Source of the DNA: Bacillus multifaciens
Lineage (GTDB): Bacteria > Bacillota > Bacilli > Bacillales > Bacillaceae_G
Direction: 5' to 3'
NCBI RefSeq assembly: GCF_030756675.1
Contig: NZ_JAVBXD010000003.1
Coordinates: 1-64,000 of the forward strand
Length of the DNA stretch: 64,000 nt
Positions 1 to 64,000 of this stretch are shown piece by piece (positions within the stretch are counted from its first letter, which is position 1; each line of letters opens with the position of its first letter). The notes under the pieces are model-generated. The model ran no database searches, was not told where the DNA came from, and saw nothing but the letters and a program-made list of their open reading frames with translations. Position numbers and translations under genes: made by a program.

Positions 1-104
1 AAGAGGCCCTGACCGCTTCTATGCACGGCCAGATGCTCTCGTCCTCCCCTAAAAAGAAAGAGGTTTTTATGTCGGTTTTTTAATTTGGATATATATAAAT
101 CACT
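1..104 (+). repeat. Dispersed ~155-bp repeat, copy A (cut by window edge)
   Basis: This is the 3' two-thirds of a repeat found about seven times in the window. Its hallmarks are the block GGCCCTGACCGCTTCTATGC, then a CTAAAAAGAAAG run, TTTTTATGTCGG and an AT-rich end. Related copies lie near 9.1, 10.3, 42.2 (inverted), 48.8 (inverted), 60.9 and 62.0 kb. Its 3' end stops a few bases from the stop codon of the neighbouring gerPF-like gene. Size and TTTAT-type ends recall the bcr1 family of the B. cereus group; that name is from memory. Confidence 0.75.
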
Positions 105-107
105 ACT

Positions 108-323
108 TTACAATGTGAATTTTATATCTTGATCAGTTTGATCGTTATCAGATACATTTGAGGTACTAACCCCATTAAAGATTTTCAGTGTCCTTGCTGC
201 ATTTGATGCTCCAGAGCCATGATATTCTTTATTATGGAATTGAGGATTTACATTGTATTTGTCTCCTAAGTTTACATTTCCGTTACATTTTGAAATGACA
301 ATACTGTCAACAATTGCAGGCAT
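108..323 (-). CDS. GerPF/GerPA-like spore germination protein (stand-alone paralogue)
   Basis: A 71-residue protein that aligns along its whole length with the GerPF encoded at 19904-20119. Shared features are the MP start, an NG..NLGD.YNV.P block near residues 16-30, a Y.GSG.SN block near residue 39, FNGVS near 54 and a D..DQD tail. GerP-family proteins are spore coat or intercoat proteins needed for germinants to reach the inner membrane. The ATG at 323 is chosen because GAGGTG lies just upstream; the GTG three codons earlier is part of that ribosome binding site. It is monocistronic and far from the gerP operon. A CATANNNTA-type sigma-K -10 (347-355) precedes it. Confidence 0.85.
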   Translation of the reverse strand: MPAIVDSIVISKCNGNVNLGDKYNVNPQFHNKEYHGSGASNAARTLKIFNGVSTSNVSDNDQTDQDIKFTL

Positions 324-346
324 GCTCTTCACCTCTTTTTTACTTT

Positions 347-355
347 TAGTGTATG
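347..355 (-). promoter_or_regulatory. Possible sigma-K -10 element for the gerPF-like gene
   Basis: Read on the minus strand the bases are CATACACTA, which fits the sigma-K -10 consensus CATANNNTA and lies 24 bp upstream of the chosen ATG. No convincing AC -35 sits 16-17 bp further upstream, so the call rests on the -10 and on the gene being a coat-type protein. Confidence 0.4.
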
Positions 356-573
356 CTGCTTATTTTGAAAAAAAGATTGTTTATGAAAATAAGTAACCTA
401 ATCCCGGGGATGGATTGTAAATTTATGTTAAAATATACATGTAGATTAACAGGTAAATTTAGTCGCTGTCGGTATTGATTTGTATACTGCTATAACACAT
501 TTTCTTCTCATTATCTGATCTACTAAACTGTTTTTTCAGCTATGAAAAATAATATGAAAGCAGGGAGATAGAG

Positions 574-1065
574 ATGAAAAAGATTGCGCCAAGAACAATT
601 CTTGAAAGATGGTTGGACGGTTTGTCGCTTATTGGGATTGTTGTGATGCTAATATATATTGGCTTCATATGGTTATCTTTACCGCATAGGATTCCAACTC
701 ATTTTGGATGGAATGGAGAAGCGGATGGATTTGGCGGGAAAGGGAATATTTTTATTCATCCGATTGTTGGGTTAGGATTCTATATATTATTTCATGTTTT
801 AAGTCGTTTTCCTCATTTATTTAACTATCCTTCGCATGCTACAGAGGCGCAAAAACAACAATTATATTTACATTCCCGCACATTATTAGGTTGGTTACAA
901 TTTGAGATTATTACATTTGGTGTATATAGTACGTGGGAAAATGCACAAATTGCAATGCAAAAAGAAGTCGGATTTTCTACAATTTCACTTATCATATTTC
1001 TCGTTATATTATTTAGTACAATGATATTTCATATAGTTAGAAGTTTACGGATGATAGAAAAATAG
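574..1065 (+). CDS. DUF1648 domain membrane protein
   Basis: A 163-residue integral membrane protein. The first predicted membrane segment (about residues 17-35) is followed by the DUF1648 signature around residues 36-56 (LPHRIPTHFGWNGEADGFGGK region), the motif seen in SdpI-type immunity and signalling proteins. Further hydrophobic stretches lie near 62-80, 103-120 and 134-157. A purine-rich GCAGGGAGATAGAG precedes the ATG. SdpI relatives carry extra segments, so this short protein is a DUF1648-only member; its role is unknown. It precedes the sigma-I module but nothing ties it to that operon. Confidence 0.75.
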   Translation: MKKIAPRTILERWLDGLSLIGIVVMLIYIGFIWLSLPHRIPTHFGWNGEADGFGGKGNIFIHPIVGLGFYILFHVLSRFPHLFNYPSHATEAQKQQLYLHSRTLLGWLQFEIITFGVYSTWENAQIAMQKEVGFSTISLIIFLVILFSTMIFHIVRSLRMIEK

Positions 1066-1139
1066 AAGAGTAATTTTCATATGTATTGAAAAAGGTGACA
1101 GAAAGTCAGTTTTTTATTTTTTATGAAAAAATTTTGTCT

Positions 1140-1169
1140 GACCCCCCTAAAACTCATTTTCCTTCCGAA
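1140..1169 (+). promoter_or_regulatory. Sigma-I-type promoter
   Basis: The bases GACCCCCC (1140-1147) and CCGAA (1165-1169) are spaced as in SigI-dependent promoters, which carry a C-rich ACCCCC -35 and a CGAA -10 about 19 bp apart. It lies 38 bp upstream of the start codon of the DUF5667 gene and about 1.2 kb upstream of sigI. No other sigma-I-like site was seen near sigI, so read-through from here may also feed sigI-rsgI. Confidence 0.7.
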
Positions 1170-1206
1170 TATGTATAGCAAAGAAAGCAAATGGAGGAAA
1201 GATGAG

Positions 1207-2298
1207 ATGAAAAAGGTACTATTAAAAGGAACTATGATAACAATGATGGCATGCAGTCCATTTTTAATGGGGACGGCGGCGTATGCTAGCAGCAACACAG
1301 ATGCAGCAAAAACAACAGAGACAGAAAAGCCGACTTTAGTGCAAGGGGATTTCTTTTACTTTGTAAAAACGATGGTAGAAGATATTAAAATGGCGCTTGC
1401 GAACAATGATTTAGACAAGGCAAAGCTACTATCTGAACAAGCGGCAGAACGCATTGCTGAAGCGGATGTGTTAATGAAAAAGGGGAAAGATGATTTCACA
1501 CAAGATACATTAGAAAAAGCAGCTGAAAACTTAGAAAAAGCGGATGAGCTTTCAGGAGAAACGAAAACAGAAAAGACTGCTGAGGTAAAGAAAGAAGAAA
1601 CAGAAAAAGCAGCCGACGAAACGAAAACAGAAGTAGAAAAGACTACTGACGTAAAGAAAGAAGAAACAGCAAAACCAGCTGATGAAACGAAAACAGAAGT
1701 AGAAAAGACTACTGACGCAAAAAAAGAAGAAACAAAAAAGCCAGCTGACAAAGAAAAAACAGAAGTGGAAAAAGTAAAAGTACATATTGGACACAATATC
1801 GAAGCATTAGCAAAAGCGCTTGATAAAGTGAAAAATCCGAAGGCGAAGGAAGCAATTTCCAAAAATATAGAGAAGAGTTTTGCAAGAATTGCTGTTAAAA
1901 TAGAAAAAGTACAAGAAAAGCAAAAGCATGTTGTTGCACAGGAAAATAAGCCAGTAGATCAAAATATAGAAGAAACTTCTGAAAAAATGGAAGACACAAA
2001 TAAAGTCGAACAACCATCACAAATAGAGCAGTCCGCACAACCAGCACAGCCAGCACAACCAGCGCAACCAGCGCAACCAGCACAACCAGCACAGCCAGCA
2101 CAACCGGCACAACCAGCACAACCAGCACAACCAGTACAACCAGCACAACCAGTACATAAAGCTGCTGTTTCTCATGAGAATCATGAAAAATCCAAACAAA
2201 AGGAAAATCATGAAGAGAACGGTAAAAAAGTCGGTCAAGAAAAGCGTGAAGAAAAACATGAGGAAAAACAAAGAGAGAAACATGAAGATAAGCACTAA
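1207..2298 (+). CDS. Secreted DUF5667-type protein with K/E repeats and a (QPA)n tract; probable SigI target
   Basis: A 363-residue exported protein. It has a signal peptide (residues 1-27, ending AYA) and a helical DUF5667-like segment at about 36-110. Degenerate ~23-residue repeats built on [15 protein letters not shown] follow, then a second helical block near 195-245, a run of roughly a dozen QPA triplets near residues 278-316, and a His/Lys/Glu-rich tail. The start at 1207 is preceded by GGAGGAAAGATGAG; the longer upstream frame begins inside the promoter and is rejected. A sigma-I-type promoter lies directly upstream and sigI-rsgI directly downstream. Its function is unknown; a cell-envelope role is inferred from export and the SigI link. 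Confidence 0.75.
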
Positions 2299-2326
2299 GA
2301 AAAGTATGGAAATACTGTAGTGAAAT

Positions 2327-2350
2327 GGTCACTTCTTTAGTGACCGTTTT
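2327..2350 (+). terminator. Weak hairpin between the DUF5667 gene and sigI
   Basis: GGTCACT (2327-2333) pairs with AGTGACC (2339-2345), followed by GTTTTGC. With only 7 bp and a broken T-run it is probably a leaky terminator, which would let part of the sigma-I-driven transcript reach sigI-rsgI. Confidence 0.5.
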
Positions 2351-2384
2351 GCTATTTTAGCAGAGGGGAGGAGAGGGACTACCT

Positions 2385-3107
2385 GTGTTAAGTTTATTGA
2401 TGAAAGTCGTAAAAAAATCGACAATAGAAGACGTAGTATTTAAGATACAAAAAAATGAAGAAGATAAGGAAGCTTTTATCGCTCAGTATCGACCTTTTAT
2501 TCGAAAATCGATTTCGGCTGTCTGTCGTCGTTATATTACGGAGCAGGACGATGAATATAGCATTGGACTGTTTGCATTTCATCAAGCCATTGAACAATAT
2601 TCATATAAAAAAGGGAAATCTTTTCTTTCGTTTGCTGAACTTCTTATAAAAAGAGATGTAATTGACTATATTCGTAAGGAGTCTAGGCATAACCTCGTCT
2701 TTTTAAAAGAAGACCAGCAAGAGGAAACATTAGAAATGCAAGCAGCCCTTACGGAATATATGAAAGAGATGGAAAGCAGCAACCGGAAGGAAGAAATTCT
2801 TCATTTTCAAAACGTGCTATCTGAATTTAAAATATCGTTTGCTGAGCTTGCTAAAGAGTCTCCGAAGCATCGTGATACGCGGGAGCATTTAATAGGAATT
2901 GCAAAGATTATTGTAAAAGAAGAGAAAATGATAGAAGAGCTGTTCCGAAAGAAAAAGTTACCTCTCAAACAAATTGAACCACATGTTAGAACAAGCCGTA
3001 AAACGCTGGAGCGGCATAGGAAATATATCATTGCTATGTGCATTATTTTTGTAAACAATTACGTATACATTCAAGAATATATAAGAGGTGGGCAGGGTAA
3101 TGAATAA
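2385..3107 (+). CDS. sigI: RNA polymerase sigma factor SigI
   Basis: A 240-residue sigma-70-family factor of the SigI class. Region 2 lies at about residues 15-95 (DEYSIGLFAFHQAIEQYSY, then SFLSFAELLIKRDVIDYIRK). The C-terminal SigI-specific helix-turn-helix region is at about 180-225 (PLKQIEPHVRTSRKTLERHRKYI). In B. subtilis SigI responds to heat and cell-wall stress and is held inactive by RsgI. The GTG start at 2385 has a strong GGGGAGGAGAGGG upstream. The stop codon overlaps the rsgI start by 8 nt, so the pair is translationally coupled. No separate promoter was seen directly upstream. Confidence 0.93.
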   Translation: MLSLLMKVVKKSTIEDVVFKIQKNEEDKEAFIAQYRPFIRKSISAVCRRYITEQDDEYSIGLFAFHQAIEQYSYKKGKSFLSFAELLIKRDVIDYIRKESRHNLVFLKEDQQEETLEMQAALTEYMKEMESSNRKEEILHFQNVLSEFKISFAELAKESPKHRDTREHLIGIAKIIVKEEKMIEELFRKKKLPLKQIEPHVRTSRKTLERHRKYIIAMCIIFVNNYVYIQEYIRGGQGNE

Positions 3108-4146
3108 AGGGATTGTGATGGATATAAAAAAACGCAGCATAGTTGTGTTGACACCGGACGGAGAATTTATTAATTGTAAGAAAAAGTTGAACTCTTACGT
3201 GATCGGACAGGAAATCGTATTTCCTGAACAAGAAAAGAGACAAGTGTCTTTTTCAGTTCCTTCTATATTAAAACCGGCATCATTAATTTTTACTTGTTTT
3301 CTATGTGTCTTTTTGTTTTTATTCAATCAGCCAGAAGAAAAAGCACTTGCCTATGTTTCTATCGATATTAACCCAAGCATAGAGGCGAGTGTGACAAAGG
3401 ATCTTCGTGTTACGGAATTACGAGCTTGCAATGAGGATGGCAAGCGAATTTTAAAAGAATTAAAACGGTGGAAAAATGAGCATTTGCAAGACGTAGTGCG
3501 TGCAATTGTAAAACAAAGCAAAGAGGATGGATACTTAACGAGTGACAAGCAAGTTACGTTAACATCTGTTGCAAAAGAAAAATCATTGGAACCAGAGCTG
3601 CAAAAGACTATTCAAGAGTTAAAAAGTGAGTATGACGCAAAACATGTTACAGTCATATTTCAGGAAAGTACGATGCAGATGAGGGAGGATGCCCAAAAAG
3701 CAGGAGTCAGCACAGGGGTTTATCTGAAACAAGAAAATGAGAAGAAGAAATCACCTGTTTCCCCTGCGCCGCAAGTACAAGAGGAACAACCTTCTGAAGT
3801 AGATTCGCAGCCGGATTCATCGTCTCATTCAGATTCACCAGCGAATTCTTCGTCTTCTGAGCAACAAGACAGAACTGAGCAGAAAGAAGAAAACGAACAA
3901 CAGCAACCAGCTCATGTACAGCAGCCGCAGGAAAGAAATAACGGCCATCGAGAAGAAAATAAAGAACAGAAAAAAGAAGATCACGAACAGAAAAAAGAGG
4001 AACAAGAGCAAAGAAAAGAACAAAAAAAAGAATATCACGAACAAAAAAAAGAACAGCAAGAGTATGAAAAAGAGCAACGAAAAGAAAATAAGCATGGAAA
4101 TTCTTCAAAGCATGAAGAAAAGGGAAACGGAAAACATAATCGGTAA
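3100..4146 (+). CDS. rsgI: Anti-sigma-I factor RsgI
   Basis: A 348-residue single-pass membrane anti-sigma factor. Residues 1-50 form the cytoplasmic RsgI N-domain (MNKGIVMDIKKRSIVVLTPD). A membrane segment lies at about 60-76. The extracellular part begins with SIDINPSIE, whose Asn91-Pro92 bond matches the autoproteolysis site described for RsgI proteins. After about residue 210 the protein becomes low-complexity, first Ser/Pro/Gln-rich and then a long Lys/Glu/Gln/His coiled tail ending HGNSSKHEEKGNGKHNR. The ATG at 3100 overlaps the sigI stop; a GTG at 3088 is disfavoured because the homologous domain starts at MNKG. The charged tail resembles that of the DUF5667 protein upstream. Confidence 0.92.
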   Translation: MNKGIVMDIKKRSIVVLTPDGEFINCKKKLNSYVIGQEIVFPEQEKRQVSFSVPSILKPASLIFTCFLCVFLFLFNQPEEKALAYVSIDINPSIEASVTKDLRVTELRACNEDGKRILKELKRWKNEHLQDVVRAIVKQSKEDGYLTSDKQVTLTSVAKEKSLEPELQKTIQELKSEYDAKHVTVIFQESTMQMREDAQKAGVSTGVYLKQENEKKKSPVSPAPQVQEEQPSEVDSQPDSSSHSDSPANSSSSEQQDRTEQKEENEQQQPAHVQQPQERNNGHREENKEQKKEDHEQKKEEQEQRKEQKKEYHEQKKEQQEYEKEQRKENKHGNSSKHEEKGNGKHNR

Positions 4147-4205
4147 AAAGGTATAATATTGTATACCAAATAGTTCCGTTAATACGGGATAAATCGCATA
4201 CCTAG

Positions 4206-4253
4206 TAATAAATCAACGCTCAGAAATCTATCATTCTGAGCGTTGATTTATTA
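4206..4253. terminator. Perfect 20-bp inverted repeat, convergent terminator
   Basis: TAATAAATCAACGCTCAGAA (4206-4225) is exactly complementary to 4234-4253 with an 8-nt loop. It sits between convergent rsgI and the HAD phosphatase gene and can serve both strands. The long perfect stem lacks a classic T-tract on the plus side. A scrap resembling the end of the hairpin-rich repeat (CCGTTAATACGGGATAAA, near 4174-4191) lies just upstream. Confidence 0.6.
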
Positions 4254-4284
4254 CTTCGCTTATTCAGTTAAAGCACCAGCTAGT

Positions 4285-4950
4285 TTAGTAAACGATTTTC
4301 ATTTGAGGCAATATTGTTTTTAACTCTATTAAGTCATTTATCACTAAATCAGCCTGAGCAAGTTCCTCTTCTTGTGCAAAATCAAAATTACATCCAATTG
4401 CAATTAAACCATTATCTTTAGCTGCGTTTATATCAGATAACCGGTCTCCAACTACTGCTGCCTTTTTTATATCATATTTATTTATAATTGTTTTAACTAA
4501 ATCTCCTTTATTGAGCGTTTGTATTTGTTGAATACTAAATGTTTCAGTAACCCAATTATCCAAATGATAATACCTCACAATTGCTTGTAAATATTCCGTT
4601 AAACCATTACTTGCTATGTAAATGGAACAATTATTTTCTTTTAAATAACTGAAAACTTCTTTTACATTAGGATATAGAGCACCTTTCCCACTTCTTATGT
4701 TTTCAATTAATCTTTCCAGAAAATAAGCATCTGTTTGTTCCCTTATTTCATTGGAATGATTAGGTAACAAAGCTTCCCAAACTTTTGGCAAAGGTACACC
4801 CATAATTTCACGGTATTGATCAATAGGGGTTACTGCATCCCATAAATTTAGTGACCGTAAATGGTTAAAAGTATCATCGAGTGATAATTCTAGAATTTTT
4901 TCTGTTTGAAATAGAGTTCCATCCATATCGAAAATCAGTGATTGTAACAT
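4285..4950 (-). CDS. HAD-superfamily hydrolase (phosphoglycolate-phosphatase-like)
   Basis: A 221-residue HAD phosphatase. Motif I FDMDGTLF is at about residues 6-13 (nucleophile Asp and acid/base Asp), a helical cap follows, motif II is IASNG near 113-117, and the C-terminal motifs are a conserved Lys (NKGDLVKT) and VGDRLSDINAAK near 174-185. It likely hydrolyses a small phosphate ester; the substrate cannot be read. The ATG at 4950 is chosen because AAGGGAGAGAAAG lies upstream; 16 extra codons before it have no ribosome binding site. Monocistronic, convergent with rsgI. Confidence 0.85.
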   Translation of the reverse strand: MLQSLIFDMDGTLFQTEKILELSLDDTFNHLRSLNLWDAVTPIDQYREIMGVPLPKVWEALLPNHSNEIREQTDAYFLERLIENIRSGKGALYPNVKEVFSYLKENNCSIYIASNGLTEYLQAIVRYYHLDNWVTETFSIQQIQTLNKGDLVKTIINKYDIKKAAVVGDRLSDINAAKDNGLIAIGCNFDFAQEEELAQADLVINDLIELKTILPQMKIVY

Positions 4951-5149
4951 TTCTTTCTCTCCCTTTTTAGCGTTGCTGAATAACTTATCACTATTCAACG
5001 AATCCCGTTTAGATAGATTTTAACATAAATTTACAATGATAATGACTATTGTCACGCAGTTATTCGGTACGCCCTTTACAAGGAATGTGAAAAGTACATA
5101 TAAACCAATTTTGCAATATTGTTAAAAAATTCTAAAAAATCCTTCCCTT

Positions 5150-5206
5150 TTGATTTTTATGTTATATAATATAAACATAAAAATCAAAACTGTTATAAAA
5201 CAGTTT
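5150..5206 (+). promoter_or_regulatory. Palindromic control region upstream of aceB
   Basis: TTGATTTTTATGTT (5150-5163) is perfectly repeated in inverted form at 5174-5187. The 10-bp spacer between them contains TATAAT (5165-5170), a likely -10. A second inverted repeat follows, AAACTGTT and AACAGTTT around 5187-5206. The first palindrome covers the -10 and so looks like a repressor site, and the second lies in the early transcript. The regulator is not identified. Confidence 0.5.
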
Positions 5207-5225
5207 GTGAAAAGGAGAGGCTAAT

Positions 5226-6815
5226 ATGTCGACGCAAACTTCGCGGGTTACACTCGTTGGAGAAGTATTACCGGCGTATTTGGAGATTTTGACACCGGAA
5301 GCACTCGCATTTATAAAAGAGTTGCATGAGAATTTTAACGGACGCCGTAAGGAATTACTACAGAAACGAGTAGAAAAGCAAAAGAGAATTGATGCAGGAG
5401 AGTTGTTACACTTTTTAGAGGAAACTGTAAATGTTAGGGCGGATGATTGGATGATTGCACCGCTTCCGAATGATTTACAAGATCGGCGCGTAGAAATTAC
5501 AGGACCGGTTGATCGTAAAATGGTTATTAATGCCCTCAATTCAGGAGCGCGTGTGTTTATGGCGGACTTTGAAGATTCGAATGCACCAACATGGCAAAAT
5601 GCAATGGAAGGGCAAATAAATTTACGAGATGCAGTTAAGGGAACGATTTTATATGAAAATGAAAATGGTAAAAAATATCGTCTCAATGAACAAACAGCTG
5701 TATTAATGGTGCGGCCTCGCGGGTGGCATTTACAAGAAAAGCATGTGTTAGTAGATGGTGAAGAAGTATCTGGGAGTTTATTAGATTTTGGGTTGTTCTT
5801 TTTTCATAATGCAAGGGCGTTAATAAAAAAAGGGAGCGGTCCATACTTTTACTTACCGAAAATGGAAAGTTACTTAGAAGCGAGATTATGGAATGATGTG
5901 TTCGTATTTGCGCAAAAATACGTTGGCATTCCGCATGGAACAATTAAAGCAACGGCACTGCTCGAAACGATTCATGCTTCATTTGAGATGGATGAAATTT
6001 TATATGAGCTTCGTGATCATTCAGCAGGGTTAAACTGCGGACGTTGGGATTATATTTTTAGTTTCTTAAAAACGTTTCGCAATCATGAACAGTTTTTACT
6101 TCCGGACCGGGCACAGGTGACGATGAGTGTTCCTTTTATGCGCGCGTATTGTTTACGCGTCATTCAAACGTGTCATCGCCGGGGTGCACCAGCGATTGGA
6201 GGGATGGCAGCGCAAATTCCAATTAAGAACAACCCGGAAGCAAATGAAGCAGCATTTGAAAAAGTGCGCGCTGATAAGGAGCGCGAAGCTGGTGATGGAC
6301 ATGATGGGACTTGGGTTGCCCATCCGGGACTTGTTCCTGTGGCGATGGAAGTATTTGATCGCATCATGACAAAGCCAAATCAAATCTATCGAAAACGGGA
6401 AGAAATACGTATCACAGAACAAAGTTTATTAGAAGTTCCAGTGGGAACGATTACAGAAACAGGTCTTCGTACAAACATTAGTGTTGGTATTCAATATATT
6501 GCATCGTGGTTAAGCGGCAGGGGAGCTGCACCTATTTATCACTTAATGGAAGATGCGGCAACTGCAGAAATTTCAAGGGCACAAGTGTGGCAATGGATTC
6601 GTCACAAGGAAGGAAAGCTCGAGGATGGAAGAAAAATTACGTTTGCATTAGTAGAACAGTTTAAAGCAGAAGAATTAGAGAAAATAGAGCAAGAGATTGG
6701 TAGTGATCGATTTGAAAAAGGACGATTTGTCGAAGCTACGAACCTATTTACAAATCTTGTTCGTAATGATGAATTCGTATCATTTTTAACGTTACCGGGC
6801 TATGAGATTTTATAA
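5226..6815 (+). CDS. aceB: Malate synthase A
   Basis: A 529-residue malate synthase of isoform A length. It condenses glyoxylate with acetyl-CoA to malate in the glyoxylate bypass. Family landmarks are MADFEDSNAPTW near residues 113-124, MVRPRGWHL near 164-172 (active-site Arg), LPKMES near 215, the E-containing LLETIHASFEMDE near 245 and GHDGTWVAHPGLVPVA near 356-371. AAGGAGAGGC precedes the ATG. It is the first gene of a two-gene operon with isocitrate lyase 12-21 bp downstream. The palindrome over its promoter suggests repression, as expected of genes needed only for growth on acetate or fatty acids. Confidence 0.96.
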   Translation: MSTQTSRVTLVGEVLPAYLEILTPEALAFIKELHENFNGRRKELLQKRVEKQKRIDAGELLHFLEETVNVRADDWMIAPLPNDLQDRRVEITGPVDRKMVINALNSGARVFMADFEDSNAPTWQNAMEGQINLRDAVKGTILYENENGKKYRLNEQTAVLMVRPRGWHLQEKHVLVDGEEVSGSLLDFGLFFFHNARALIKKGSGPYFYLPKMESYLEARLWNDVFVFAQKYVGIPHGTIKATALLETIHASFEMDEILYELRDHSAGLNCGRWDYIFSFLKTFRNHEQFLLPDRAQVTMSVPFMRAYCLRVIQTCHRRGAPAIGGMAAQIPIKNNPEANEAAFEKVRADKEREAGDGHDGTWVAHPGLVPVAMEVFDRIMTKPNQIYRKREEIRITEQSLLEVPVGTITETGLRTNISVGIQYIASWLSGRGAAPIYHLMEDAATAEISRAQVWQWIRHKEGKLEDGRKITFALVEQFKAEELEKIEQEIGSDRFEKGRFVEATNLFTNLVRNDEFVSFLTLPGYEIL

Positions 6816-6836
6816 AGGGAAAAGGGGATGGAAGTA

Positions 6837-8114
6837 ATGGGAAATAAAAGAGCCTTGCAATTACAAGAGAGCTGGGAGCTTGATAAACGTTGGAAAGGAG
6901 TTACACGTCCGTATTCTGCAGAGGAGGTCATTCGTCTTCGCGGATCGGTTGATATTGAATATACGTTAGCACGCCGCGGTGCAGAAAAACTTTGGAATTC
7001 TCTCCATAGCGAAGATTACATTCATGCGTTAGGGGCATTAACTGGGAATCAAGCAATGCAGCAAGTAAAGGCGGGGTTAAAGGCAATTTATTTAAGCGGT
7101 TGGCAAGTAGCGGCAGATGCAAATTTATCAGGTCACATGTATCCAGACCAAAGTTTGTATCCGGCAAACAGTGTGCCGGCGGTTGTGAAACGGATTAATC
7201 AAACGCTGCAGCGTGCAGATCAAATTCAGCATATGGAAGGAAGCGGTGATATTGATTACTTCGTGCCAATTGTTGCTGATGCAGAGGCAGGTTTTGGCGG
7301 GCAACTCAATGTATTTGAACTGATGAAAGGAATGATTGAGGCAGGGGCGTCTGGTGTTCACTTTGAAGATCAACTTTCTTCTGAAAAGAAATGTGGTCAT
7401 TTAGGCGGAAAGGTATTACTCCCAACACAAACGGCAGTGCGTAATTTAATATCAGCACGTCTTGCGGCAGATGTAATGGGAGTGCCAACGCTCATTATTG
7501 CGAGAACAGATGCTGACGCAGCGGATTTAATTACGAGTGATATCGACCCTGTTGATCAACCATTTATTACAGGGGAAAGAACACCAGAAGGGTTCTTTCG
7601 GACGAAAGCTGGACTGGATCAAGCGATTGCACGCGGCTTAGCATATGCACCGTATGCCGACCTTGTTTGGTGTGAAACATCAGAACCGAATTTAGAAGAT
7701 GCAAAACGCTTTGCAGAAGCAATCCATAAAAAATTCCCTGGAAAACTACTAGCTTACAACTGTTCACCGTCTTTTAACTGGAAGAAAAAATTAGACGATA
7801 AAACAATTGCAAACTTCCAAAAAGAAATTGCATCTTACGGCTATAAATTCCAGTTCGTAACACTTGCTGGCTTCCATGCGCTAAACTATGGCATGTTTGA
7901 GCTAGCGCGCGGTTATAAAGAACGAGGTATGGCTGCGTATTCAGAGCTGCAGCAAGCGGAATTTGCCGCAGAGCAGTACGGTTACTCAGCAACGCGTCAC
8001 CAACGAGAAGTTGGTACAGGATATTTTGATGAAGTAGCACAAGTGATTACTGGCGGAACTTCGTCAACGACAGCATTGAAAGGATCTACTGAGGCAGAGC
8101 AGTTTACACGATGA
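6837..8114 (+). CDS. aceA: Isocitrate lyase
   Basis: A 425-residue isocitrate lyase that splits isocitrate into succinate and glyoxylate, the substrate of the upstream malate synthase. The catalytic signature KKCGHLGGK lies around residues 183-191 (active-site Cys about 185), preceded by the Mg-binding [12 protein letters not shown] near 141-152; NCSPSFNW occurs near 310. The ATG at 6837 has AAGGGG nine bases upstream. An in-frame ATG at 6828 is an alternative that would add three residues. A strong terminator follows immediately. Confidence 0.96.
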
Positions 8115-8115
8115 G

Positions 8116-8153
8116 AAAAGAGAGAGTCAGCTACCCTGCTGACTCTCTCTTTT
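8116..8153 (+). terminator. Terminator of aceBA
   Basis: AAAAGAGAGAGTCAGC (8116-8131) pairs with GCTGACTCTCTCTTTT (8138-8153) around a 6-nt loop, starting two bases after the aceA stop. Confidence 0.9.
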
Positions 8154-8256
8154 ATTACAAATATTTCAAAATGGGAAAAATAAAATTGTCTACCAAATAA
8201 TTTTATTTTCTATTGGAAGATTATGTAGTTTCATTCTGTTATTTATACAAACGTAT

Positions 8257-8320
8257 AAAAAGAATTTTTAATTAATTAATAAGGGATTGTAAAAAAATTG
8301 AAAATATCAATTATTTTTTG
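8257..8320 (+). promoter_or_regulatory. Putative ComK AT-box and palindrome upstream of comK
   Basis: AAAAAGAATTTTT (8257-8269) fits the ComK AT-box AAAA-N5-TTTT. It is followed at about 8291-8320 by an inverted repeat built on AAAAATTGA and TCAATTATTTTT. Autoregulation of comK through paired AT-boxes is known in B. subtilis. Only one clear AT-box is seen here, and the region is so A+T-rich that chance matches are likely. Confidence 0.35.
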
Positions 8321-8392
8321 TATAAAATGGTACAATTATCCATGTAGATAATTGCATGAAATTATCCAAAATTGACAAAGGAGAGGAAGAAA

Positions 8393-8971
8393 ATGACTGG
8401 TAAAGTCGAAAGATACACGCCGCAGTACATTGTGAATTCAAAAACGATTGCGCTGCTTCCAATCGTTTTAAATGATAAACGTATTGTAACGCGTGTAATT
8501 GAAGAAAATGATGAATTTTTTGTGTATCAAAAGCCGCTTGAGATTGTAGAACAAAGTTGTCGTCAATATGGCGCTAGCTTTGGCGGGCGAAAAGATGGTA
8601 CGAAGGAATACACAGGCTTTACGCATAAAGCACCGATTGCAATTAGTCCTACAGATTATATCTATTTTTTCCCCACATTTTCTTACTCTCGCAAAGAGTG
8701 TGCTTGGTTATCGCATTTTCATATCGAAAATGTAACCAAGCTTCCGCATGGAAATATTCTAATTGAATTCATAAACGGTCAAACCATTAAGCTAGAAGTA
8801 TCTAAAAACAGTTTTGAAAATCAGAGAAATCGAACTGCACAACTTCGTGCCGAATTTGAAGATCGAAAAAGAAAACAAGCGGCGACAAAATTTTTACTAG
8901 TGAATCAAAATGAGGTTTTAGAACTAACGCCAGCATATGAAAAAATGTATCTTTTTAAAAAAGAAGATTGA
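8393..8971 (+). CDS. comK: Competence transcription factor ComK (ComK1-type)
   Basis: A 192-residue ComK-family DNA-binding activator, close to the length of B. subtilis ComK. The family core is visible: VNSKTIALLPI near residues 13-23, the cysteine-containing QSCRQYGASFGGRKDGTKEYTG near 53-74, HKAPIAI near 76-82 and the HFHIENV.KL region near 107-117. The ATG at 8393 follows AAAGGAGAGGAAGAAA; an upstream TTG frame start overlaps that ribosome binding site and is rejected. Competence control is expected to include the MecA adaptor encoded at 62221-62892. B. cereus group strains carry a second comK elsewhere, so the name may need a number. Confidence 0.9.
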   Translation: MTGKVERYTPQYIVNSKTIALLPIVLNDKRIVTRVIEENDEFFVYQKPLEIVEQSCRQYGASFGGRKDGTKEYTGFTHKAPIAISPTDYIYFFPTFSYSRKECAWLSHFHIENVTKLPHGNILIEFINGQTIKLEVSKNSFENQRNRTAQLRAEFEDRKRKQAATKFLLVNQNEVLELTPAYEKMYLFKKED

Positions 8972-8978
8972 TCATATG

Positions 8979-9012
8979 GAATAAGAAGAAGGAACTATCC
9001 TTCTTCTTATTC
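8979..9012 (+). terminator. Hairpin downstream of comK
   Basis: GAATAAGAAGAAGGA (8979-8993) pairs perfectly with TCCTTCTTCTTATTC (8998-9012). The T-run is weak, so it may be an imperfect terminator. Confidence 0.65.
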
Positions 9013-9073
9013 ATACATCAGCAGAACTTTTTATCTGTTTTTACCAGTAATTATGTGAGATAATGTAAATATA

Positions 9074-9213
9074 TATAAATCGCTGCCAAATTTGTTCTTA
9101 CTTTTTCCTTTTATGCTAAGTCTTTATGTCGAAGGGAATTTTATGCATGGCCAGAGGTTCTCGTTCATCTAAAAAGAGAGTGTTTCTATGCCATTTTTTA
9201 ATTTGTATTTATA
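9074..9213 (+). repeat. Dispersed ~155-bp repeat, copy B (diverged)
   Basis: It starts with ATATATAAATCGCTGCC and ends AATTTGTATTTATATAG, matching the termini of the other copies. It keeps ATGCATGGCCAG and CTAAAAAGAGAG in the middle but has lost most of the CCCTGACCGC block. It fills most of the 380-bp gap between comK and the amidase gene; nothing else is recognisable there. Confidence 0.65.
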
Positions 9214-9352
9214 TAGTTGAGTCCCAAAAATATATCTATTATTATATAGTTAATTTTTCTATTATTTCTCAATTCTTCCAATAAAGTTTGACCGGGGCTT
9301 TTTAGTTATTTTTTTACATAAATCAAACAAGATTTTTTGAAGGTGATGAAAA

Positions 9353-10159
9353 ATGAAACCTATGAAACTACTATTTTCTGTAACTGTAGCATCTATCACG
9401 TTATTAACCTCGGTTAATAGTGCGTTTGCTGATAGTACACTTATTATTCCAAATTTGCCTAAGGAACCATATCGCAATGGTATAGGCATGTATGAAGGGG
9501 TTGTAGCGCATTCAACTGCTACTCCTGAAGTACCGGCAATTAATATTCAACGTTTTCAGTCTCGTACATGGTCATCCGCTTTTGTTCATTATGTTGTTGA
9601 TTGGGATGAGACGATTCAGACTGCGAGTACAAAATATCGTGCGTGGGGGGCAGGGCCAACTGCGAATGAGAGATTTGTTCAAGTTGAATTAAGTGAGACG
9701 AAAAATCCAGTAAAGTTTAAACAGTCCTATGAACGTTATGTAAAACTGCTAGCGGAGATTTTGCGTAACCGCAATATTCATCCATCGAAAGGGTTATTGA
9801 CTCATAAAGACGTTACGTATAAGTTCGGTGGTACTGATCACGAAGATCCATTATCTTACTTAGCTAGTCACGGTATATCGGAAGCACAATTTCGTGCGGA
9901 TGTGCTAAAAGCTTATAATGGAAATGCTATTTCAAGCGGGGCAAAAGTGCAGCAATCGAATAAGGCGCAAGGTACGGTATATGTTAATAGAAATAATGTG
10001 AATCTACGTTCTGGCCCATCAACGAGTAATCGTATTATTCGTAAAGTGCAAAAAGGAGAAGTGTACAAAGTGTGGGGGCAATCAGGAAACTGGTTAAATG
10101 TAGGTGGGAATCAGTGGATTTACAATGATGCATCGTACATTCGTTACACGAAAAAATAA
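9353..10159 (+). CDS. Secreted N-acetylmuramoyl-L-alanine amidase (Amidase_2 + SH3b)
   Basis: A 268-residue secreted peptidoglycan hydrolase. A signal peptide ends at AFA near residue 26. The amidase-2 domain covers about 40-190, with Zn-ligand-type histidines in VVAHSTATPE (about 53) and HEDP (about 164). A bacterial SH3 domain at about 207-267 (VYVNRNNVNLRSGPSTSNRIIRK start) would bind the wall. GAAGGTGATGAAAA precedes the ATG. Monocistronic with its own terminator. A role in wall turnover or lysis is inferred from the domains; it could also derive from a phage endolysin, though the signal peptide argues for an autolysin. Confidence 0.88.
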   Translation: MKPMKLLFSVTVASITLLTSVNSAFADSTLIIPNLPKEPYRNGIGMYEGVVAHSTATPEVPAINIQRFQSRTWSSAFVHYVVDWDETIQTASTKYRAWGAGPTANERFVQVELSETKNPVKFKQSYERYVKLLAEILRNRNIHPSKGLLTHKDVTYKFGGTDHEDPLSYLASHGISEAQFRADVLKAYNGNAISSGAKVQQSNKAQGTVYVNRNNVNLRSGPSTSNRIIRKVQKGEVYKVWGQSGNWLNVGGNQWIYNDASYIRYTKK

Positions 10160-10226
10160 TGATTCTTTCGTTCGTAAACAAGTAAACGGATTTGAACTCT
10201 TTTTTCATTATATAAGTTTCTAAAAT

Positions 10227-10261
10227 AAAAGAATCGACGCCCAATAAGCGACGGTTCTTTT
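10227..10261 (+). terminator. Terminator of the amidase gene
   Basis: AAAAGAATCGACGC pairs imperfectly with GCGACGGTTCTTTT around CCAATAA and ends in a T-run. Confidence 0.7.
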
Positions 10262-10291
10262 GTTTATATATATCTACTTTGATCTTTTAAC

Positions 10292-10452
10292 ATTTAAGTT
10301 GCTGTTATGTAAAACAAAAAGTGATATGCACCTCCCTTTGTTTTTACATTGCCTGTGGCAGAAAAGGGCCCTGACCGCTCGAAGCGTGACTAGCCGCTCT
10401 TGCCCATCTAAAAAAAAATGGTTTTTATGTTGTACATTCTTTTTTTAATATG
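10292..10452 (+). repeat. Dispersed ~155-bp repeat, copy C
   Basis: It contains TGGCAGAAAAGGGCCCTGACCGC, a diverged CGAAGCGTGACTAGCC segment, CTAAAAAAAAATGG and GTTTTTATGTTG. It occupies the centre of the ~470-bp gap between the amidase gene and the cold-shock gene. The rest of the gap is the amidase terminator and an untranslated leader of about 150 bp before the cold-shock start. Confidence 0.7.
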
Positions 10453-10627
10453 GTATAGTTAATGTATAGTTGAATACTCTTAAATCAAGCAATCCATATA
10501 TTATCAAGTGCCGTGAAGCTAGCGAGAAAAATTATGTATGTGTTCTGTTTCGCATTTGATAATGTGTGGATTCTTTTTTTATGTTGTGAAAACTAAAAAA
10601 TATGTTTATTTTCAGGAGGAAGTTATT

Positions 10628-10828
10628 ATGAAAACAGGTCAAGTAAAATGGTTTAACAACGAAAAAGGTTTCGGTTTCATCGAAGTTCCAGGCGAAAACG
10701 ATGTATTCGTACATTTCTCTGCTATCACAACTGAAGGTTTCAAATCTTTAGAAGAAGGCGAAAAAGTTAGCTTTGAAGTAGAAGAAGGTAACCGTGGACC
10801 TCAAGCTAAAAACGTTGTAAAACTATAA
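10628..10828 (+). CDS. Cold shock protein (CspA/CspB family)
   Basis: A 66-residue cold-shock-domain protein with RNP1 KGFGFIEV (residues 13-20) and RNP2 VFVHFSAI (about 26-33). It is a single OB-fold that binds single-stranded RNA and DNA as an RNA chaperone. The ATG at 10628 follows CAGGAGGAAGTTATT; the longer upstream frame is leader. The AT-rich leader upstream is typical of thermoregulated csp transcripts. B. cereus group genomes hold several csp paralogues, so no letter is assigned. Confidence 0.95.
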
Positions 10829-10844
10829 TCTTATAGATCATAGT

Positions 10845-10875
10845 AAAAAAGGATGGCATTTGCCATCCTTTTTTT
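10845..10875 (+). terminator. Terminator of the cold-shock gene
   Basis: AAAAAAGGATGGCA and TGCCATCCTTTTTTT form a perfect stem with a 3-nt loop 16 bp after the stop codon. Confidence 0.95.
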
Positions 10876-11060
10876 GTTATTTGAAAAAGGATTTTTTCTA
10901 GGAAATATGGAAATTAAATATATATTTAGTTGTCAGATATATCATTTCCCCTTATTGCTTAATAATGGTAAAGTAATAACAAGAAAAGGTAAACGGAAAC
11001 GTTAGTCAAGAAATATTTTTCTCATGGAGTTGCACAAATCGCGTTCTTCTAGGAAGTGTA

Positions 11061-11723
11061 ATGTCCTCTTCATTCAGAAAAAAGTTACAATTCATTAGAG
11101 CATGTAAAGGGGTACATAGTAGGATGGATTTTCAAACAATTAAAGAATTTTTCACAATAGAAAATATGGAACATTTGTTAAAGAGCTATCAGGCATTTGG
11201 TCCGTTAATTGGCGTTGGACTTCCGATGATTGAAGCGTTTATTCCAGCTTTGCCTCTCTTTTTATTTGTGATGGCAAATGCAGTTGCCTTTGGATTATGG
11301 CTTGGCTTTTTCTATTCATGGCTCGGTTCATGTATAGGAGCGATGCTTGTGTTTTTTATCATTCGTCGTTTTGGAAGAAGTCGCTTTTTTGCTTTTGTAA
11401 ATAGGCATCCACGAGTTCGCAGTGCGATGACATGGATCGAGCGAAAAGGATTTGCACCCATTTTCCTTTTATTTTGTTTTCCATTTACACCGTCAGCGCT
11501 TATCAATGTAGTAGCGGGTTTGTCGCGTATTAGTAAGCGGCAGTTTGTTTTAGCACTTTCACTCGGTAAACTTGTGATGATTTTCATGTTAAGTTACGTT
11601 GGTCATGATCTTACCTCTTTTATGCATAAGCCGGTAAAAACAACGATCGTACTAGGTATCATTTTTGTTTTATGGTACGTTGGAAAGAAAATTGAAGTAA
11701 AGCTTGAACTGAGCAGAGACTAA
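11061..11723 (+). CDS. TVP38/TMEM64 (DedA-like) membrane protein
   Basis: A 220-residue integral membrane protein of the TVP38/TMEM64 (SNARE-associated/DedA-like) family. The family core FGLWLGFFYSWLGSCIGAML lies near residues 77-96, F.FPFTPSALINVVAGLSRI near 138-160, and a final membrane segment near 193-207. It is syntenic with B. subtilis yhjE, which also precedes the signal peptidase gene sipV. The start is uncertain: ATG 11061 has AGGAAG upstream, while ATG 11124 (MDFQTIKEFF) would match the likely domain start. Family members are linked to lipid scrambling and membrane homeostasis. Confidence 0.8.
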   Translation: MSSSFRKKLQFIRACKGVHSRMDFQTIKEFFTIENMEHLLKSYQAFGPLIGVGLPMIEAFIPALPLFLFVMANAVAFGLWLGFFYSWLGSCIGAMLVFFIIRRFGRSRFFAFVNRHPRVRSAMTWIERKGFAPIFLLFCFPFTPSALINVVAGLSRISKRQFVLALSLGKLVMIFMLSYVGHDLTSFMHKPVKTTIVLGIIFVLWYVGKKIEVKLELSRD

Positions 11724-11773
11724 ACTTCGTAAGTGAGCGCACCCCTGTTATAGAAAAGAGAAAGGGATGTGGC

Positions 11774-12340
11774 ATGATGAAGCGAAAGTGGAAAAAAGAA
11801 AGCATAGAGTGGATGAGAGTCATTTTAGTAGGTGTTTTATTAGCTGTATTTTTCCGCACTTTTTTCTTTGCAACGTACGTGGTAGAAGGGAAATCGATGA
11901 TGCCTACGCTTCAAGATGGTAATATGCTGATTGTGAATAAAGTGGGTTATCAGTTCGGTGAATTGAACCGCTTTGATGTTGTTGTTTTTCATGCGAATAA
12001 ACAAGAAGATTATGTAAAACGAATTATTGGACTTCCAGGAGACCAAATTGCATACAAACATGATAAACTATATATTAACGGACAATTTATTGAAGAGCCG
12101 TATTTAGATGCATACAAAAAACAAATTCATGGAAGACAGTTAACCGGAGACTTTACCCTAGAAGAGTTAACAGATGAAAAGATTGTTCCGCAAGGGTTTA
12201 TCTTTGTAATTGGAGATAATCGTTTAGGAAGCTGGGATAGTCGTCACTTCGGATTTGTAAAAATAGAACAAGTTGTTGGAAAAGTTGATTTACGCTATTG
12301 GCCAATCAATGAAGTACAAACAAATTTCTCTAAAGGGTAA
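11774..12340 (+). CDS. sipV: Type I signal peptidase (SipV/SipS-like)
   Basis: A 188-residue bacterial signal peptidase I. One N-terminal membrane anchor (about residues 15-34) precedes the catalytic Ser41 in VEGKSMMPTL. The general base Lys82 is in YVKRIIGLPGD, and the GDNRLGSWDSRHFG box is near 152-165. It cleaves signal peptides of exported proteins on the outer face of the membrane. Two adjacent ATGs (11774 and 11777) are possible starts; AAAGGGATGTGG is upstream. Position between the DedA-like gene and addB matches B. subtilis sipV, which supports the symbol. Confidence 0.9.
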   Translation: MMKRKWKKESIEWMRVILVGVLLAVFFRTFFFATYVVEGKSMMPTLQDGNMLIVNKVGYQFGELNRFDVVVFHANKQEDYVKRIIGLPGDQIAYKHDKLYINGQFIEEPYLDAYKKQIHGRQLTGDFTLEELTDEKIVPQGFIFVIGDNRLGSWDSRHFGFVKIEQVVGKVDLRYWPINEVQTNFSKG

Positions 12341-12366
12341 TTCGAAATTTCGAATTACCTTCTTTT
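12336..12366 (+). terminator. Terminator overlapping the sipV stop
   Basis: A perfect 24-bp palindrome (arm GGTAATTCGAAA, 12336-12347, then its complement to 12359) overlaps the TAA stop and is followed by TTCTTTTTC. Confidence 0.8.
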
Positions 12367-12369
12367 TCG

Positions 12370-12526
12370 GATAAAGTGAAACTTTAATCAGAGGGGGTTT
12401 TCTTCATCACCCCTCTGATTATTAGTTGAACCAATCGGGCTTTTACGGGCAGTTATCCCACACCTATCTTCTTCGATTCTTTCTCAATCTTGAGGTGGGG
12501 GTCTTACTGCCCGTTAATGCGGGATA
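12370..12526 (+). repeat. Hairpin-rich dispersed repeat, copy 1
   Basis: It begins GATAAAGTGAAACTT, then hairpin 1 (AATCAGAGGGG with CCCCTCTGATT). A larger hairpin follows, ACGGGCAGT-TATCCCACACCT pairing with AGGTGGGGGTCTTACTGCCCGT, and it ends TTAATGCGGGATAGA. A second full copy lies inverted at 40881-41060 and a partial copy at 19796-19862. It fills the space between sipV and addB, so the addBA operon is flanked by copies. Confidence 0.75.
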
Positions 12527-12569
12527 GATTTTGATTGGTCGAAGTTCACTTATAGAAAGGCGGGTTTAC

Positions 12570-15500
12570 ATGTCACTTCGATTTATAATAGGACGAGCTG
12601 GAAGTGGAAAGAGTACGATGTGTTTGCAAGAAGTACAGCATGATTTGCAGCATCGTCCAAAAGGTGAAACGATTTTATATCTTGTGCCAGAGCAAATGAC
12701 ATTCCAAACGCAGCAAGCATTAATTAGTGGGGACGTAAGCGGCTCTATTCGTGCACAAGTGTTTAGTTTTTCACGGTTAGCCTGGAAGGTGCTTCAAGAA
12801 GTAGGCGGAGCAAGTCGCCTTCATATTGATGAATCTGGTGTGCATATGTTGCTTCGTAAAATTGTTGAGGCGCGTAAAGAAGAATTATATGTTTTTCAGA
12901 AAGCAGCAGAGCAAAACGGATTTTTTGAACAACTTGGCAGTATGATTACGGAATTTAAACGCTACAATTTAACGCCGTCAAATGTATATGCAATGTGGCA
13001 AGAATTAGAGGCTCATAGCAATGGAAATGAACAGAAACTGTTAGCAAACAAAATGTATGATTTGCAGCTTCTATATGATGATTTTGAACGAGCGTTAGTT
13101 GGAAAATATTTAGATTCTGAAGATTATATGAAGCTTTTATTTGAAAAGCTACCGTATTCAGAGTATGTGAAAGGTAGCATAATTTATATTGATGGATTCC
13201 ACACATTTTCACCGCAAGAGTTAGAGATTGTAAGGCAGCTACTGCGATGCGGGGCAAAAATGACAATTACACTCACGATTGATGAAAAGACGTTATCACA
13301 GCAAGTAGGCGAACTGGATTTATATTATCAAACGCTTATCACGTATGAAAAAGTAAAACAAGTAGCAAGTGAAGAGAAAATTGTTATTGAAAATACGATT
13401 GTCATGCGAGAACAACCACGCTTTATGTCACCAGCACTTGCACATTTAGAGGCGCATTATGATTCTCGTCCTTATGCAGAGTTTCAAGGTGAATCACACA
13501 TTACACTATATGCTGCGGCTAATTTACGGGCGGAAGTGGAAGGTGTTGCGCGAGAAATTCGCAGATTAGTAGCAGAAGAAGGGTATCGTTATCGTGATAT
13601 CGCGGTGCTTCTTCGTAATGGTGAAAGTTATTACGATATGATGAGGACATTGTTTGTTGATTATAATATTCCATTCTTTATTGATGAAAAACGCCCAATG
13701 CTCCATCATCCATTAATTGAGTTCATTCGCTCTGCGTTAGAAGTCATTAGTGGGAATTGGCGTTATGACGCGGTATTTCGCTGCATAAAAACCGAACTGT
13801 TGTACCCGTTAGATGGCAATAAAGCGAGAATGCGTGATGAAATGGACGAATTTGAAAATTACTGCTTAGCGTATGGCGTGCAGGGGAAACGATGGACTTC
13901 GGAAGAGCCGTGGACATATCGTCGCTACCGTTCATTAGATGGTATACACGGCGGTCAAACAGATAGCGAACGCGAAATGGAAGAAAAGATTAATCGTCTT
14001 CGTGAGATTGTTCGCACACCGATTATTCGTTTGCAAAAGCGATTAAAACGAGCAAGGGCGACAATGAGTATGTGTGAAGCAGTTTATTTGTTTTTAGAAG
14101 AGCTAGACGTTCCGAAAAAATTAGAAGAGTTACGCCTGCAAGCAGAGGAAGAAGGGAATTTCTTATTTGCAAGTGATCATGATCAAGTATGGGAACAAGT
14201 CATCACGCTGCTAGATACGTGCGTTGAAATGCTTGGGGAAGAGAAAATGTCTCTATCTATGTTTACAAATGTGATGACGACAGGACTCGAGTCACTCCAG
14301 TTCGCGAATATTCCGCCGTCTTTAGATCAAGTGTTAATTGCCAATATTGACCGTTCTCGTCTTTCAAATATTCGAACGGCATTTGTAATTGGAGCAAATG
14401 AAGGGATTATTCCAGCGGCGCCGTCAGATGATGGTGTATTATCTGATGAAGAACGAGAAGTACTTGTTTCAGCGGGGATCGAACTGGCACCAACAGCGCG
14501 GCAAAAGTTACTCGATGAACAATTTGTCATTTATCAAACGGTAACGAGGGCAGCGGAAAAGTTATATATATCTTGTCCACTTGCAGATGAAGAAGGGAAG
14601 ACGCTATTAGCATCTAGCTTTATAAAGAAAGTGAAAAGAATGTTCCCTTCTTCTGCGGAAATCTTTTTAACGAATGATGTAAATGATTTGTCTCATAGTG
14701 AGCAAATTTCATATGTGGCAACGCCAGAAGTGACACTTTCATATTTAACGCAGCAACTGCAAAACTGGAAACGATACGGCTTTGAGGGAAATCTTTCTTT
14801 CTGGTGGGATGTATACAATTTTTATGTTACAACGCCGGAGTGGAAGCAAAAGAGCACTCGTGTGTTATCCAGTTTGTTCTACCGAAACCGGGCGCGAAAA
14901 TTAAGTCCTGCTGTAAGCGAGGAATTATACGGTGACAAAATTAAAGGCAGCGTCTCACGTATGGAGCTCTTTAATCGCTGTGCGTACGCTCATTTTGCAC
15001 AGCATGGCTTATCTTTAAAAGAACGTGATATTTTCAAATTAGATGCACCGGATATCGGGGAACTGTTCCATGCTGCGCTGAAAAAGATTGCTGATAAATT
15101 ATTGAAAGAAAAGCGTACTTGGGCTGATTTAACGGTAAAAGAGTGTGAATATCTTTCTGTGACAGTAATCGAAGAGTTAGCACCGCTTTTGCAGCGCCAA
15201 ATTTTATTAAGTTCTAACAGGCATCATTATTTAAAACATAAATTGCAGCAAATTATTTTCCGTACTTCACTTGTGTTACGAGAGCATGCAAAATCGAGCG
15301 GATTTGTACCTGTTGATTTAGAAGTCGGATTTGGTATGGGCGGAACAAACTCATTGCCAGCTATGAAATTTGAATTATCAAATGGTGTGGAAATGGAAGT
15401 GGTTGGACGAATTGACCGCGTTGATAAGGCGGAAGATGAAGCAGGCACGTTTTTACGTATTATTGATTATAAATCGAGCGCGAAAAAATTAGATTTAACG

Positions 15501-16079
15501 GAAGTATATTACGGTTTGGCATTGCAGATGCTGACGTATTTAGATGTTGTCACAACAAACGCAAGCAAATGGATGGAGCGCGGCGGAAATGTAAATCCTG
15601 CCGGAGTCCTGTATTTCCATATTCATAATCCAATTGTTGAAATGAAAGGTGACGTGTCGGAGTCGGAAATTGAACAAGAAATTTTAAAGAAATTTAAAAT
15701 GAAGGGACTCGTAATTGGAGACGCTGATGTCGTTCGGTTAATGGATAACACGTTAACGACAGGAAGCTCAAATATCATTTCAGCGGGCCTTAAAAAAGAT
15801 GGTAGTTTTAGTGCTCGTTCTGATATTGCGAGCGAACAAGAATTTGATGTACTGCAAAAATACGTACATCGTACATTTGAAAACATCGGGACAGATATTA
15901 CAGAAGGTGTCATCGATATTGCTCCGTATAAAATGGGGAATAAAACAGCATGTACGTTTTGTAATTTCCGCTCTGTTTGTCAATTTGATGAGTCGTTAGA
16001 AGATAACAAATTCAGGGCACTGCAAGATATGAAAGATAGTGAAGCGTTAGAGAAGATGAGAGAGGAGACCCAGTCATGA
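12570..16079 (+). CDS. addB: ATP-dependent helicase/nuclease subunit B
   Basis: A 1169-residue AddB, partner of AddA in the RecBCD-like enzyme that resects double-strand breaks for recombination. Walker [10 protein letters not shown] is at residues 8-16. The C-terminal nuclease domain has IIDYKSS near 963. The iron-sulphur cluster cysteines are one near residue 802 (NRCAYAHF) and three in [11 protein letters not shown] near 1126-1136. The ATG at 12570 follows AAAGGCGGG; the 13 codons upstream of it in frame lack a ribosome binding site. Its stop overlaps the addA start by 4 nt (ATGA), giving a coupled operon. Confidence 0.96.
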
Positions 16080-19000
16080 TTCAAACTTGGCCAGCAAAAC
16101 CAGAAGGAAGTCAGTGGACCGATGATCAGTGGAAAGCAATCGTTGCGGATGGCCGTGATATTTTAGTTGCAGCTGCAGCTGGGTCGGGAAAAACAGCGGT
16201 ACTTGTTGAACGTATTATTCGTAAAATGATTCGAGAGGACGATCCAGTTGATGTTGATCGCCTGCTTGTCGTAACGTTTACAAATGCAGCGGCGCAAGAG
16301 ATGAAAAATCGAATTGGGGAAGCGTTAGAAAAAGTATTAATTGATGATCCAGCTTCGCCGCACATTCGAAAGCAGCTCAGTCTATTGAACAGAGCATCGA
16401 TTTCGACAATCCATTCTTTCTGTTTACAAGTGATTCGAACGTATTATTATATGCTTGATGTTGACCCGCGTTTTCGCATTGCGAATCAGACAGAGAATGA
16501 ATTATTAAAAGAAGAAGTACTGGATGACATATTAGAAGCAGAGTACGGCATGGAGAATAATGAGTTGTTTTTTGAACTTGTAGATCGTTATACGAGCGAC
16601 CGCACTGATGATGATCTGCAGCGGATGATTTTTGCGCTCCATACTGAATCAAGAGCGCATCCAGATCCGAATGGCTGGCTTGATAAATTAGTTGAAGCAT
16701 ATGACGTAGAAGGAAAAGCAATTGAAGAATTAATGTATGCTTCGTATTTATTAGAAGATGTAAAGGTGCAGCTGGAAACAGCAAAGCAATATGTCGTAAA
16801 AGCACTCGAACTTGCGATGTTGCCAGATGGTCCAGCACCGCGCGTCGAAACGCTGCAAGCGGATCTTTTGTTACTTCAGAACTTGTCCGAAGCAGCTTGT
16901 CACTCTTGGACAAGCACATATGAGGCAATGCAAACTGTTTCTTGGCAAACGTTAAAGCGTATTAAAAAGAGTGATTATAATGAAGAGATTGTGAAACAAG
17001 TTGATGCATTGCGGAATAAAGCGAAGGATGAAGTAAAGAAACTGCAGGAAGAGTTATTTAGCCGCAGTCCAGAAAGTTTTTTACGCGATTTTCAAGATAT
17101 GCACCCAGTTTTACAAAAGCTTGTTGATCTTGTAAAAGTATTTACAGAACAGTTCCAAGCGATTAAGCGCGATAAAGGAATGGTTGATTTTACAGATTTA
17201 GAGCATTTTTGCCTACAAATTTTAAGCGAGCGTACAGATGAGGGAGAAATGCGTCCATCACCAGTTGCGTGGCAATATCGTCATAAATTTACAGAAGTGC
17301 TTGTTGATGAATATCAAGATACGAACTTTGTACAAGAATCGATTATTAAGCTTGTCACAAAAGATTCGGAGCAAGACGGCAATTTATTTATGGTGGGCGA
17401 TGTAAAACAGTCCATTTATCGCTTCCGTTTAGCAGAGCCAGGACTATTTTTAGGGAAATATAAACGTTTTACATCTGAAGGTATCGATGGCGGCATGAAA
17501 ATTGATTTGGCCAAAAACTTCCGTAGTCGTCATGAAGTACTAGCAGGGACAAACTTTATTTTTAAACAAATTATGGGCGAAGCTGTCGGAGAAATTGATT
17601 ATGATGAAGACGCTGAGTTGAAGCTTGGCGCGAGTTATCCAGAAGGGGCGGATCCATCAGCGGAATTGTTATTTATTCATCAATCTGATAGTACGGCAGT
17701 GGATGAAGAGGAAGGTGTGGAATTAGAAAAGGCGCAATTAGAAGCTCGCCTCATCGCGCAAAGAATAAAAGCAATGGTCGATTCTGGTTATGAAGTTTAT
17801 GACCGAAAAACAAATGGTATGCGTCCCGTTGCGTATCGTGATTTTGTTATTTTACTGCGCTCTATGCCATGGGCGCCGCAAATTATGGAAGAGTTAAAAC
17901 AACAAGGTATTCCTGTTTATGCAGAGCTGGCGACTGGTTATTTTGAAGCGACTGAAGTGAATGTAATGATGAACCTGTTTCGCGTCATTGACAATCCAGC
18001 GCAAGATATTCCGTTAGCAGCTGTGCTTCGTTCGCCAATTGTTGGATTAACAGATGAAGAGCTGGCGATACTCCGTTCTCACGGGAAAAAGAGCTCTTTT
18101 TATGAAGTGCTGCGCTCTTTCTTGCAAGGAGCACCACTTCAGGAAGAGAAAGAATTGCATGAGAAACTATCATGGTTTTTCGAGCATTTACAAGAGTGGC
18201 GTGAATTTGCGCGTCAGCAGTCGCTTTCGGATTTAATTTGGAAAGTGTACCGAGAAACGGGTTATTATGACTTCGTCGGCGGTCTTCCTGCTGGTAAGCA
18301 GCGCCAGGCAAACCTTCGTGTGTTATATGATCGCGCCCGTCAATATGAAGCGACTTCATTTCGTGGTTTATTCCGTTTCTTGCGTTTTATTGAGCGGATA
18401 TTAGAACGCGGTGATGATATGGGAACAGCGCGTGCGCTTGGCGAACAAGAAAATGTTGTGCGCATTATGACCATTCATAAAAGTAAGGGACTGGAGTTTC
18501 CAGTCGTATTTGTAGCAGGGCTTGGCAGACGTTTTAACACACAAGATTTAATGAAGCGTTTCTTATTGCATAAAGATTTCGGATTTGGCTCGCAGTTTAT
18601 TGATCCGAAAAAGCGCATTAAATATACGACATTATCGCAGCTCGCGATTAAGCGCAAAATGAAAATGGAGCTGATTGCGGAAGAAATGCGCGTCTTATAT
18701 GTAGCATTAACACGTGCGAAAGAAAAGCTCATTTTAATTGGGACAGTAAAAGATAAAGAAAAAGAAATACAGAAATGGCAAGATGCAAGAGAGCATACAG
18801 GCTGGTTATTGCCTGATTATGTACGTGCCGGGGCAACTTGTTACTTAGATTGGATTGTACCATCGTTATGCAGACATAAAGATAGTGATATGCTTTTTGA
18901 GATGGGACAAGGAAGTATTCCAGCTGAAATATATGAATATGATGCAAACTGGAAAGTAGAAGCGGTTGACGTGGCAGAGTTGCAAGCGCCAGAGCCAATG

Positions 19001-19798
19001 AAAGAAGAAAAGCAAGAGTTACTGGAAGCGCTTCGTGAGCAAAAAGCCGTTTCTTTATGCAGCGAACGACAAGGGGAAGTATATAAAAGGCTAACATGGA
19101 AATACGGATTCGAGGATGCGGCAACGCACCGTGCCAAGCAATCTGTTACGGAAATTAAACGAAATTACCAAGCAGAAGAAGGTAGTGATACGGCGTTTAT
19201 CAAACGAGTTCGTGCGCCGATTGAAACGCGTCCGCGTTTTATGGAGAAAAAAGGACTTACGTATGCAGAACGCGGGACGGCTGTTCATACTGTTATGCAG
19301 CATGTAAACTTAGCGAAAGCAATAACAATTGAAGTGATTCAAGAACAAATTGCAGAAATGGTAAATAAAGAGCTGTTAACATTTGAACAAGCAGAAGAAA
19401 TCGCACCGGAAAGAATTGTTGCCTTTTTTGAAACAGAACTTGGAAAACGACTGTTAACTGCAAAGTACGTAGAGCGCGAGGTACCGTTTACGATGATGTT
19501 ATCTGCAGATGAAGCATATCAAGATTGGACAGATGAACAAGACGAATCCATCCTTGTTCAAGGGGTTATTGATTGCATGATTGAAGAAGAAGATGGCCTC
19601 GTTTTAATTGATTTTAAAACAGATGCAATTGAAGGGCGTTTCTCAGGTGGATTCGAACAAGCGAGACCAATATTAGAAGAGCGGTACAAAATACAGCTAG
19701 CACTTTATCGGAAAGCGCTAGAGAAAAGTTTGCATCAATCCGTAAAAGAAACATATTTATATTTCTTTGATGGCAGTCACGTATTGCGAGTAGATTGA
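16076..19798 (+). CDS. addA: ATP-dependent helicase/nuclease subunit A
   Basis: A 1240-residue UvrD/Rep-like 3'-5' helicase with a C-terminal RecB-type nuclease domain. Walker [11 protein letters not shown] lies near residues 33-42, motif II VDEYQDT near 408-414, [11 protein letters not shown] near 441-451, motif [12 protein letters not shown] near 877-886 and the nuclease core LIDFKTD near 1177. With AddB it processes DNA ends for RecA loading and recognises Chi-type sequences. It starts inside the addB stop. Unlike B. subtilis, no sbcD-sbcC follows; the gerP operon is the convergent neighbour. Confidence 0.97.
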
Positions 19799-19862
19799 TA
19801 AAGTGAAACTTCCATCAGTGGGGGGCTTTATCCCCTAGATGGGCTCTTACTTCCCTAAAGTA
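19796..19862 (+). repeat. Hairpin-rich dispersed repeat, partial copy 2
   Basis: Starting at the addA stop codon, GATAAAGTGAAACTTCCATC matches the first block of the copies at 12370 and 41060, and a shortened second part ends near TAGCGGGAGA. The large second hairpin is missing. Confidence 0.65.
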
Positions 19863-19873
19863 GCGGGAGAAAG

Positions 19874-19902
19874 AAAAAACGGAGGGATTCCCTCCGTTTT
19901 TT
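19874..19902. terminator. Bidirectional terminator between addA and gerPF
   Basis: AAAAAACGGAGGG and CCCTCCGTTTTTT form a perfect stem with a 3-nt loop, with runs suited to both strands. It ends the convergent addBA and gerP transcripts. Confidence 0.95.
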
Positions 19903-19903
19903 C

Positions 19904-20119
19904 TTATGCTGTTCCAATTTGATCTTGATCAGCTACATCAGAATCAAATGTATTTGTACCACTTACACCATTAAAGGTATTCAGGATAAAGGCAACATTT
20001 GATGAACCTGATCCGTTATAAGCTTTCGTATTTTCTTTCGGAGATACATTATAGAAATCCCCTAAGTTAAAAGAACCGTTACTATTTTGAACGACTAAGT
20101 TTCCAACAAGAGACGGCAT
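19904..20119 (-). CDS. gerPF: Spore germination protein GerPF
   Basis: A 71-residue member of the GerPA/GerPF family, the last gene of the gerP cluster. It has the MP..V start, NGSFNLGDFYNVSP near residues 14-27, a YNGSGSSN block near 37-44 and FNGVSG near 50-55. GerP proteins are made in the mother cell and are needed for germinants to cross the coat. GTAGGTG precedes the ATG. It is separated from gerPE by a 207-bp inserted element, but a sigma-K-type promoter lies in the 73 bp left between that element and the start codon. Its closest visible relative is the stand-alone gene at 108-323. Confidence 0.92.
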   Translation of the reverse strand: MPSLVGNLVVQNSNGSFNLGDFYNVSPKENTKAYNGSGSSNVAFILNTFNGVSGTNTFDSDVADQDQIGTA

Positions 20120-20149
20120 ATTTTCACCTACTTCAATTTCCTTTTATGG

Positions 20150-20176
20150 TACTATATGCCTTATTGGCGAAAAGGT
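20150..20176 (-). promoter_or_regulatory. Sigma-K-type promoter of gerPF
   Basis: On the minus strand CATATAGTA (20150-20158) fits CATANNNTA, and AC (20175-20176) lies exactly 16 bp upstream. This is the AC-N16-CATANNNTA arrangement of mother-cell sigma-K promoters. It falls between the inserted element and gerPF. In the reconstructed pre-insertion sequence its -35 lay inside the end of gerPE. Confidence 0.65.
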
Positions 20177-20192
20177 TCTTTTGTAACAAATT

Positions 20193-20399
20193 GGTTCAGC
20201 ACCGTAACATGGGGTTGATTTTTTAAAAATGAATCATTTTTCATACACGGAACGGAGAGTGGCGACTCCTGCGGGAATAGCGAGGAAAGTGAGACCCCGC
20301 AGGCTTGCCGAGGAGGCTCGCTCTCGCCCGCGGAAAGCGTCCGCTCGGAGTGGAGTGTACATCTATTTATATGTCACCCCCGTCTTTTGGTGATGAACC
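20193..20399. mobile_element. MITE-like element with terminal inverted repeats, inserted in the end of gerPE
   Basis: A 207-bp non-coding element. The left end GGTTCAGCACC and right end GGTGATGAACC are inverted copies with one mismatch. The flanks are an 8-bp target duplication with one mismatch (AACAAATT at 20185-20192, AATAAATT at 20400-20407). The interior is the GC-rich CGACTCCTGCGGGAATAGC...CCCGCGGAAAGCG block that recurs across Bacillaceae genomes. No transposase is present. An 8-bp duplication and GGTTCATCACC-type ends suggest mobilisation by an ISL3-like transposase, which is inferred. A shorter relative lies at 49005-49126. Confidence 0.85.
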
Positions 20400-20762
20400 A
20401 ATAAATTGGCGAATTTGTAAAATGCGTGAGTTTGCAAATACATAATCAATAGATCCGATATGAAGACAAGACGCGCTTAGCATGCTTTGGATAGTAATGC
20501 GATTTACTTCAATAAAAGGATTTTTATTAATAACTTTCATTTGTACTTCGTTTACGCGAGTTGGAATTGTGATTTCGTCATCGACAAATATTTCATATGA
20601 TTCGAAGCTTCCTTCTTTAGAAAGAAAGTTAGGCATTTCGCGGTGAACGATAATCGCTCTGCTTTTTAACTCTGCGTGATTTGTATCACCAATTTGAACA
20701 ACGGCACTAAGTCCTAGCGAGGAAACCGAAGGTTGATGTACAACAGAAATATGTCGAAACAC
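20367..20762 (-). CDS. gerPE: Spore germination protein GerPE, C-terminus replaced by an inserted element
   Basis: A 131-residue GerPE, required with the other GerP proteins for normal passage of germinants through the spore coat. The body (about residues 1-120, with LGLSAVVQIGDTNHAELKSR near 17-36 and a NRITIQSMLSASCLHIGSID stretch near 86-105) looks intact. The last ten residues (GSSPKDGGDI) are translated from the mobile element. Removing the element and one duplication copy gives an in-frame ancestral end VTKEPFRQ followed by TAA at 20161-20163. The GTG start follows AAGGAGG by seven bases. Loss of function is not expected from a tail change alone but is untested. Confidence 0.88.
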   Translation of the reverse strand: MFRHISVVHQPSVSSLGLSAVVQIGDTNHAELKSRAIIVHREMPNFLSKEGSFESYEIFVDDEITIPTRVNEVQMKVINKNPFIEVNRITIQSMLSASCLHIGSIDYVFANSRILQIRQFIGSSPKDGGDI

Positions 20763-20774
20763 AATGAGTCCTCC

Positions 20775-20969
20775 TTATCTAGGAGTAGTAGGTACAGCAG
20801 TTACGAGTGGTACAAATGGACCTCCTGTAACAGATTCAAATGGTGTATCTAAAATAGAAGATGAAATAATGAAGTTTGCATCACCGACTAAGAATAAAGC
20901 AGACGAAGATAACCCGATCGCTCTAATGTTTCCTACTTTGATTTCATGATTAATAACAGTGAAATTCAT
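20775..20969 (-). CDS. gerPD: Spore germination protein GerPD
   Basis: A small GerPD of 64 residues if translation starts at the ATG at 20969, nine bases from AAAGGAG. An ATG two codons upstream (20975) is only three bases from that site. It carries the NIRAIGLSSSALFLVGDA pattern shared by GerP proteins and a Pro-rich C-terminus (PFVPLVTAVPTTPR). It lies between gerPC, whose stop codon directly abuts the upstream ATG, and gerPE. It probably acts as one of the coat-layer GerP components. Confidence 0.88.
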   Translation of the reverse strand: MNFTVINHEIKVGNIRAIGLSSSALFLVGDANFIISSSILDTPFESVTGGPFVPLVTAVPTTPR

Positions 20970-20975
20970 ATGCAT

Positions 20976-21590
20976 TTACTCCTTTCGGAAGTTACGCGGT
21001 ATATGCTGAATAAAGGAAAGAAATGCTTTATCGATATCTTGTTTCATTGCTTGGATAATGACATCTTTCATATACTGTGGGTTAGATGTAATTTCTGGAT
21101 GCGGCTGTACTTGAGATAAATAGTACGGAAGACGGTGTTCCATTTGTTGCTTTATATCATCAATCATCATTTGACGGTACATATCGTCGAGAGGTGTCCG
21201 TTCTTCTTGCTCAAAATGAAGAATACGACTATATGCTTCTTCGTCTAGATAGCGGTGCATTTCTTGAATGATGTCTTGATAAAAATCGGGATTTACTTGG
21301 GTTTCAGGGTTTACTTTTAATGTTTCAGTATCCACATTAAAGTCCTCAATCATTTCTCCTTTGCCTGTAAAGGGATTTAATCCTATATTTAATGTACCAT
21401 TTAAATTTTCGACTTTTAGCTGATCAAATTTATATTCGACTTTTCCAATGGAAGAGGATGGACGCTGTTTTAGTTCTTCTATTTGCTCTGTTAGCTGCGC
21501 TAGTTGTGTTTCTAGAGCGTTTATTTTCTCTTGTTGTTGTTGAATGAATTGTTGCATTTGCTGTAAATAAGTATATAGATCTTGACTCAC
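20976..21590 (-). CDS. gerPC: Spore germination protein GerPC
   Basis: The largest GerP protein, 204 residues. Residues 5-42 form a glutamine-rich coiled coil (QQMQQFIQQQQEKINALE), followed by the GerPC core KVENLNGTLNIGLNP near 58-72 and a charged helical C-terminal domain (HRLPYYLSQVQPHPEI region near 152-167). The start is GTG at 21590 with AGGAGG nine bases upstream. The coiled coil suggests it multimerises or scaffolds the others in the coat. Mid-operon, followed without spacing by gerPD. Confidence 0.92.
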   Translation of the reverse strand: MSQDLYTYLQQMQQFIQQQQEKINALETQLAQLTEQIEELKQRPSSSIGKVEYKFDQLKVENLNGTLNIGLNPFTGKGEMIEDFNVDTETLKVNPETQVNPDFYQDIIQEMHRYLDEEAYSRILHFEQEERTPLDDMYRQMMIDDIKQQMEHRLPYYLSQVQPHPEITSNPQYMKDVIIQAMKQDIDKAFLSFIQHIPRNFRKE

Positions 21591-21651
21591 TGCTAGAAGC
21601 CTCCTTTTCGATCTGGAGGGTGTATTGGTATATGTCTATGATATTAGTACG

Positions 21652-21858
21652 TTAAGAAGAACTAGGAGGAGGGGAAATAGAAATAATTTGTCCCTGAGCT
21701 GTTAGCGGTGGGGTTGGTTGTGTGAATCCGCCTGTATTAGAAAACTTTGATAATGTTTTAATACTGCCGGCACTTCCGATTTGAAAGACAGATGAAGTTG
21801 TAATACTATCTACCCTTAAATTGTTAATGATAATACTTTGATGTACAAAGAGTTTCAA
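21652..21858 (-). CDS. gerPB: Spore germination protein GerPB
   Basis: A 68-residue GerPB with the SIIINNLRVDSITTSSVFQI pattern near residues 8-27 and a Pro/Ser-rich tail ending ISPPPSSS. It starts at TTG (21858), eight bases after GGAGGGG; no ATG is available in frame. It lies 16 bp after gerPA and 61 bp before gerPC in the same mother-cell operon. Confidence 0.88.
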   Translation of the reverse strand: MKLFVHQSIIINNLRVDSITTSSVFQIGSAGSIKTLSKFSNTGGFTQPTPPLTAQGQIISISPPPSSS

Positions 21859-21874
21859 TTTCTATTCCCCTCCT

Positions 21875-22096
21875 TTAATAAGTAGCAGTGATTGGCTGAT
21901 CGATAACATCATTATCATTTACATTTGTCGTACTTTCGTAATTATATACAGCTACATTATCTCCAACATTAAAAGACCCCGCTCCTGCAAATGCACGGGA
22001 ATAACTAATAGGACGAATAGCAAATACATCCCCAATGTGCAATACACCGCTTGATCCGATATTAACAATATTAATGTGTCCAACCATTGCAGGCAT
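21875..22096 (-). CDS. gerPA: Spore germination protein GerPA
   Basis: First gene of the gerP operon, 73 residues. It has MPAMVGHINI at the start, GVLHIGDVFAI near residues 17-27, a GAGSFNVGDN block near 40-49 and a NVNDNDVIDQP tail like GerPF. The ATG at 22096 follows AAAGGTG; a GTG three codons earlier is part of that site. It belongs to the same family as GerPF and the gene at 108-323. A sigma-K promoter is expected upstream, but only a partial CATAGACAT match is visible. Confidence 0.92.
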   Translation of the reverse strand: MPAMVGHINIVNIGSSGVLHIGDVFAIRPISYSRAFAGAGSFNVGDNVAVYNYESTTNVNDNDVIDQPITATY

Positions 22097-22221
22097 AGAA
22101 AACACCTTTCATGTGAAAAATTTTTTGTATTTGTCCCTTTTTACTCCGAATGTCTATGATGGGAGTATTACTCTATTATTGTATGGGCGTCTGGGCAAAT
22201 ATGTGTCTGTTTTTTGAAAAT

Positions 22222-22251
22222 AAAAAACGTGCACTTAGTGAGAGTGCACGT
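22222..22251 (-). terminator. Terminator overlapping the Spo0E-like stop codon
   Basis: On the minus strand ACGTGCACT pairs with AGTGCACGT and is followed by TTTTTT. The hairpin loop contains the stop codon of the Spo0E-like gene. Confidence 0.85.
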
Positions 22252-22414
22252 CTGTATGTTGAGTTGGCGTATCATCTATTTGTATGAGTAATATAACATT
22301 CAAGAGCCTGTCCAGCTCTTGACTACAACTAACCGTTTTTTGAGATGTCATTCCGTATCGTTTGGCCAAGTATTTCATTTTTTCACGTTTTTTTTCAATT
22401 GCTTGCTCAAACAT
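22235..22414 (-). CDS. yisI: Spo0E-like aspartyl-phosphate phosphatase (YisI-type)
   Basis: A 59-residue two-helix protein, short enough to be missed by length cut-offs. It reads MFEQAIEKKREKMKYLAKRY, and the Spo0E family signature SQELD is at residues 31-35 (CSQELDRLLNV). Such proteins remove phosphate from Spo0A~P and restrain entry into sporulation. CGGAG lies eight bases before the ATG. Position between gerPA and the yisK homologue is exactly that of B. subtilis yisI, a known Spo0A~P phosphatase, so the symbol rests on synteny plus motif. Confidence 0.85.
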   Translation of the reverse strand: MFEQAIEKKREKMKYLAKRYGMTSQKTVSCSQELDRLLNVILLIQIDDTPTQHTDVHSH

Positions 22415-22655
22415 AGAATCGGCTCCGTCTCCTTATAGATTTTAGGTGTGTCTGTAGTACATATTATACAAACTTTCCATAAAAAAGAAACGTATTCGCT
22501 AAAAGAAGAAGGAATTCTACATATTTTGGCAAAAAAATTTTTCGATTATGTGAACATTAGAGAGAATATTGTAAATTAAAAATATTTTTGGGAGGATTTT
22601 TGTTAATAGGTACGAATACAATTACAGTATGAATTTGAAGATGGGATGTGGAAAT

Positions 22656-23555
22656 ATGCGGTTTGTGACAGCAAAAACAGATGAAAAAGTGTTTGTTGGT
22701 GTTGTAGACGAAACATCACAAACGGTGTTGCATGTAAGAGAAGCGCAGAGGAAAAAAGGAGAAAAAGTTACGATTCCTATTACGATGTTAGAGTGCATTG
22801 AACAAGGAGAATCCTTTATTACGAAAGTAAATGAGATTGTCGAATGGACGAAAGAACATGATAAAGATGCTTATTATTCATTATCGGAAGTTAAGTTATT
22901 AGCTCCTATTCCAAGACCAAGAAAAAATATTCTTTGTGTTGGGAAAAACTATCGTGAGCATGTAATCGAAATGGACAAAGAGGGAACCATTCCAGAAGAT
23001 CTTATTATGTTTACAAAGGCTCCAACAACGGTAATTGGCGATGGAGATCAAATTTATAGTCATCCGCATGCGACAAGTGAGCTTGATTATGAAGGAGAGC
23101 TTGCCATTGTAATCGGCAAGCGCGGAAAGGAAATTCAAAAAGAAGAAGCCCTTCATTATGTGTTTGGTTATACGATTATAAATGATGTTACAGCCAGAGA
23201 TATTCAAAAGAAGCATAAGCAATTTTTCCTTGGAAAAAGCTTTGACACGTTTTGTCCAATGGGACCTGCTATTGTACATCACTCAATGATTGCGAATCCG
23301 AATGATCTTCAAATTGAAACAAAGGTGAACGGGGAAGTACGTCAATCATCTTCAACGGCAAACATGATATTTTCTATTGAAGAAATTATCTCGATTGTAA
23401 GTAAAGGGATGACGTTAGAACCAGGAGATATTATTGCAACTGGAACACCTGCTGGAGTTGGAAAGGGATTTCACCCACCGCGATTTTTGCATGCTGGTGA
23501 TGAGGTTGTTGTTACTGTAGAAGATGTTGGAACGCTCCGTAATGGTGTCAAATAA
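22656..23555 (+). CDS. yisK: Fumarylacetoacetate-hydrolase-family protein (YisK-like)
   Basis: A ~299-residue FAH-family enzyme. An N-terminal domain (about 1-75) precedes the FAH core with KNILCVGKNYREH near residue 88, the metal-binding SELDYEGELAIVIGK near 139-153, NDVTARDIQ near 178 and the GTPAGVGKGF loop near 262-271. B. subtilis YisK acts as an oxaloacetate decarboxylase and associates with the Mbl cytoskeleton; transfer of that activity is inferred from synteny. The start is unclear: ATG 22656 (MRFVTAK) has only a weak GGGATGTGG upstream, and ATG 22629 would add nine residues. Overlaps the next gene. Confidence 0.82.
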   Translation: MRFVTAKTDEKVFVGVVDETSQTVLHVREAQRKKGEKVTIPITMLECIEQGESFITKVNEIVEWTKEHDKDAYYSLSEVKLLAPIPRPRKNILCVGKNYREHVIEMDKEGTIPEDLIMFTKAPTTVIGDGDQIYSHPHATSELDYEGELAIVIGKRGKEIQKEEALHYVFGYTIINDVTARDIQKKHKQFFLGKSFDTFCPMGPAIVHHSMIANPNDLQIETKVNGEVRQSSSTANMIFSIEEIISIVSKGMTLEPGDIIATGTPAGVGKGFHPPRFLHAGDEVVVTVEDVGTLRNGVK

Positions 23556-24036
23556 AAAGGCGCGTTCTCCATACTTCTGGTTTATCCCCATTATTTTTGC
23601 TTTGCATAATGCAGAAGAATATTATTTTTTTCCGGAAATGAAGTATTTCCGCCCGGTTCAAATGGAAGAGAATATGCTGCAATCTAAGCATTTTTTCATA
23701 GCGTTACTGATATTAACTGTTTTTGTGTGCGGGGTTGTGTTTATACACAATCTGTTTTTAAAGAAGATTACGTTATATATGGTGTTGTTTACACAGGCCA
23801 TGATTTTTATGAATGGGATTGTTCATCTTGTAGGGGCAATCTTAAAGAGAGGGTATGTGCCTGGACTTGGTACAGCTATATTTTTAGTCATTCCTTTTTC
23901 ATTGTTTTTGTTTTGGAAAGGGAGTGTATGTAGTTGGTGGAAATGGAAGCATGTGTGGATATCATGTGTCATCGGTATTTTACTCATGTTTCCTATTCTA
24001 GCTAGTCTGTTATATATCGTTAGGACCATTGTATAG
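23542..24036 (+). CDS. HXXEE-domain membrane protein
   Basis: A 164-residue multi-pass membrane protein with an HNAEEY motif near residue 22 (the HXXEE pattern) and hydrophobic segments near 45-65, 72-95, 105-125 and 138-160. The first ATG with a plausible context, 23542, overlaps the end of yisK by 14 nt, suggesting translational coupling. Function unknown. B. subtilis has a different gene (yisJ) near this position. Confidence 0.7.
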   Translation: MVSNKKARSPYFWFIPIIFALHNAEEYYFFPEMKYFRPVQMEENMLQSKHFFIALLILTVFVCGVVFIHNLFLKKITLYMVLFTQAMIFMNGIVHLVGAILKRGYVPGLGTAIFLVIPFSLFLFWKGSVCSWWKWKHVWISCVIGILLMFPILASLLYIVRTIV

Positions 24037-24039
24037 CAA

Positions 24040-24073
24040 AAAGAAGGTTGCCTTTTAACGGGCAACCTTCTTT
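24040..24073. terminator. Convergent terminator between the HXXEE gene and rocD
   Basis: AAAGAAGGTTGCC pairs with GGCAACCTTCTTT around TTTTAACG. Flanking A and T runs serve both directions. Confidence 0.9.
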
Positions 24074-24077
24074 CGTA

Positions 24078-25268
24078 TTAAGATAATACTTCTTTAATTT
24101 TTTCGAATGCCCATTGTAAATCTTCTTCAGAAATAACAAGAGGCGGAGCAATGCGGATTACATTTTCATGTGTTTCTTTACATAGTAAACCAGCTGCCTT
24201 TAATTGTTCGCAGTAAGGGCGTGCAGATTCATTTAATTCGATACCGATAAATAATCCTCTTCCGCGTACATCTGTAATCATTGGATTGTCAATTTCACGT
24301 AATTGATTTAACAGCTTTTCTCCTAATTGTAAAGAGCGTTCTGTTAATTTTTCTTCTAATAGTACTTCTAAAGAAGCAAGAGAAACTGCACAAGCTAATG
24401 GATTACCACCGAATGTAGAACCGTGAGAGCCTGGCTCGAATACTTCTAAAATGTCACGGTTTGCAGCAACGCAAGAAATTGGGAATACACCGCCGCCTAG
24501 CGCTTTTCCAAGGATGTACATATCAGGAATAACATTGTCCCAATCACATGCAAATAATTTTCCAGTACGGCCTAAGCCTGTTTGGATTTCATCTGCGATA
24601 AATAATACATTTTCTTCTTTACATACATTGTATGCTTCTTGTAAGAATCCTGCTGGTGGAATGTTAATACCAGCTTCGCCTTGGATTGGCTCTAAAATAA
24701 AGGCAGCTGTATTTGGTGTAATTGCTCCCTTTAATGCTTCGATGTCGCCGTAAGGAATAACAACAATACCTGGAAGCATTGGTCCAAATCCGCGTTTATA
24801 TTCATCATTGGATGACATGGATACAGCACCCATTGTGCGGCCATGGAAGTTATCTACGCAGACAATAATTTCAGCTTTATTGTCTTCTACTTTTTTCACA
24901 TCATATGCCCAGCGTCTTGCTGTTTTGATAGCGGTTTCAACAGCTTCCGCACCTGTATTCATTGGTAAAATCATATCTTTATTAGTTAATTTCGCAACTT
25001 TTTCATACCAAGGACCTAATTGATCGCTGTGGAATGCGCGTGATGTTAATGTAACACGCCCAGCTTGGTCGATAAGTGCTTGAATAATTTTTGGATGGCG
25101 ATGACCTTGATTTACAGCAGAATATGCACTGAGCATGTCCATATAACGGTTGCCTTCTGGATCTTCTACCCAAACACCTTCAGCTTTCGCAATTACGATT
25201 GGAAGTGGATGATAGTTATTTGCGCCGTAAGTTTCTGTTAATTCGATAATGTCCTTTGTTTGAATCAT
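24078..25268 (-). CDS. rocD: Ornithine aminotransferase
   Basis: A 396-residue class-III PLP-dependent aminotransferase. It converts ornithine and 2-oxoglutarate to glutamate semialdehyde and glutamate in arginine catabolism. Signatures are [12 protein letters not shown] near residues 104-115, FHGRTMGA near 142-149, [14 protein letters not shown] near 223-236 and the PLP lysine in LGKALGGG near 254. A palindrome TTTACAA-N5-TTGTAAA (25288-25306) lies between a TATAAT (25317-25322) and the start codon and may be an operator. Monocistronic. An ornithine rather than acetylornithine enzyme is inferred from overall similarity to RocD. Confidence 0.9.
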
Positions 25269-25287
25269 GCTAGTTCCCCCTTTTGTT

Positions 25288-25306
25288 TTTACAAGAAGTT
25301 TGTAAA
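25288..25306 (-). promoter_or_regulatory. Palindrome in the rocD leader
   Basis: TTTACAA, five bases, TTGTAAA is a perfect 7-5-7 palindrome just downstream of a TATAAT (25317-25322) on the rocD strand. The position suits a repressor site; the protein is unknown. Confidence 0.4.
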
Positions 25307-25421
25307 TACTCTAAATATTATATCATTTAAGTGACAAAAAAGCGAAATATTTCCTGTAAAGAAATGAACGTGGTATCATATAAAGTGAAAAAGTTTGGGA
25401 AAAGAGGAGGAAGAAATTTAT

Positions 25422-25775
25422 ATGGTACATATGCACATTACGGCATGGGCGCTTGGGATTATTTTATTTTTTGTGGCATATTCGATGTATACAAGTGGAA
25501 AACAGGCAAAAGGCATGCACATGGTAGTTCGCTTACTGTACATTTTAATTATTGCATCAGGGTTATTAATTTATAAAGACGTCCACTGGATGCCTATGAT
25601 GTATGGGATTAAAATGCTTGTTGGCATCTGGGTAATTGCTTCAATGGAAATGGTTCTTGTGAAAGCAAGTAAACAGAAAGCAACAGGGGCGTTTTGGGCT
25701 CAATTTGTTATTATGTTTGTAGTTGTATTATATCTTGGTTTACGATTACCGCTAGGATTTTCGCCATTTGCTTAA
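25422..25775 (+). CDS. yisL: YisL family membrane protein (DUF1516)
   Basis: A 117-residue protein with four hydrophobic segments (about 6-22, 36-55, 60-80 and 90-110), starting [12 protein letters not shown] like B. subtilis YisL. GAGGAGG lies 11 bases upstream of ATG 25422; a second ATG two codons on is possible. Function unknown. It lies between rocD (divergent) and convergent yisN, keeping the yisK-yisL-yisN-asnO order of B. subtilis apart from rocD inserted and wprA absent. Confidence 0.85.
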
Positions 25776-25782
25776 TCAAAGG

Positions 25783-25826
25783 AGCACTTTACCTCGCTTA
25801 TAGAACGAGATAAAGTGCTTTTGTTT
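25783..25826. terminator. Convergent terminator yisL/yisN
   Basis: AGCACTTTAcCTCG pairs with CGAGaTAAAGTGCT, with T-runs at both outer sides (TTTTGTTTTT on plus). Confidence 0.8.
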
Positions 25827-26378
25827 TTACATTTCAATGTGTAATTCATCCCCATCCGCTTTTGTAATTTTAAATAGATCCTTATTATTTGTAGAAGAGC
25901 GGACATAATGATGATGGAGGGCACAAATTAGTTCTTCATTATCAAATAAGAGAATATTAACGCCTTTGCATGGCTGGTCTTTTGGCTGGAATGATAAAAA
26001 ATTGTGAGCATAGATGCAGTCGTATAGAGAGTATCCCAGTGATTGTAATGTTTCGGTTACAAGTGAAAAAGCCGAATCTGGCAGTTCTTCTATCCATTCA
26101 TGATAGCTTGTTATTAATTTTTTTCGAATGCGAATCGTTTCACCGTTTTGCAACGGATGATGTTCATTTGCTACCTGTAAAATATGATCCTCATAAAAAC
26201 GAGCGGGTAACCAATTGTTGTTATATAAAACTTCAAACCCATCTCCAATCATGTCTTCTAGCAAAGAAGCTTCGTCGCTTTCTTCGTCAAAAAATACCCA
26301 TTCTTCGTTTATATATTCTACATTTCCAATTGTATGAGCACGCGGTTGACTATACAAAATATGTTTACGCTGTTTCAT
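25827..26378 (-). CDS. yisN: YisN-like protein (DUF2777)
   Basis: A 183-residue soluble acidic protein with no signal peptide or membrane segment. It has a conserved-looking N-terminal part (IGNVEYINEEWVFFDEE near residues 17-33) and a C-terminal HHHYVRSSTNN stretch near 158-168. ATG 26378 follows AAAGGAG by nine bases; the frame continues 47 codons upstream without a start signal. It is assigned as YisN/DUF2777 mainly from its place between yisL and asnO. Function unknown. Confidence 0.7.
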   Translation of the reverse strand: MKQRKHILYSQPRAHTIGNVEYINEEWVFFDEESDEASLLEDMIGDGFEVLYNNNWLPARFYEDHILQVANEHHPLQNGETIRIRKKLITSYHEWIEELPDSAFSLVTETLQSLGYSLYDCIYAHNFLSFQPKDQPCKGVNILLFDNEELICALHHHYVRSSTNNKDLFKITKADGDELHIEM

Positions 26379-26518
26379 TCGTGTTCGCTCCTTTATATAG
26401 AAGTTTCTATTCTTGTTATAGACAGTTCGGTCTATCTTTATAACAAAGGCACATAGAATTAAAATTGGGCATAGAATAAAAACAGACTGCGGATATGAGA
26501 TGAGAAAGGGTGATCGCA

Positions 26519-28366
26519 ATGTGTGGCATTACAGGGTGGGTTGATTATACAAAAGTGTTATTACAGGAAAAAGAAGCAATAACGAAGATGGCAGAAACGC
26601 TCGCAAAAAGAGGTCCGGATGACACGAACGTTTGGCTTCGGAATCATGTTGCTTTTGGCCATAAACGGTTAATAGTTGTCGACCCAGAAGGCGGTAGACA
26701 ACCGATGGTGCGGGAGAAAAGAGAAGAACGTTACGCCATTTGCTATAACGGCGAACTATATAATACAGAAGATATTCGGAAAGAATTATTGCAAAGAGGT
26801 TATACGTTTAAGGGGCATTCTGATACAGAAGTGTTGCTCGCTTCTTATGTGGAATGGAAAGAACAGTGCGTAAATCATTTAAATGGTATTTATGCATTTG
26901 CTGTATGGGATGAACAGGAAGAAAAAGTTTTTATTGCGCGTGATCGCTTGGGAGTAAAGCCGCTCTTTTATAAACATGATGCTGGGCGATTATTGTTTGG
27001 CTCAGAGTTAAAAGCGATTTTAGCTCATCCTAATGTGAAGGCAGAGATTACGACAGAGGGATTAGCAGAAGTATTTGGATTAGGTCCGTCTCGAACTCCT
27101 GGGCATGGTATATTTGCTGGAATTGATGAATTGCGTCCAGGTCATGCACTTACGTTTTCAAAAGATGGTTTAAAAGTTTGGCGCTACTGGAATGTTGTGA
27201 GTGAAGAGCACACACATAATTTTGAAGAAACGGTCGAGCGAGTTCGGTTTCTATTGCAAGATGCCATTACAAGGCAGTTAGTATCGGATGTTCCGCTCTG
27301 TACATTTTTATCGGGCGGCGTCGATTCTAGCGCGATTACCGCATTTGCGGCGATGGCGTATGAGCGAGAAGGGAAAGGGAAGCTTCATACGTATTCGATT
27401 GATTATGAAGATAACGAAAAATATTTCAAATCAAATGCATTTCAGCCAAATTCAGATGCTCCGTTTATTACGCTAATGACAAATACATTTGATACGATCC
27501 ATCATCGCTGTGTAATTTCTAACGAAAGTTTAGCAAAACATTTAACGGAAGCTGTCATTGTTCGTGACTTGCCGGGGATGGCAGATATCGATTCCTCATT
27601 ACTATGGTTTTGCCGAGAAATTAAACAAGATTTTGTCGTAAGTTTATCAGGTGAATGCGCTGATGAAATTTTTGGTGGTTATCCGTGGTTTTACCGCGAG
27701 GATGATTTGCAATCCAGTGCGTTTCCGTGGATGCGATCAACAGAAGCTCGTGAACAATTGTTAAAAAAAGAATGGCGTAAAAAACTAAATTTACAAGAGT
27801 ATGTTCAATATCGTTATGAAGAATCAGTGCGTGAAACTCCGGCGTTGGAAGGGGAAAGCGTACTTGATGCAAAAAGAAGACAACTATTTTATTTAAATAT
27901 GATTTGGTTTATGACAACGCTGCTTGACCGAAAAGATCGGATGAGTATGGGGGCTAGTTTAGAAGTGCGTGTGCCATTTGCTGATCATCGACTTGTCGAA
28001 TATGCGTGGAATATTCCTTGGGAAATGAAAATGTATAAAAACCGCGAAAAAGGTCTATTGCGCAAGGCGTTAGAAGGTGTCTTGCCAAATGATGTGTTGT
28101 ATAGAAAGAAAAGTCCGTACCCGAAAACGCATAATCCGTACTACACGAAAGCTGTCACTTCATGGCTGCAAGAGCTATTAACGGATAAACAGTCGATTCT
28201 CCATGAATTATTTGATAACGACCAGTTGCATGGATTAATTGAATCAGGTGGAAGTGCATTTCAAACGCCGTGGTTTGGGCAGCTTATGACAGGGCCGCAG
28301 CTGTTGGCGCATTTAGGGCAAATTCATGTTTGGTTTAAAGAGTATGGGGTTGATATTAAAGAATAA
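26519..28366 (+). CDS. asnO: Asparagine synthase (glutamine-hydrolysing), AsnO-like
   Basis: A 615-residue class-II glutamine-dependent asparagine synthetase. Cys2 of MCGITGW is the glutaminase nucleophile exposed after Met removal. KRGPDDTNVW near residue 30 and YNGELYN near 77 complete the amidotransferase domain. The ATP-pyrophosphatase loop LSGGVDSSA is near 264-272. ATG 26519 has AAAGGGTG six bases upstream; a GTG three codons earlier lies in that site. By synteny it corresponds to B. subtilis asnO, which is expressed during sporulation; sporulation control here is not shown by sequence. Confidence 0.92.
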   Translation: MCGITGWVDYTKVLLQEKEAITKMAETLAKRGPDDTNVWLRNHVAFGHKRLIVVDPEGGRQPMVREKREERYAICYNGELYNTEDIRKELLQRGYTFKGHSDTEVLLASYVEWKEQCVNHLNGIYAFAVWDEQEEKVFIARDRLGVKPLFYKHDAGRLLFGSELKAILAHPNVKAEITTEGLAEVFGLGPSRTPGHGIFAGIDELRPGHALTFSKDGLKVWRYWNVVSEEHTHNFEETVERVRFLLQDAITRQLVSDVPLCTFLSGGVDSSAITAFAAMAYEREGKGKLHTYSIDYEDNEKYFKSNAFQPNSDAPFITLMTNTFDTIHHRCVISNESLAKHLTEAVIVRDLPGMADIDSSLLWFCREIKQDFVVSLSGECADEIFGGYPWFYREDDLQSSAFPWMRSTEAREQLLKKEWRKKLNLQEYVQYRYEESVRETPALEGESVLDAKRRQLFYLNMIWFMTTLLDRKDRMSMGASLEVRVPFADHRLVEYAWNIPWEMKMYKNREKGLLRKALEGVLPNDVLYRKKSPYPKTHNPYYTKAVTSWLQELLTDKQSILHELFDNDQLHGLIESGGSAFQTPWFGQLMTGPQLLAHLGQIHVWFKEYGVDIKE

Positions 28367-28370
28367 AGGG

Positions 28371-28412
28371 AACCTTCCATCGGTGTGATTGTATTGAACA
28401 CTGATGGAAGGT
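28371..28412 (+). terminator. Terminator of asnO
   Basis: AACCTTCCATCGGTGT pairs with ACACTGATGGAAGGTT just after the stop codon. Confidence 0.85.
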
Positions 28413-28589
28413 TTATGTATAGTTCGTTTTTAAATAAAGATTGATAGCGGATAGGGAATATGTGGTAAAATATTCATAGGATAGGCATCGCTATAGCTGA
28501 AAAAGTATAAGGTTTTTTATAAACATTTGTCTTGGACTGTTGCTTGTCAGATTTCTTTTCGAAATACATGAAAAGGAAGGTGCCGAAAT

Positions 28590-28841
28590 ATGAATAAAAA
28601 TCATGTATGGTTGGCTTTGCTTTTAAGTTTCTTAGTGATAAGGCCATTTAGGTGGCTTTTTCCCTTTTCTTCATTATTCTTCGATATTCTCTATGATTTA
28701 ACGAAGTTCATTTTGTATTTCTTAGTAATACTATTAATACTTCGCTTGTTGCAATATGTAAAAGATAAATTAAGTAATGAAAAGCAAATGGTTGAACTTC
28801 TAAAAGAAATTAAGAATGCAGTGGAACGTAAAGAAAAGTAA
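28590..28841 (+). CDS. Small membrane protein of unknown function
   Basis: An 83-residue protein with two hydrophobic segments (about 5-30 and 38-60) followed by a charged helix (VKDKLSNEKQMVELLKEI near residue 62). AAGGAAGGTGCCGAAAT precedes the ATG. Monocistronic, ending in a shared terminator. No family recognised; the length, ribosome binding site and clean terminator argue that it is real. Confidence 0.65.
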   Translation: MNKNHVWLALLLSFLVIRPFRWLFPFSSLFFDILYDLTKFILYFLVILLILRLLQYVKDKLSNEKQMVELLKEIKNAVERKEK

Positions 28842-28859
28842 GTTTTCGATATGAAAATG

Positions 28860-28892
28860 AAAAAGCTCAGAGTTTTTTGCTCTGAGCTTTTT
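28860..28892. terminator. Bidirectional terminator
   Basis: AAAAAGCTCAGAG and CTCTGAGCTTTTT form a perfect 13-bp stem between the small membrane protein gene and the convergent ammonium transporter gene. Confidence 0.95.
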
Positions 28893-28917
28893 GGCTTAAT
28901 TTTTGTTCAAACATAAC

Positions 28918-29799
28918 CTACCTCGGTGAATTGTAACCCCCTTGGTGGTCTAACTTCCCATCAAACATATCTCCAAGTGATTCAATTTGCTCATATGCCC
29001 GTTCGCCGTGAAGGGAAAGGTCGAGGCCCATTTTCTCTTCATGTTCATGCGCACGAACTGGGAGGAATAAACTGATCCCTTTAATAATTGCATATGTCAT
29101 AGTAGCTGTAAATGCATAGGTCGCTCCAATGGCAAGGAGTTGTTTCCAAAGAAGTGCAGCGTTTCCGTAAAATAGTCCGTCTGCACCTGCGCTGTTAACG
29201 GATGTTGTAGCGAAAAGTCCTGTTGCAATACCGCCCCAAGTTCCGCCGATGCCGTGACAACCGAAGGCATCGAGTGCGTCGTCGTAACCGAGTTTATGTT
29301 TTAAGAAATAGACTGCTAAAAAGCAAAGTGCACCACCGATTGCCCCGATAATCAGAGCGGAGAGTGGTGTTACGAATCCGCAAGATGGTGTAATTGCGAC
29401 GAGACCAGAAACAGCTCCGCAAGCGGCACCTAGTACAGTTGGTTTTTTCTGAAAAAACCATTCTGTCAGCATCCATGTAAGTGCGGAAGCTGCAGCAGCA
29501 GTATTTGTATTAATAAAAGCGGTGAGTGCGACGTCATTTAATGTTAATGTACTACCGACGTTAAAACCGAACCAATCAAAATTACCGATAAGCCCATTCC
29601 AATCAGGACCGAATGCTAAAGAATAACCGATGAAAATCCATTGAATAGACACGATTGCCATCGCACTATAACTGTGCATTGTTGTACTAAGTACATTTTT
29701 ACTGCGAACCATTCCCCCGTAAAATAAAGCAAGCCCAGGTGTCATAATCATCACCATGACAGTAGATAAAAAAAGAAATACTGTATCCCCCATATGCAT
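28918..29799 (-). CDS. Ammonium transporter (Amt) with internal in-frame deletion
   Basis: An Amt-family protein of only 293 residues, against about 400 or more for the family. Residues 1-63 match the N-terminus (LALFYGGMVRSKNVL near 23-37), and from FGFNVGSTLTLNDV (about 78 on) the C-terminal half is normal, including FGCHGIGGTWGG with the second twin-His near residue 180. The joined text IGNFDWFGFNVG (near 29570-29590) skips the block that normally holds the F-gate, the ISGAFAERM-type region and the first pore histidine (VVHI..G). The frame is open. AGGAGGGGAAACG precedes ATG 29799. It is probably non-functional as a channel unless the family assignment of the gap is wrong. Confidence 0.85.
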   Translation of the reverse strand: MHMGDTVFLFLSTVMVMIMTPGLALFYGGMVRSKNVLSTTMHSYSAMAIVSIQWIFIGYSLAFGPDWNGLIGNFDWFGFNVGSTLTLNDVALTAFINTNTAAAASALTWMLTEWFFQKKPTVLGAACGAVSGLVAITPSCGFVTPLSALIIGAIGGALCFLAVYFLKHKLGYDDALDAFGCHGIGGTWGGIATGLFATTSVNSAGADGLFYGNAALLWKQLLAIGATYAFTATMTYAIIKGISLFLPVRAHEHEEKMGLDLSLHGERAYEQIESLGDMFDGKLDHQGGYNSPR

Positions 29800-30019
29800 C
29801 GTTTCCCCTCCTATTATGTTATATAAACTAACATCAAATAATATATTTAGTATCATATTCAAAAAAATATAATAAATTAACAGATTTTTATGAAAATTTA
29901 TTTTTTTGTGTAAGAAAATATAACATGACGTACTTCTTTGTGATTGAAATGCGTTAGTATACGAGAGGGGTTTAAATTGTTATACTTTTCTTATAATTAG
30001 AAAAGTTGGGGGAAGCGAT

Positions 30020-31363
30020 GTGAAGAGGGAGTTATGGCGATATTTTCTATGTTTCATATGTTTATTGTTTGTATTTCAAATGCCTATTCATGTGTCGGCT
30101 GAGGAAACAAGGTCGTGGGAAGATGAGATTGTGTATTCTATTATGATCGATCGTTTTAATAATGGTGATTCAAGAAATGATAAAGGGATTGATACGAATC
30201 GTTTAGAAGCATATCAAGGAGGAGATATTCAGGGGATTATAAAACGACTTGATTATATAAAAGAGATGGGCTTTACTGCTGTATTGTTGTCACCACCCAC
30301 TGCAAGTAGTAGTTATGATGGGTATTCTCCAACTGATATAACGAAAATGAATGAACATTTTGGCCAGGTGAAGGACATGCAGCAACTTGTCCAAGAAGCG
30401 CATGAGCGAGATATGAAAGTAATGCTTGAATTTGTAGTGAATAATGAAAATCAAACGGATGCGATTGAATATGCGAAACAATGGATTAAGCAGACGGATA
30501 TAGATGGTTATCATTTGATACATAATGAGAATGTTCCGAAGTCAGTTTTGAATGAAGTGGTTGCATCTGCGCAAAGTGTGAAACAACATTTTTTTGTAAT
30601 AACGGATACGCAAATGGAAGGAGCAAAAGGAGTATGGAATCAAGCTTATCAAGAGCGCATGACAGACGTGTTTGCAAAGCCGAATATTTCTGTAAAGTCA
30701 TTGTATGATGTGACGAAAAGCGGCGGCGATCGTTTGGAAGGGACGTTTGTAGATAATAGTCAAACGGAGCGTTTTGTTAGAAAAGCAAAAGAAAATAAAT
30801 ATTATCCACCGGCCCGTTTGAAATTAGCGCTTGTTTATTTATACACATCACCGGGCATTCCCTTTGTATACTATGGTACTGAAATTGCATTAGATGGAGG
30901 GAATGTACCTGATAATCGCCGTTTAATGGATTTTAAATCAGATGAGAAATTTTTGCAGTATATAGGGAAATTAGGAGAACTTCGCAAAACATTACCATCA
31001 CTTCGTTACGGAACATTTGAATTATTATATGATAAAGATGGTATGAGCCTAATAAAGCGTAGGTATAAAGGTGAAACAACACTTATCGCCATAAATAACA
31101 CAACGGAAACACAAAAGGTGGAACTTGCCGCAAATGAATTTGGGAAAGATCATGAGCTGCGTGGATTGTTAGAAGATGATAGGGTGCGAGAAGAAGATGG
31201 GAAATATTACATTGTGCAAAAAAGAGAAACTGCGAATGTATATGCGCTTGCGGAAAAAACAGGGTGGAACTGGTCGTTTATTGCTGCTTTAGTAGGTGTG
31301 AATGTGTTATTTATCATCTTCCTTGTATTGATAAAGAAACGAAAAGGAACGGAATCATCTTGA
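30020..31363 (+). CDS. Membrane-anchored GH13 (alpha-amylase-like) protein lacking catalytic residues
   Basis: A 447-residue exported protein with a signal peptide (1-27, ending VSA), a GH13-like barrel (about 33-345) starting VYSIMIDRFNNGD, a C-terminal beta domain, and a membrane segment near 420-440 ending in KKRK. The fold signature is clear, but all four GH13 conserved regions are altered. Region I reads LEFVVNNEN instead of D..VNH. Region II reads DGYHLIHNE, with Ile/His where R.D is needed. Region III reads VITDTQ in place of the GE acid. Region IV reads FVDNSQ in place of NHD. It is thus probably a binding or sensor protein rather than an amylase. GTG start with GGGGG upstream. Confidence 0.8.
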   Translation: MKRELWRYFLCFICLLFVFQMPIHVSAEETRSWEDEIVYSIMIDRFNNGDSRNDKGIDTNRLEAYQGGDIQGIIKRLDYIKEMGFTAVLLSPPTASSSYDGYSPTDITKMNEHFGQVKDMQQLVQEAHERDMKVMLEFVVNNENQTDAIEYAKQWIKQTDIDGYHLIHNENVPKSVLNEVVASAQSVKQHFFVITDTQMEGAKGVWNQAYQERMTDVFAKPNISVKSLYDVTKSGGDRLEGTFVDNSQTERFVRKAKENKYYPPARLKLALVYLYTSPGIPFVYYGTEIALDGGNVPDNRRLMDFKSDEKFLQYIGKLGELRKTLPSLRYGTFELLYDKDGMSLIKRRYKGETTLIAINNTTETQKVELAANEFGKDHELRGLLEDDRVREEDGKYYIVQKRETANVYALAEKTGWNWSFIAALVGVNVLFIIFLVLIKKRKGTESS

Positions 31364-31371
31364 AAAATAAA

Positions 31372-31410
31372 AGAAGCTGACCAAAAAAGTGGATTTTGGT
31401 CAGCTCTTTT
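31372..31410. terminator. Convergent terminator
   Basis: GAAGCTGACCAAAA pairs with TTTTGGTCAGCTC and is followed by TTTTT. It lies between the GH13-like gene and yajQ. Confidence 0.9.
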
Positions 31411-31419
31411 TATGTATGA

Positions 31420-31911
31420 CTATCGGTAGTTGATAAATTGTACGTCGATTGATAAATCAGCTCCGCGTACAGCTGCGATAACTGCTTGTAGGTCATCACG
31501 GTTTTTTCCTGTTACACGAACTTGGTCATCTTGTACTTGTGTTTTTACTTTTAATTTTAATTCTTTAATAATGTTATTAATTTTTTTCGCATTTTCTTTA
31601 TCAATGCCTTGTTGTAATTTTGCGCGTTGACGTACTGTACCGCCAGAAGCGTTTTCGACTTTTCCATAATCTAAGTTTTTGATCGGAACTTCACGCTTAA
31701 TTAATTTTGAAATCAAAACGTCTTTTACTTGATCTAATTTGTACTCGTCGTCAGAAGTTAATACGATGTCCTCTTTTTCTAATTTAATGTCGCTTTTACT
31801 TCCTTTAAAGTCATAGCGATTTTGAATTTCTTTTAAAGCGATATTAATCGCGTTTGTTACTTCTGGAAACTCTACTTTTGAAACGATATCAAAAGAACTA
31901 TCCTTTGCCAT
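31420..31911 (-). CDS. YajQ family nucleotide-binding protein
   Basis: A 163-residue YajQ/DUF520 protein starting [18 protein letters not shown], with NRYDFKGSK near residues 31-39 and a ferredoxin-like two-domain layout ending [16 protein letters not shown]. Some family members bind cyclic-di-GMP; the function in Bacillus is unknown. GGAGGTG lies six bases before ATG 31911. Monocistronic, divergent from cvfB. Confidence 0.92.
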
Positions 31912-32112
31912 AATAAGCACCTCCAAATTAAATTCCACCTCTATTATAGTGAATTTTGGTCAGTTGGACAAATAAAGGAAAAACCGTGTATAATGAAACT
32001 TTGTTTGGAATGATAAAAAAATGATATAAAGCTGTTCTCGATGCGGGTGTTTTTATATGAAAATACGACCCGTTAGAATAAGATAAATTATATAGAGAAG
32101 GGAATTAAAAAT

Positions 32113-32967
32113 ATGAGGCTACAACCAGGAGCGATTGAAGAAGTAACGGTTTTACGCGAAACAGAAATTGGATATATGGTCGGTTACGAAGAAGATGAAG
32201 TGTTTTTACATAAAAATGAAGTTGCTGGAGAAATTGAAGAAGGCGACACAATTGAAGTGTTTTTATATCACGATCATCAAGAGCGCTTAGCGGCAACAAT
32301 GAAGACACCGCTTATTACAACAGAGGACTGGAACTGGGTAAAGGTTGTGGAAGTGAAGCCTGGTTTAGGGGTGTTTGTTGATATCGGTGTTTCGAAAGAT
32401 ATATTAATTCCAGCTGATGAGTTTCCGATTTATACACCAGTATGGCCGCAAGAAGAGGATGAATTGTATTGTACATTAAAACTAACAAATCGCGGCCGTT
32501 TAATTGCTCTTCCAGCAAGAGATGCAGATATGCAAGAGATTGTAGTGGAAGCGACGCCATCTATGTACAATAAAAATGTAAATGGTCGTGTGTACCGTTC
32601 GTTGCAAGTGGGATCATTTGTATTAACGGATGAACATTTTCGTGCCTTCTTGCACCATTCTGAGCGCAAAGAGCAAGTGCGTATTGGAGAGCGTGTAACA
32701 GGTCGTATTATTGATGTGAAAGAAGATGGAACAATTAATATTTCTCTTCTTCCTCGTAAAGAAGAAGGAATGGAAGATGATGCAGCGGTTATTTATGAGT
32801 ATATGGAAAGTCGCGGCGGTGCAATGCCATTTTGGGATAAGAGCCACCCAGAAGATATTGGGGAGCGTTTTCAGATGAGTAAAGCAGCCTTCAAACGTGC
32901 TCTTGGTAAATTGATGAAAGAAGAAAAAGTTTATCAAGAAGAAGGCTGGACATATTTTAAAAAGTAA
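32113..32967 (+). CDS. cvfB: S1-domain RNA-binding protein CvfB
   Basis: A 284-residue CvfB/YitL-type protein: tandem OB/S1-like domains (about 1-60, 66-135 and 148-220, the last with VTGRIIDVKEDGTINISLLP) and a C-terminal winged helix (about 225-284). In Staphylococcus CvfB is an RNA-binding virulence regulator. Here a general post-transcriptional role is inferred. Weak AAGGGAATT upstream of the ATG. Followed by a good terminator shared with convergent prsA. Confidence 0.88.
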   Translation: MRLQPGAIEEVTVLRETEIGYMVGYEEDEVFLHKNEVAGEIEEGDTIEVFLYHDHQERLAATMKTPLITTEDWNWVKVVEVKPGLGVFVDIGVSKDILIPADEFPIYTPVWPQEEDELYCTLKLTNRGRLIALPARDADMQEIVVEATPSMYNKNVNGRVYRSLQVGSFVLTDEHFRAFLHHSERKEQVRIGERVTGRIIDVKEDGTINISLLPRKEEGMEDDAAVIYEYMESRGGAMPFWDKSHPEDIGERFQMSKAAFKRALGKLMKEEKVYQEEGWTYFKK

Positions 32968-32975
32968 TAAAAAGT

Positions 32976-33009
32976 AGCCGAACAAATGTGTAATTTGTTC
33001 GGCTGTTTT
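32976..33009. terminator. Convergent terminator cvfB/prsA
   Basis: AGCCGAACAAAT and ATTTGTTCGGCT form a 12-bp stem followed by GTTTTTT. Confidence 0.9.
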
Positions 33010-33861
33010 TTATGATTGTTGGAGACGTGTAAAAGTATCCTTTAAGTCGTCGTCTTTTACTTTAATATTTTCTTTCTTTAATTCGTCCATTAATACTTTT
33101 TGGCGCCATGTATTATCTTGAATGCGCTCAGCTTCAAGTGTTTTGCGAATAGAATCTTTCACTTCGTCGTATGGCTTTAATTCTTTTTTGTCTGTTAATT
33201 TAATAATATGGTATCCTTTTGTTGATTTTACAGGTTCGCTTACTTCACCGACATTTAATTTATAGGCTGCATCTTCAAATTCAGGTACCATTTTTCCAGG
33301 GCCGAAGTAACCTAAATCTCCACCATTTTCTTTTGAAGCCGTATCCATGGAATATTTTTTTGCTAATTCTTCAAATGATGCACCGCTATTCAATTGTCTT
33401 TTTATATCGTTTGCTGTTTGTTCGTCGTTTACTAAAATTTGGCTAGCTTTAATTTCTGGTTTATATCGAGCTTTTATGTCTTTTTCCGTTATTGTTTGCT
33501 TAATTGCTTTATCGATAGCTAAGCTAGAACGAATTTGTTTTTTTAAATCGTCTTCGTTCTTCATGCGGTTCGTTTCAAGGAACATTTTAAAATTATCGCC
33601 TGCTTGTTCTTTCACTTTATTAAATTCTTTATTCACTTCATCATCAGACACTTTATATTTTTTAATCATAATATCTTGTGCCATCATTTCATAAAGCATA
33701 TCTTTTCCGAAGCGTTCTTTTAACGCCTTATCAAATTCGCCTTTTGTTATCGTACTAGTAGTAGAAGTTGCGATTGGATCCGAACCTTCTTTTGGATCAC
33801 AGGCAGCTAGCATTAATGTACCGAGCGTTGCTGCTGCAATAAATAATTGTCTTCGTTTCAT
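33010..33861 (-). CDS. prsA: Foldase lipoprotein PrsA
   Basis: A 283-residue lipoprotein with signal peptide and lipobox LAAC (Cys21). A parvulin PPIase domain occupies about 133-225 (IKASQILVNDE, then LGYFGPGKMVPEFEDAAYKL and TKGYHIIKL), between helical chaperone arms. It folds exported proteins at the membrane-wall interface. B. cereus group genomes carry several prsA paralogues, so this is one PrsA-type member. Monocistronic; the 43-codon gene upstream ends in its own hairpin. Confidence 0.93.
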   Translation of the reverse strand: MKRRQLFIAAATLGTLMLAACDPKEGSDPIATSTTSTITKGEFDKALKERFGKDMLYEMMAQDIMIKKYKVSDDEVNKEFNKVKEQAGDNFKMFLETNRMKNEDDLKKQIRSSLAIDKAIKQTITEKDIKARYKPEIKASQILVNDEQTANDIKRQLNSGASFEELAKKYSMDTASKENGGDLGYFGPGKMVPEFEDAAYKLNVGEVSEPVKSTKGYHIIKLTDKKELKPYDEVKDSIRKTLEAERIQDNTWRQKVLMDELKKENIKVKDDDLKDTFTRLQQS

Positions 33862-33952
33862 ATAAACACCTCATCCGAAATTTGTTATTACTATTGTAGA
33901 AAAAGGAAGTGAACATGATGTGAATTTGAGATGACTTTTGTAGAAAGAAAAA

Positions 33953-33977
33953 GTACATCAACAAAATGTTGATGTAC
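33953..33977 (-). terminator. Terminator of the 43-codon gene
   Basis: GTACATCAAC pairs perfectly with GTTGATGTAC. On the minus strand it is followed by TTTTTC. It separates the small gene from prsA. Confidence 0.8.
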
Positions 33978-34022
33978 GAAGAAGGTTTGTTCGTATGAAA
34001 TAGAGGATTCAAGTTTAGAAAT

Positions 34023-34154
34023 TTATAGATGGTCCGTCTTTTTGGAGTAAGCGCGTTTTCCTTGCGCTATATTTTTTTGTTGTTCTTCATTTTTTTGTGT
34101 GCGTTTTGCGTTATTATCACGCGCTTTTTTGTCATTGTCACTTGTATGAGGCAT
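34023..34154 (-). CDS. Small hydrophilic protein (DUF3941-like)
   Basis: A 43-residue, strongly basic and Asn/Gln-rich protein (starts MPHTSDNDKKARDNNAKRTQ, ends AYSKKTDHL). GGGAG lies nine bases before the ATG and a hairpin terminator follows. Composition and start match the small DUF3941 family of Bacillus, recalled from memory. Function unknown; a DNA- or spore-associated role is possible given its charge. Confidence 0.65.
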   Translation of the reverse strand: MPHTSDNDKKARDNNAKRTQKNEEQQKNIAQGKRAYSKKTDHL

Positions 34155-34259
34155 ATGATTCAACTCCCTTCATAACGGTTGTACGTTTATCATTTCCGTT
34201 TTCGTTAAGACTATGTATAATGTATACGATGGAATTTATATAAAGGTGGACTGGGAGAT

Positions 34260-35117
34260 ATGGACTTAAAACTGAATTATGCCGAACTTACTAAAAAATT
34301 AGTCGTTGTTATCGTTGCCGGTTTGTTAAATGCAATTGGAATGAACTTATTTTTAACGCCAGCGAAAGTGTACGCCAGTGGTTTTGCTGGATTGTCGCAA
34401 TTGCTTTCGCAAGTGTTAGGAGATTTTTTATCAATTCATATTTCTACGGGAGTACTTTTTAGTTTATTTAATATCCCGGTTGTTATTTTAGCTTGGAAAA
34501 AAGTAGGGAAATCATTCACGTTTTTTAGTTTTTTAAGTGTCGCGTTTATGACGCTATTTTTAGAAATCGTGCCAGTCAAAGCGGTATCGCATGATATTAT
34601 TTTAAACGCCATTTTTGGAGGGCTAATTTCTGCGGTAGGCGTAGGACTTGCTTTAAAGTGGGGAGCTTCAACGGGTGGTTTAGATATCATTGCGATGATT
34701 TTATCTAGAATGAAAGGTAAGCCGGTCGGAACATATTTCTTCTTATTTAATGCCGTTATTATTATCGCAGCCGGTTATTTATATGGTTGGGAAAAGGCGC
34801 TTTATACGTTAGTGACATTATATGTATCTTCACGCATTATTGATGCCATACATACACGTCATGTGAAAATTACGGCATTCATTGTAACGAAAAATGGAGC
34901 AGAGGTGCGAAAGGCAATTCATGAACGATTAGTTCGAGGAATTACCTCAGTTCCAGCAACAGGTGCGTTTACAAATGAAAATAAAGAGATGTTAATGATT
35001 GTTATTACTCGTTACGAGTTATATGAATTAGAAAGAATTATTAAAAAAGTAGATCCGGGTGCATTTACAAATGTTCTTGAAACAGTTGGGGTGTTTGGAT
35101 TGTTCCGTAAAGATTAA
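34260..35117 (+). CDS. yitT: YitT family membrane protein (DUF161/DUF2179)
   Basis: A 285-residue protein. Its N-terminal YitT membrane domain has about five segments between residues 12 and 195 and contains LTPAKVYASGFAGLSQLL near 32-49 and KWGASTGGLDIIA near 130-142. The C-terminal DUF2179 domain (about 215-280, RGITSVPATGAFTNENKEM) resembles small regulatory folds. Role unproven. GGAGATATGG at the start. It is the first of several genes with a B. subtilis yit-region counterpart. Confidence 0.88.
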   Translation: MDLKLNYAELTKKLVVVIVAGLLNAIGMNLFLTPAKVYASGFAGLSQLLSQVLGDFLSIHISTGVLFSLFNIPVVILAWKKVGKSFTFFSFLSVAFMTLFLEIVPVKAVSHDIILNAIFGGLISAVGVGLALKWGASTGGLDIIAMILSRMKGKPVGTYFFLFNAVIIIAAGYLYGWEKALYTLVTLYVSSRIIDAIHTRHVKITAFIVTKNGAEVRKAIHERLVRGITSVPATGAFTNENKEMLMIVITRYELYELERIIKKVDPGAFTNVLETVGVFGLFRKD

Positions 35118-35118
35118 T

Positions 35119-35148
35119 AAAAAGAGGACCGTATTTGGTCCTCTTTTT
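35119..35148. terminator. Convergent terminator
   Basis: AAAAAGAGGACC and GGTCCTCTTTTT flank a 6-nt loop between yitT and the convergent small operon. Confidence 0.95.
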
Positions 35149-35168
35149 ATTTGTTTCTCTAGTCACAG

Positions 35169-35366
35169 TTACTCAGTTGTTGAAATACTTTGAAGCTCTT
35201 CTTGCATTTCGCGCAATTGTACTTTTTCGGCAGTAGAAGAATTTGTATAAGCGGACAGCAATGCATTTTTTGCTTGATTAACAAGTGCTTGCTGTTTGCT
35301 GTCATTGGAACAAGATACAGCTTGTGAGACGGCATCTCGTGCTTGTTGGAATAGTAAGTTACCCAT
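35169..35366 (-). CDS. DUF3813-like small protein
   Basis: A 65-residue acidic helical protein (MGNLLFQQARDAVSQAVSCS..., ending SISTTE). GGAGGG lies five bases before the ATG, inside the end of the preceding 46-codon gene. The ATG shares its A with that gene's TAA, so translation is coupled. B. subtilis has a DUF3813 gene (yitR) near yitT. The family assignment is from resemblance and position. Confidence 0.7.
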   Translation of the reverse strand: MGNLLFQQARDAVSQAVSCSNDSKQQALVNQAKNALLSAYTNSSTAEKVQLREMQEELQSISTTE

Positions 35367-35506
35367 TAGAACCCTCCGAGAGAAGAGTTATTTCGTTCTT
35401 TTTCTGCTTCAGCTAATGTACCACGGTATGGGAATCTTGCGTCGTGTTGCATAACGGAATCTGCTCCTTGTTGCACGAAACGTTTTGATTTGTTCTTTTT
35501 ACCCAT
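35366..35506 (-). CDS. Small basic protein, probably spore-associated
   Basis: A 46-residue protein (MGKKNKSKRFVQQGADSVMQ..., ending NNSSLGGF). AAAGGGGG lies eight bases before ATG 35506. Its stop overlaps the DUF3813 start as TAATG. Upstream on the minus strand CATACTA (near 35560) fits a forespore sigma-G -10 (CATNMTA) but the -35 is poor. It resembles minor small acid-soluble spore proteins in size and charge; no family is firmly recognised. Confidence 0.6.
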   Translation of the reverse strand: MGKKNKSKRFVQQGADSVMQHDARFPYRGTLAEAEKERNNSSLGGF

Positions 35507-35556
35507 TCGTAATGCCCCCTTTTAGCAGAAAAGCATGGACACATTTGCTGTGTCTC

Positions 35557-35586
35557 CTATAGTATGTGCGCTTGGCCTCATACTAT
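35557..35586. promoter_or_regulatory. Inverted repeat upstream of the small-protein operon
   Basis: TATAGTATG and CATACTATA form a perfect 9-bp inverted repeat around 12 bases. It could be a terminator for yitU without a T-run. Alternatively, because CATACTA fits a sigma-G -10 and CATACTATA fits a sigma-K -10, it could be the promoter region of the two small genes. Confidence 0.35.
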
Positions 35587-35604
35587 AAGCAGGGAATTTT
35601 CACC

Positions 35605-36414
35605 TTACAATCCAAGTGTCTCCTCTAAATAAAGGGCAATGCCATCTTCTTCGTTTGATAATGTTATGTGATTTGCTAATGATTTTAATTCTGGAATGGC
35701 GTTCCCCATGGCGATTCCATGTCCGGCAAATTCAATCATTTCAAAATCGTTATCTTCATCACCAAACGCGATGATACGTTCTTTTGGGATGTTGTAGTGA
35801 CTTGAAATTTTTTGGAGGCCAATTGCTTTATTTAATCCGCTTTTCACAATTTCAATAATTGGCCAAGGAGCTCCCCATTTGCGGTGATCAATTACTTCTG
35901 CATGCATATCTGTTAAATGTTGGCGGATAGAATCAGATTTTGATTCATGTGCATCGATTAATAAACAAGTTGGATGATCTTGTAAAATGTTAAGTAAATC
36001 ACCTGTGAAAATTTTTGGAGAACCAAACTCGAAAATATGTTTTTTGTCTGCATCGATTTGCTTCACATAGACATCATCAATCACTTCTGCGTAAATATTT
36101 TCTACTCCAAAGTCCCTACATGCACGAACGATTTCTTGTGCGGTAGCAAGTTCAAGTGGAGAGTGATGCGTTCCCCAATTCGTATCAAGTGGGTGATGGA
36201 CGTATGCACCGTTGAAATTTACAATCGGTGTATTTAATCCAAGTTCTTTATAATATGCGTGACTCGCACGAAATGGACGGCCCGTTGATATCACAACGAT
36301 ATGGCCTTGTTCTTTTGCTTTTGCAATGGTTTGTTTTGTACGAGATGAAATTATTTTTTGGTCTGTAAGTAAAGTGCCATCTAAATCTAATGCAATTAAA
36401 TGTTGTTTTTTCAT
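35605..36414 (-). CDS. yitU: Cof-type HAD phosphatase (YitU-like)
   Basis: A 269-residue Cof-family HAD hydrolase with motif I ALDLDGTLL (about residues 7-15), motif II ISTGRP near 45-50, a large cap domain, the conserved Lys in KSGLNKAIGL near 198 and motif IV IAFGDEDNDFEMIE near 217-230. Family members dephosphorylate flavin or sugar phosphates; B. subtilis YitU acts on a riboflavin pathway intermediate, and transfer of that activity is inferred. AAAGGTG precedes ATG 36414. Confidence 0.85.
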   Translation of the reverse strand: MKKQHLIALDLDGTLLTDQKIISSRTKQTIAKAKEQGHIVVISTGRPFRASHAYYKELGLNTPIVNFNGAYVHHPLDTNWGTHHSPLELATAQEIVRACRDFGVENIYAEVIDDVYVKQIDADKKHIFEFGSPKIFTGDLLNILQDHPTCLLIDAHESKSDSIRQHLTDMHAEVIDHRKWGAPWPIIEIVKSGLNKAIGLQKISSHYNIPKERIIAFGDEDNDFEMIEFAGHGIAMGNAIPELKSLANHITLSNEEDGIALYLEETLGL

Positions 36415-36570
36415 GCGTCTCACACCTTTTATAAAAAGTTTTATGTATATTCATCTTAATTCCTGGGTGATTGCGCTGTCTACTATTTGTCGTTGGTAAC
36501 GAGAAAAGTCAAGTTTTTTTCTGAAAGTTCGAATAATGTTCCTTTCCTTTTGTACAATTTGTGAAAGGGG

Positions 36571-36670
36571 TTACAAAGCGGAGATTATCGTGTTTATAAT
36601 GAGAGTGTAATCTTCTCGTATAAGTTGTTTGACTCTCCTTTGATACTGGTCTTTATGGCCAGTTTTTTTT
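36571..36670 (+). ncRNA. Candidate small RNA with its own promoter and terminator
   Basis: TTACAA (36571-36576) and TATAAT (36595-36600) are 18 bp apart and form a good sigma-A promoter. The predicted transcript from about 36607 has no open frame longer than a few codons. It carries a pyrimidine-rich GACTCTCCTTTGA (about 36630-36642) and ends in ACTGGTC/GGCCAGT hairpin plus eight Ts (36645-36670), giving an RNA of about 64 nt. The CUCUCCUUU stretch is complementary to Shine-Dalgarno sequences. The gap around it (36415-36808) holds nothing else recognised. Confidence 0.55.
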
Positions 36671-36808
36671 GTTTCTACATATATTAATGTATCTCCTGCT
36701 AAAATGTGTAATTTCATTATATGAGCATCGTTTCCTAAACATAACAGAAAAGGTTTTCTAAAATGGGACATACTAAAGATGTAATGATGGAATGGAAGGA
36801 GAATGGAC

Positions 36809-36988
36809 ATGGGACAAAGTCATCGATTCCGAGCTGGTCAAAAAGCGCCGAATGACGGCATATATGTTGAAATTGGTGAAACAGGAAGTATGGTTAAGGA
36901 TCCAAAAATGGTAAAGCTTTCTGCTGGAGATAAATTTCCGGAAGTTACAAATCAAAACAGACAATGGACATATAAAAGAAGACCATAA
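36809..36988 (+). CDS. yjzC: YjzC family protein
   Basis: A 59-residue YjzC-like protein beginning MGQSHRFRAGQKAPNDGIYV, with EIGETGSMV near residues 21-29 and a basic C-terminus. AAGGAG lies seven bases before ATG 36809. Function unknown. As in B. subtilis it marks the start of the yjz/yja block. Monocistronic with a strong terminator. Confidence 0.85.
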   Translation: MGQSHRFRAGQKAPNDGIYVEIGETGSMVKDPKMVKLSAGDKFPEVTNQNRQWTYKRRP

Positions 36989-36989
36989 G

Positions 36990-37018
36990 AAATCCCGCAG
37001 TTATAAGCTGCGGGATTT
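36990..37018 (+). terminator. Terminator of yjzC
   Basis: AAATCCCGCAG and CTGCGGGATTT form a perfect 11-bp stem two bases after the stop codon. Confidence 0.9.
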
Positions 37019-37068
37019 GTTGTGGTGAAATGGATTTTAAAAATAAGATTGTCAAAAAGTCCTCTTCG

Positions 37069-37124
37069 TTGAATAAAATAGGTGACTTGTCGTATAATCA
37101 AATCAAAGGTCAAAAAAAGTCAAA
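37069..37124 (+). promoter_or_regulatory. clpB promoter with CtsR operator
   Basis: TTGAAT (37069-37074) and TATAAT (37093-37098) are 18 bp apart. Just downstream GGTCAAA-AAA-AGTCAAA (37108-37124) is a textbook CtsR heptad repeat, (A/G)GTCAAANAN(A/G)GTCAAA. Repression by CtsR with induction by heat or protein stress follows. Confidence 0.93.
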
Positions 37125-37145
37125 CTATAAAGGGGCTGTGGCACG

Positions 37146-39752
37146 ATGGACTTAAATCGAATGACGACAAAAACACAAGAAGCGATTATGGGTGCACAAT
37201 CAATTGCTACTAAGCATCATCATCAAGATATTGATATTGTACATCTTTTAGCCGCACTTCTTCAGCAACAAGATGGATTAGCAATTCGAATTTTTCAAAA
37301 GATGAATGTAAATATAGATCAGTTCGTACAAGGAATAGAACGCTTGTTAAAGCGGAAGCCAGCGGTTACAGGGGGAGGCGCAGAAGTAGGGAAAGTTTAT
37401 ATTACAAGTGTGCTTCAAGGGCTGCTTGTAAGAGCTGAAGAAGAAGCGAAATATTTGCAAGATGATTATATTTCAGTGGAACATCTTCTTCTTGCATTAT
37501 GTGATGAAAAGAAAACGAATGATATACGTGAATTATTTACGTCGCTTCGTATTACGAAAGAAGCGTTATTGCAAGCATTAACAGAAGTTCGGGGGAATCA
37601 AAGAGTGACGAGTCAAAATCCAGAAGTAACATATGAAGCTTTAGAAAAATATGGTCGTGATTTAGTAGCGGAAGTAAGACAAGGGAAAATTGATCCGGTC
37701 ATTGGACGTGATAGTGAAATCCGCCGTGTGATTCGCATTTTATCGCGTAAAACAAAAAATAATCCTGTATTAATTGGTGAACCCGGTGTTGGGAAAACGG
37801 CGATCGTGGAGGGATTAGCGCAGCGTATTGTTCGTAAAGATGTACCGGAAGGATTAAAAGATAAAACGATTTTTGCGCTTGATATGAGCGCACTTGTTGC
37901 AGGTGCGAAATTCCGCGGTGAATTTGAAGAACGTCTGCAAGCGGTCTTAAATGAAATTAAAAAAAGTGAAGGAAAGATATTATTATTTATCGACGAGCTG
38001 CATACCATTGTAGGCGCTGGTAAAACAGAAGGAGCAATGGATGCCGGAAATATGTTAAAACCAATGTTAGCGCGCGGCGAGCTGCATTGCATCGGGGCGA
38101 CAACGCTTGATGAATATCGTAAATATATTGAAAAAGACCCGGCATTAGAGCGTCGTTTCCAACAAGTATTAGCTGAAGAGCCGACAGTTGAAGATACCAT
38201 TTCTATTTTGCGTGGTTTAAAAGAACGATTTGAAATTTACCATAGTGTGAATATTCATGATCGTGCTCTTGTTGCAGCTGCAACGTTATCAGATCGCTAT
38301 ATTTCTGATCGTTTCCTACCGGATAAAGCAATCGATTTAGTTGATGAAGCATGTGCAACGATTCGGACAGAAATTGATTCGCTGCCAACAGAGCTAGATG
38401 AAATCACACGTCGTATTATGCAGTTAGAAATTGAAGAGGCTGCACTAAGTAAAGAAACAGACCAGGCAAGTAGGGAGCGTCTGCAAACATTGCAGCGTGA
38501 GTTGTCGGATTTAAAAGAAAAAGCGAGTGGAATGCGGGCACAGTGGCAAAAAGAAAAAGAAGAAATTCATAAAGTGCGCGATTTACGCGAAAGTCTAGAG
38601 CGTTTGCGCCGCGAGCTAGAAGAGGCGGAAGGAAATTATGATTTAAATAAAGCGGCAGAGCTTCGTCACGGCAAAATTCCAGCTGTAGAAAAAGAATTGA
38701 AAGAAGCAGAAGAAGCAAGTGCGAATAAACAGCAAGATAACCGTCTTCTTCGTGAAGAAGTAAGTGAAGAAGAAATTGCGGATATTGTATCACGCTGGAC
38801 GGGTATTCCGATTGCAAAGCTCGTAGAAGGAGAACGTGAGAAGCTGCTTCGTTTAGAGCAAATTTTATCAGAGCGTGTCATCGGACAAGAAGAAGCGGTC
38901 GGTCTTGTGGCGGATGCAGTATTACGTGCTCGTGCGGGAATTAAAGATCCGAATCGTCCGATTGGTTCGTTTATTTTCTTAGGACCAACGGGTGTTGGGA
39001 AAACGGAACTTGCGAAAACGTTGGCGCAGTCATTATTTGATAGCGAAGAACAAATCATTCGAATTGATATGTCTGAGTATATGGAAAAGCATGCCGTGTC
39101 TCGTTTAATTGGAGCACCTCCTGGGTATGTCGGATATGAGGAAGGTGGACAATTAACAGAAGCTGTGCGCCGTAAACCGTATTCTGTCATTTTATTAGAT
39201 GAAATTGAAAAAGCACACCCAGAAGTGTTTAATATTTTACTGCAAATGTTAGATGATGGGCGCATTACAGATTCACAAGGACGTACAGTTGATTTTAAAA
39301 ATACAGTGATTATTATGACGTCCAATATCGGATCGCAATATTTATTAGAAGGATTAGGAGAAGATGGTTCTATTCAAGAAGAAGCAAGAAACCTTGTAAT
39401 GGGACAACTTCGCGGTCACTTCCGTCCAGAATTTCTGAATCGAGTGGACGAAATTATTCTCTTTAAACCACTTACAACAAATGAGATAAAAGGTATTGTT
39501 GATAAAATTGTGAAAGAGCTGCAACATCGTTTAACAGACCGCCATATTACAGTAGAACTTACAGATACGGCAAAAGAGTTTGTTGTAGAGTCTGGGTTTG
39601 ATCCAATGTACGGTGCGCGTCCGTTAAAACGCTACGTACAGCGTCAAATTGAAACGAAGTTAGCGCGTGCGCTTATTGCAGGCACGATTACAGATCATAG
39701 TCATGTATTAATTGATGTGTCGAATAACGAGTTAGTTGTCGACGTTAAATAA
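37146..39752 (+). CDS. clpB: ATP-dependent disaggregase ClpB
   Basis: An 868-residue Hsp100 disaggregase that works with DnaK to rescue aggregated proteins. It has the N-domain (1-145), the first AAA+ domain with Walker A GEPGVGKT near 211-218 and Walker [10 protein letters not shown] near 279-287, and the M-domain coiled coil (about 400-525). The second AAA+ domain carries GPTGVGKTE near 614-622, and the C-terminal D2 small domain follows. AAAGGGG is ten bases before the ATG. Under CtsR control as seen directly in its promoter. Terminator shared with convergent yjzD. Confidence 0.97.
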
Positions 39753-39782
39753 AAAAGAGTCCGGGTATCCGGACTCTTTTTT
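39751..39782. terminator. Convergent terminator clpB/yjzD
   Basis: AAAAAAGAGTCCGG and CCGGACTCTTTTTT form a perfect 14-bp stem with a 4-nt loop. Confidence 0.97.
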
Positions 39783-39783
39783 A

Positions 39784-39969
39784 TTAATGTTGCTGTGCAG
39801 GTTCGTTTGGAATTAATGCTCCAATTGCGATTACAAGTACAGTAAGAATTACAGAAAAGATAGACGCTTGCCCAAAATCGTATGTACCACCTGGCGTCAT
39901 CGCGCTAATTACGTAGCTCATCATTTGCACAAGCAAGAACGACCAGATAAAGGCCCAAATTACACGCAT
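39784..39969 (-). CDS. yjzD: YjzD family membrane protein (DUF2929)
   Basis: A 61-residue protein with two membrane segments (about 4-24 and 35-54) separated by a short loop (TPGGTYDFGQ), matching DUF2929/YjzD in size and position. Stop abuts the clpB terminator. Function unknown. Confidence 0.82.
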   Translation of the reverse strand: MRVIWAFIWSFLLVQMMSYVISAMTPGGTYDFGQASIFSVILTVLVIAIGALIPNEPAQQH

Positions 39970-40125
39970 CTTATTACACCTCTATTCGTTCAGTTTGTCT
40001 TTATTGTATCATAACTCGAAAAAGAATATAGAAAAAATATTTGTCGTTTTTGCAAAGCAAATTGCTCTTCGTATCATACATTATAAAAGAGTATATTTGA
40101 TGTTGTCATATAAGGCGGGAGAAGC

Positions 40126-40857
40126 ATGAGGATTACGGAACGTTTTTTCTTTTTAGAACAAGAGCCATGTGTAATTCATTTACCAGAAAAGCCAAATGGA
40201 TTTGGGATATTGTTATTAGGTGACTATAATTACTTCATTGAGAATGGTACAAGTTTATGGCTGCAACATGCCGGGCGCTTACAATTTTTAAACGAATTGC
40301 GCAAGAATGGTTATACAGTTTTTTCTTCTAATCTATACGGCAGACATTGGGGGAATGAACAGGCGATTCGTTTAGCGAAGCGATTGTATCATATCGTCAT
40401 GAAAAAGGAGATTTTAAACGAAAAAATTCATATTATAGCAGAAGGAATGGGTGCGCTTGTTGCTATGGAAATGATGGCGCAATACCCTGAGTGTGTGCGC
40501 TCTGTTCTTATGTTTAATCCGTGCCTTCATTTACCGGCACACGTTGAAATTGAAATGGAGCACAAATTTTTTTATAAGCGATTAATTCGTGAACTGATGC
40601 AAGCATATGATGCAACTGAATCGGAATTAGAACGAAAAATTGAAAAGAAAGCATTTCCGTATTTAGTATCTTCCGTTCCAGTAAAAATATTTGTATCCGC
40701 TCAAGAAAAAAAAGAACGAAAACAGTTGCTTCGTGAATATGAAAAGAAACGTTTGCAAGAGAATTGTCCGACTTCATTATCCTTTCATATACAAGATGTG
40801 AAGTATAAAATGGCACAAAATGCATGTCAGTTTTTTAAGTGGTATGAAGATTTATAA
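40126..40857 (+). CDS. yjaU: Alpha/beta-hydrolase-like protein YjaU, nucleophile serine missing
   Basis: A 243-residue protein with an alpha/beta-hydrolase core: strand ILLLGDYNYF near residue 28, a SSNLYGRHWG turn near 68 and the nucleophile elbow at IIAEGMGALVAME near 106-118. In active hydrolases the elbow reads G-x-S-x-G. Here the serine position is Gly (AEGMGA), so hydrolysis by the usual mechanism is unlikely. GGCGGGAGAAGC precedes the ATG. It lies upstream of yjaV as in B. subtilis. A structural or binding role is inferred. Confidence 0.78.
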   Translation: MRITERFFFLEQEPCVIHLPEKPNGFGILLLGDYNYFIENGTSLWLQHAGRLQFLNELRKNGYTVFSSNLYGRHWGNEQAIRLAKRLYHIVMKKEILNEKIHIIAEGMGALVAMEMMAQYPECVRSVLMFNPCLHLPAHVEIEMEHKFFYKRLIRELMQAYDATESELERKIEKKAFPYLVSSVPVKIFVSAQEKKERKQLLREYEKKRLQENCPTSLSFHIQDVKYKMAQNACQFFKWYEDL

Positions 40858-40882
40858 AGCTCCTATACATAGGGAGCTTTTT
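40856..40882 (+). terminator. Terminator of yjaU
   Basis: AAAGCTCCTA pairs with TAGGGAGCTTT followed by TTTT, overlapping the stop codon and abutting the dispersed repeat. Confidence 0.8.
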
Positions 40883-41060
40883 ATCTCGCGCTAACGGGCA
40901 GTAAGACTCCCACCTCAAGATTCGGTGAAAGCATTGTCTAGCCGCTTCCGCTTTTCTTAAGAAGCTAGGTGGGAGATAACTGCCCATAAGAGCCCGATTG
41001 GGCGGGCTTTCCATCAGTGGGGGAAGAATATCCCGCTGATGGAAGTTTCACTTTATCTAT
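40881..41060 (-). repeat. Hairpin-rich dispersed repeat, copy 3 (inverted)
   Basis: Read on the minus strand it starts GATAAAGTGAAACTTCCATC with hairpin 1, then GGGCAGTTATCTCCCACCTA, and ends TCTTGAGGTGGGAGTCTTAC plus TGCCCGTTAGCG. The order of blocks is that of copy 1 at 12370-12526, with about 20 extra bases in the second loop. It ends a few bases upstream of the yjaV ribosome binding site. Confidence 0.75.
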
Positions 41061-41077
41061 GCGGGGAGGATGAGAAA

Positions 41078-41938
41078 ATGAAACGAGTCATTGTCGTTGG
41101 GGCGTTAACATTTATCGGTTATCATCTTGTGCAAAAGTTTCTTGAAGAAGAAATTGAAGTGTGTGCGTTTGATTTTGATGAAATGAATAGTGTTTCCAAG
41201 ATAAATGAAGAAAAATTATATTTAATTGGTCGAAATGCATTGTTTAAGTATTTCTCGCTTCGAGATAATGACGGATGGGAAGCTTTGGAGGAAATAGATA
41301 TTGATGCTGCATACTTTTGTTTATGTGAGCCAAATCAGCAAAAGAATTTTCGAAATGAACGTACCATATTGCAATATGTAAAGCGCTTTGAGAGTTATTG
41401 CAAACGAAAAGAAATAAAATTCGTTATTTCATCTTCTGTAGAAGTGAGTTGTGCTCATAGTCGCAATGAAAATCGGATGCTTTTTTCAAAAATTGAGCGA
41501 GAAGTACAAAAAGGCGATGCAGATTACTGTATACTACGTGTTCCAACAGTATATGGACCGTGGCAACCGTCATTTATGTCATATCACCATATTATTCTAG
41601 CTCAGTTAAAACAACAAACGATTTCTCTTAGGGTAGAAGAATGTACATGTGACCTTTTATATGTCGAAGATGTTGCGAACTATTTATATACGATTGGTCA
41701 AAGAAAAATGGAAAGGAAACTATATTCTCTTTGCAGTGAAGAGAAAAATCGCTGGCAAAAAGGAATGGAACTATTACAGAAAACAAGTGCTTTTCAAATA
41801 CAGGAGAAAGAGTGCGTAACAGGTGAGGAAGAAAAAGTAGTTGTTCCAAGTAAGTTTTCTTTAGAACAGGGGATGGGGCGTCAAATTTCTCACATAAAAC
41901 AATATCGGCAGTTATACGAGACAACTAACACGTGGTAA
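41078..41938 (+). CDS. yjaV: NAD(P)-binding epimerase-like protein YjaV
   Basis: A 286-residue extended short-chain-dehydrogenase-like protein with nucleotide-binding VVGALTFIGYHL near residues 5-16 and the YGPWQPSFM substrate loop near 156-164. The usual catalytic Y-x-x-x-K is not evident: the SSSVEVS strand is followed by NRMLFSKIEREV, with Met four positions before the Lys. ATG 41078 follows GGGGAGGATGAGAAA. Its operon partner comZ begins 40 bp downstream. In B. subtilis med lies between yjaV and comZ; here it is absent. Confidence 0.78.
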   Translation: MKRVIVVGALTFIGYHLVQKFLEEEIEVCAFDFDEMNSVSKINEEKLYLIGRNALFKYFSLRDNDGWEALEEIDIDAAYFCLCEPNQQKNFRNERTILQYVKRFESYCKRKEIKFVISSSVEVSCAHSRNENRMLFSKIEREVQKGDADYCILRVPTVYGPWQPSFMSYHHIILAQLKQQTISLRVEECTCDLLYVEDVANYLYTIGQRKMERKLYSLCSEEKNRWQKGMELLQKTSAFQIQEKECVTGEEEKVVVPSKFSLEQGMGRQISHIKQYRQLYETTNTW

Positions 41939-41978
41939 ACTGGAAATGAGAGTTTTGATGTGGAAAGGATGAAGAAAG

Positions 41979-42158
41979 ATGAACGAAAAAAATATGCAGT
42001 TTTTACAAATCGCAATGAAACATTTACCAGAAGCAAAGGCAATTTTAGATGATCACGGCGTGGCGTTAGATATGGCAAAAGCACAGCCTGTATTGGAATT
42101 ATTAATGAAGGTAATGGGCGAAGCATATGAACTTGGGAAAGCAGATGCGAAGGAGTAA
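41979..42158 (+). CDS. comZ: ComZ, negative regulator of comG
   Basis: A 59-residue ComZ homologue (MNEKNMQFLQIAMKHLPEAK..., ending GEAYELGKADAKE), colinear with B. subtilis ComZ. It is short enough to be missed by length cut-offs. AAAGGAT lies eight bases before the ATG. In B. subtilis ComZ lowers expression of the comG DNA-uptake operon. The ~155-bp dispersed repeat starts one or two bases after its stop codon. Confidence 0.9.
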   Translation: MNEKNMQFLQIAMKHLPEAKAILDDHGVALDMAKAQPVLELLMKVMGEAYELGKADAKE

Positions 42159-42159
42159 A

Positions 42160-42328
42160 ATAAATACGAATTGAAAAACCGACATAAAAACCGCTTTCTT
42201 TTTAGGGTGGGTGAGAGCATCTGGCCGTGCGTAGAAGCGGTCAGGGCCTTTTTCTGCCACGTGCAAGGTTAAAACAAAAGGAGAAAGCGAGTAGCTGTCA
42301 TGTTATTTTCTGCATAGCAGTGACTTAT
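42160..42328 (-). repeat. Dispersed ~155-bp repeat, copy D (inverted)
   Basis: A full-length copy. On the minus strand it runs from ATAAGTCACTGCTATGCAGA through GTGGCAGAAAAAGGCCCTGA to TTTTTCAATTCGTATTTATT. Its 3' end touches the comZ stop region (TAAAATAAATAC), the same arrangement as copy E behind fabF. Confidence 0.8.
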
Positions 42329-42343
42329 CGATTATAAGGGTAT

Positions 42344-42387
42344 AAAAAAGAGACCTTTCCTTTTTAATGGAAAGGTCTCGCTTTTTT
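42344..42387. terminator. Bidirectional terminator comZ/RND pump
   Basis: AAAAAAGAGACCTTTCC pairs with GGAAAGGTCTCGCTTTTTT around an 8-nt loop. Confidence 0.93.
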
Positions 42388-45300
42388 ATTTAGCTACTTT
42401 ATTTTTTCGTTTCAATTTACTTACTACTTCATACACAATTGGTACGATTAATAATGTTAATAGGGTAGAGCTTGTTAATCCGCCGATTACTGTGACGCCA
42501 AGACCTTTTGAGATCAGTCCGCTTCCTTCGAAGCCTAATGCAAGTGGAAGTAAGGCGCCAATCGTTGCGATCGCTGTCATTAAAATTGGGCGTAATCTTG
42601 TCGCGCCAGCTTCTAATAATGCTTCGCGCGTCGTAAATCCTTCGCGTTCTTTATGAATAACGCGGTCAATTAATACGATAGCGTTTGTAACAACGATACC
42701 GATTAACATAAGGGCACCAATCATAGAAGAGATGCTTAATGTTTCACCGGAAATTAATAAGGCAACAACGCCGCCAATAATCGTAAATGGAAGCGAGAAT
42801 AGAATCGCAAATGGAGCTAGTGCTCCGCCGAATGTTACAACAAGAACGAAATATACAATCGCAATGGCAGCTAACATCGCTAAGCCAAGTTGTGTAAAGG
42901 ATTCTTGAATATCTTTAGATACCCCGCCCATTGACACATTAATGCCAGATGGTAAGTCTAGCTTATCTACTTCTTTTTGAATGTTGCGAGTAGCTTTTGC
43001 GACATCGTCTGTCATTGGTTTTGCGGTTACTGCTGCATATACGCGGCCGTCGCGTCTTGTTACTGTATTAGACGTTTCGCCTTCTTTTACCGTCATAATA
43101 TCTTTTACAGCCACTTCTGTACCTAGCGGCGTTTGTACTTTTCGATTTGTTAAATCATCGACGTTTTCGTAATTTTGTTTGTTCACTTCAACATACACAT
43201 TCATTTCTTTTCCGTCTTTTTTAACTGTTGTTAAGACAGGGCGGTCGTGAGAGTTGGAAAGTCCCATGCCAACCTGCGCGGCAGTTAATCCGAGTTTACT
43301 TAATTTCTCTTGATCTGCCACTAATGTGTACTCATCGTATGTTTTAGAAAGGCTTGAATCGACGTCTTTTAACGTTTTATCTTTTTTCATGATATTTTGA
43401 ATGTCTTTTACGACAGGTTTAATTTCTTCTATATTATCGCCGTATACGTATAACTTAATTTCATTGTTGCCTCCGCCAGATGAGAAGTCTTGGTTTTTCC
43501 ATTCTCCTTTGTCTGTCATCTTTTGCAGATCTTTCACAACTTTTTCTTTTTCCTTCTCAAAGTTCTTTGTATCGTCTTTGTATTGAACAAAGAATAATGC
43601 TTGGTTCGATTTACCTGGGCTCATCGGATTTTCTCCGCCAAGTGAGAACTGAATTGTTTTCACATCTTTATTTTTCTTAAAATAATCTTCTGCTTTTGTC
43701 GCAATATTTTCGACATCTTGCAATGTTTGTCCAGGTTCTGGATTGTAAGAGGTGATTACTGTTTTCTCTTCTTCTGATGGTAAGAAACTTACACCTACAA
43801 TCGGAAGAAGTGCAATGCTTCCTACTAATAATAAAACCGTAATGCTAGACGTAATAATTTTATGGTTTAATACCCATTCTAGAAGGCGTTTATATCCATG
43901 AGCAAGTTTACTTGGTTTCTCTTCATGATTATGTTGTTTTTCTTTCGCACTTTCCTTTTTAAATAAAGAATGTGCCATCATTGGAACAACTGTAACAGCT
44001 ACAAGAAGAGATGCTAATAAAGCGAAAACAATTGTTAAAGCAAACGGTAAGAATAGTTCACCGATCATTCCCTTCACAAGACCGAGCGGTAAAAAGACTG
44101 CAATGGTTACAATTGTCGATGACATAATTGGTACGAACATTTCTTTCGTTGCTTCGCGAATTAAGTCTTTTCCTTTTAATTTTTCACCTGGTAAAGCCAT
44201 GCGCCGGTAAATATTTTCAATAACAACGATGGAATCATCGACAACGCGGCCGATAGCAACGGTCATTGCCCCAAGCGTCATGATATTTAATGTAATATCC
44301 ATTTCTTTTAATGCTAAAATTGCAATTAATAAAGAAAGTGGAATGGAAATAACAGAAATAAGTGTTGTTCGAATGTTACGTAAGAACAACATGATGATAA
44401 TCACAGCAAAAATGGCGCCGAAAATTGCTTTATTTAACATTGTGCTCACTGATTTTTCGATTGGTTCACCTTGGTCGAATGTTGAAGTGATTTCGATATT
44501 ATCAAATTTCTTTTCAAAATCATTTGCTTTGTTTTTTACAGCATTGACAACGTCAACCGTATTCGCATCAGCTGCTTTTACAATTTGTAGGCTGATCGCT
44601 TCTTTTCCATTTGTGCGCGAGATGGATTCTGCTTTTCCAACTTCTTTAATATCGGCAATATCTTGCAATGATACAGATGGAATACCTAATGCTTGTCCTG
44701 CTGGATTCATATTCGGCTGCTGCACTTGAGCCGGTCCATGTGAATTTCCTTGATTTGGAGAAGGAACAAGCGGAATTTTCATTTCTTTTAAAGCTTGTAA
44801 CGTTGTAATATTGCCATCTACAACAACGGATTTTTCTTTGTCTTTAAATGTATATAGTCCTAGCGGCATCGAAACGTTAGAACCTTTAATCATGTTCTTG
44901 ACTGTATCTTCGCTTAGGCCTAATTCTTTCATTTTCTCTTTGTTGAAGACGAGCTGTACTTCTTCTACTTGTTGACCAGAAATTTGCACATCGGCAATGC
45001 CGTCTAATCCTTGTAAGCCTGGAACAATATCTTTTTCTACTCGCTCTGTTAGCTGTGCAAGAGATTCATTTTTATTTGTGACACTTAATGAAATAACCGG
45101 AAAAGCATTGATGCTAAGGCGAGAAATTTTAGGCTCTTTTACGCCTTCCGGTAAAGGTAAATTAGCGAGTGCTTCTTTTACTTCCGTCTCTGCCTTTTCC
45201 ATATTTTTATCAAAGTTATACTCCACTTGAATAGAAGACGCATTTTGATAAGAAGAGGAGCTGACAACAGTTACTCCACTTAAGTTTTGCAGGCGTTGTT

Positions 45301-45505
45301 CAATTGGTTTTGTAATCTTCTCTGTTACCTCAGCTGGAGTAGCGCCAGGATACACAGTTGTCACTGTCACAAGTGGCGTTGTGATGTCCGGGATTGTTTC
45401 TAACTTCATACGAAGACCAGAGTAGATTCCGGCAATCGTAATAATAATCGTTAATAGCCAAACTGCGAACTTATTGTTTAACGAAAAGTTAATAATTTTA
45501 TTCAT
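42386..45505 (-). CDS. RND-family (HAE1/AcrB-type) efflux transporter
   Basis: A 1039-residue RND exporter. It has TM1 at about 10-30, two large periplasmic-type loops, and the conserved TM4 region with VGRVVDDSIVVIENI near residues 397-411 carrying the Asp pair for proton transfer. The second half has LIGIVVTNAIVLIDRV near 955 and ends KLKRKNKVAK. In B. subtilis a similar protein (SwrC/YerP) exports surfactin and other amphiphiles; the substrate here is unknown. ATG 45505 has AAAGGAG seven bases upstream; 37 codons further upstream in frame overlap the operators and are rejected. No membrane fusion partner is adjacent. Divergent from a frameshifted TetR gene. Confidence 0.93.
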   Translation of the reverse strand: MNKIINFSLNNKFAVWLLTIIITIAGIYSGLRMKLETIPDITTPLVTVTTVYPGATPAEVTEKITKPIEQRLQNLSGVTVVSSSSYQNASSIQVEYNFDKNMEKAETEVKEALANLPLPEGVKEPKISRLSINAFPVISLSVTNKNESLAQLTERVEKDIVPGLQGLDGIADVQISGQQVEEVQLVFNKEKMKELGLSEDTVKNMIKGSNVSMPLGLYTFKDKEKSVVVDGNITTLQALKEMKIPLVPSPNQGNSHGPAQVQQPNMNPAGQALGIPSVSLQDIADIKEVGKAESISRTNGKEAISLQIVKAADANTVDVVNAVKNKANDFEKKFDNIEITSTFDQGEPIEKSVSTMLNKAIFGAIFAVIIIMLFLRNIRTTLISVISIPLSLLIAILALKEMDITLNIMTLGAMTVAIGRVVDDSIVVIENIYRRMALPGEKLKGKDLIREATKEMFVPIMSSTIVTIAVFLPLGLVKGMIGELFLPFALTIVFALLASLLVAVTVVPMMAHSLFKKESAKEKQHNHEEKPSKLAHGYKRLLEWVLNHKIITSSITVLLLVGSIALLPIVGVSFLPSEEEKTVITSYNPEPGQTLQDVENIATKAEDYFKKNKDVKTIQFSLGGENPMSPGKSNQALFFVQYKDDTKNFEKEKEKVVKDLQKMTDKGEWKNQDFSSGGGNNEIKLYVYGDNIEEIKPVVKDIQNIMKKDKTLKDVDSSLSKTYDEYTLVADQEKLSKLGLTAAQVGMGLSNSHDRPVLTTVKKDGKEMNVYVEVNKQNYENVDDLTNRKVQTPLGTEVAVKDIMTVKEGETSNTVTRRDGRVYAAVTAKPMTDDVAKATRNIQKEVDKLDLPSGINVSMGGVSKDIQESFTQLGLAMLAAIAIVYFVLVVTFGGALAPFAILFSLPFTIIGGVVALLISGETLSISSMIGALMLIGIVVTNAIVLIDRVIHKEREGFTTREALLEAGATRLRPILMTAIATIGALLPLALGFEGSGLISKGLGVTVIGGLTSSTLLTLLIVPIVYEVVSKLKRKNKVAK

Positions 45506-45529
45506 TTCTACGCTCCTTTTTACGAAAAC

Positions 45530-45634
45530 TGACTCATCGGTCATAACAATCAAAGTATAAATGACTGACTGGTCAATGGTCAATGGAAAAGGTAAAATAC
45601 TGTGAACTACTTGCAATTTTTGACTGATGAGTCA
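45530..45634. promoter_or_regulatory. Three 14-bp TetR-type operators between pump and regulator
   Basis: TGACTCATCGGTCA (45530-45543), TGACTGACTGGTCA (45562-45575) and TGACTGATGAGTCA (45621-45634) share TGAC ends and GTCA ends. The first is the reverse complement of the third with one mismatch. They cover the divergent promoter region of the RND pump and the TetR gene, as expected for an autoregulating TetR repressor. Confidence 0.78.
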
Positions 45635-45673
45635 TAATGCGGATAAGAGTGTTTTTTATAGGAGAGGAAAAAA

Positions 45674-46547
45674 ATGAAGGAAAAAGAACGGTTAATTATT
45701 GAAACGGCAATTAAGTTATTTGCGCTAAAGGGCGTGAATGCAACGTCTATTCAAGAAATCGCAACAGAGTGCGGCATTTCGAAAGGTGCTTTTTATTTGC
45801 ATTTTAAATCGAAAGATGCGTTAGTATCGGCAATGCTAGAGTATTACTATGATGGAATTCAAAATAAAGTGATGGACATCGAAAAAGAATCGTTACCCCC
45901 GCGTGAGAAGTTTGAAAAACAATTGCACTGTCAGTTTTATGAGTTACAACAAAAAAAAAGAATTTATTATTATGTGTATGAGAGAAAATGTAATTCCTTT
46001 TAATAAAGAAGTAGAAACATTTATGACGAGAATGAAATTGGAATCGTACGCTTTTTATCAAAACAATTTACTTTCTATTTATGGAGAAAAGATTATTCCT
46101 TACCTTATGGATGCAATGACTATGTTCGAAGGGATAACACGTGGATATTCGGAATTGATTATCTTTAATGTGGTAAATATAGATATACCATATACAGTAA
46201 AATTTATCTTAAACAGAATGGATGATATTGTAGCAGGTCTGCACCGTTCCAAGGAAAAACCAGTTATTTTAGAACGGGAATTGAATCATTTTTTCTGTGG
46301 TGTGAATACAACTCCTATACATAATGAAGAAGAATTTGTAAATGAAATTATTCAGTTAAAACGTACATTAGTAGATCGAGTAGAGAATGATGAATTATTG
46401 GTAACTTTAGATGTATTAGAGGCAGAAATGAAGATGAACAAGCCGAGAGTACCAGTTATTCAAGGAATGTTGTCCAATTTAAAATTGTATCCAGAATTTC
46501 GTGATTTTCGGGAAAGGCTGGCCATGTACTATAAAATAACAAATTAA
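45674..46547 (+). pseudogene. TetR-family regulator split by a +1 frameshift in an A9 run
   Basis: The first frame (45674-46003) encodes a typical TetR DNA-binding domain: AIKLFALKGVNATSIQEIA near residues 12-30, then SKGAFYLHFKSKDALVSAML near 37-56. It then runs into a short out-of-frame tail. The ligand domain continues in the next frame from about 45960 (EFIIMCMRENVIPFNKEVET) to 46547. Both frames meet at CAAC-A9-G (A run 45951-45959). Eight As would give QQKKEFIIMC and a single protein of about 290 residues. As read, the repressor is truncated. A sequencing error or transcriptional slippage on the A run could restore it. Confidence 0.85.
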
Positions 46548-46582
46548 TAATATATAGACAAAAGGAAATTTATCATTTAAAA

Positions 46583-46599
46583 TTAGTACCAAGTCATAA
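46583..46599 (+). promoter_or_regulatory. FapR operator upstream of fabH
   Basis: TTAGTACCAAGTCATAA matches the 17-bp FapR box (TTAGTACCWRRTMYTAA). FapR represses fatty-acid and phospholipid genes and is released by malonyl-CoA. It lies 29 bp upstream of the fabH start codon. Confidence 0.85.
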
Positions 46600-46627
46600 G
46601 AATTGATATAAATCGGAGGGTTGCAAT

Positions 46628-47560
46628 GTGAATGTAGGTATTTTAGGGATCGGGAGATATGTGCCAGAAAAAGTTGTCACAAACCACGACTTAGAGAAAA
46701 TAATGGATACATCTGATGAATGGATTCGAACAAGAACAGGAATTGAAGAAAGACGAATTGCTGATGATACAATAGATACTTCACATATGGCAGTAGAGGC
46801 TGCAAAAAAAGCACTTGAAAATGCAGGAATTAGCGGGGAAGAAATTGATCTTATTTTAGTTGCAACAGTAACACCAGACCGTTCGTTTCCGGCGGTTGCT
46901 TGCGTAGTTCAAGAACAAATTGGAGCAAAACATGCAGCAGCGATGGATTTAGGTGCAGCTTGTGCTGGTTTTATGTATGGAATGATTACAGCGCAACAAT
47001 TTATTCAAACTGGAACTTATAAAAATATATTAGTAGTTGGTAGCGATAAATTATCTAAAATTGTAGATTGGAATGACCGAAATACAGCTGTTTTATTTGG
47101 AGATGGAGCAGGCGCTGTTGTTATGGGGGCTGTTTCAGAAGGGAAAGGCATTCTTTCATTTGAATTAGGAGCAGATGGAAGTGGTGGTAAGCACCTTTAT
47201 CAAGATGAATATGTTATGATGAATGGCAGAGAAGTCTTTAAATTTGCTGTTCGTCAACTTGGTGACTCTTGTCTTCGCGTTTTAGAAAAAGCAGGCATTA
47301 CGAAAGAAGATGTGGACTTTTTAGTGCCTCATCAAGCAAATATTCGTATTATGGAATCAGCGAGAGAACGGCTAAATTTACCGCAAGAAAAAATGAGTAC
47401 GACAATTTCCAAGTTTGGGAATACGTCAGCTTCTTCAATTCCGATTGCGATGGTAGAAGAATTGCAAAATGGACGTATTCAAGATGGAGATCTCATCATA
47501 TTAGTTGGTTTTGGCGGCGGATTAACATGGGGAGCAGTTGCTCTTCGTTGGGGTAAATAA
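46628..47560 (+). CDS. fabH: 3-oxoacyl-ACP synthase III
   Basis: A 310-residue beta-ketoacyl-ACP synthase III that starts fatty acid chains from acyl-CoA and malonyl-ACP. The catalytic triad is Cys112 (GAACAGF), His235 (PHQANIR) and Asn265 (FGNTSAS). The GTG start follows GGAGGG by eight bases. It forms an operon with fabF 28 bp downstream under an upstream FapR box, as in B. subtilis fabHA-fabF. Confidence 0.96.
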
Positions 47561-47588
47561 GGACTGAGAGAAAAGGAGTGTATTTTGT

Positions 47589-48827
47589 ATGGAAAAAAAG
47601 CGTGTTGTAGTTACAGGAGTAGGAGCAGTTACTCCAGTAGGAACGGATGTAGAAACTGCTTGGGAAAATATTAAAAATGGTGTATCTGGAATCGGACGTC
47701 TTACACGCTTAGATGCAGATCAATTTCCCGTGAAAGTAGCCGCGGAAATTAATGATTTTGAAGTAGAAAAATATATGGATAAAAAAGAAGCACGTCGTAT
47801 GGACCGCTTTACACAATATGCAGTAGCAGCAGCAAAAATGGCTGTAGAAGATGCAAAGCTAGAAATTACAGAAGAAAATGGACCGCGCATTGGTGTGTGG
47901 ATTGGATCTGGAATCGGTGGTATGGAAACATATGAAGAGCAGTTCAAAATTTTTAATGAAAAAGGCGCGCGCCGCGTTAGTCCATTCCTCGTACCGATGA
48001 TGATTCCTGATATGGCTGCAGGCCAGGTGTCCATCGTATTAGGTGCAAAAGGGATTAATACATGTACAGTGACCGCTTGTGCATCCGGTGCACATTCTAT
48101 TGGTGATGCATATAAAGTGATTCAGCGCGGAGATGCAGATGCGATGATTGCAGGCGGAGCGGAAGCACCGTTAACAAACCTGGCCGTTGCTGGATTTTGT
48201 TCAGCTAAAGCATTAACATTCAATGAAGACCCGGCAACTGCTTGTCGTCCGTTTGATAAAAACCGAAGCGGATTCGTAATGGGAGAAGGAGCAGGGATTC
48301 TTGTATTAGAAGAATTAGATCATGCGTTAGCGCGCGGTGCACACATTTATGCTGAAATCGTTGGATACGGAGCAACAGGTGATGCATTCCATATTACGCT
48401 TCCAGCTCCTGGCGGTGAAGGCGGCGTGCGTGCGATGCGTCAAGCGTTAGAAGAAGCAGCTCTAAAGCCAGAAGATATCGATTACATTAATGCGCACGGT
48501 ACAAGTACTGAAGCGAATGAAAGATATGAAACGATGGCAATTAAAGAAGTATTTGGCGAGCATGCATATAAAGTAGCGGTAAGCTCAACAAAATCAATGA
48601 CAGGACATTTATTAGGTGCAGCTGGTGCGGTAGAAGCAATTATATCTGTGAAAACAATTAAAGATGGCGTAGTTCCGCCAACAATCAACTATGAAACACC
48701 AGATCCAGAGTGTGATTTAGATTGTGTACCAAATAAAGCAAGACAACAAACAGTACGTGCTGTATTAAGTAACTCATTAGGTTTCGGTGGTCATAACGCA
48801 GCACTAATATTTAAAGAATATAAATAA
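47589..48827 (+). CDS. fabF: 3-oxoacyl-ACP synthase II
   Basis: A 412-residue condensing enzyme that elongates acyl-ACP. Catalytic Cys164 is in TACASGAHS, His303 in [11 protein letters not shown] and His340 in [22 protein letters not shown] precedes the ATG. Coexpressed with fabH. A dispersed ~155-bp repeat begins directly at its stop codon. Confidence 0.97.
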
Positions 48828-48977
48828 ATACAAATTGAAAAACCTTCTTTTTAGATGGTCGAGAGCACCTGGCCGTGCATAGAAGCGGTCAGGGCCTTTT
48901 TCTACCACGTGCGAAGTTCAAACAAAGAGAGAAAACGAGTGTAGACTACTTTTTGTTTTGCGTGGCGGTGATTTGTA
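48822..48977 (-). repeat. Dispersed ~155-bp repeat, copy E (inverted)
   Basis: On the minus strand it runs from ATACAAATCACCGCC through GTGGTAGAAAAAGGCCCTGA and CGGCCAGGTGCTCTCGACC to TTTTTCAATTTGTATTTATT. Its 3' end overlaps the fabF stop codon. It lies in a 479-bp gap (48828-49306) that also holds a MITE-like element and a hairpin, and no other gene. Confidence 0.8.
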
Positions 48978-49004
48978 TGTTGAAAAACAAAATGGATTTA
49001 TATA

Positions 49005-49126
49005 GGTTCATCACCATAACATGTGGTTGATTTTTCTGAGATGAATTCATTTTAGTACACTCTCGCCCCGCGGAAAGCATCCACTCGGAGTGCAGTGTAC
49101 GCAACTACGACTTTTGGTGATGAACC
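49005..49126. mobile_element. Short MITE-like element with perfect target duplication
   Basis: A 122-bp element with 12-bp terminal inverted repeats. The left end is GGTTCATCACCA and the right end is its inverted copy, giving TGGTGATGAACC. A perfect 8-bp duplication TTTATATA is present at 48997-49004 and 49127-49134. Its interior is a shortened form of the GC-rich block in the element at 20193-20399 (CCGCGGAAAGC and CACTCGGAGTG are shared). Non-coding. Confidence 0.9.
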
Positions 49127-49168
49127 TTTATATAATAGAAATTCCATTGAATGTATAGAATTTGAAAT

Positions 49169-49210
49169 GAAGATAATCGTCCATATAGTAGATGGTTATC
49201 TTCTTTTTTA
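49169..49210 (+). terminator. Hairpin upstream of yjaZ
   Basis: GAAGATAA pairs with TTATCTTC across about 20 bases and is followed by TTTTTTA. It probably ends transcription from fabF through the two repeat elements. Confidence 0.6.
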
Positions 49211-49306
49211 TGGGCTTTTTTAATGAATTGGATGAAAATCTGCACTTTTTTTATGCTTTCTTTCGTTTTGTTGCATATGTATGGAACAAAAAGGAGAGTG
49301 GGAGAG

Positions 49307-50101
49307 ATGGGAGTGATTCAAACGGCAGAGTGGATGCGTACGCATTATCAAGAGCCGGAAAAAATTTGTGAGAAGTTTACAAAGTATATTCCGCTCCAGA
49401 AAGAAACGTTGTATCGATTTCTTGTGTCAAAAGGAATGTTTCGGCCGGTAGAAGGTGGTGAGAAAGAAATAGACATATTGCAAAAAGAACGAGTATGGGA
49501 GCAATTGGCGGTAGAATATAAAAAACTGCAGCAATGGTTAAAAGGGCCTAATATACCGGTATTTATTCTGTTGTCAGATCCGCATAATCGTACTGTTCAA
49601 CGAGAATATAACGGCAAAGCAGGATTAGCAATGCGAAATGCTTTGTTTTTATTTGTAAATTCACAAAGTGCGATTGCTGAGCTAAAGGCATTGCTTACGC
49701 ATGAATATCATCATATATGTCGGATTCATGCAAGTGAGAGGAGGGAAGGAGAGTATACCCTTTTGGATACAATGGTGATGGAAGGATTAGCAGAACATGC
49801 GGTGTATGAACGGCACGGAGAAAGCTGCTATGCGCCGTGGGTGTCTTATTACGAGAAAGAAGAAGCGATTGCATTTTGGCGCCGGTTTATACAAGATAAG
49901 CGGGGGATACAACGAGGGACGCGCGAGCACGATATATTGCTAAATGGACGAGGATTATTCTATCCGAAAATGCTTGGGTATGCTGTAGGATTTCATATCG
50001 TAAAAGATTGTGTAGAGCATAAGAAGTGGGACACAACTTCTTTATTAGGGATGGATGCGAAAGTTATTTTAGAAGGGGCGCTTTCTTTTTCTTCCGTATA
50101 A
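49307..50101 (+). CDS. yjaZ: YjaZ-like DUF2268 putative zinc protease
   Basis: A 264-residue protein starting MGVIQTAEWMRTHY, with a zincin motif HEYHH near residue 160 and a downstream VMEGLAEHAVYE (gluzincin-like third ligand) near 184-195. Probably a soluble Zn peptidase of unknown substrate. ATG 49307 has GGAGAG eight bases upstream. The frame extends 28 codons further upstream through a hydrophobic stretch, but that start has no ribosome binding site. Position after fabF matches B. subtilis yjaZ. Confidence 0.82.
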   Translation: MGVIQTAEWMRTHYQEPEKICEKFTKYIPLQKETLYRFLVSKGMFRPVEGGEKEIDILQKERVWEQLAVEYKKLQQWLKGPNIPVFILLSDPHNRTVQREYNGKAGLAMRNALFLFVNSQSAIAELKALLTHEYHHICRIHASERREGEYTLLDTMVMEGLAEHAVYERHGESCYAPWVSYYEKEEAIAFWRRFIQDKRGIQRGTREHDILLNGRGLFYPKMLGYAVGFHIVKDCVEHKKWDTTSLLGMDAKVILEGALSFSSV

Positions 50102-50252
50102 AACTTCACCTCAAAATTCCAAGAGAAGCGAAGGGTCAGCAGTGGACGAGGAAGAAATTAATTAAGAAGAATATATTTCCTCTCTTGGAATAAATTTTAC
50201 GAAAGATGACCATAATGAGATTTACAAACAGTTGTGAAGTGAGGGGTAAGCA

Positions 50253-50999
50253 ATGTTATATCTGCATGATGTATGGGTAAATTGGTTTGAAGGTGAAGAA
50301 AACGGGTATAACGTCTGTCATTTCTATGAATGGCGGAAGGATGATACGATCGAATTGTTAGATCAAGTACCATTAGTTAAAGTAGATTCCACATTATATC
50401 ATTACATCGAGAACGAATTACTAGAACTTCCGCGAAAACTATTGGAAGACGTACATCATAAGGCGTATATTCGAAAAAATCATGAACGGCTGCAGCAGGA
50501 ATATTGTTTTGTTGTATCAGACGGAAAAGGAATTATTGCAATTGATACAATTGGATACAACATTCCAATCCGAAAAAGCAGGTTGATTCCAAGACAAGAG
50601 CAAATGGTGTATGAAATGGTAGAAAACGTACAGGCAGAAACATATGATTTTGAAGGGGAATCACCGCAAAAAGAACATCATATCTTATCACCTTCCCCGC
50701 ATATGATGAAGGGGTTAACACGGAAAGAACGACAATTAAAACAACTACTCTTTATGGCGCTAGATCAACTACATACAACGAAAAATCCAGCAGAAATTCG
50801 CTATTGGTTTACAGAATGGGATCCAGCAGCATATCCAGCTGTGCAACATCTGCCATTTGAAGACGTATGGAACCGTTTATATGAAGAAGCGAAGCACGGA
50901 TGGTCAGACAAACACGAACAGCTCTGTGAGCGACTTGTAAGAGGACAACCGTTCTTTGAAAAGTTATGGGAAATGGAAAATGAGCAAAAGGTAAATTAA
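50253..50999 (+). CDS. yjbA: YjbA-like protein (DUF3603)
   Basis: A 248-residue soluble protein. The N-terminal [20 protein letters not shown] and the middle [20 protein letters not shown] (near 99-118) are characteristic of the YjbA/DUF3603 family. GTGAGGGG precedes the ATG. Function unknown. Convergent with trpS as in B. subtilis. Confidence 0.82.
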
Positions 51000-51050
51000 A
51001 AGGAATGATCCAAAAGGCGCGTATGTGCCTTTTCGGATCATTCCTTTTTT
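50998..51050. terminator. Strong terminator of yjbA
   Basis: AAAAGGAATGATCC pairs with GGATCATTCCTTTTTT and encloses a second stem (AAAAGGC with GCCTTTT). Confidence 0.95.
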
Positions 51051-51063
51051 GTGTGCCCACAAA

Positions 51064-51165
51064 GATATCGGCGGAAGTGATGCGTTTATCGGCGATATTT
51101 ACGATATATCGGCGGAAGTAAGGTGTTTATCGGCGATATCTGAAATATATCGCCGATTCGACACG
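51064..51165. repeat. Two tandem ~46-bp TATCGGCG repeats
   Basis: GATATCGGCGGAAGTGATGC and GATATATCGGCGGAAGTAAG begin two head-to-tail units. Each continues GTTTATCGGCGATAT, and the array is closed by an inverted ATATATCGCCGAT. The unit is partly self-complementary. It lies between the yjbA terminator and the trpS stop. Confidence 0.7.
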
Positions 51166-51219
51166 AAATAAAGACTCTCCGACAAAATTCGGTATGCGAG
51201 CCGCCTCCGCATTTCTTTC

Positions 51220-52660
<1,441 letters not shown>

Positions 52661-52675
52661 CTCCGCTTTTCCAAT

Positions 52676-52930
52676 AAAAAAAGCCCATTCATCCCTAAAA
52701 ATAGGGACGAATGGACCGCGGTACCACCCTAATTATTTTGCGAAAAGCAAAATCTCTTTATCCATTGTAACGTTGGATGTGACGCCAAAGCCTACTCCTA
52801 AAATGTTTCGGTTTGGTGCTCAAAAGCCCATTCCATATTGCCCAATTACTTGTTCACACCACCCACAAGCTCTCTGAAATTGCCTCAATATGTACTCTTC
52901 TTTCTCATTGCATACGTATAAATTTTTTGT
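52676..52930 (-). promoter_or_regulatory. Trp T-box riboswitch of trpS
   Basis: On the minus strand a stem-I-like region (GAGAAAGAAGAGTA, then AGAGAGCTTGTGGGTGGTGTGAAC) leads to GGAATGGGC with UGG, the Trp codon, at 52828-52830 in the specifier position. Downstream is the invariant AGGGTGGTACCGCG (52717-52730). A terminator stem GCCCATTCATCCCTA/TAGGGACGAATGG (52683-52715) with a T-run follows. Uncharged tRNA-Trp would favour the antiterminator. Confidence 0.93.
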
Positions 52931-52966
52931 ACTATTATAACACACAATCAATCGTTTGCAAATTTT

Positions 52967-53338
52967 TTAAACAGCAAAACTCATAATGCTTGATAAAGCC
53001 GCTAATATGATACCAGTAATTAGGATAGGGTATGTCCATGTAAAGGAATACGTTCGATATAATATTTCTTTCGGATCGTGTTCTTCTTCGCCTTCAATTA
53101 AAGATTCAATCTTATTATTGGATCGACCTAATTTTTTAAAAGCATATATTGTTACATTGAAAAAACCTCGTTGAAATAGAAATACAAAGCCTCCGATAAT
53201 AATGAAGAGTAAAGCAATATAAAACATCATATTGACAAAATTCAACAAAAAAGAATTAGAAAATATAACAGCATATGCGCCAGAAATCGCAATTGTACTG
53301 CCCGTTAGTATACTAATACGTGAAAAAAATGTATTCAA
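52967..53338 (-). CDS. DUF3899-like membrane protein
   Basis: A 123-residue protein with membrane segments at about 8-28, 33-53 and 100-120 and a polar acidic loop (ESLIEGEEEHDPKE) between the second and third. Size and layout fit DUF3899. Monocistronic, upstream of the trpS T-box on the same strand. Function unknown. Confidence 0.7.
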   Translation of the reverse strand: MNTFFSRISILTGSTIAISGAYAVIFSNSFLLNFVNMMFYIALLFIIIGGFVFLFQRGFFNVTIYAFKKLGRSNNKIESLIEGEEEHDPKEILYRTYSFTWTYPILITGIILAALSSIMSFAV

Positions 53339-53538
53339 ATGCTTCCCCTCCGTAAAAATATTACTAGAATTATTATACTATAAAAGTTATAATATGTACT
53401 ATAAAGAATTTTTAGAAAAAAAATATAATTGCGCATTTTCCTTTAATGAGATAACTCCAATGTTAAGTCCTGTCTTTACAAAATATATACAAAATACACT
53501 GTAAATTAAAAATTTTAACAAAAAAATAAAAAATTATA

Positions 53539-53824
53539 TTCACAATCGACTCATTATATGTATAATGAAAATTGTAGAAACTTGGAGATAATTCTTTTAA
53601 TTCTAATTTTTTACAGATGAAGGTGTATAATGCGCAATTAGAGAACCTGATTTGCTAGATTCATATTTAAATAGGGTTATTACAAATGGTAGTAATAATG
53701 CAGTTTATTCCATCGTTTTCAAGGGTATATGCCTATGATGGGCGTATGCTCTTATTTTTAAAGATAATAGTAAGAATATTTTAAACTATCTTATTGCTTT
53801 TGAAAAAATGGGGAGGTGCTATTT
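53539..53824 (+). promoter_or_regulatory. Promoter and long leader of oppBCDF
   Basis: TTCACA (53539-53544) and TATAAT (53561-53566) are 16 bp apart, and the leader to oppB is about 250 nt. It contains AGGGTATATGCC/GGGCGTATGCTCT with TTATTTTT (53727-53760), which looks like an attenuating terminator. A 32-codon frame (MVVIMQFIPSF start, 53685) spans that hairpin. TATGTATAAT.AAAATTGT.GAAACTT just after the -10 resembles the same region in front of oppA. The preceding 200 bp (53339-53538) are AT-rich with nothing recognised. Confidence 0.55.
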
Positions 53825-54754
53825 ATGGGACGTTATACACTACAACGTTTCGCGTACATGGTCATTACATTATTTTTAATCACAACTTTAACATTCTTTT
53901 TAATGAAGTTGTTGCCAGGTTCTCCGCTTAAAAATCAGGAGAAATTATCACCTGCACAGAAAGAAATCATTTTAGAGAAGTATGGCTTAAACGATCCACT
54001 ACCAGTGCAATATGTTCACTACATGAAAAATTTAGCTAAAGGGGACTTAGGGGTATCATTCCAATATGATAACCGCCCAGTAACAGAAATGATTGTTGAC
54101 CGCATTGGTCCATCTGCACAATTAGGTTTTCAAGCCATTGTTTTAGGTACTATTATTGGATTATTACTAGGTATTGTTGCAGCGCTTCGTACCAACACAT
54201 GGGCTGATTACGGAGCAACGTTCATTTCGGTACTCGGAATGTCTGTACCAGGATTCGTTTTTGCGGCACTATTACAATATTATGTAGCAGTAAAAGCGGG
54301 ATGGTTGCCGGTAGCGTTTTGGAAAGGGTTTGAATATACAATTCTTCCAACAATTGCATTGGCGGTATCTGTAGTGGCTACAATAGCTCGTTTTGCGCGT
54401 ACTGAATTAATTGAAGTTATGCAAGCAGAATACATTTTAACAGCAAAAGCAAAAGGGCTTAGTCAAGGTGTAATTATTGTGAAACATGCACTGCGAAATG
54501 CGCTTATTCCAATCATTACAATTTTAGGTCCAATGGTTGCAGCTTTAATGACAGGAACACTTGTTGTTGAACAAGTATTTGCTGTACCAGGTTTAGGGGA
54601 ACAGTTCGTTAAGTCTATTCCAGTGAACGACTATACAGTTATTATGGGTACAACGATGTTCTATAGTGCGCTGTTCATTCTTGTTATCTTTATTGTTGAT
54701 ATCTTATACGGCGTAGTTGATCCTCGTATTCGTTTAGCGGGAGGGAAAAAATGA
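53825..54754 (+). CDS. oppB: Oligopeptide ABC transporter permease OppB
   Basis: A 309-residue permease with six membrane segments and the EAA loop near residue 200 (LTAKAKGLSQGVIIVKHALRNAL region). The N-terminal LLPGSPLKNQEKLS pattern is typical of OppB. ATG 53825 follows GGGGAGGTG by six bases; a GTG three codons upstream is part of that site. First gene of oppBCDF. In B. cereus-group bacteria Opp also imports signalling peptides such as PapR. Stop overlaps oppC start (ATGA). Confidence 0.94.
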   Translation: MGRYTLQRFAYMVITLFLITTLTFFLMKLLPGSPLKNQEKLSPAQKEIILEKYGLNDPLPVQYVHYMKNLAKGDLGVSFQYDNRPVTEMIVDRIGPSAQLGFQAIVLGTIIGLLLGIVAALRTNTWADYGATFISVLGMSVPGFVFAALLQYYVAVKAGWLPVAFWKGFEYTILPTIALAVSVVATIARFARTELIEVMQAEYILTAKAKGLSQGVIIVKHALRNALIPIITILGPMVAALMTGTLVVEQVFAVPGLGEQFVKSIPVNDYTVIMGTTMFYSALFILVIFIVDILYGVVDPRIRLAGGKK

Positions 54755-55767
54755 TGAAAGATGTGCAAAAAATATCTCCAGATTTATTTCAACCAGCAAA
54801 TCGTAGTAATGCAGATAATGAAGTTATTGCCCGTCCGAGTATAAAATTTTGGGAAGATGTAAGAAGAAGACTGTTTCAACATAAGGGTGCGGTCTTTGGA
54901 ATGGTTATTTTAGCTCTCATTGTTCTATTAGCAATTTTCGGTCCGATGATGAGTAAATATTCTTATAAAGATCAAGATTTAAATCGTGCAAAAATACCGC
55001 CGAAAGTACCGGTTTTAGAGAACATTCACTGGTTGCCTTTTGATGGTGTCGACCAATATGGTGTAGATCAGTATGAGAAACGCGATATTAAAGATTATTT
55101 CTGGTTTGGTACAGATGATCTTGGCCGTGATATTTGGACAAGAACGTGGGAAGGAACACGAGTATCTTTATATATCGCAGTATTAGCAGCGGTAATTGAT
55201 TTAATTATTGGGGTTGCATATGGTGGGGTTTCTGCATTCTACGGAGGCCGCGTTGATAACTTCATGCAACGTTTCGTTGAAGTATTAAATGGTATTCCGT
55301 ACTTAATTGTCGTAATTTTAATGGTAATTATAATGGATCCTGGTATTCTATCAATTACACTTGCGATGACTCTTACAGGATGGATTGGAATGTCACGTGT
55401 TGTACGTGGACAAGTGTTGAAAATGAAAGATCAAGAGTATGTGTTAGCATCACGTACACTTGGGGCAACAAATACACAATTAATTGCAAAGCATTTAGTG
55501 CCAAACTTAATGGGATCTATCATTGTTATGACAATGTTTACAATTCCACATGCAGTATTCGGAGAAGCGTTTTTAAGTTTCATTGGTCTTGGAATTCAAC
55601 CGCCGTTAGCATCATTAGGTTCTTTAGTAAGTGACGGGTATAAGTCAATTCAAACATATCCGCATATGATGTTTATTCCGGCAGCTGTAATTAGTATGTT
55701 AATTTTAGCATTAAACTTATTAGCAGATGGTTTACGTGACGCGTTAGATCCAAAAATGCGTAAATAA
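54751..55767 (+). CDS. oppC: Oligopeptide ABC transporter permease OppC
   Basis: A 338-residue second permease. It has a cytoplasmic N-terminus, a first membrane segment near 50-70, an external loop with FGTDDLGRDIWTR (about 119-131), then five segments and the EAA motif near 232-250 (LASRTLGATNTQLIAKHLVP region). GGGAGGGAAAAA precedes two adjacent ATGs (54751 and 54754). Coupled to oppB by a 4-nt overlap. Confidence 0.95.
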   Translation: MMKDVQKISPDLFQPANRSNADNEVIARPSIKFWEDVRRRLFQHKGAVFGMVILALIVLLAIFGPMMSKYSYKDQDLNRAKIPPKVPVLENIHWLPFDGVDQYGVDQYEKRDIKDYFWFGTDDLGRDIWTRTWEGTRVSLYIAVLAAVIDLIIGVAYGGVSAFYGGRVDNFMQRFVEVLNGIPYLIVVILMVIIMDPGILSITLAMTLTGWIGMSRVVRGQVLKMKDQEYVLASRTLGATNTQLIAKHLVPNLMGSIIVMTMFTIPHAVFGEAFLSFIGLGIQPPLASLGSLVSDGYKSIQTYPHMMFIPAAVISMLILALNLLADGLRDALDPKMRK

Positions 55768-55784
55768 AGGAGAAAGGAGAGGGA

Positions 55785-56831
55785 ATGATGAAAACATTGT
55801 TAGAAGTAAAAGACTTACATGTTTCTTTTGACACACATGTTGGTGAAGTACAAGCAGTGCGCGGGGTTACTTTTGACTTGAAAAAGGGAGAAACGTTAGC
55901 GATTGTAGGGGAGTCTGGTTCGGGGAAATCAGTTACATCTAAAGCGCTAATGGACTTGATTCCAAAGCCGCCAGGTCGTATTAAAAACGGAGAAATCCTT
56001 TTTGATGGCCGCGATTTAACAAAGTTGTCTGAAAAGGAAATGCAACAAATTCGCGGAAAAGAAATTGCGATGATTTTCCAAGATCCAATGACATCTTTAA
56101 ATCCAACGATGACAATTGGTAATCAAATTATGGAAGGTCTTATTAAACATCAAGGAATGAATAAAGCTGACGCGCGTAAGGTTGCGTTAGAGCTGATTGA
56201 CCTTGTAGGAATTCCAAATCCAGAAGCACGTCTTAAACAATATCCGCACCAATTTTCAGGTGGGATGAGACAACGTGTCGTTATCGCGATGGCGCTTGCT
56301 TGTAATCCGAAATTATTAATTGCCGATGAGCCGACAACTGCGCTTGACGTAACAATTCAAGCACAAATTTTAGAGTTGATGAAAGATATTCAACAAAAAA
56401 CAGAAGCGGCTATCATCTTTATCACGCATGATTTAGGTGTTGTTGCGAATGTTGCAGACCGCGTAGCTGTTATGTATGCGGGGAAAGTTGTAGAAATTGG
56501 AACGGTTGATGAAATTTTCTATAACCCGAAGCATCCGTATACATGGGGATTATTAGCTTCGATGCCAAGTTTAGAAGGCGGAGAAGAAGAATTATATGCG
56601 ATTCCAGGAACGCCGCCAGACTTATTAAATCCGCCAAAAGGTGATGCATTTGCAGCGCGTAATCCACAGGCGTTAAAGATTGACTTTGAAATGGACCCAC
56701 CTCTATTCAAAGTAAGTGATACGCATTATGCAGCAACGTGGCTGCTTCATGAACAAGCTCCAAAAGTGGAGCCGCCTGAAATTGTCCAAAGACGTATTCG
56801 ACAAATGAAAGCGGGTGAACAGCATGACTAA
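55785..56831 (+). CDS. oppD: Oligopeptide ABC transporter ATPase OppD
   Basis: A 348-residue ATPase with Walker A GESGSGKSV near residues 42-50, Q-loop QDPMTSLNP, signature FSGGMRQR near 161-168, Walker B LLIADEPTTALD and the C-terminal oligopeptide transporter extension (PGTPPDLLNPP near 271). It pairs with OppF to drive peptide import. GGAGAGGGA precedes the start. Its last codons overlap the oppF start by 8 nt. Confidence 0.95.
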   Translation: MMKTLLEVKDLHVSFDTHVGEVQAVRGVTFDLKKGETLAIVGESGSGKSVTSKALMDLIPKPPGRIKNGEILFDGRDLTKLSEKEMQQIRGKEIAMIFQDPMTSLNPTMTIGNQIMEGLIKHQGMNKADARKVALELIDLVGIPNPEARLKQYPHQFSGGMRQRVVIAMALACNPKLLIADEPTTALDVTIQAQILELMKDIQQKTEAAIIFITHDLGVVANVADRVAVMYAGKVVEIGTVDEIFYNPKHPYTWGLLASMPSLEGGEEELYAIPGTPPDLLNPPKGDAFAARNPQALKIDFEMDPPLFKVSDTHYAATWLLHEQAPKVEPPEIVQRRIRQMKAGEQHD

Positions 56832-57759
56832 TAATCGTGAGAAATTAATTGAAGTAAAAAATGTAAAACAATATTTTAACGTGAACGGCGGAGTTGTTAA
56901 AGCGATTGATGATGTTACGTTTGATATTTTCCGCGGAGAAACATTCGGACTTGTAGGAGAGTCAGGTTCTGGTAAATCGACAACGGGAAGAACAATCATT
57001 CGTTTATATGATGCAACGGCAGGCGAAGTGTTGTTTGACGGGGAAAATGTACACGGTAAAAAATCACGTGCTGAACTAAAGAAATTTAACCGTAAAATGC
57101 AAATGATTTTCCAAGATCCATACGCATCGTTAAATCCGCGTATGAACGTTGGAGATATTATTGCAGAAGGAATTGATATTCACGGTCTTGCTAAAAACAA
57201 AGAAGATCGTATGAAGCGTGTGTATGAATTGCTTGAAACGGTTGGTTTAAACCGTGAGCATGCAAGTCGTTTCCCGCATGAATTCTCTGGTGGACAACGT
57301 CAGCGTATTGGGATTGCAAGGGCGTTAGCGGTAGAACCGGACTTTATCATTGCCGATGAGCCGATCTCAGCACTTGACGTATCGATTCAGGCGCAAGTCG
57401 TTAACTTATTGAAAAAGCTGCAAAAAGAAAAAGGTTTAACATACTTATTTATTGCCCATGATTTATCGATGGTAAAATATATTAGTGATCGCATCGGTGT
57501 TATGTATCACGGGAAAATCGTGGAACTTGCAACGAGTGAAGAATTATACGCACATCCAATTCATCCGTATACAAAATCACTATTATCAGCAATTCCGCTT
57601 CCAGATCCAGATTATGAGCGCAATCGTAAACGTATCGTGTACGATCCATCTCAGCATCAATATGGAAATGAAGTGCCGCAAATGCGTGAAGTTCGCCCAG
57701 GACATTTCGTTCTTTGCTCAGAAGCTGAGTATAAAAAATATAAAGAAATCTACCAATAA
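56824..57759 (+). CDS. oppF: Oligopeptide ABC transporter ATPase OppF
   Basis: A 311-residue ATPase with Walker A GESGSGKSTT near 43-52, signature FSGGQRQRIGIARAL near 156-170, Walker B FIIADEPISALD and the OppF C-terminal tail with a cysteine (HFVLCSEAEYKKY). ATG 56824 has GCGGGTG six bases upstream; the three codons before it are ribosome binding site. Last gene of oppBCDF; a strong terminator follows. Confidence 0.95.
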   Translation: MTNNREKLIEVKNVKQYFNVNGGVVKAIDDVTFDIFRGETFGLVGESGSGKSTTGRTIIRLYDATAGEVLFDGENVHGKKSRAELKKFNRKMQMIFQDPYASLNPRMNVGDIIAEGIDIHGLAKNKEDRMKRVYELLETVGLNREHASRFPHEFSGGQRQRIGIARALAVEPDFIIADEPISALDVSIQAQVVNLLKKLQKEKGLTYLFIAHDLSMVKYISDRIGVMYHGKIVELATSEELYAHPIHPYTKSLLSAIPLPDPDYERNRKRIVYDPSQHQYGNEVPQMREVRPGHFVLCSEAEYKKYKEIYQ

Positions 57760-57762
57760 GAG

Positions 57763-57796
57763 AAACCGAGCACATGGACAATGTGCTCGGTTTTTT
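57763..57796 (+). terminator. Terminator of oppBCDF
   Basis: AAACCGAGCACAT and ATGTGCTCGGTTTTTT form a 13-bp stem with a 5-nt loop. Confidence 0.95.
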
Positions 57797-58086
57797 CGTT
57801 TTTATAAAAGCGAAGAGAGAAACGTCGTATTTTGCACAAAATATATATCATAAAAATCTTCTAATTATATTCAGATAATTTAAATAAGTTAAAGAATAGC
57901 AAAAATCAGTAAATATATTGATTTTAAATGAAAAAGAAGGAATAAAATGTTAACAGAAAATTTTTATAAAATAGAAAAATAAATATACAAATAATCAATT
58001 TGTATGTATAATATGAATTGTTAGAACTTATTTACTTTTTGTTATTTTCAATGAAAGGTCTAACATTTTGGAGGAGGGTATAATAT
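57797..58086 (+). promoter_or_regulatory. oppA promoter and leader region
   Basis: A 290-bp AT-rich stretch without a gene. TTGTATGTATAATATGAATT (about 57999-58018) holds a TATAAT and matches the region following the oppB -35. The leader continues to a strong GGAGGAGGG eight or nine bases before ATG 58087. No hairpin terminator is seen between this promoter and oppA. Confidence 0.5.
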
Positions 58087-59727
58087 ATGAAGAAAAAGGT
58101 GCCGGTGCTATTAGCATCAACATTGACAGTAAGCATGATTCTAGGGGGATGCGGATATTCAAAAGATGATTCGCAAGCGAAAGCAAAAGGGGACACAAGT
58201 AGTGCGAAGCAGGTAATCAACATGATTGAAACAACGGAGCTTCCAACGATGGATACAACATTAACAACAGATGCAGCATCTTCAAGCGTAATGAACAATG
58301 CAATGGAAGGATTATATCGTCTTGGAAAAGATCAAAAATTAGTTACCGGTGTAGCTGAGTCATATGAAAAATCAGAAGATGGAAAGAAATATACGTTTAA
58401 ATTACGTAAAGATGCTAAATGGTCAAACGGAGACCCTGTAACAGCAAAAGATTTTGTGTATTCTTGGCAACGAGCAGTAAATCCAGATACAGCTGCGAAA
58501 TCTGCTTACATAATGTTTGATGTGAAGAATGCAGAGAAGATCAATATGAAACAATTGCCAGTAGATCAATTAGGTGTAAAGGCAGTTGATGATTATACAT
58601 TCGAAGTAGAATTAGACAATCCAGTTCCGTATTTTGTAAATTTAACAGTATATCCGTTGTTCTTCCCACTTAATGAAAAATATGTGAAAGAACAAGGTCA
58701 GAAGCATGGATTAGAAGCGAATACAACATTATATAATGGTCCATTTGTATTAAGTGAATGGAAACATGAGCAAAGCTACCAATTAAAGAAAAATCCATCT
58801 TATTGGGATAATAAAAAAGTTAAATTAGAGGAAATCAACTATAATATCGTAAAAGAAGTAGGAACAGCGGTAAATTTATATGAAACAAAAGCAGTTGACC
58901 GTGTTCTTTTATCGGCAGAATTTGTAGATAAATATAGAAAAGATAGCGGTTTTAAAACGACAAGTGATCCAACAGTATTTTTCTTACGTTTAAATGAAAA
59001 GAATCCAGCTTTAGCAAATAAAAATATCCGTAAAGCGATTTCTTTAGGGTTTGAGCGCAACGGTATGATCAATACATTGTTGAATAACGGTTCAAAAGCA
59101 GCTGGCGGCTTAGTTCCAGCAGACTTTGTTAAGAATACTGACGGAAAAGATTTCCGTAAAGAAAATGGGAATCTTGTAAAAGTGGATCTGAAAGAAGCGA
59201 AAAAGTATTGGGAAGCTGGTAAAAAAGAACTTGGAAAAGACACAATTGAATTAACGTTATTAAACTCTGATACAGAATTAGCGAAGAAAATTAGTGAGTT
59301 TTTAAAAGGTGAATTAGAAAAGAATTTACCAGGCTTAAAACTAAATGTAAAAACACAACCATTTGCACAAGTGTTAAAATTAGAGAGCAGCGGTGATTAC
59401 GATATCTCATATAGCGGTTGGGGACCAGACTACCCAGATGCAATGACATTCCTTGATTTATTTGTAACAAACGGTGCACAAAATAAAATGGGTTATTCAA
59501 ATGCTCAATATGATGAACTGATTAAAAAGGCTAAGAAAGAAGGATCTGATATAAAAGGACGTTGGAATGATCTGTCGAAAGCAGAAAAAATCTTATTCGA
59601 TGATGCGGCGATTGCACCAATCTATCAACGTGGAAGAGCATTTTTACAGCGTGAAACAATAAACGATCTTTACATCAATAAATATGGCCCAGAGCTAAGC
59701 TTTAAGTGGGCTTCTGTAGGAAAATAA
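58087..59727 (+). CDS. oppA: Oligopeptide-binding lipoprotein OppA
   Basis: A 546-residue SBP_bac_5 family peptide receptor. Its lipoprotein signal has lipobox LGGC (Cys22), and family motifs are KDFVYSWQRAVNPDTAAKSA near residues 123-142 and a C-terminal ISYSGWGPDYPDAMTFLDLF region near 440-459. It captures oligopeptides at the membrane for OppBCDF. Placed after the permease operon behind its own promoter and terminator, whereas oppA precedes oppB in B. subtilis. Confidence 0.94.
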   Translation: MKKKVPVLLASTLTVSMILGGCGYSKDDSQAKAKGDTSSAKQVINMIETTELPTMDTTLTTDAASSSVMNNAMEGLYRLGKDQKLVTGVAESYEKSEDGKKYTFKLRKDAKWSNGDPVTAKDFVYSWQRAVNPDTAAKSAYIMFDVKNAEKINMKQLPVDQLGVKAVDDYTFEVELDNPVPYFVNLTVYPLFFPLNEKYVKEQGQKHGLEANTTLYNGPFVLSEWKHEQSYQLKKNPSYWDNKKVKLEEINYNIVKEVGTAVNLYETKAVDRVLLSAEFVDKYRKDSGFKTTSDPTVFFLRLNEKNPALANKNIRKAISLGFERNGMINTLLNNGSKAAGGLVPADFVKNTDGKDFRKENGNLVKVDLKEAKKYWEAGKKELGKDTIELTLLNSDTELAKKISEFLKGELEKNLPGLKLNVKTQPFAQVLKLESSGDYDISYSGWGPDYPDAMTFLDLFVTNGAQNKMGYSNAQYDELIKKAKKEGSDIKGRWNDLSKAEKILFDDAAIAPIYQRGRAFLQRETINDLYINKYGPELSFKWASVGK

Positions 59728-59734
59728 TACGCAT

Positions 59735-59770
59735 TAAAAAAGAAGCAGGATTCGAGTCCTGCTTCTTTTT
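59735..59770. terminator. Convergent terminator oppA/small membrane protein
   Basis: AAAAAAGAAGCAGGA pairs with TCCTGCTTCTTTTT around a short loop. Confidence 0.93.
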
Positions 59771-59974
59771 CTAATACGTATGTTTCTTATAAATTCCTTT
59801 ACCGCCAACTTGATTCCAGCCAGTTTGCACTTCAGCAGATTTATTTACGAATTTCATCTTGTCTTTGCGGCCAAACAATTTTTCGCCAATCCCATTTGTA
59901 ATAATCCCAATAGTTGCGGTGATCCCAATGACTAATGCTGCAACGATTACAAAATCAAGAAAAAAAGCTCCCAT
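59771..59974 (-). CDS. Small single-pass membrane protein, unknown
   Basis: A 67-residue protein with one membrane segment (about 4-27, FLDFVIVAALVIGITATIGI) and a basic cytoplasmic tail rich in Lys, Gly and aromatic residues (QTGWNQVGGKGIYKKHTY). AAAGGGGG lies seven bases before ATG 59974; a long in-frame upstream extension has no start signal. A LexA-like box lies 135 bp upstream on the same side. No family recognised. Confidence 0.7.
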   Translation of the reverse strand: MGAFFLDFVIVAALVIGITATIGIITNGIGEKLFGRKDKMKFVNKSAEVQTGWNQVGGKGIYKKHTY

Positions 59975-60108
59975 ATGTAATCCCCCTTTGCATAAGTATA
60001 TTTCTATTGTATGTTGGAAAAGGCAAAAAAAAAAGAATTGTTCGATAAAAAGATTGTATTTGCAGAAATTATATAGACAGTTGGAAAGTAGTTTGATAAA
60101 ATAAATTA

Positions 60109-60122
60109 AGAACAAATGTTCT
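60109..60122. promoter_or_regulatory. LexA (SOS) box-like palindrome
   Basis: AGAACAAATGTTCT is a perfect palindrome containing GAAC-N4-GTTC, close to the Bacillus SOS box CGAAC-N4-GTTCG. It lies between the divergent 67-residue membrane protein gene and spx, upstream of a TATAAT on the minus strand (60069-60074). The other bases of this 417-bp gap (59975-60391) are AT-rich promoter-like DNA. Confidence 0.5.
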
Positions 60123-60391
60123 TTCGTTCTCTTATATACATATATTTCTTACAAAATGCACATCTTTTGCATAACTTTTATGTATATTATGAAGAAAAAT
60201 TGTTGTATATTTCTGTTCTGTTCTATTGTATAATGATTTATAGAAGTTACTTATTTAAAATAATTATTTTTTTAGAGAAGTTCGTTATGTTTAGATAAGT
60301 AATTATGAGTAATACAAAATTTGTTTGAGTATAATTACTAAAATGTGGAATAGTACAGAATTTGTACTTTTATAAGGAGAGTGAGTAATGT

Positions 60392-60787
60392 ATGGTAACA
60401 CTATATAGTTCTCCAAGTTGTACGTCTTGTAGAAAAGCGAAATTATGGCTAGAGGAAAACCATATTCCTTATACAGAACGTAATATTTTCTCTGATCCAT
60501 TATCGATTGAGGAAATTAAAGAGATTTTACGTATGACGGAAAGCGGAACAGATGAGATTATTTCAACTCGTTCTAAAGTTTTTCAAGAATTAAATATTAA
60601 TTTAGAATCTTTACCTCTTCAAGATTTATATAAGCTTATTCGTGATTACCCAGGTATTCTTCGTCGTCCTATTATCATTGATGAAAAACGCCTGCAAGTT
60701 GGTTATAACGAAGATGAAATTCGTCGTTTCTTACCACGAACAGTGAGAACGTTCCAATTGCGAGAAGCACAGCGCCTTGTAAATTAA
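60392..60787 (+). CDS. spx: Redox-sensing transcriptional regulator Spx
   Basis: A 131-residue ArsC-like Spx with the redox switch Cys10-x-x-Cys13 ([14 protein letters not shown]). Family segments are [13 protein letters not shown] near residues 49-61 and [20 protein letters not shown] near 92-111. It binds the RNA polymerase alpha subunit and controls thiol-stress genes, and is a ClpXP substrate. AAGGAGAG lies ten bases before the ATG. B. cereus group genomes hold two spx genes; synteny with terC and mecA marks this as the spx of B. subtilis. Confidence 0.95.
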
Positions 60788-60798
60788 TATAATATGAC

Positions 60799-60853
60799 AA
60801 AGGAACTAATTCCCACTCCTGCTTTAGCAAGAATGTGCGAATTAGTTCCTTTT
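60799..60853 (+). terminator. Terminator of spx
   Basis: AAAGGAACTAATTC pairs perfectly with GAATTAGTTCCTTT across a 26-nt loop, followed by T-rich sequence. Confidence 0.75.
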
Positions 60854-60877
60854 CGTTTTGTACGGAGGAGATACTGT

Positions 60878-61036
60878 ATATAAATCTCGCTACTGTGTAG
60901 AAGAAACATGCCCTGCACTCGCTGTCTCTTTTTGTTTTAAATCCTGCCCGTGGCAGAAAAAGGCCCTGACCGCTGCTATGCATGGCCAGGTGCTCTCATC
61001 CCCACAAAAAGAAAAAGGTTTTTTCTTTGTATTTAT
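60878..61036 (+). repeat. Dispersed ~155-bp repeat, copy F
   Basis: It runs from TATAAATCTCGCTACTG through GTGGCAGAAAAAGGCCCTGA and CGCTGCTATGCATGGCCAGG to TTTTCTTTGTATTTATTG. Full length, with its 3' end pointing at the stop codon of the convergent terC gene 40 bp away. Confidence 0.8.
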
Positions 61037-61077
61037 TGCAGACATCCAAAGTCTGCTCATAATCAGTGAGTAATCGT

Positions 61078-61746
61078 TCAAGTATTTCGCAGCTTTACTT
61101 GGTTTACAACAATTCCAACTAGTAGCACAGTAATCATAAAAAGAAAGGGAATGCTTGCCGTGAAAAGTGGTTTTGTCTCGAAAAATGATCTAAGATTTTC
61201 TTCATGCATTACCATGCGACCGGCTGTGTAAGCTAAGATGGCAGCCCCGATATAAACGAGAAGAGGAAATCTTTCCATGCATAATAAAATAAGCTTACTT
61301 CCCCAAATAATAATAGGAATAGAAATGAGTAAACCGATAATAACTAATGTAATATTTCCGTGAGAAGCTCCTGCGATTGCCAGTACATTATCAAATCCCA
61401 TAACAAGATCTGCAAAAACGATTGTTCGTACAGCTTGGAATAATGTTGTTTTTGCTTTAATACTAGAAAGATTATGGCTGTTATCTGTAAGAAGATTGAT
61501 TGCAATGAAAGTAAGTAAAATGCCGCCTACTAATTGCAAAAAGGGAATGTTAAGCAAGTAAACGGCCATTATTGTGAGTAGGATACGTAATATGATGGCT
61601 AAACCAGTGCCTAAAACAATCGCTTTATTCCGTTCTGCTTCTGGTAAGTTTCGACTAGCGAGTGCAATGACAATGGCGTTATCGCCGCCTAATACAACAT
61701 CGATACCAACGATGATAAAGATGGATGTGAGAAAGTCTAAATCCAT
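61078..61746 (-). CDS. TerC family integral membrane protein (YjbE-like)
   Basis: A 222-residue TerC-family protein with seven predicted membrane segments and the two acidic membrane motifs GIDVVLGGDNAIV near residues 14-26 and ADLVMGFDNVLAIAG near 112-126. TerC proteins export metals, especially manganese, for extracytoplasmic enzymes. GGAGGCAAATTGA precedes the ATG. Synteny between spx and mecA matches B. subtilis yjbE. No manganese riboswitch was recognised upstream. Confidence 0.88.
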   Translation of the reverse strand: MDLDFLTSIFIIVGIDVVLGGDNAIVIALASRNLPEAERNKAIVLGTGLAIILRILLTIMAVYLLNIPFLQLVGGILLTFIAINLLTDNSHNLSSIKAKTTLFQAVRTIVFADLVMGFDNVLAIAGASHGNITLVIIGLLISIPIIIWGSKLILLCMERFPLLVYIGAAILAYTAGRMVMHEENLRSFFETKPLFTASIPFLFMITVLLVGIVVNQVKLRNT

Positions 61747-62220
61747 TCAATTTGCCTCCATTTACTCAGTCCCAATAGGAAGAAAAATCATCTATCAGGA
61801 GCGGATTTGTTTTCATTCGCGTCATATGTAAGAGAAGTAGTTGTTTATGTATCGTAAGCTTGTTTCGTTTACATCATATGCAGGAAAAAAGAATATAGGA
61901 CAATCATTTCCAGCGATAGCATGTCCAATATTTTTTTTGAAATAAGAAGAGGGGAATCCAATTTAACTTTTCAACGCTATTAGTTGCTCCTATGCATGGC
62001 TAGAAGCATTCGCCTAACTAAAAAAAGCGTTTTTTTCAATTTGCACATATATATTGAATGAGAAATTAGGTAAATGACTGTTTTTTTGGCAAATAAGGTG
62101 ATTTTATTTCCATTCTGGCGCATCTTATCATAAAATGAGAGTACAAGATTCTAACTTTTTTTGTAATATGATTGGGGAGTCCCTTCATAACCATTCCAAA
62201 TAGGAAGGGAGAGGTGCATT
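61747..62220. other. Gene-free divergent region terC/mecA with degraded repeat
   Basis: 474 bp without a coding frame. It holds a degraded dispersed-repeat copy (about 61965-62055: CTCCTATGCATGGCTAGAAG, CTAAAAAAAGCG, TTTTTTTCAATTTGCACA). The mecA promoter region follows. Near the start codon, CCCTTC and GAAGGG (about 62183-62207) can pair and partly cover the mecA ribosome binding site. No riboswitch or small gene was recognised. Confidence 0.55.
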
Positions 62221-62892
62221 ATGGATATTGAAAGAGTTAATGATCATACGATGAAATTTTATATCTCGTACATTGATATAGAAGACCGTGGATTTAACCG
62301 TGAAGACATTTGGTATAATCGCGATAAAAGTGAACAATTATTTTGGGAAATGATGGATGAAGCGCGTGACCATGATGACTTTTTTATAGATGGGCCGCTT
62401 TGGATTCAAGTGCAGGCGCTTGAAAAAGGAATTGAGGTACTTGTAACGAAAGCGCAGCTTTCAAAAGACGGACAAAAATTAGAATTACCAATTGGCCTTG
62501 ATAAGATAATCGATATTCCTTTAGATGAACGAATTGAATCGTTATTTGAGCAGGAATTAGAAGAAGAAGCAGAAGCCATTTTTAACGAAGATGGTACATT
62601 CGGTTTTTTAATTAAATTTGCCGACTTTGAGCATGTGATTTCATTAAGTCATCGACTTATATTTGAAGAGATAAAAGATGAATTATATTCATTTGAAGAC
62701 CGCTATTATGTATATGTCGAGTTTGATGAGGTCGTGCACGATGAAGAGGAGATTGACCGTATTTTAAGCGTGATCTTAGAATATGGAGAGGAATCCGCTT
62801 TAACAATTCATCGTGTCCGTGAATATGGAAAGCAAATTGTTGCTGAAAGGGCACTTGAAACAATTCGTCATCATTTTTCTCCTGGAATGTAG
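62221..62892 (+). CDS. mecA: Adaptor protein MecA
   Basis: A 223-residue MecA. The N-terminal target-binding domain (1-80; MDIERVNDHTMKFYISYIDI, then REDIWYNRDKSEQLFWEMM) and acidic linker (about 105-122) lead to the C-terminal ClpC-binding domain (ADFEHVISLSHRL near 138-150). It delivers substrates such as ComK to ClpC-ClpP. GGGAGAGG lies before the ATG. Coexistence with comK (8393) and comZ (41979) in this window links three competence regulators. Confidence 0.95.
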   Translation: MDIERVNDHTMKFYISYIDIEDRGFNREDIWYNRDKSEQLFWEMMDEARDHDDFFIDGPLWIQVQALEKGIEVLVTKAQLSKDGQKLELPIGLDKIIDIPLDERIESLFEQELEEEAEAIFNEDGTFGFLIKFADFEHVISLSHRLIFEEIKDELYSFEDRYYVYVEFDEVVHDEEEIDRILSVILEYGEESALTIHRVREYGKQIVAERALETIRHHFSPGM

Positions 62893-62923
62893 GCCGATTT
62901 CCTTATAATGAAATCGGCTTTTT
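62893..62923 (+). terminator. Terminator of mecA
   Basis: GCCGATTTC and GAAATCGGC form a stem with an 8-nt loop, followed by TTTTT. Confidence 0.93.
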
Positions 62924-62967
62924 AAATGCATATATACGAACAGTGATTGTAAGTAAGGGGGCCTTAT

Positions 62968-64000
62968 ATGAAAAATACGTTGAAGCTATTGTTCTTTTTA
63001 ATTGGTTTATTTACGGTATTTATTTCGCTGCGTCTATTTATTGATGTAACATTTTATTCAGATGTAATTGGCATTAAAGATATTTCATTTTTAGGCATTT
63101 TAAGTGTTTTATTTACAATATCAGGTTTTTTAATTGGTTTTGTCATTTTTTTAGAAAATCGTCATCCATCGAAAACATTAACTTGGTTAATGGTGCTTGG
63201 CATTTTTCCGGTAGTTGGTTTTTTTGCATATCTTCTGTTTGGACAAAATTTTCGACGGAAACGAATGTTTCAAAAGAAAGCGCTTTTAGACGAGCAAGCA
63301 TTTTTACAATATAAAGGGCATGAATACAATCAAAATCGTATATTGAAAAAGCATGGCCATCAAGAATTATTATTTCGTTTAGCTGATCGTTTAGGGGCAT
63401 TGAATATTTCCTTTCATACGGAAACGAAAGTATTAACAAATGGAAAAGAGACATTTGAAGCTATTTTAGACGGATTGAAAAAGGCAAAACATCATATTCA
63501 TATGGAATATTATATTGTGCGTGATGATAAAATTGGCACAAAAATTAAGGACATCCTTATCCAAAAAGCAAAAGAGGGTGTGGTCGTTCGATTTTTATAT
63601 GATGCTGTAGGGAGTTTTAAACTTTCAAACACATATATTGAGGAATTGAACAATGCCGGTGTTGAAATGGTCCCATTTTTTCCTGTGCGTTTTCCGATTT
63701 TAAATGACAAAATTAACTATCGAAATCACCGGAAAATTATTGTTGTTGACGGAAATGAAGGGTTTGTGGGTGGTTTAAACATTGGTGACGAGTATTTAGG
63801 AGAAAATAAATATTTTGGTTTTTGGCGAGACACTCATTTATATTTACGAGGCGAAGCAGTGCGAAGTTTACAACTTATCTTTTTACAGGATTGGTTTTAT
63901 ATGACAGGGGAGGCTGTATTAACTCCTGATTATTTACAGGCGGATGTTGTAAAAGGGGAAGAACAGGGCGGAGTGCAGCTCGTTGCAGGCGGGCCTGATA
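62968..64000 (+). CDS. cls: Cardiolipin synthase (partial, runs off the window)
   Basis: The first 344 codons of a cardiolipin synthase; no stop before the window ends. Two N-terminal membrane segments (about 7-25 and 36-60) plus a third near 67-87 precede the first phospholipase-D HKD motif, HRKIIVVDG near residues 255-263, followed by FVGGLNIGDEY. AAGGGGGCC precedes the ATG. It condenses two phosphatidylglycerols to cardiolipin. The second HKD motif is expected beyond the window edge. Full-length members are about 500-515 residues. Confidence 0.92.
   Translation, partial: MKNTLKLLFFLIGLFTVFISLRLFIDVTFYSDVIGIKDISFLGILSVLFTISGFLIGFVIFLENRHPSKTLTWLMVLGIFPVVGFFAYLLFGQNFRRKRMFQKKALLDEQAFLQYKGHEYNQNRILKKHGHQELLFRLADRLGALNISFHTETKVLTNGKETFEAILDGLKKAKHHIHMEYYIVRDDKIGTKIKDILIQKAKEGVVVRFLYDAVGSFKLSNTYIEELNNAGVEMVPFFPVRFPILNDKINYRNHRKIIVVDGNEGFVGGLNIGDEYLGENKYFGFWRDTHLYLRGEAVRSLQLIFLQDWFYMTGEAVLTPDYLQADVVKGEEQGGVQLVAGGPD

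Follow-up and report, generated by a model that had tools for sequence, protein, structure and literature searches.

The locus and its product

The window, a stretch of 64,000 nucleotides, carries on its forward strand a gene for a membrane-anchored pseudo-amylase derived from subfamily GH13_45 (30020..31363, GTG start, 447 amino acids). The original prediction had described an intact gene with a signal peptide and a C-terminal anchor, and the open reading frame, its start and stop, and the C-terminal helix were all recovered where it had placed them. A Shine-Dalgarno-like GGGGGAA, read from the sequence, precedes the GTG by 5 nt (30008..30014, forward strand). The signal peptide, judged by eye, covers approximately residues 1-28 and is probably cut after VSA (30020..30103, forward strand); the corresponding part of the predicted model is a helix at residues 2-19 followed by low pLDDT at 21-29. 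The (beta/alpha)8 barrel is followed by a C-terminal beta-sandwich domain (PF22026; 31010..31255, forward strand), which is not relaxed in inactive relatives. The last segment (31256..31363, forward strand) comprises a juxtamembrane TGWNWSF, a membrane helix placed at about residues 420-440 by the model and hydropathy (residues 418-445 in the predicted model), a KKRK tail, and the stop codon. A bidirectional terminator-like hairpin (31375..31405, assigned to neither strand) separates the gene from yajQ, in a region where three terminator-like sites were found and 1.6 are expected by chance.

Both Pfam matches of the protein lie above the cut-off, namely PF00128 (1.9e-37) and PF22026 (Alpha-amylase_C_2, 1e-28). 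The closest solved structures are PDB 5a2b (E 1.7e-113) and 4e2o (E 2.1e-105), amylases of Anoxybacillus and Geobacillus that PMC11448133 assigns to subfamily GH13_45 (this and the other papers given by PMC number are cited from the parts of their text that were available). Superposition of the predicted structure, a check proposed with the original prediction, gave a confident fold matching GH13_45 structures with domain B absent. The anchored alpha-amylase fold is thus borne out by both Pfam families, the predicted structure and the C-terminal helix. Membership of GH13_45 by descent follows from the 5a2b match and from a tree grouping with intact Ectobacillus-like members at 100/98.

The gene order in the window is addA-faa-yisL-asnO-amt-gene-yajQ-cvfB-prsA-yitT-yitU-clpB, in which some names are those we take to apply and the families were identified separately. 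As segments of this order recur around the gene in many relatives, the gene is probably in its ancestral position. The convergent downstream neighbour yajQ (31420..31938, reverse strand) serves as a landmark of the conserved locus, while the divergent upstream neighbour amt/nrgA (28918..29862, reverse strand) is internally shortened. Its product has 314 amino acids, and its match breaks at about residue 95-101 in L059, L225, L226, and L237 (in L237 also at 137), with approximately 300-380 bp of extra sequence between the pieces in these four relatives. This pattern suggests that the window copy has undergone an in-frame internal deletion, which would take out membrane helices.

Catalytic residues and substrate contacts

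Every substitution that the original prediction had named in regions I to IV reappeared in the alignment with 5a2b. Region I reads LEFVVNN instead of LDFVVNH (30425..30445; D to E137, H to N142), and region II reads DGYHLIHNEN instead of DGYRLDTVKH (30503..30532; R to H165, D to I167, H to N171). In region III, VITDTQ places ITD where LGE is found (30596..30613; acid/base E to D196), and in region IV, FVDNSQT places VDNSQ where LDNHD is found (30746..30766; H to S247, stabiliser D to Q248); all four lie on the forward strand. The nucleophile, acid/base, and stabiliser positions are thus occupied by I167, D196, and Q248, which is neither Asp/Glu/Asp nor the Asp/Glu/His of BmaN1. The conserved partner Arg is replaced by H165 and the two active-site His by N142 and S247, and a carboxylate remains at the acid/base position (D196).

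The original prediction did not include a further loss, that of domain B, which normally lies between strand 3 and helix 3 and corresponds to residues 140-186 of TASKA (PMC4791539). At its site (30443..30457, forward strand), the window protein has 12 residues, compared with 58-63 in 105 relatives with the full intact set. Seventeen residues or fewer were found at this site in 25 further proteins among 226, one of which (L052) belongs there solely owing to masked sequence.

Loss of catalytic residues is no proof of lost activity, because BmaN1 is reported to be active with Lys, Glu, and His at the triad and an Asp beside the Lys (PMC5347038). On this precedent, and with D196 kept at the acid/base position, the aberrant site of the window protein might retain residual activity or perform a different reaction. 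However, BmaN1 has a Glu and the adjacent Asp, whereas the window protein has neither a Glu nor a carboxylate beside I167 (I167-H168-N169), and domain B, the partner Arg, and the partner His are gone as well. We therefore regard catalysis by this protein as highly improbable.

Of the nine maltose-contacting residues listed for TASKA in PMC4791539, two are left, Y102 (equivalent to Tyr100) and R300 (equivalent to Arg362). With domain B absent too, this speaks against the glycan binding that had been suggested, as far as the old cleft is concerned. A tryptophan pair before region II and the LPDlx motif in CSR-V are given as GH13_45 features in PMC11448133; the window protein has one Trp of the two (AKQWIKQ), and the stretch carrying LPDlx is deleted. 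Another GH13_45 feature is a C-terminal stretch, some 30 residues long, in which five aromatics are conserved; the window protein has a membrane helix with TGWNWSF before it, which may or may not correspond to the published positions.

The calcium ligands listed in section 5 of PMC4791539 were mapped by alignment. The Ca2 site is retained (N48, N53, D54, G67, D69; 30149..30226, forward strand), and its four side-chain ligands are also kept in 73, 75, 66, and 85 of 86 inactive representatives. The Asn of Ca1 is kept in the window protein, but in only 25/86 inactive representatives, and the Ca1 ligands from domain B are lost.

Distribution and phylogeny of relatives

No relative matched in a first genome scan; from a second, with an alignment including two amylases, the best 80 of 121 loci were kept. 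The gene was found in 19/19 genomes of the Ectobacillus panaciterrae family, in 252/397 genomes of its order (E <= 1e-80, a few of these matches being other GH13 proteins), and in 55/150 genomes of the Macrococcus order (E <= 1e-50). All 23 new proteins read from the 55 Macrococcus-order matches are without D/E/D. In the Ectobacillus panaciterrae order, 171 of the 252 matched genomes were read and 77 low scorers were picked deliberately, so that the proportions of intact and inactive genes should not be read as prevalences.

After 24 loci scoring <250 bits and 28 duplicates (254 to 226) were left out, 226 distinct proteins including that of the window were available, 107 with D/E/D at the triad and 119 without. 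All three residues are lost in 58 of the latter, two in 52, and one in 9. A hydrophobic C-terminal membrane helix is present in 102/107 proteins with D/E/D and in 118/119 without. L216 and L257 have the D/E/D letters and have lost the Arg and/or His; they are counted as D/E/D among the 226 and as inactive in the counts of maltodextrin genes below.

Within the Ectobacillus panaciterrae family, four of the 19 genomes have an intact gene and 15 an inactive one; 13 of these 15 make up what we take to be a cereus-type group. All 13 cereus-type genomes are inactive, and 12 share the changed residues Q/D/M. The altered site is itself conserved in these 12 (L106-L117; about DGYNLQEVNNV, ADLN, and DDEMTKR), as if the pocket had been put to a new use. 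The amylase-like protein of L042, whose record is titled Bacillus subtilis strain DE0224, groups with proteins of other genomes, and the name may be wrong; to our knowledge, B. subtilis has no amylase-like gene of this type.

Neither of the two trees includes the catalytic motifs, domain B, or the signal peptide. L052, L090, L061, L036, and L173 were excluded from both, and L257, L054, and L055 additionally from the careful tree of 80. On the tree of 126, the catalytic state changes seven times with simple labels (L216 and L257 as intact) and six times after L216 is relabelled and L257 left out; loss of domain B alone requires seven changes. The careful tree gives seven changes, at least five of which are forced by supported branches, and its bootstrap, which is not fully settled, gives 7-9. 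Since 0/200 bootstrap trees have one change, a single ancient loss is ruled out. The trees themselves count changes and do not distinguish loss from gain; we take the changes as losses because joint regain of the triad, Arg, His, and domain B would be implausible.

The window protein falls in a clade (100/98) with L101 (intact), L059 (intact, Ectobacillus panaciterrae), and L104 (inactive), which places its loss near intact relatives and apart from the large inactive clades. Separate losses in the window and L104 are not firm, as the support for their split is weak (98/76 and 100/41). The window's terminal branch is long (0.67), and its CvfB is 71-74% identical to that of five genomes of the L059/L101 clade, in keeping with an Ectobacillus-like origin of the DNA.

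Association with maltodextrin genes

In Rossellomorea (L018), the intact gene follows genes for a solute-binding protein and two ABC permeases and precedes one for a LacI-family regulator, as identified by Pfam, and a neopullulanase-type GH13 gene lies upstream on the opposite strand. We label these by family as malE, malF, malG, malR, and npl. L001 has the same order of malE, malF, and malG, with an extra gene between the amylase gene and malR.

Among the 217 of 225 loci with flanks of at least 1.2 kb on each side, malF lies near 94/102 intact genes versus 3/115 inactive genes, and any of npl, malE, malF, or malG near 100/102 versus 25/115. Because flank lengths differ, the count was repeated for the 139 loci with at least 3.5 kb on both sides, with similar figures for malF (58/64 intact versus 2/75 inactive) and for any of the four genes (62/64 versus 10/75). 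Across the whole window, the sole match to queries from the cluster was the pseudo-amylase gene itself.

The closest relatives can be arranged in a series. An intact gene is accompanied by malEFG in G010, G012, and G026; G001 also has an intact gene, but lacks malF and malG and has a truncated malR. G011 is inactive, with no mal genes between amt and the gene and the other side beyond the contig end; the window is likewise inactive, with no mal genes between amt and the pseudo-amylase gene. In L059 (Ectobacillus panaciterrae), the LacI-family gene next to the intact amylase gene is truncated (7811-8269) and malF and malG are missing, apparently a stage in the decay of the cluster.

There are exceptions: npl and malR still accompany the inactive gene in the 13 cereus-type loci, and malF is retained near the inactive L165, L265, and L272. 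Moreover, a paired-lineage test of catalysis against mal genes found only 4-5 independent pairs and was not significant (p 0.125); with so few pairs, the link is strong in the counts and unproven as correlated evolution.

These data bear on the possibility that the protein, though unable to cut, still binds maltodextrin or glycogen at the membrane through its open cleft or domain C. The retained barrel and domain C, the npl and malR genes kept in some inactive clades, and the starch binding proposed for the GH13_45 C-terminal region (PMC11448133) would all suit such an alpha-glucan receptor. Nevertheless, seven of the nine maltose contacts listed in PMC4791539 have gone from the window protein together with domain B, and npl, malE, malF, and malG were undetected in the flanking DNA examined around 90/115 inactive genes. 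A receptor of this kind is, in our estimation, rather unlikely.

Where flanks are at least 7 kb, yisL lies near 44/76 inactive versus 1/70 intact loci. In several inactive clades, this small DUF1516 gene, whose product looks membrane-bound, is no more than about 130 bp upstream on the same strand in an operon-like arrangement (L042 at 5587-7401, L056, L058, L201, L203, L204, and L208). Its proximity may simply follow from the absence of the maltodextrin cluster that would otherwise intervene. Neighbours differ among the inactive clades, and neither amt nor yisL is supported as a partner; yisL is 4 kb away in the window. Genes of BmaN1 type (K/E/H) and their near relatives (L168, L172, L174, L176, L177, and L186) lie 231-289 bp downstream of a same-strand amt.

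Patterns of constraint

Estimation of dN/dS across the group had also been proposed with the original prediction. Pairs of inactive members (70-93% identity) gave a median of 0.123 (range 0.078-0.289, 23/23 pairs usable), about twice the median of 0.055 for intact pairs (25/34 usable); L052, L090, L216, and L257 were left out. The inactive members are therefore under purifying selection, constrained somewhat less than the enzymes. For the window gene itself no dN/dS is available, since dS is saturated against all four relatives tried. Its reading frame has no stops where 17.4 would be expected if the whole terminal branch were neutral; were a tenth of the branch neutral, 1.7 would be expected, so that none is unsurprising.

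Conservation along the window protein is uneven. Identity to L059 is 29% in residues 176-240 and 79% in 263-330, the latter stretch being 79-82% identical to the intact L059 and L101; the intact pair L101-L059 is uneven too, although less so (67% and 88%). When 86 inactive representatives were compared with 36 intact ones (L257, L054, L055, and L060 left out), 27/301 barrel columns were more conserved in the inactive group versus 59/113 columns from residue 331 on. A rank test on column conservation between these parts gave p 2.5e-27, with the columns treated as independent, which they are not truly, and the two groups differing in diversity. Constraint has thus shifted to the C-terminal module, and the column counts and calcium ligands together indicate a constrained unit of the C domain, stalk, and helix plus a structural corner of the barrel. 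Overall, inactive proteins do not carry a juxtamembrane G-x-N motif more often than intact ones (91/119 versus 81/101); among the representatives, it occurs in 72/86 inactive and 22/36 intact proteins.

It could be argued that the window gene is a decaying relic, an amylase gene that lost its maltodextrin cluster and is drifting to eventual loss with no function in the organism. The absence of maltodextrin genes beside it, the shortened amt next door, the long branch, the low identity to L059 in residues 176-240, and the doubled dN/dS of inactive relatives would be expected of such a gene. A relic is harder to reconcile with an intact reading frame that still has a ribosome-site-like sequence, signal peptide, anchor, and terminator-like hairpin, or with the high identity kept in residues 263-330, even if the intact pair is uneven as well. 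Inactive homologues also persist groupwide, in all cereus-type genomes and in the Macrococcus-order proteins read. We consider the relic explanation unlikely. A frameshift or sequencing artefact is ruled out by the intact reading frame and by similar losses in many other genomes.

Discussion

The window gene probably encodes a retained non-catalytic pseudoenzyme, tethered to the membrane and likely an ancillary or scaffolding subunit, that derives from the amylase of a maltodextrin cluster. The ancestor would have been a cell-surface alpha-amylase encoded in a malE-malF-malG-amy-malR cluster, held at the membrane by its C-terminal helix and probably feeding a maltodextrin importer. The importer cluster would then have been lost in the window lineage and the active site and domain B would have decayed afterwards, an order of events that we infer. 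What persisted would be the signal peptide, the remaining barrel, a single calcium site, the C-terminal beta-sandwich, and the membrane anchor, presumably because the C-terminal module and anchor still performed a needed task once the importer had gone. At present, the protein probably forms an extracytoplasmic body on the membrane, with the C-terminal domain, stalk, and helix contacting another component of the membrane or envelope. The window copy is presumably expressed and under selection, and its product would have a partner.

That the protein is a maintained pseudoenzyme, as the original prediction proposed, holds for the group (dN/dS 0.08-0.29 in 23/23 pairs, and anchored inactive relatives in many genomes). 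For the window's own gene, the evidence is indirect (an intact reading frame on a long branch), given the saturated dS. The scaffold role proposed at the same time may apply and fits the conservation pattern, while the wall association suggested with it would be no more than a conjecture.

More tentatively, it is conceivable that a class of membrane-tethered pseudo-amylases in Bacillales and Staphylococcales has repeatedly been made from the maltodextrin-cluster amylase upon loss of the importer. The ancestor's C-terminal domain and anchor would then already have had a second, non-catalytic job, for instance that of an ancillary subunit as a bacterial counterpart of 4F2hc/rBAT. Because catalysis was lost more than once at this locus while the anchor and C domain stayed, the idea of a moonlighting ancestor can be put to a direct test in close relatives that differ in whether the active site is present. 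In print, such proteins are called putative alpha-amylases (PMC5347038). Should starch hydrolysis be beyond many of them, then a surface protein encoded in many Bacillales genomes has a function still to be found. PMC11448133 reports a transmembrane helix within the C-terminal region and proposes that this region binds starch; its conservation in members without an active site bears on that idea. Our literature search, in which subscription papers were thinly covered, found no work that treats how widespread these proteins are, how often they arose, their link to the operon, or the retention of their C-terminal module, nor any on anchored GH13 pseudoenzymes in these bacteria beyond the papers cited here.

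Among known systems, the GH13_45 amylases ASKA and TASKA (PDB 5a2a-c) and GTA (4e2o) share the domain A and C fold with the window protein at an identity of 42-53% that varies with the alignment, and sequenced full-length relatives have the same layout of signal peptide and C-terminal helix. ASKA, TASKA, and GTA cut starch and have the full Asp/Glu/Asp, Arg, His, domain B, and Ca1 site, whereas the window protein is without the triad, Arg, His, domain B, and most Ca1 ligands. BmaN1 of Bacillus megaterium resembles it in its aberrant catalytic residues, its GH13_45 membership, its C-terminal membrane helix (PMC5347038), and the Glu for Asp at the start of region I. Unlike the window protein, BmaN1 keeps Glu231 and domain B and is reported active in the same paper. 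Proteins of BmaN1 type (K/E/H; representative L172) do not group with the window on our trees; one of them, L175, has at its end the C-terminal residues given for BmaN1 in PMC11448133. PMC5347038 describes BmaN1 together with seven relatives (Nos 28-34) whose triad is wholly and irregularly substituted, and PMC11239784 again notes a GH13_45 subgroup with an aberrant triad. Nos 28-34, which the text of PMC5347038 places with the BaqA group, share with the window protein the replacement of the whole triad; they are termed putative alpha-amylases there, and their anchoring, retention, recurrence, operon context, and loss of domain B are untreated in the available part of that paper.

4F2hc and rBAT, heavy chains of mammalian amino acid transporters, likewise present a GH13 fold on a single membrane helix; 4F2hc, which is also without domain B and a full active site (PMC8537225), offers the nearest analogy. 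In contrast to the window protein, these heavy chains are eukaryotic, carry the transmembrane domain before the ectodomain, and have a known transporter partner. The likeness is one of layout, not of descent or proven function.
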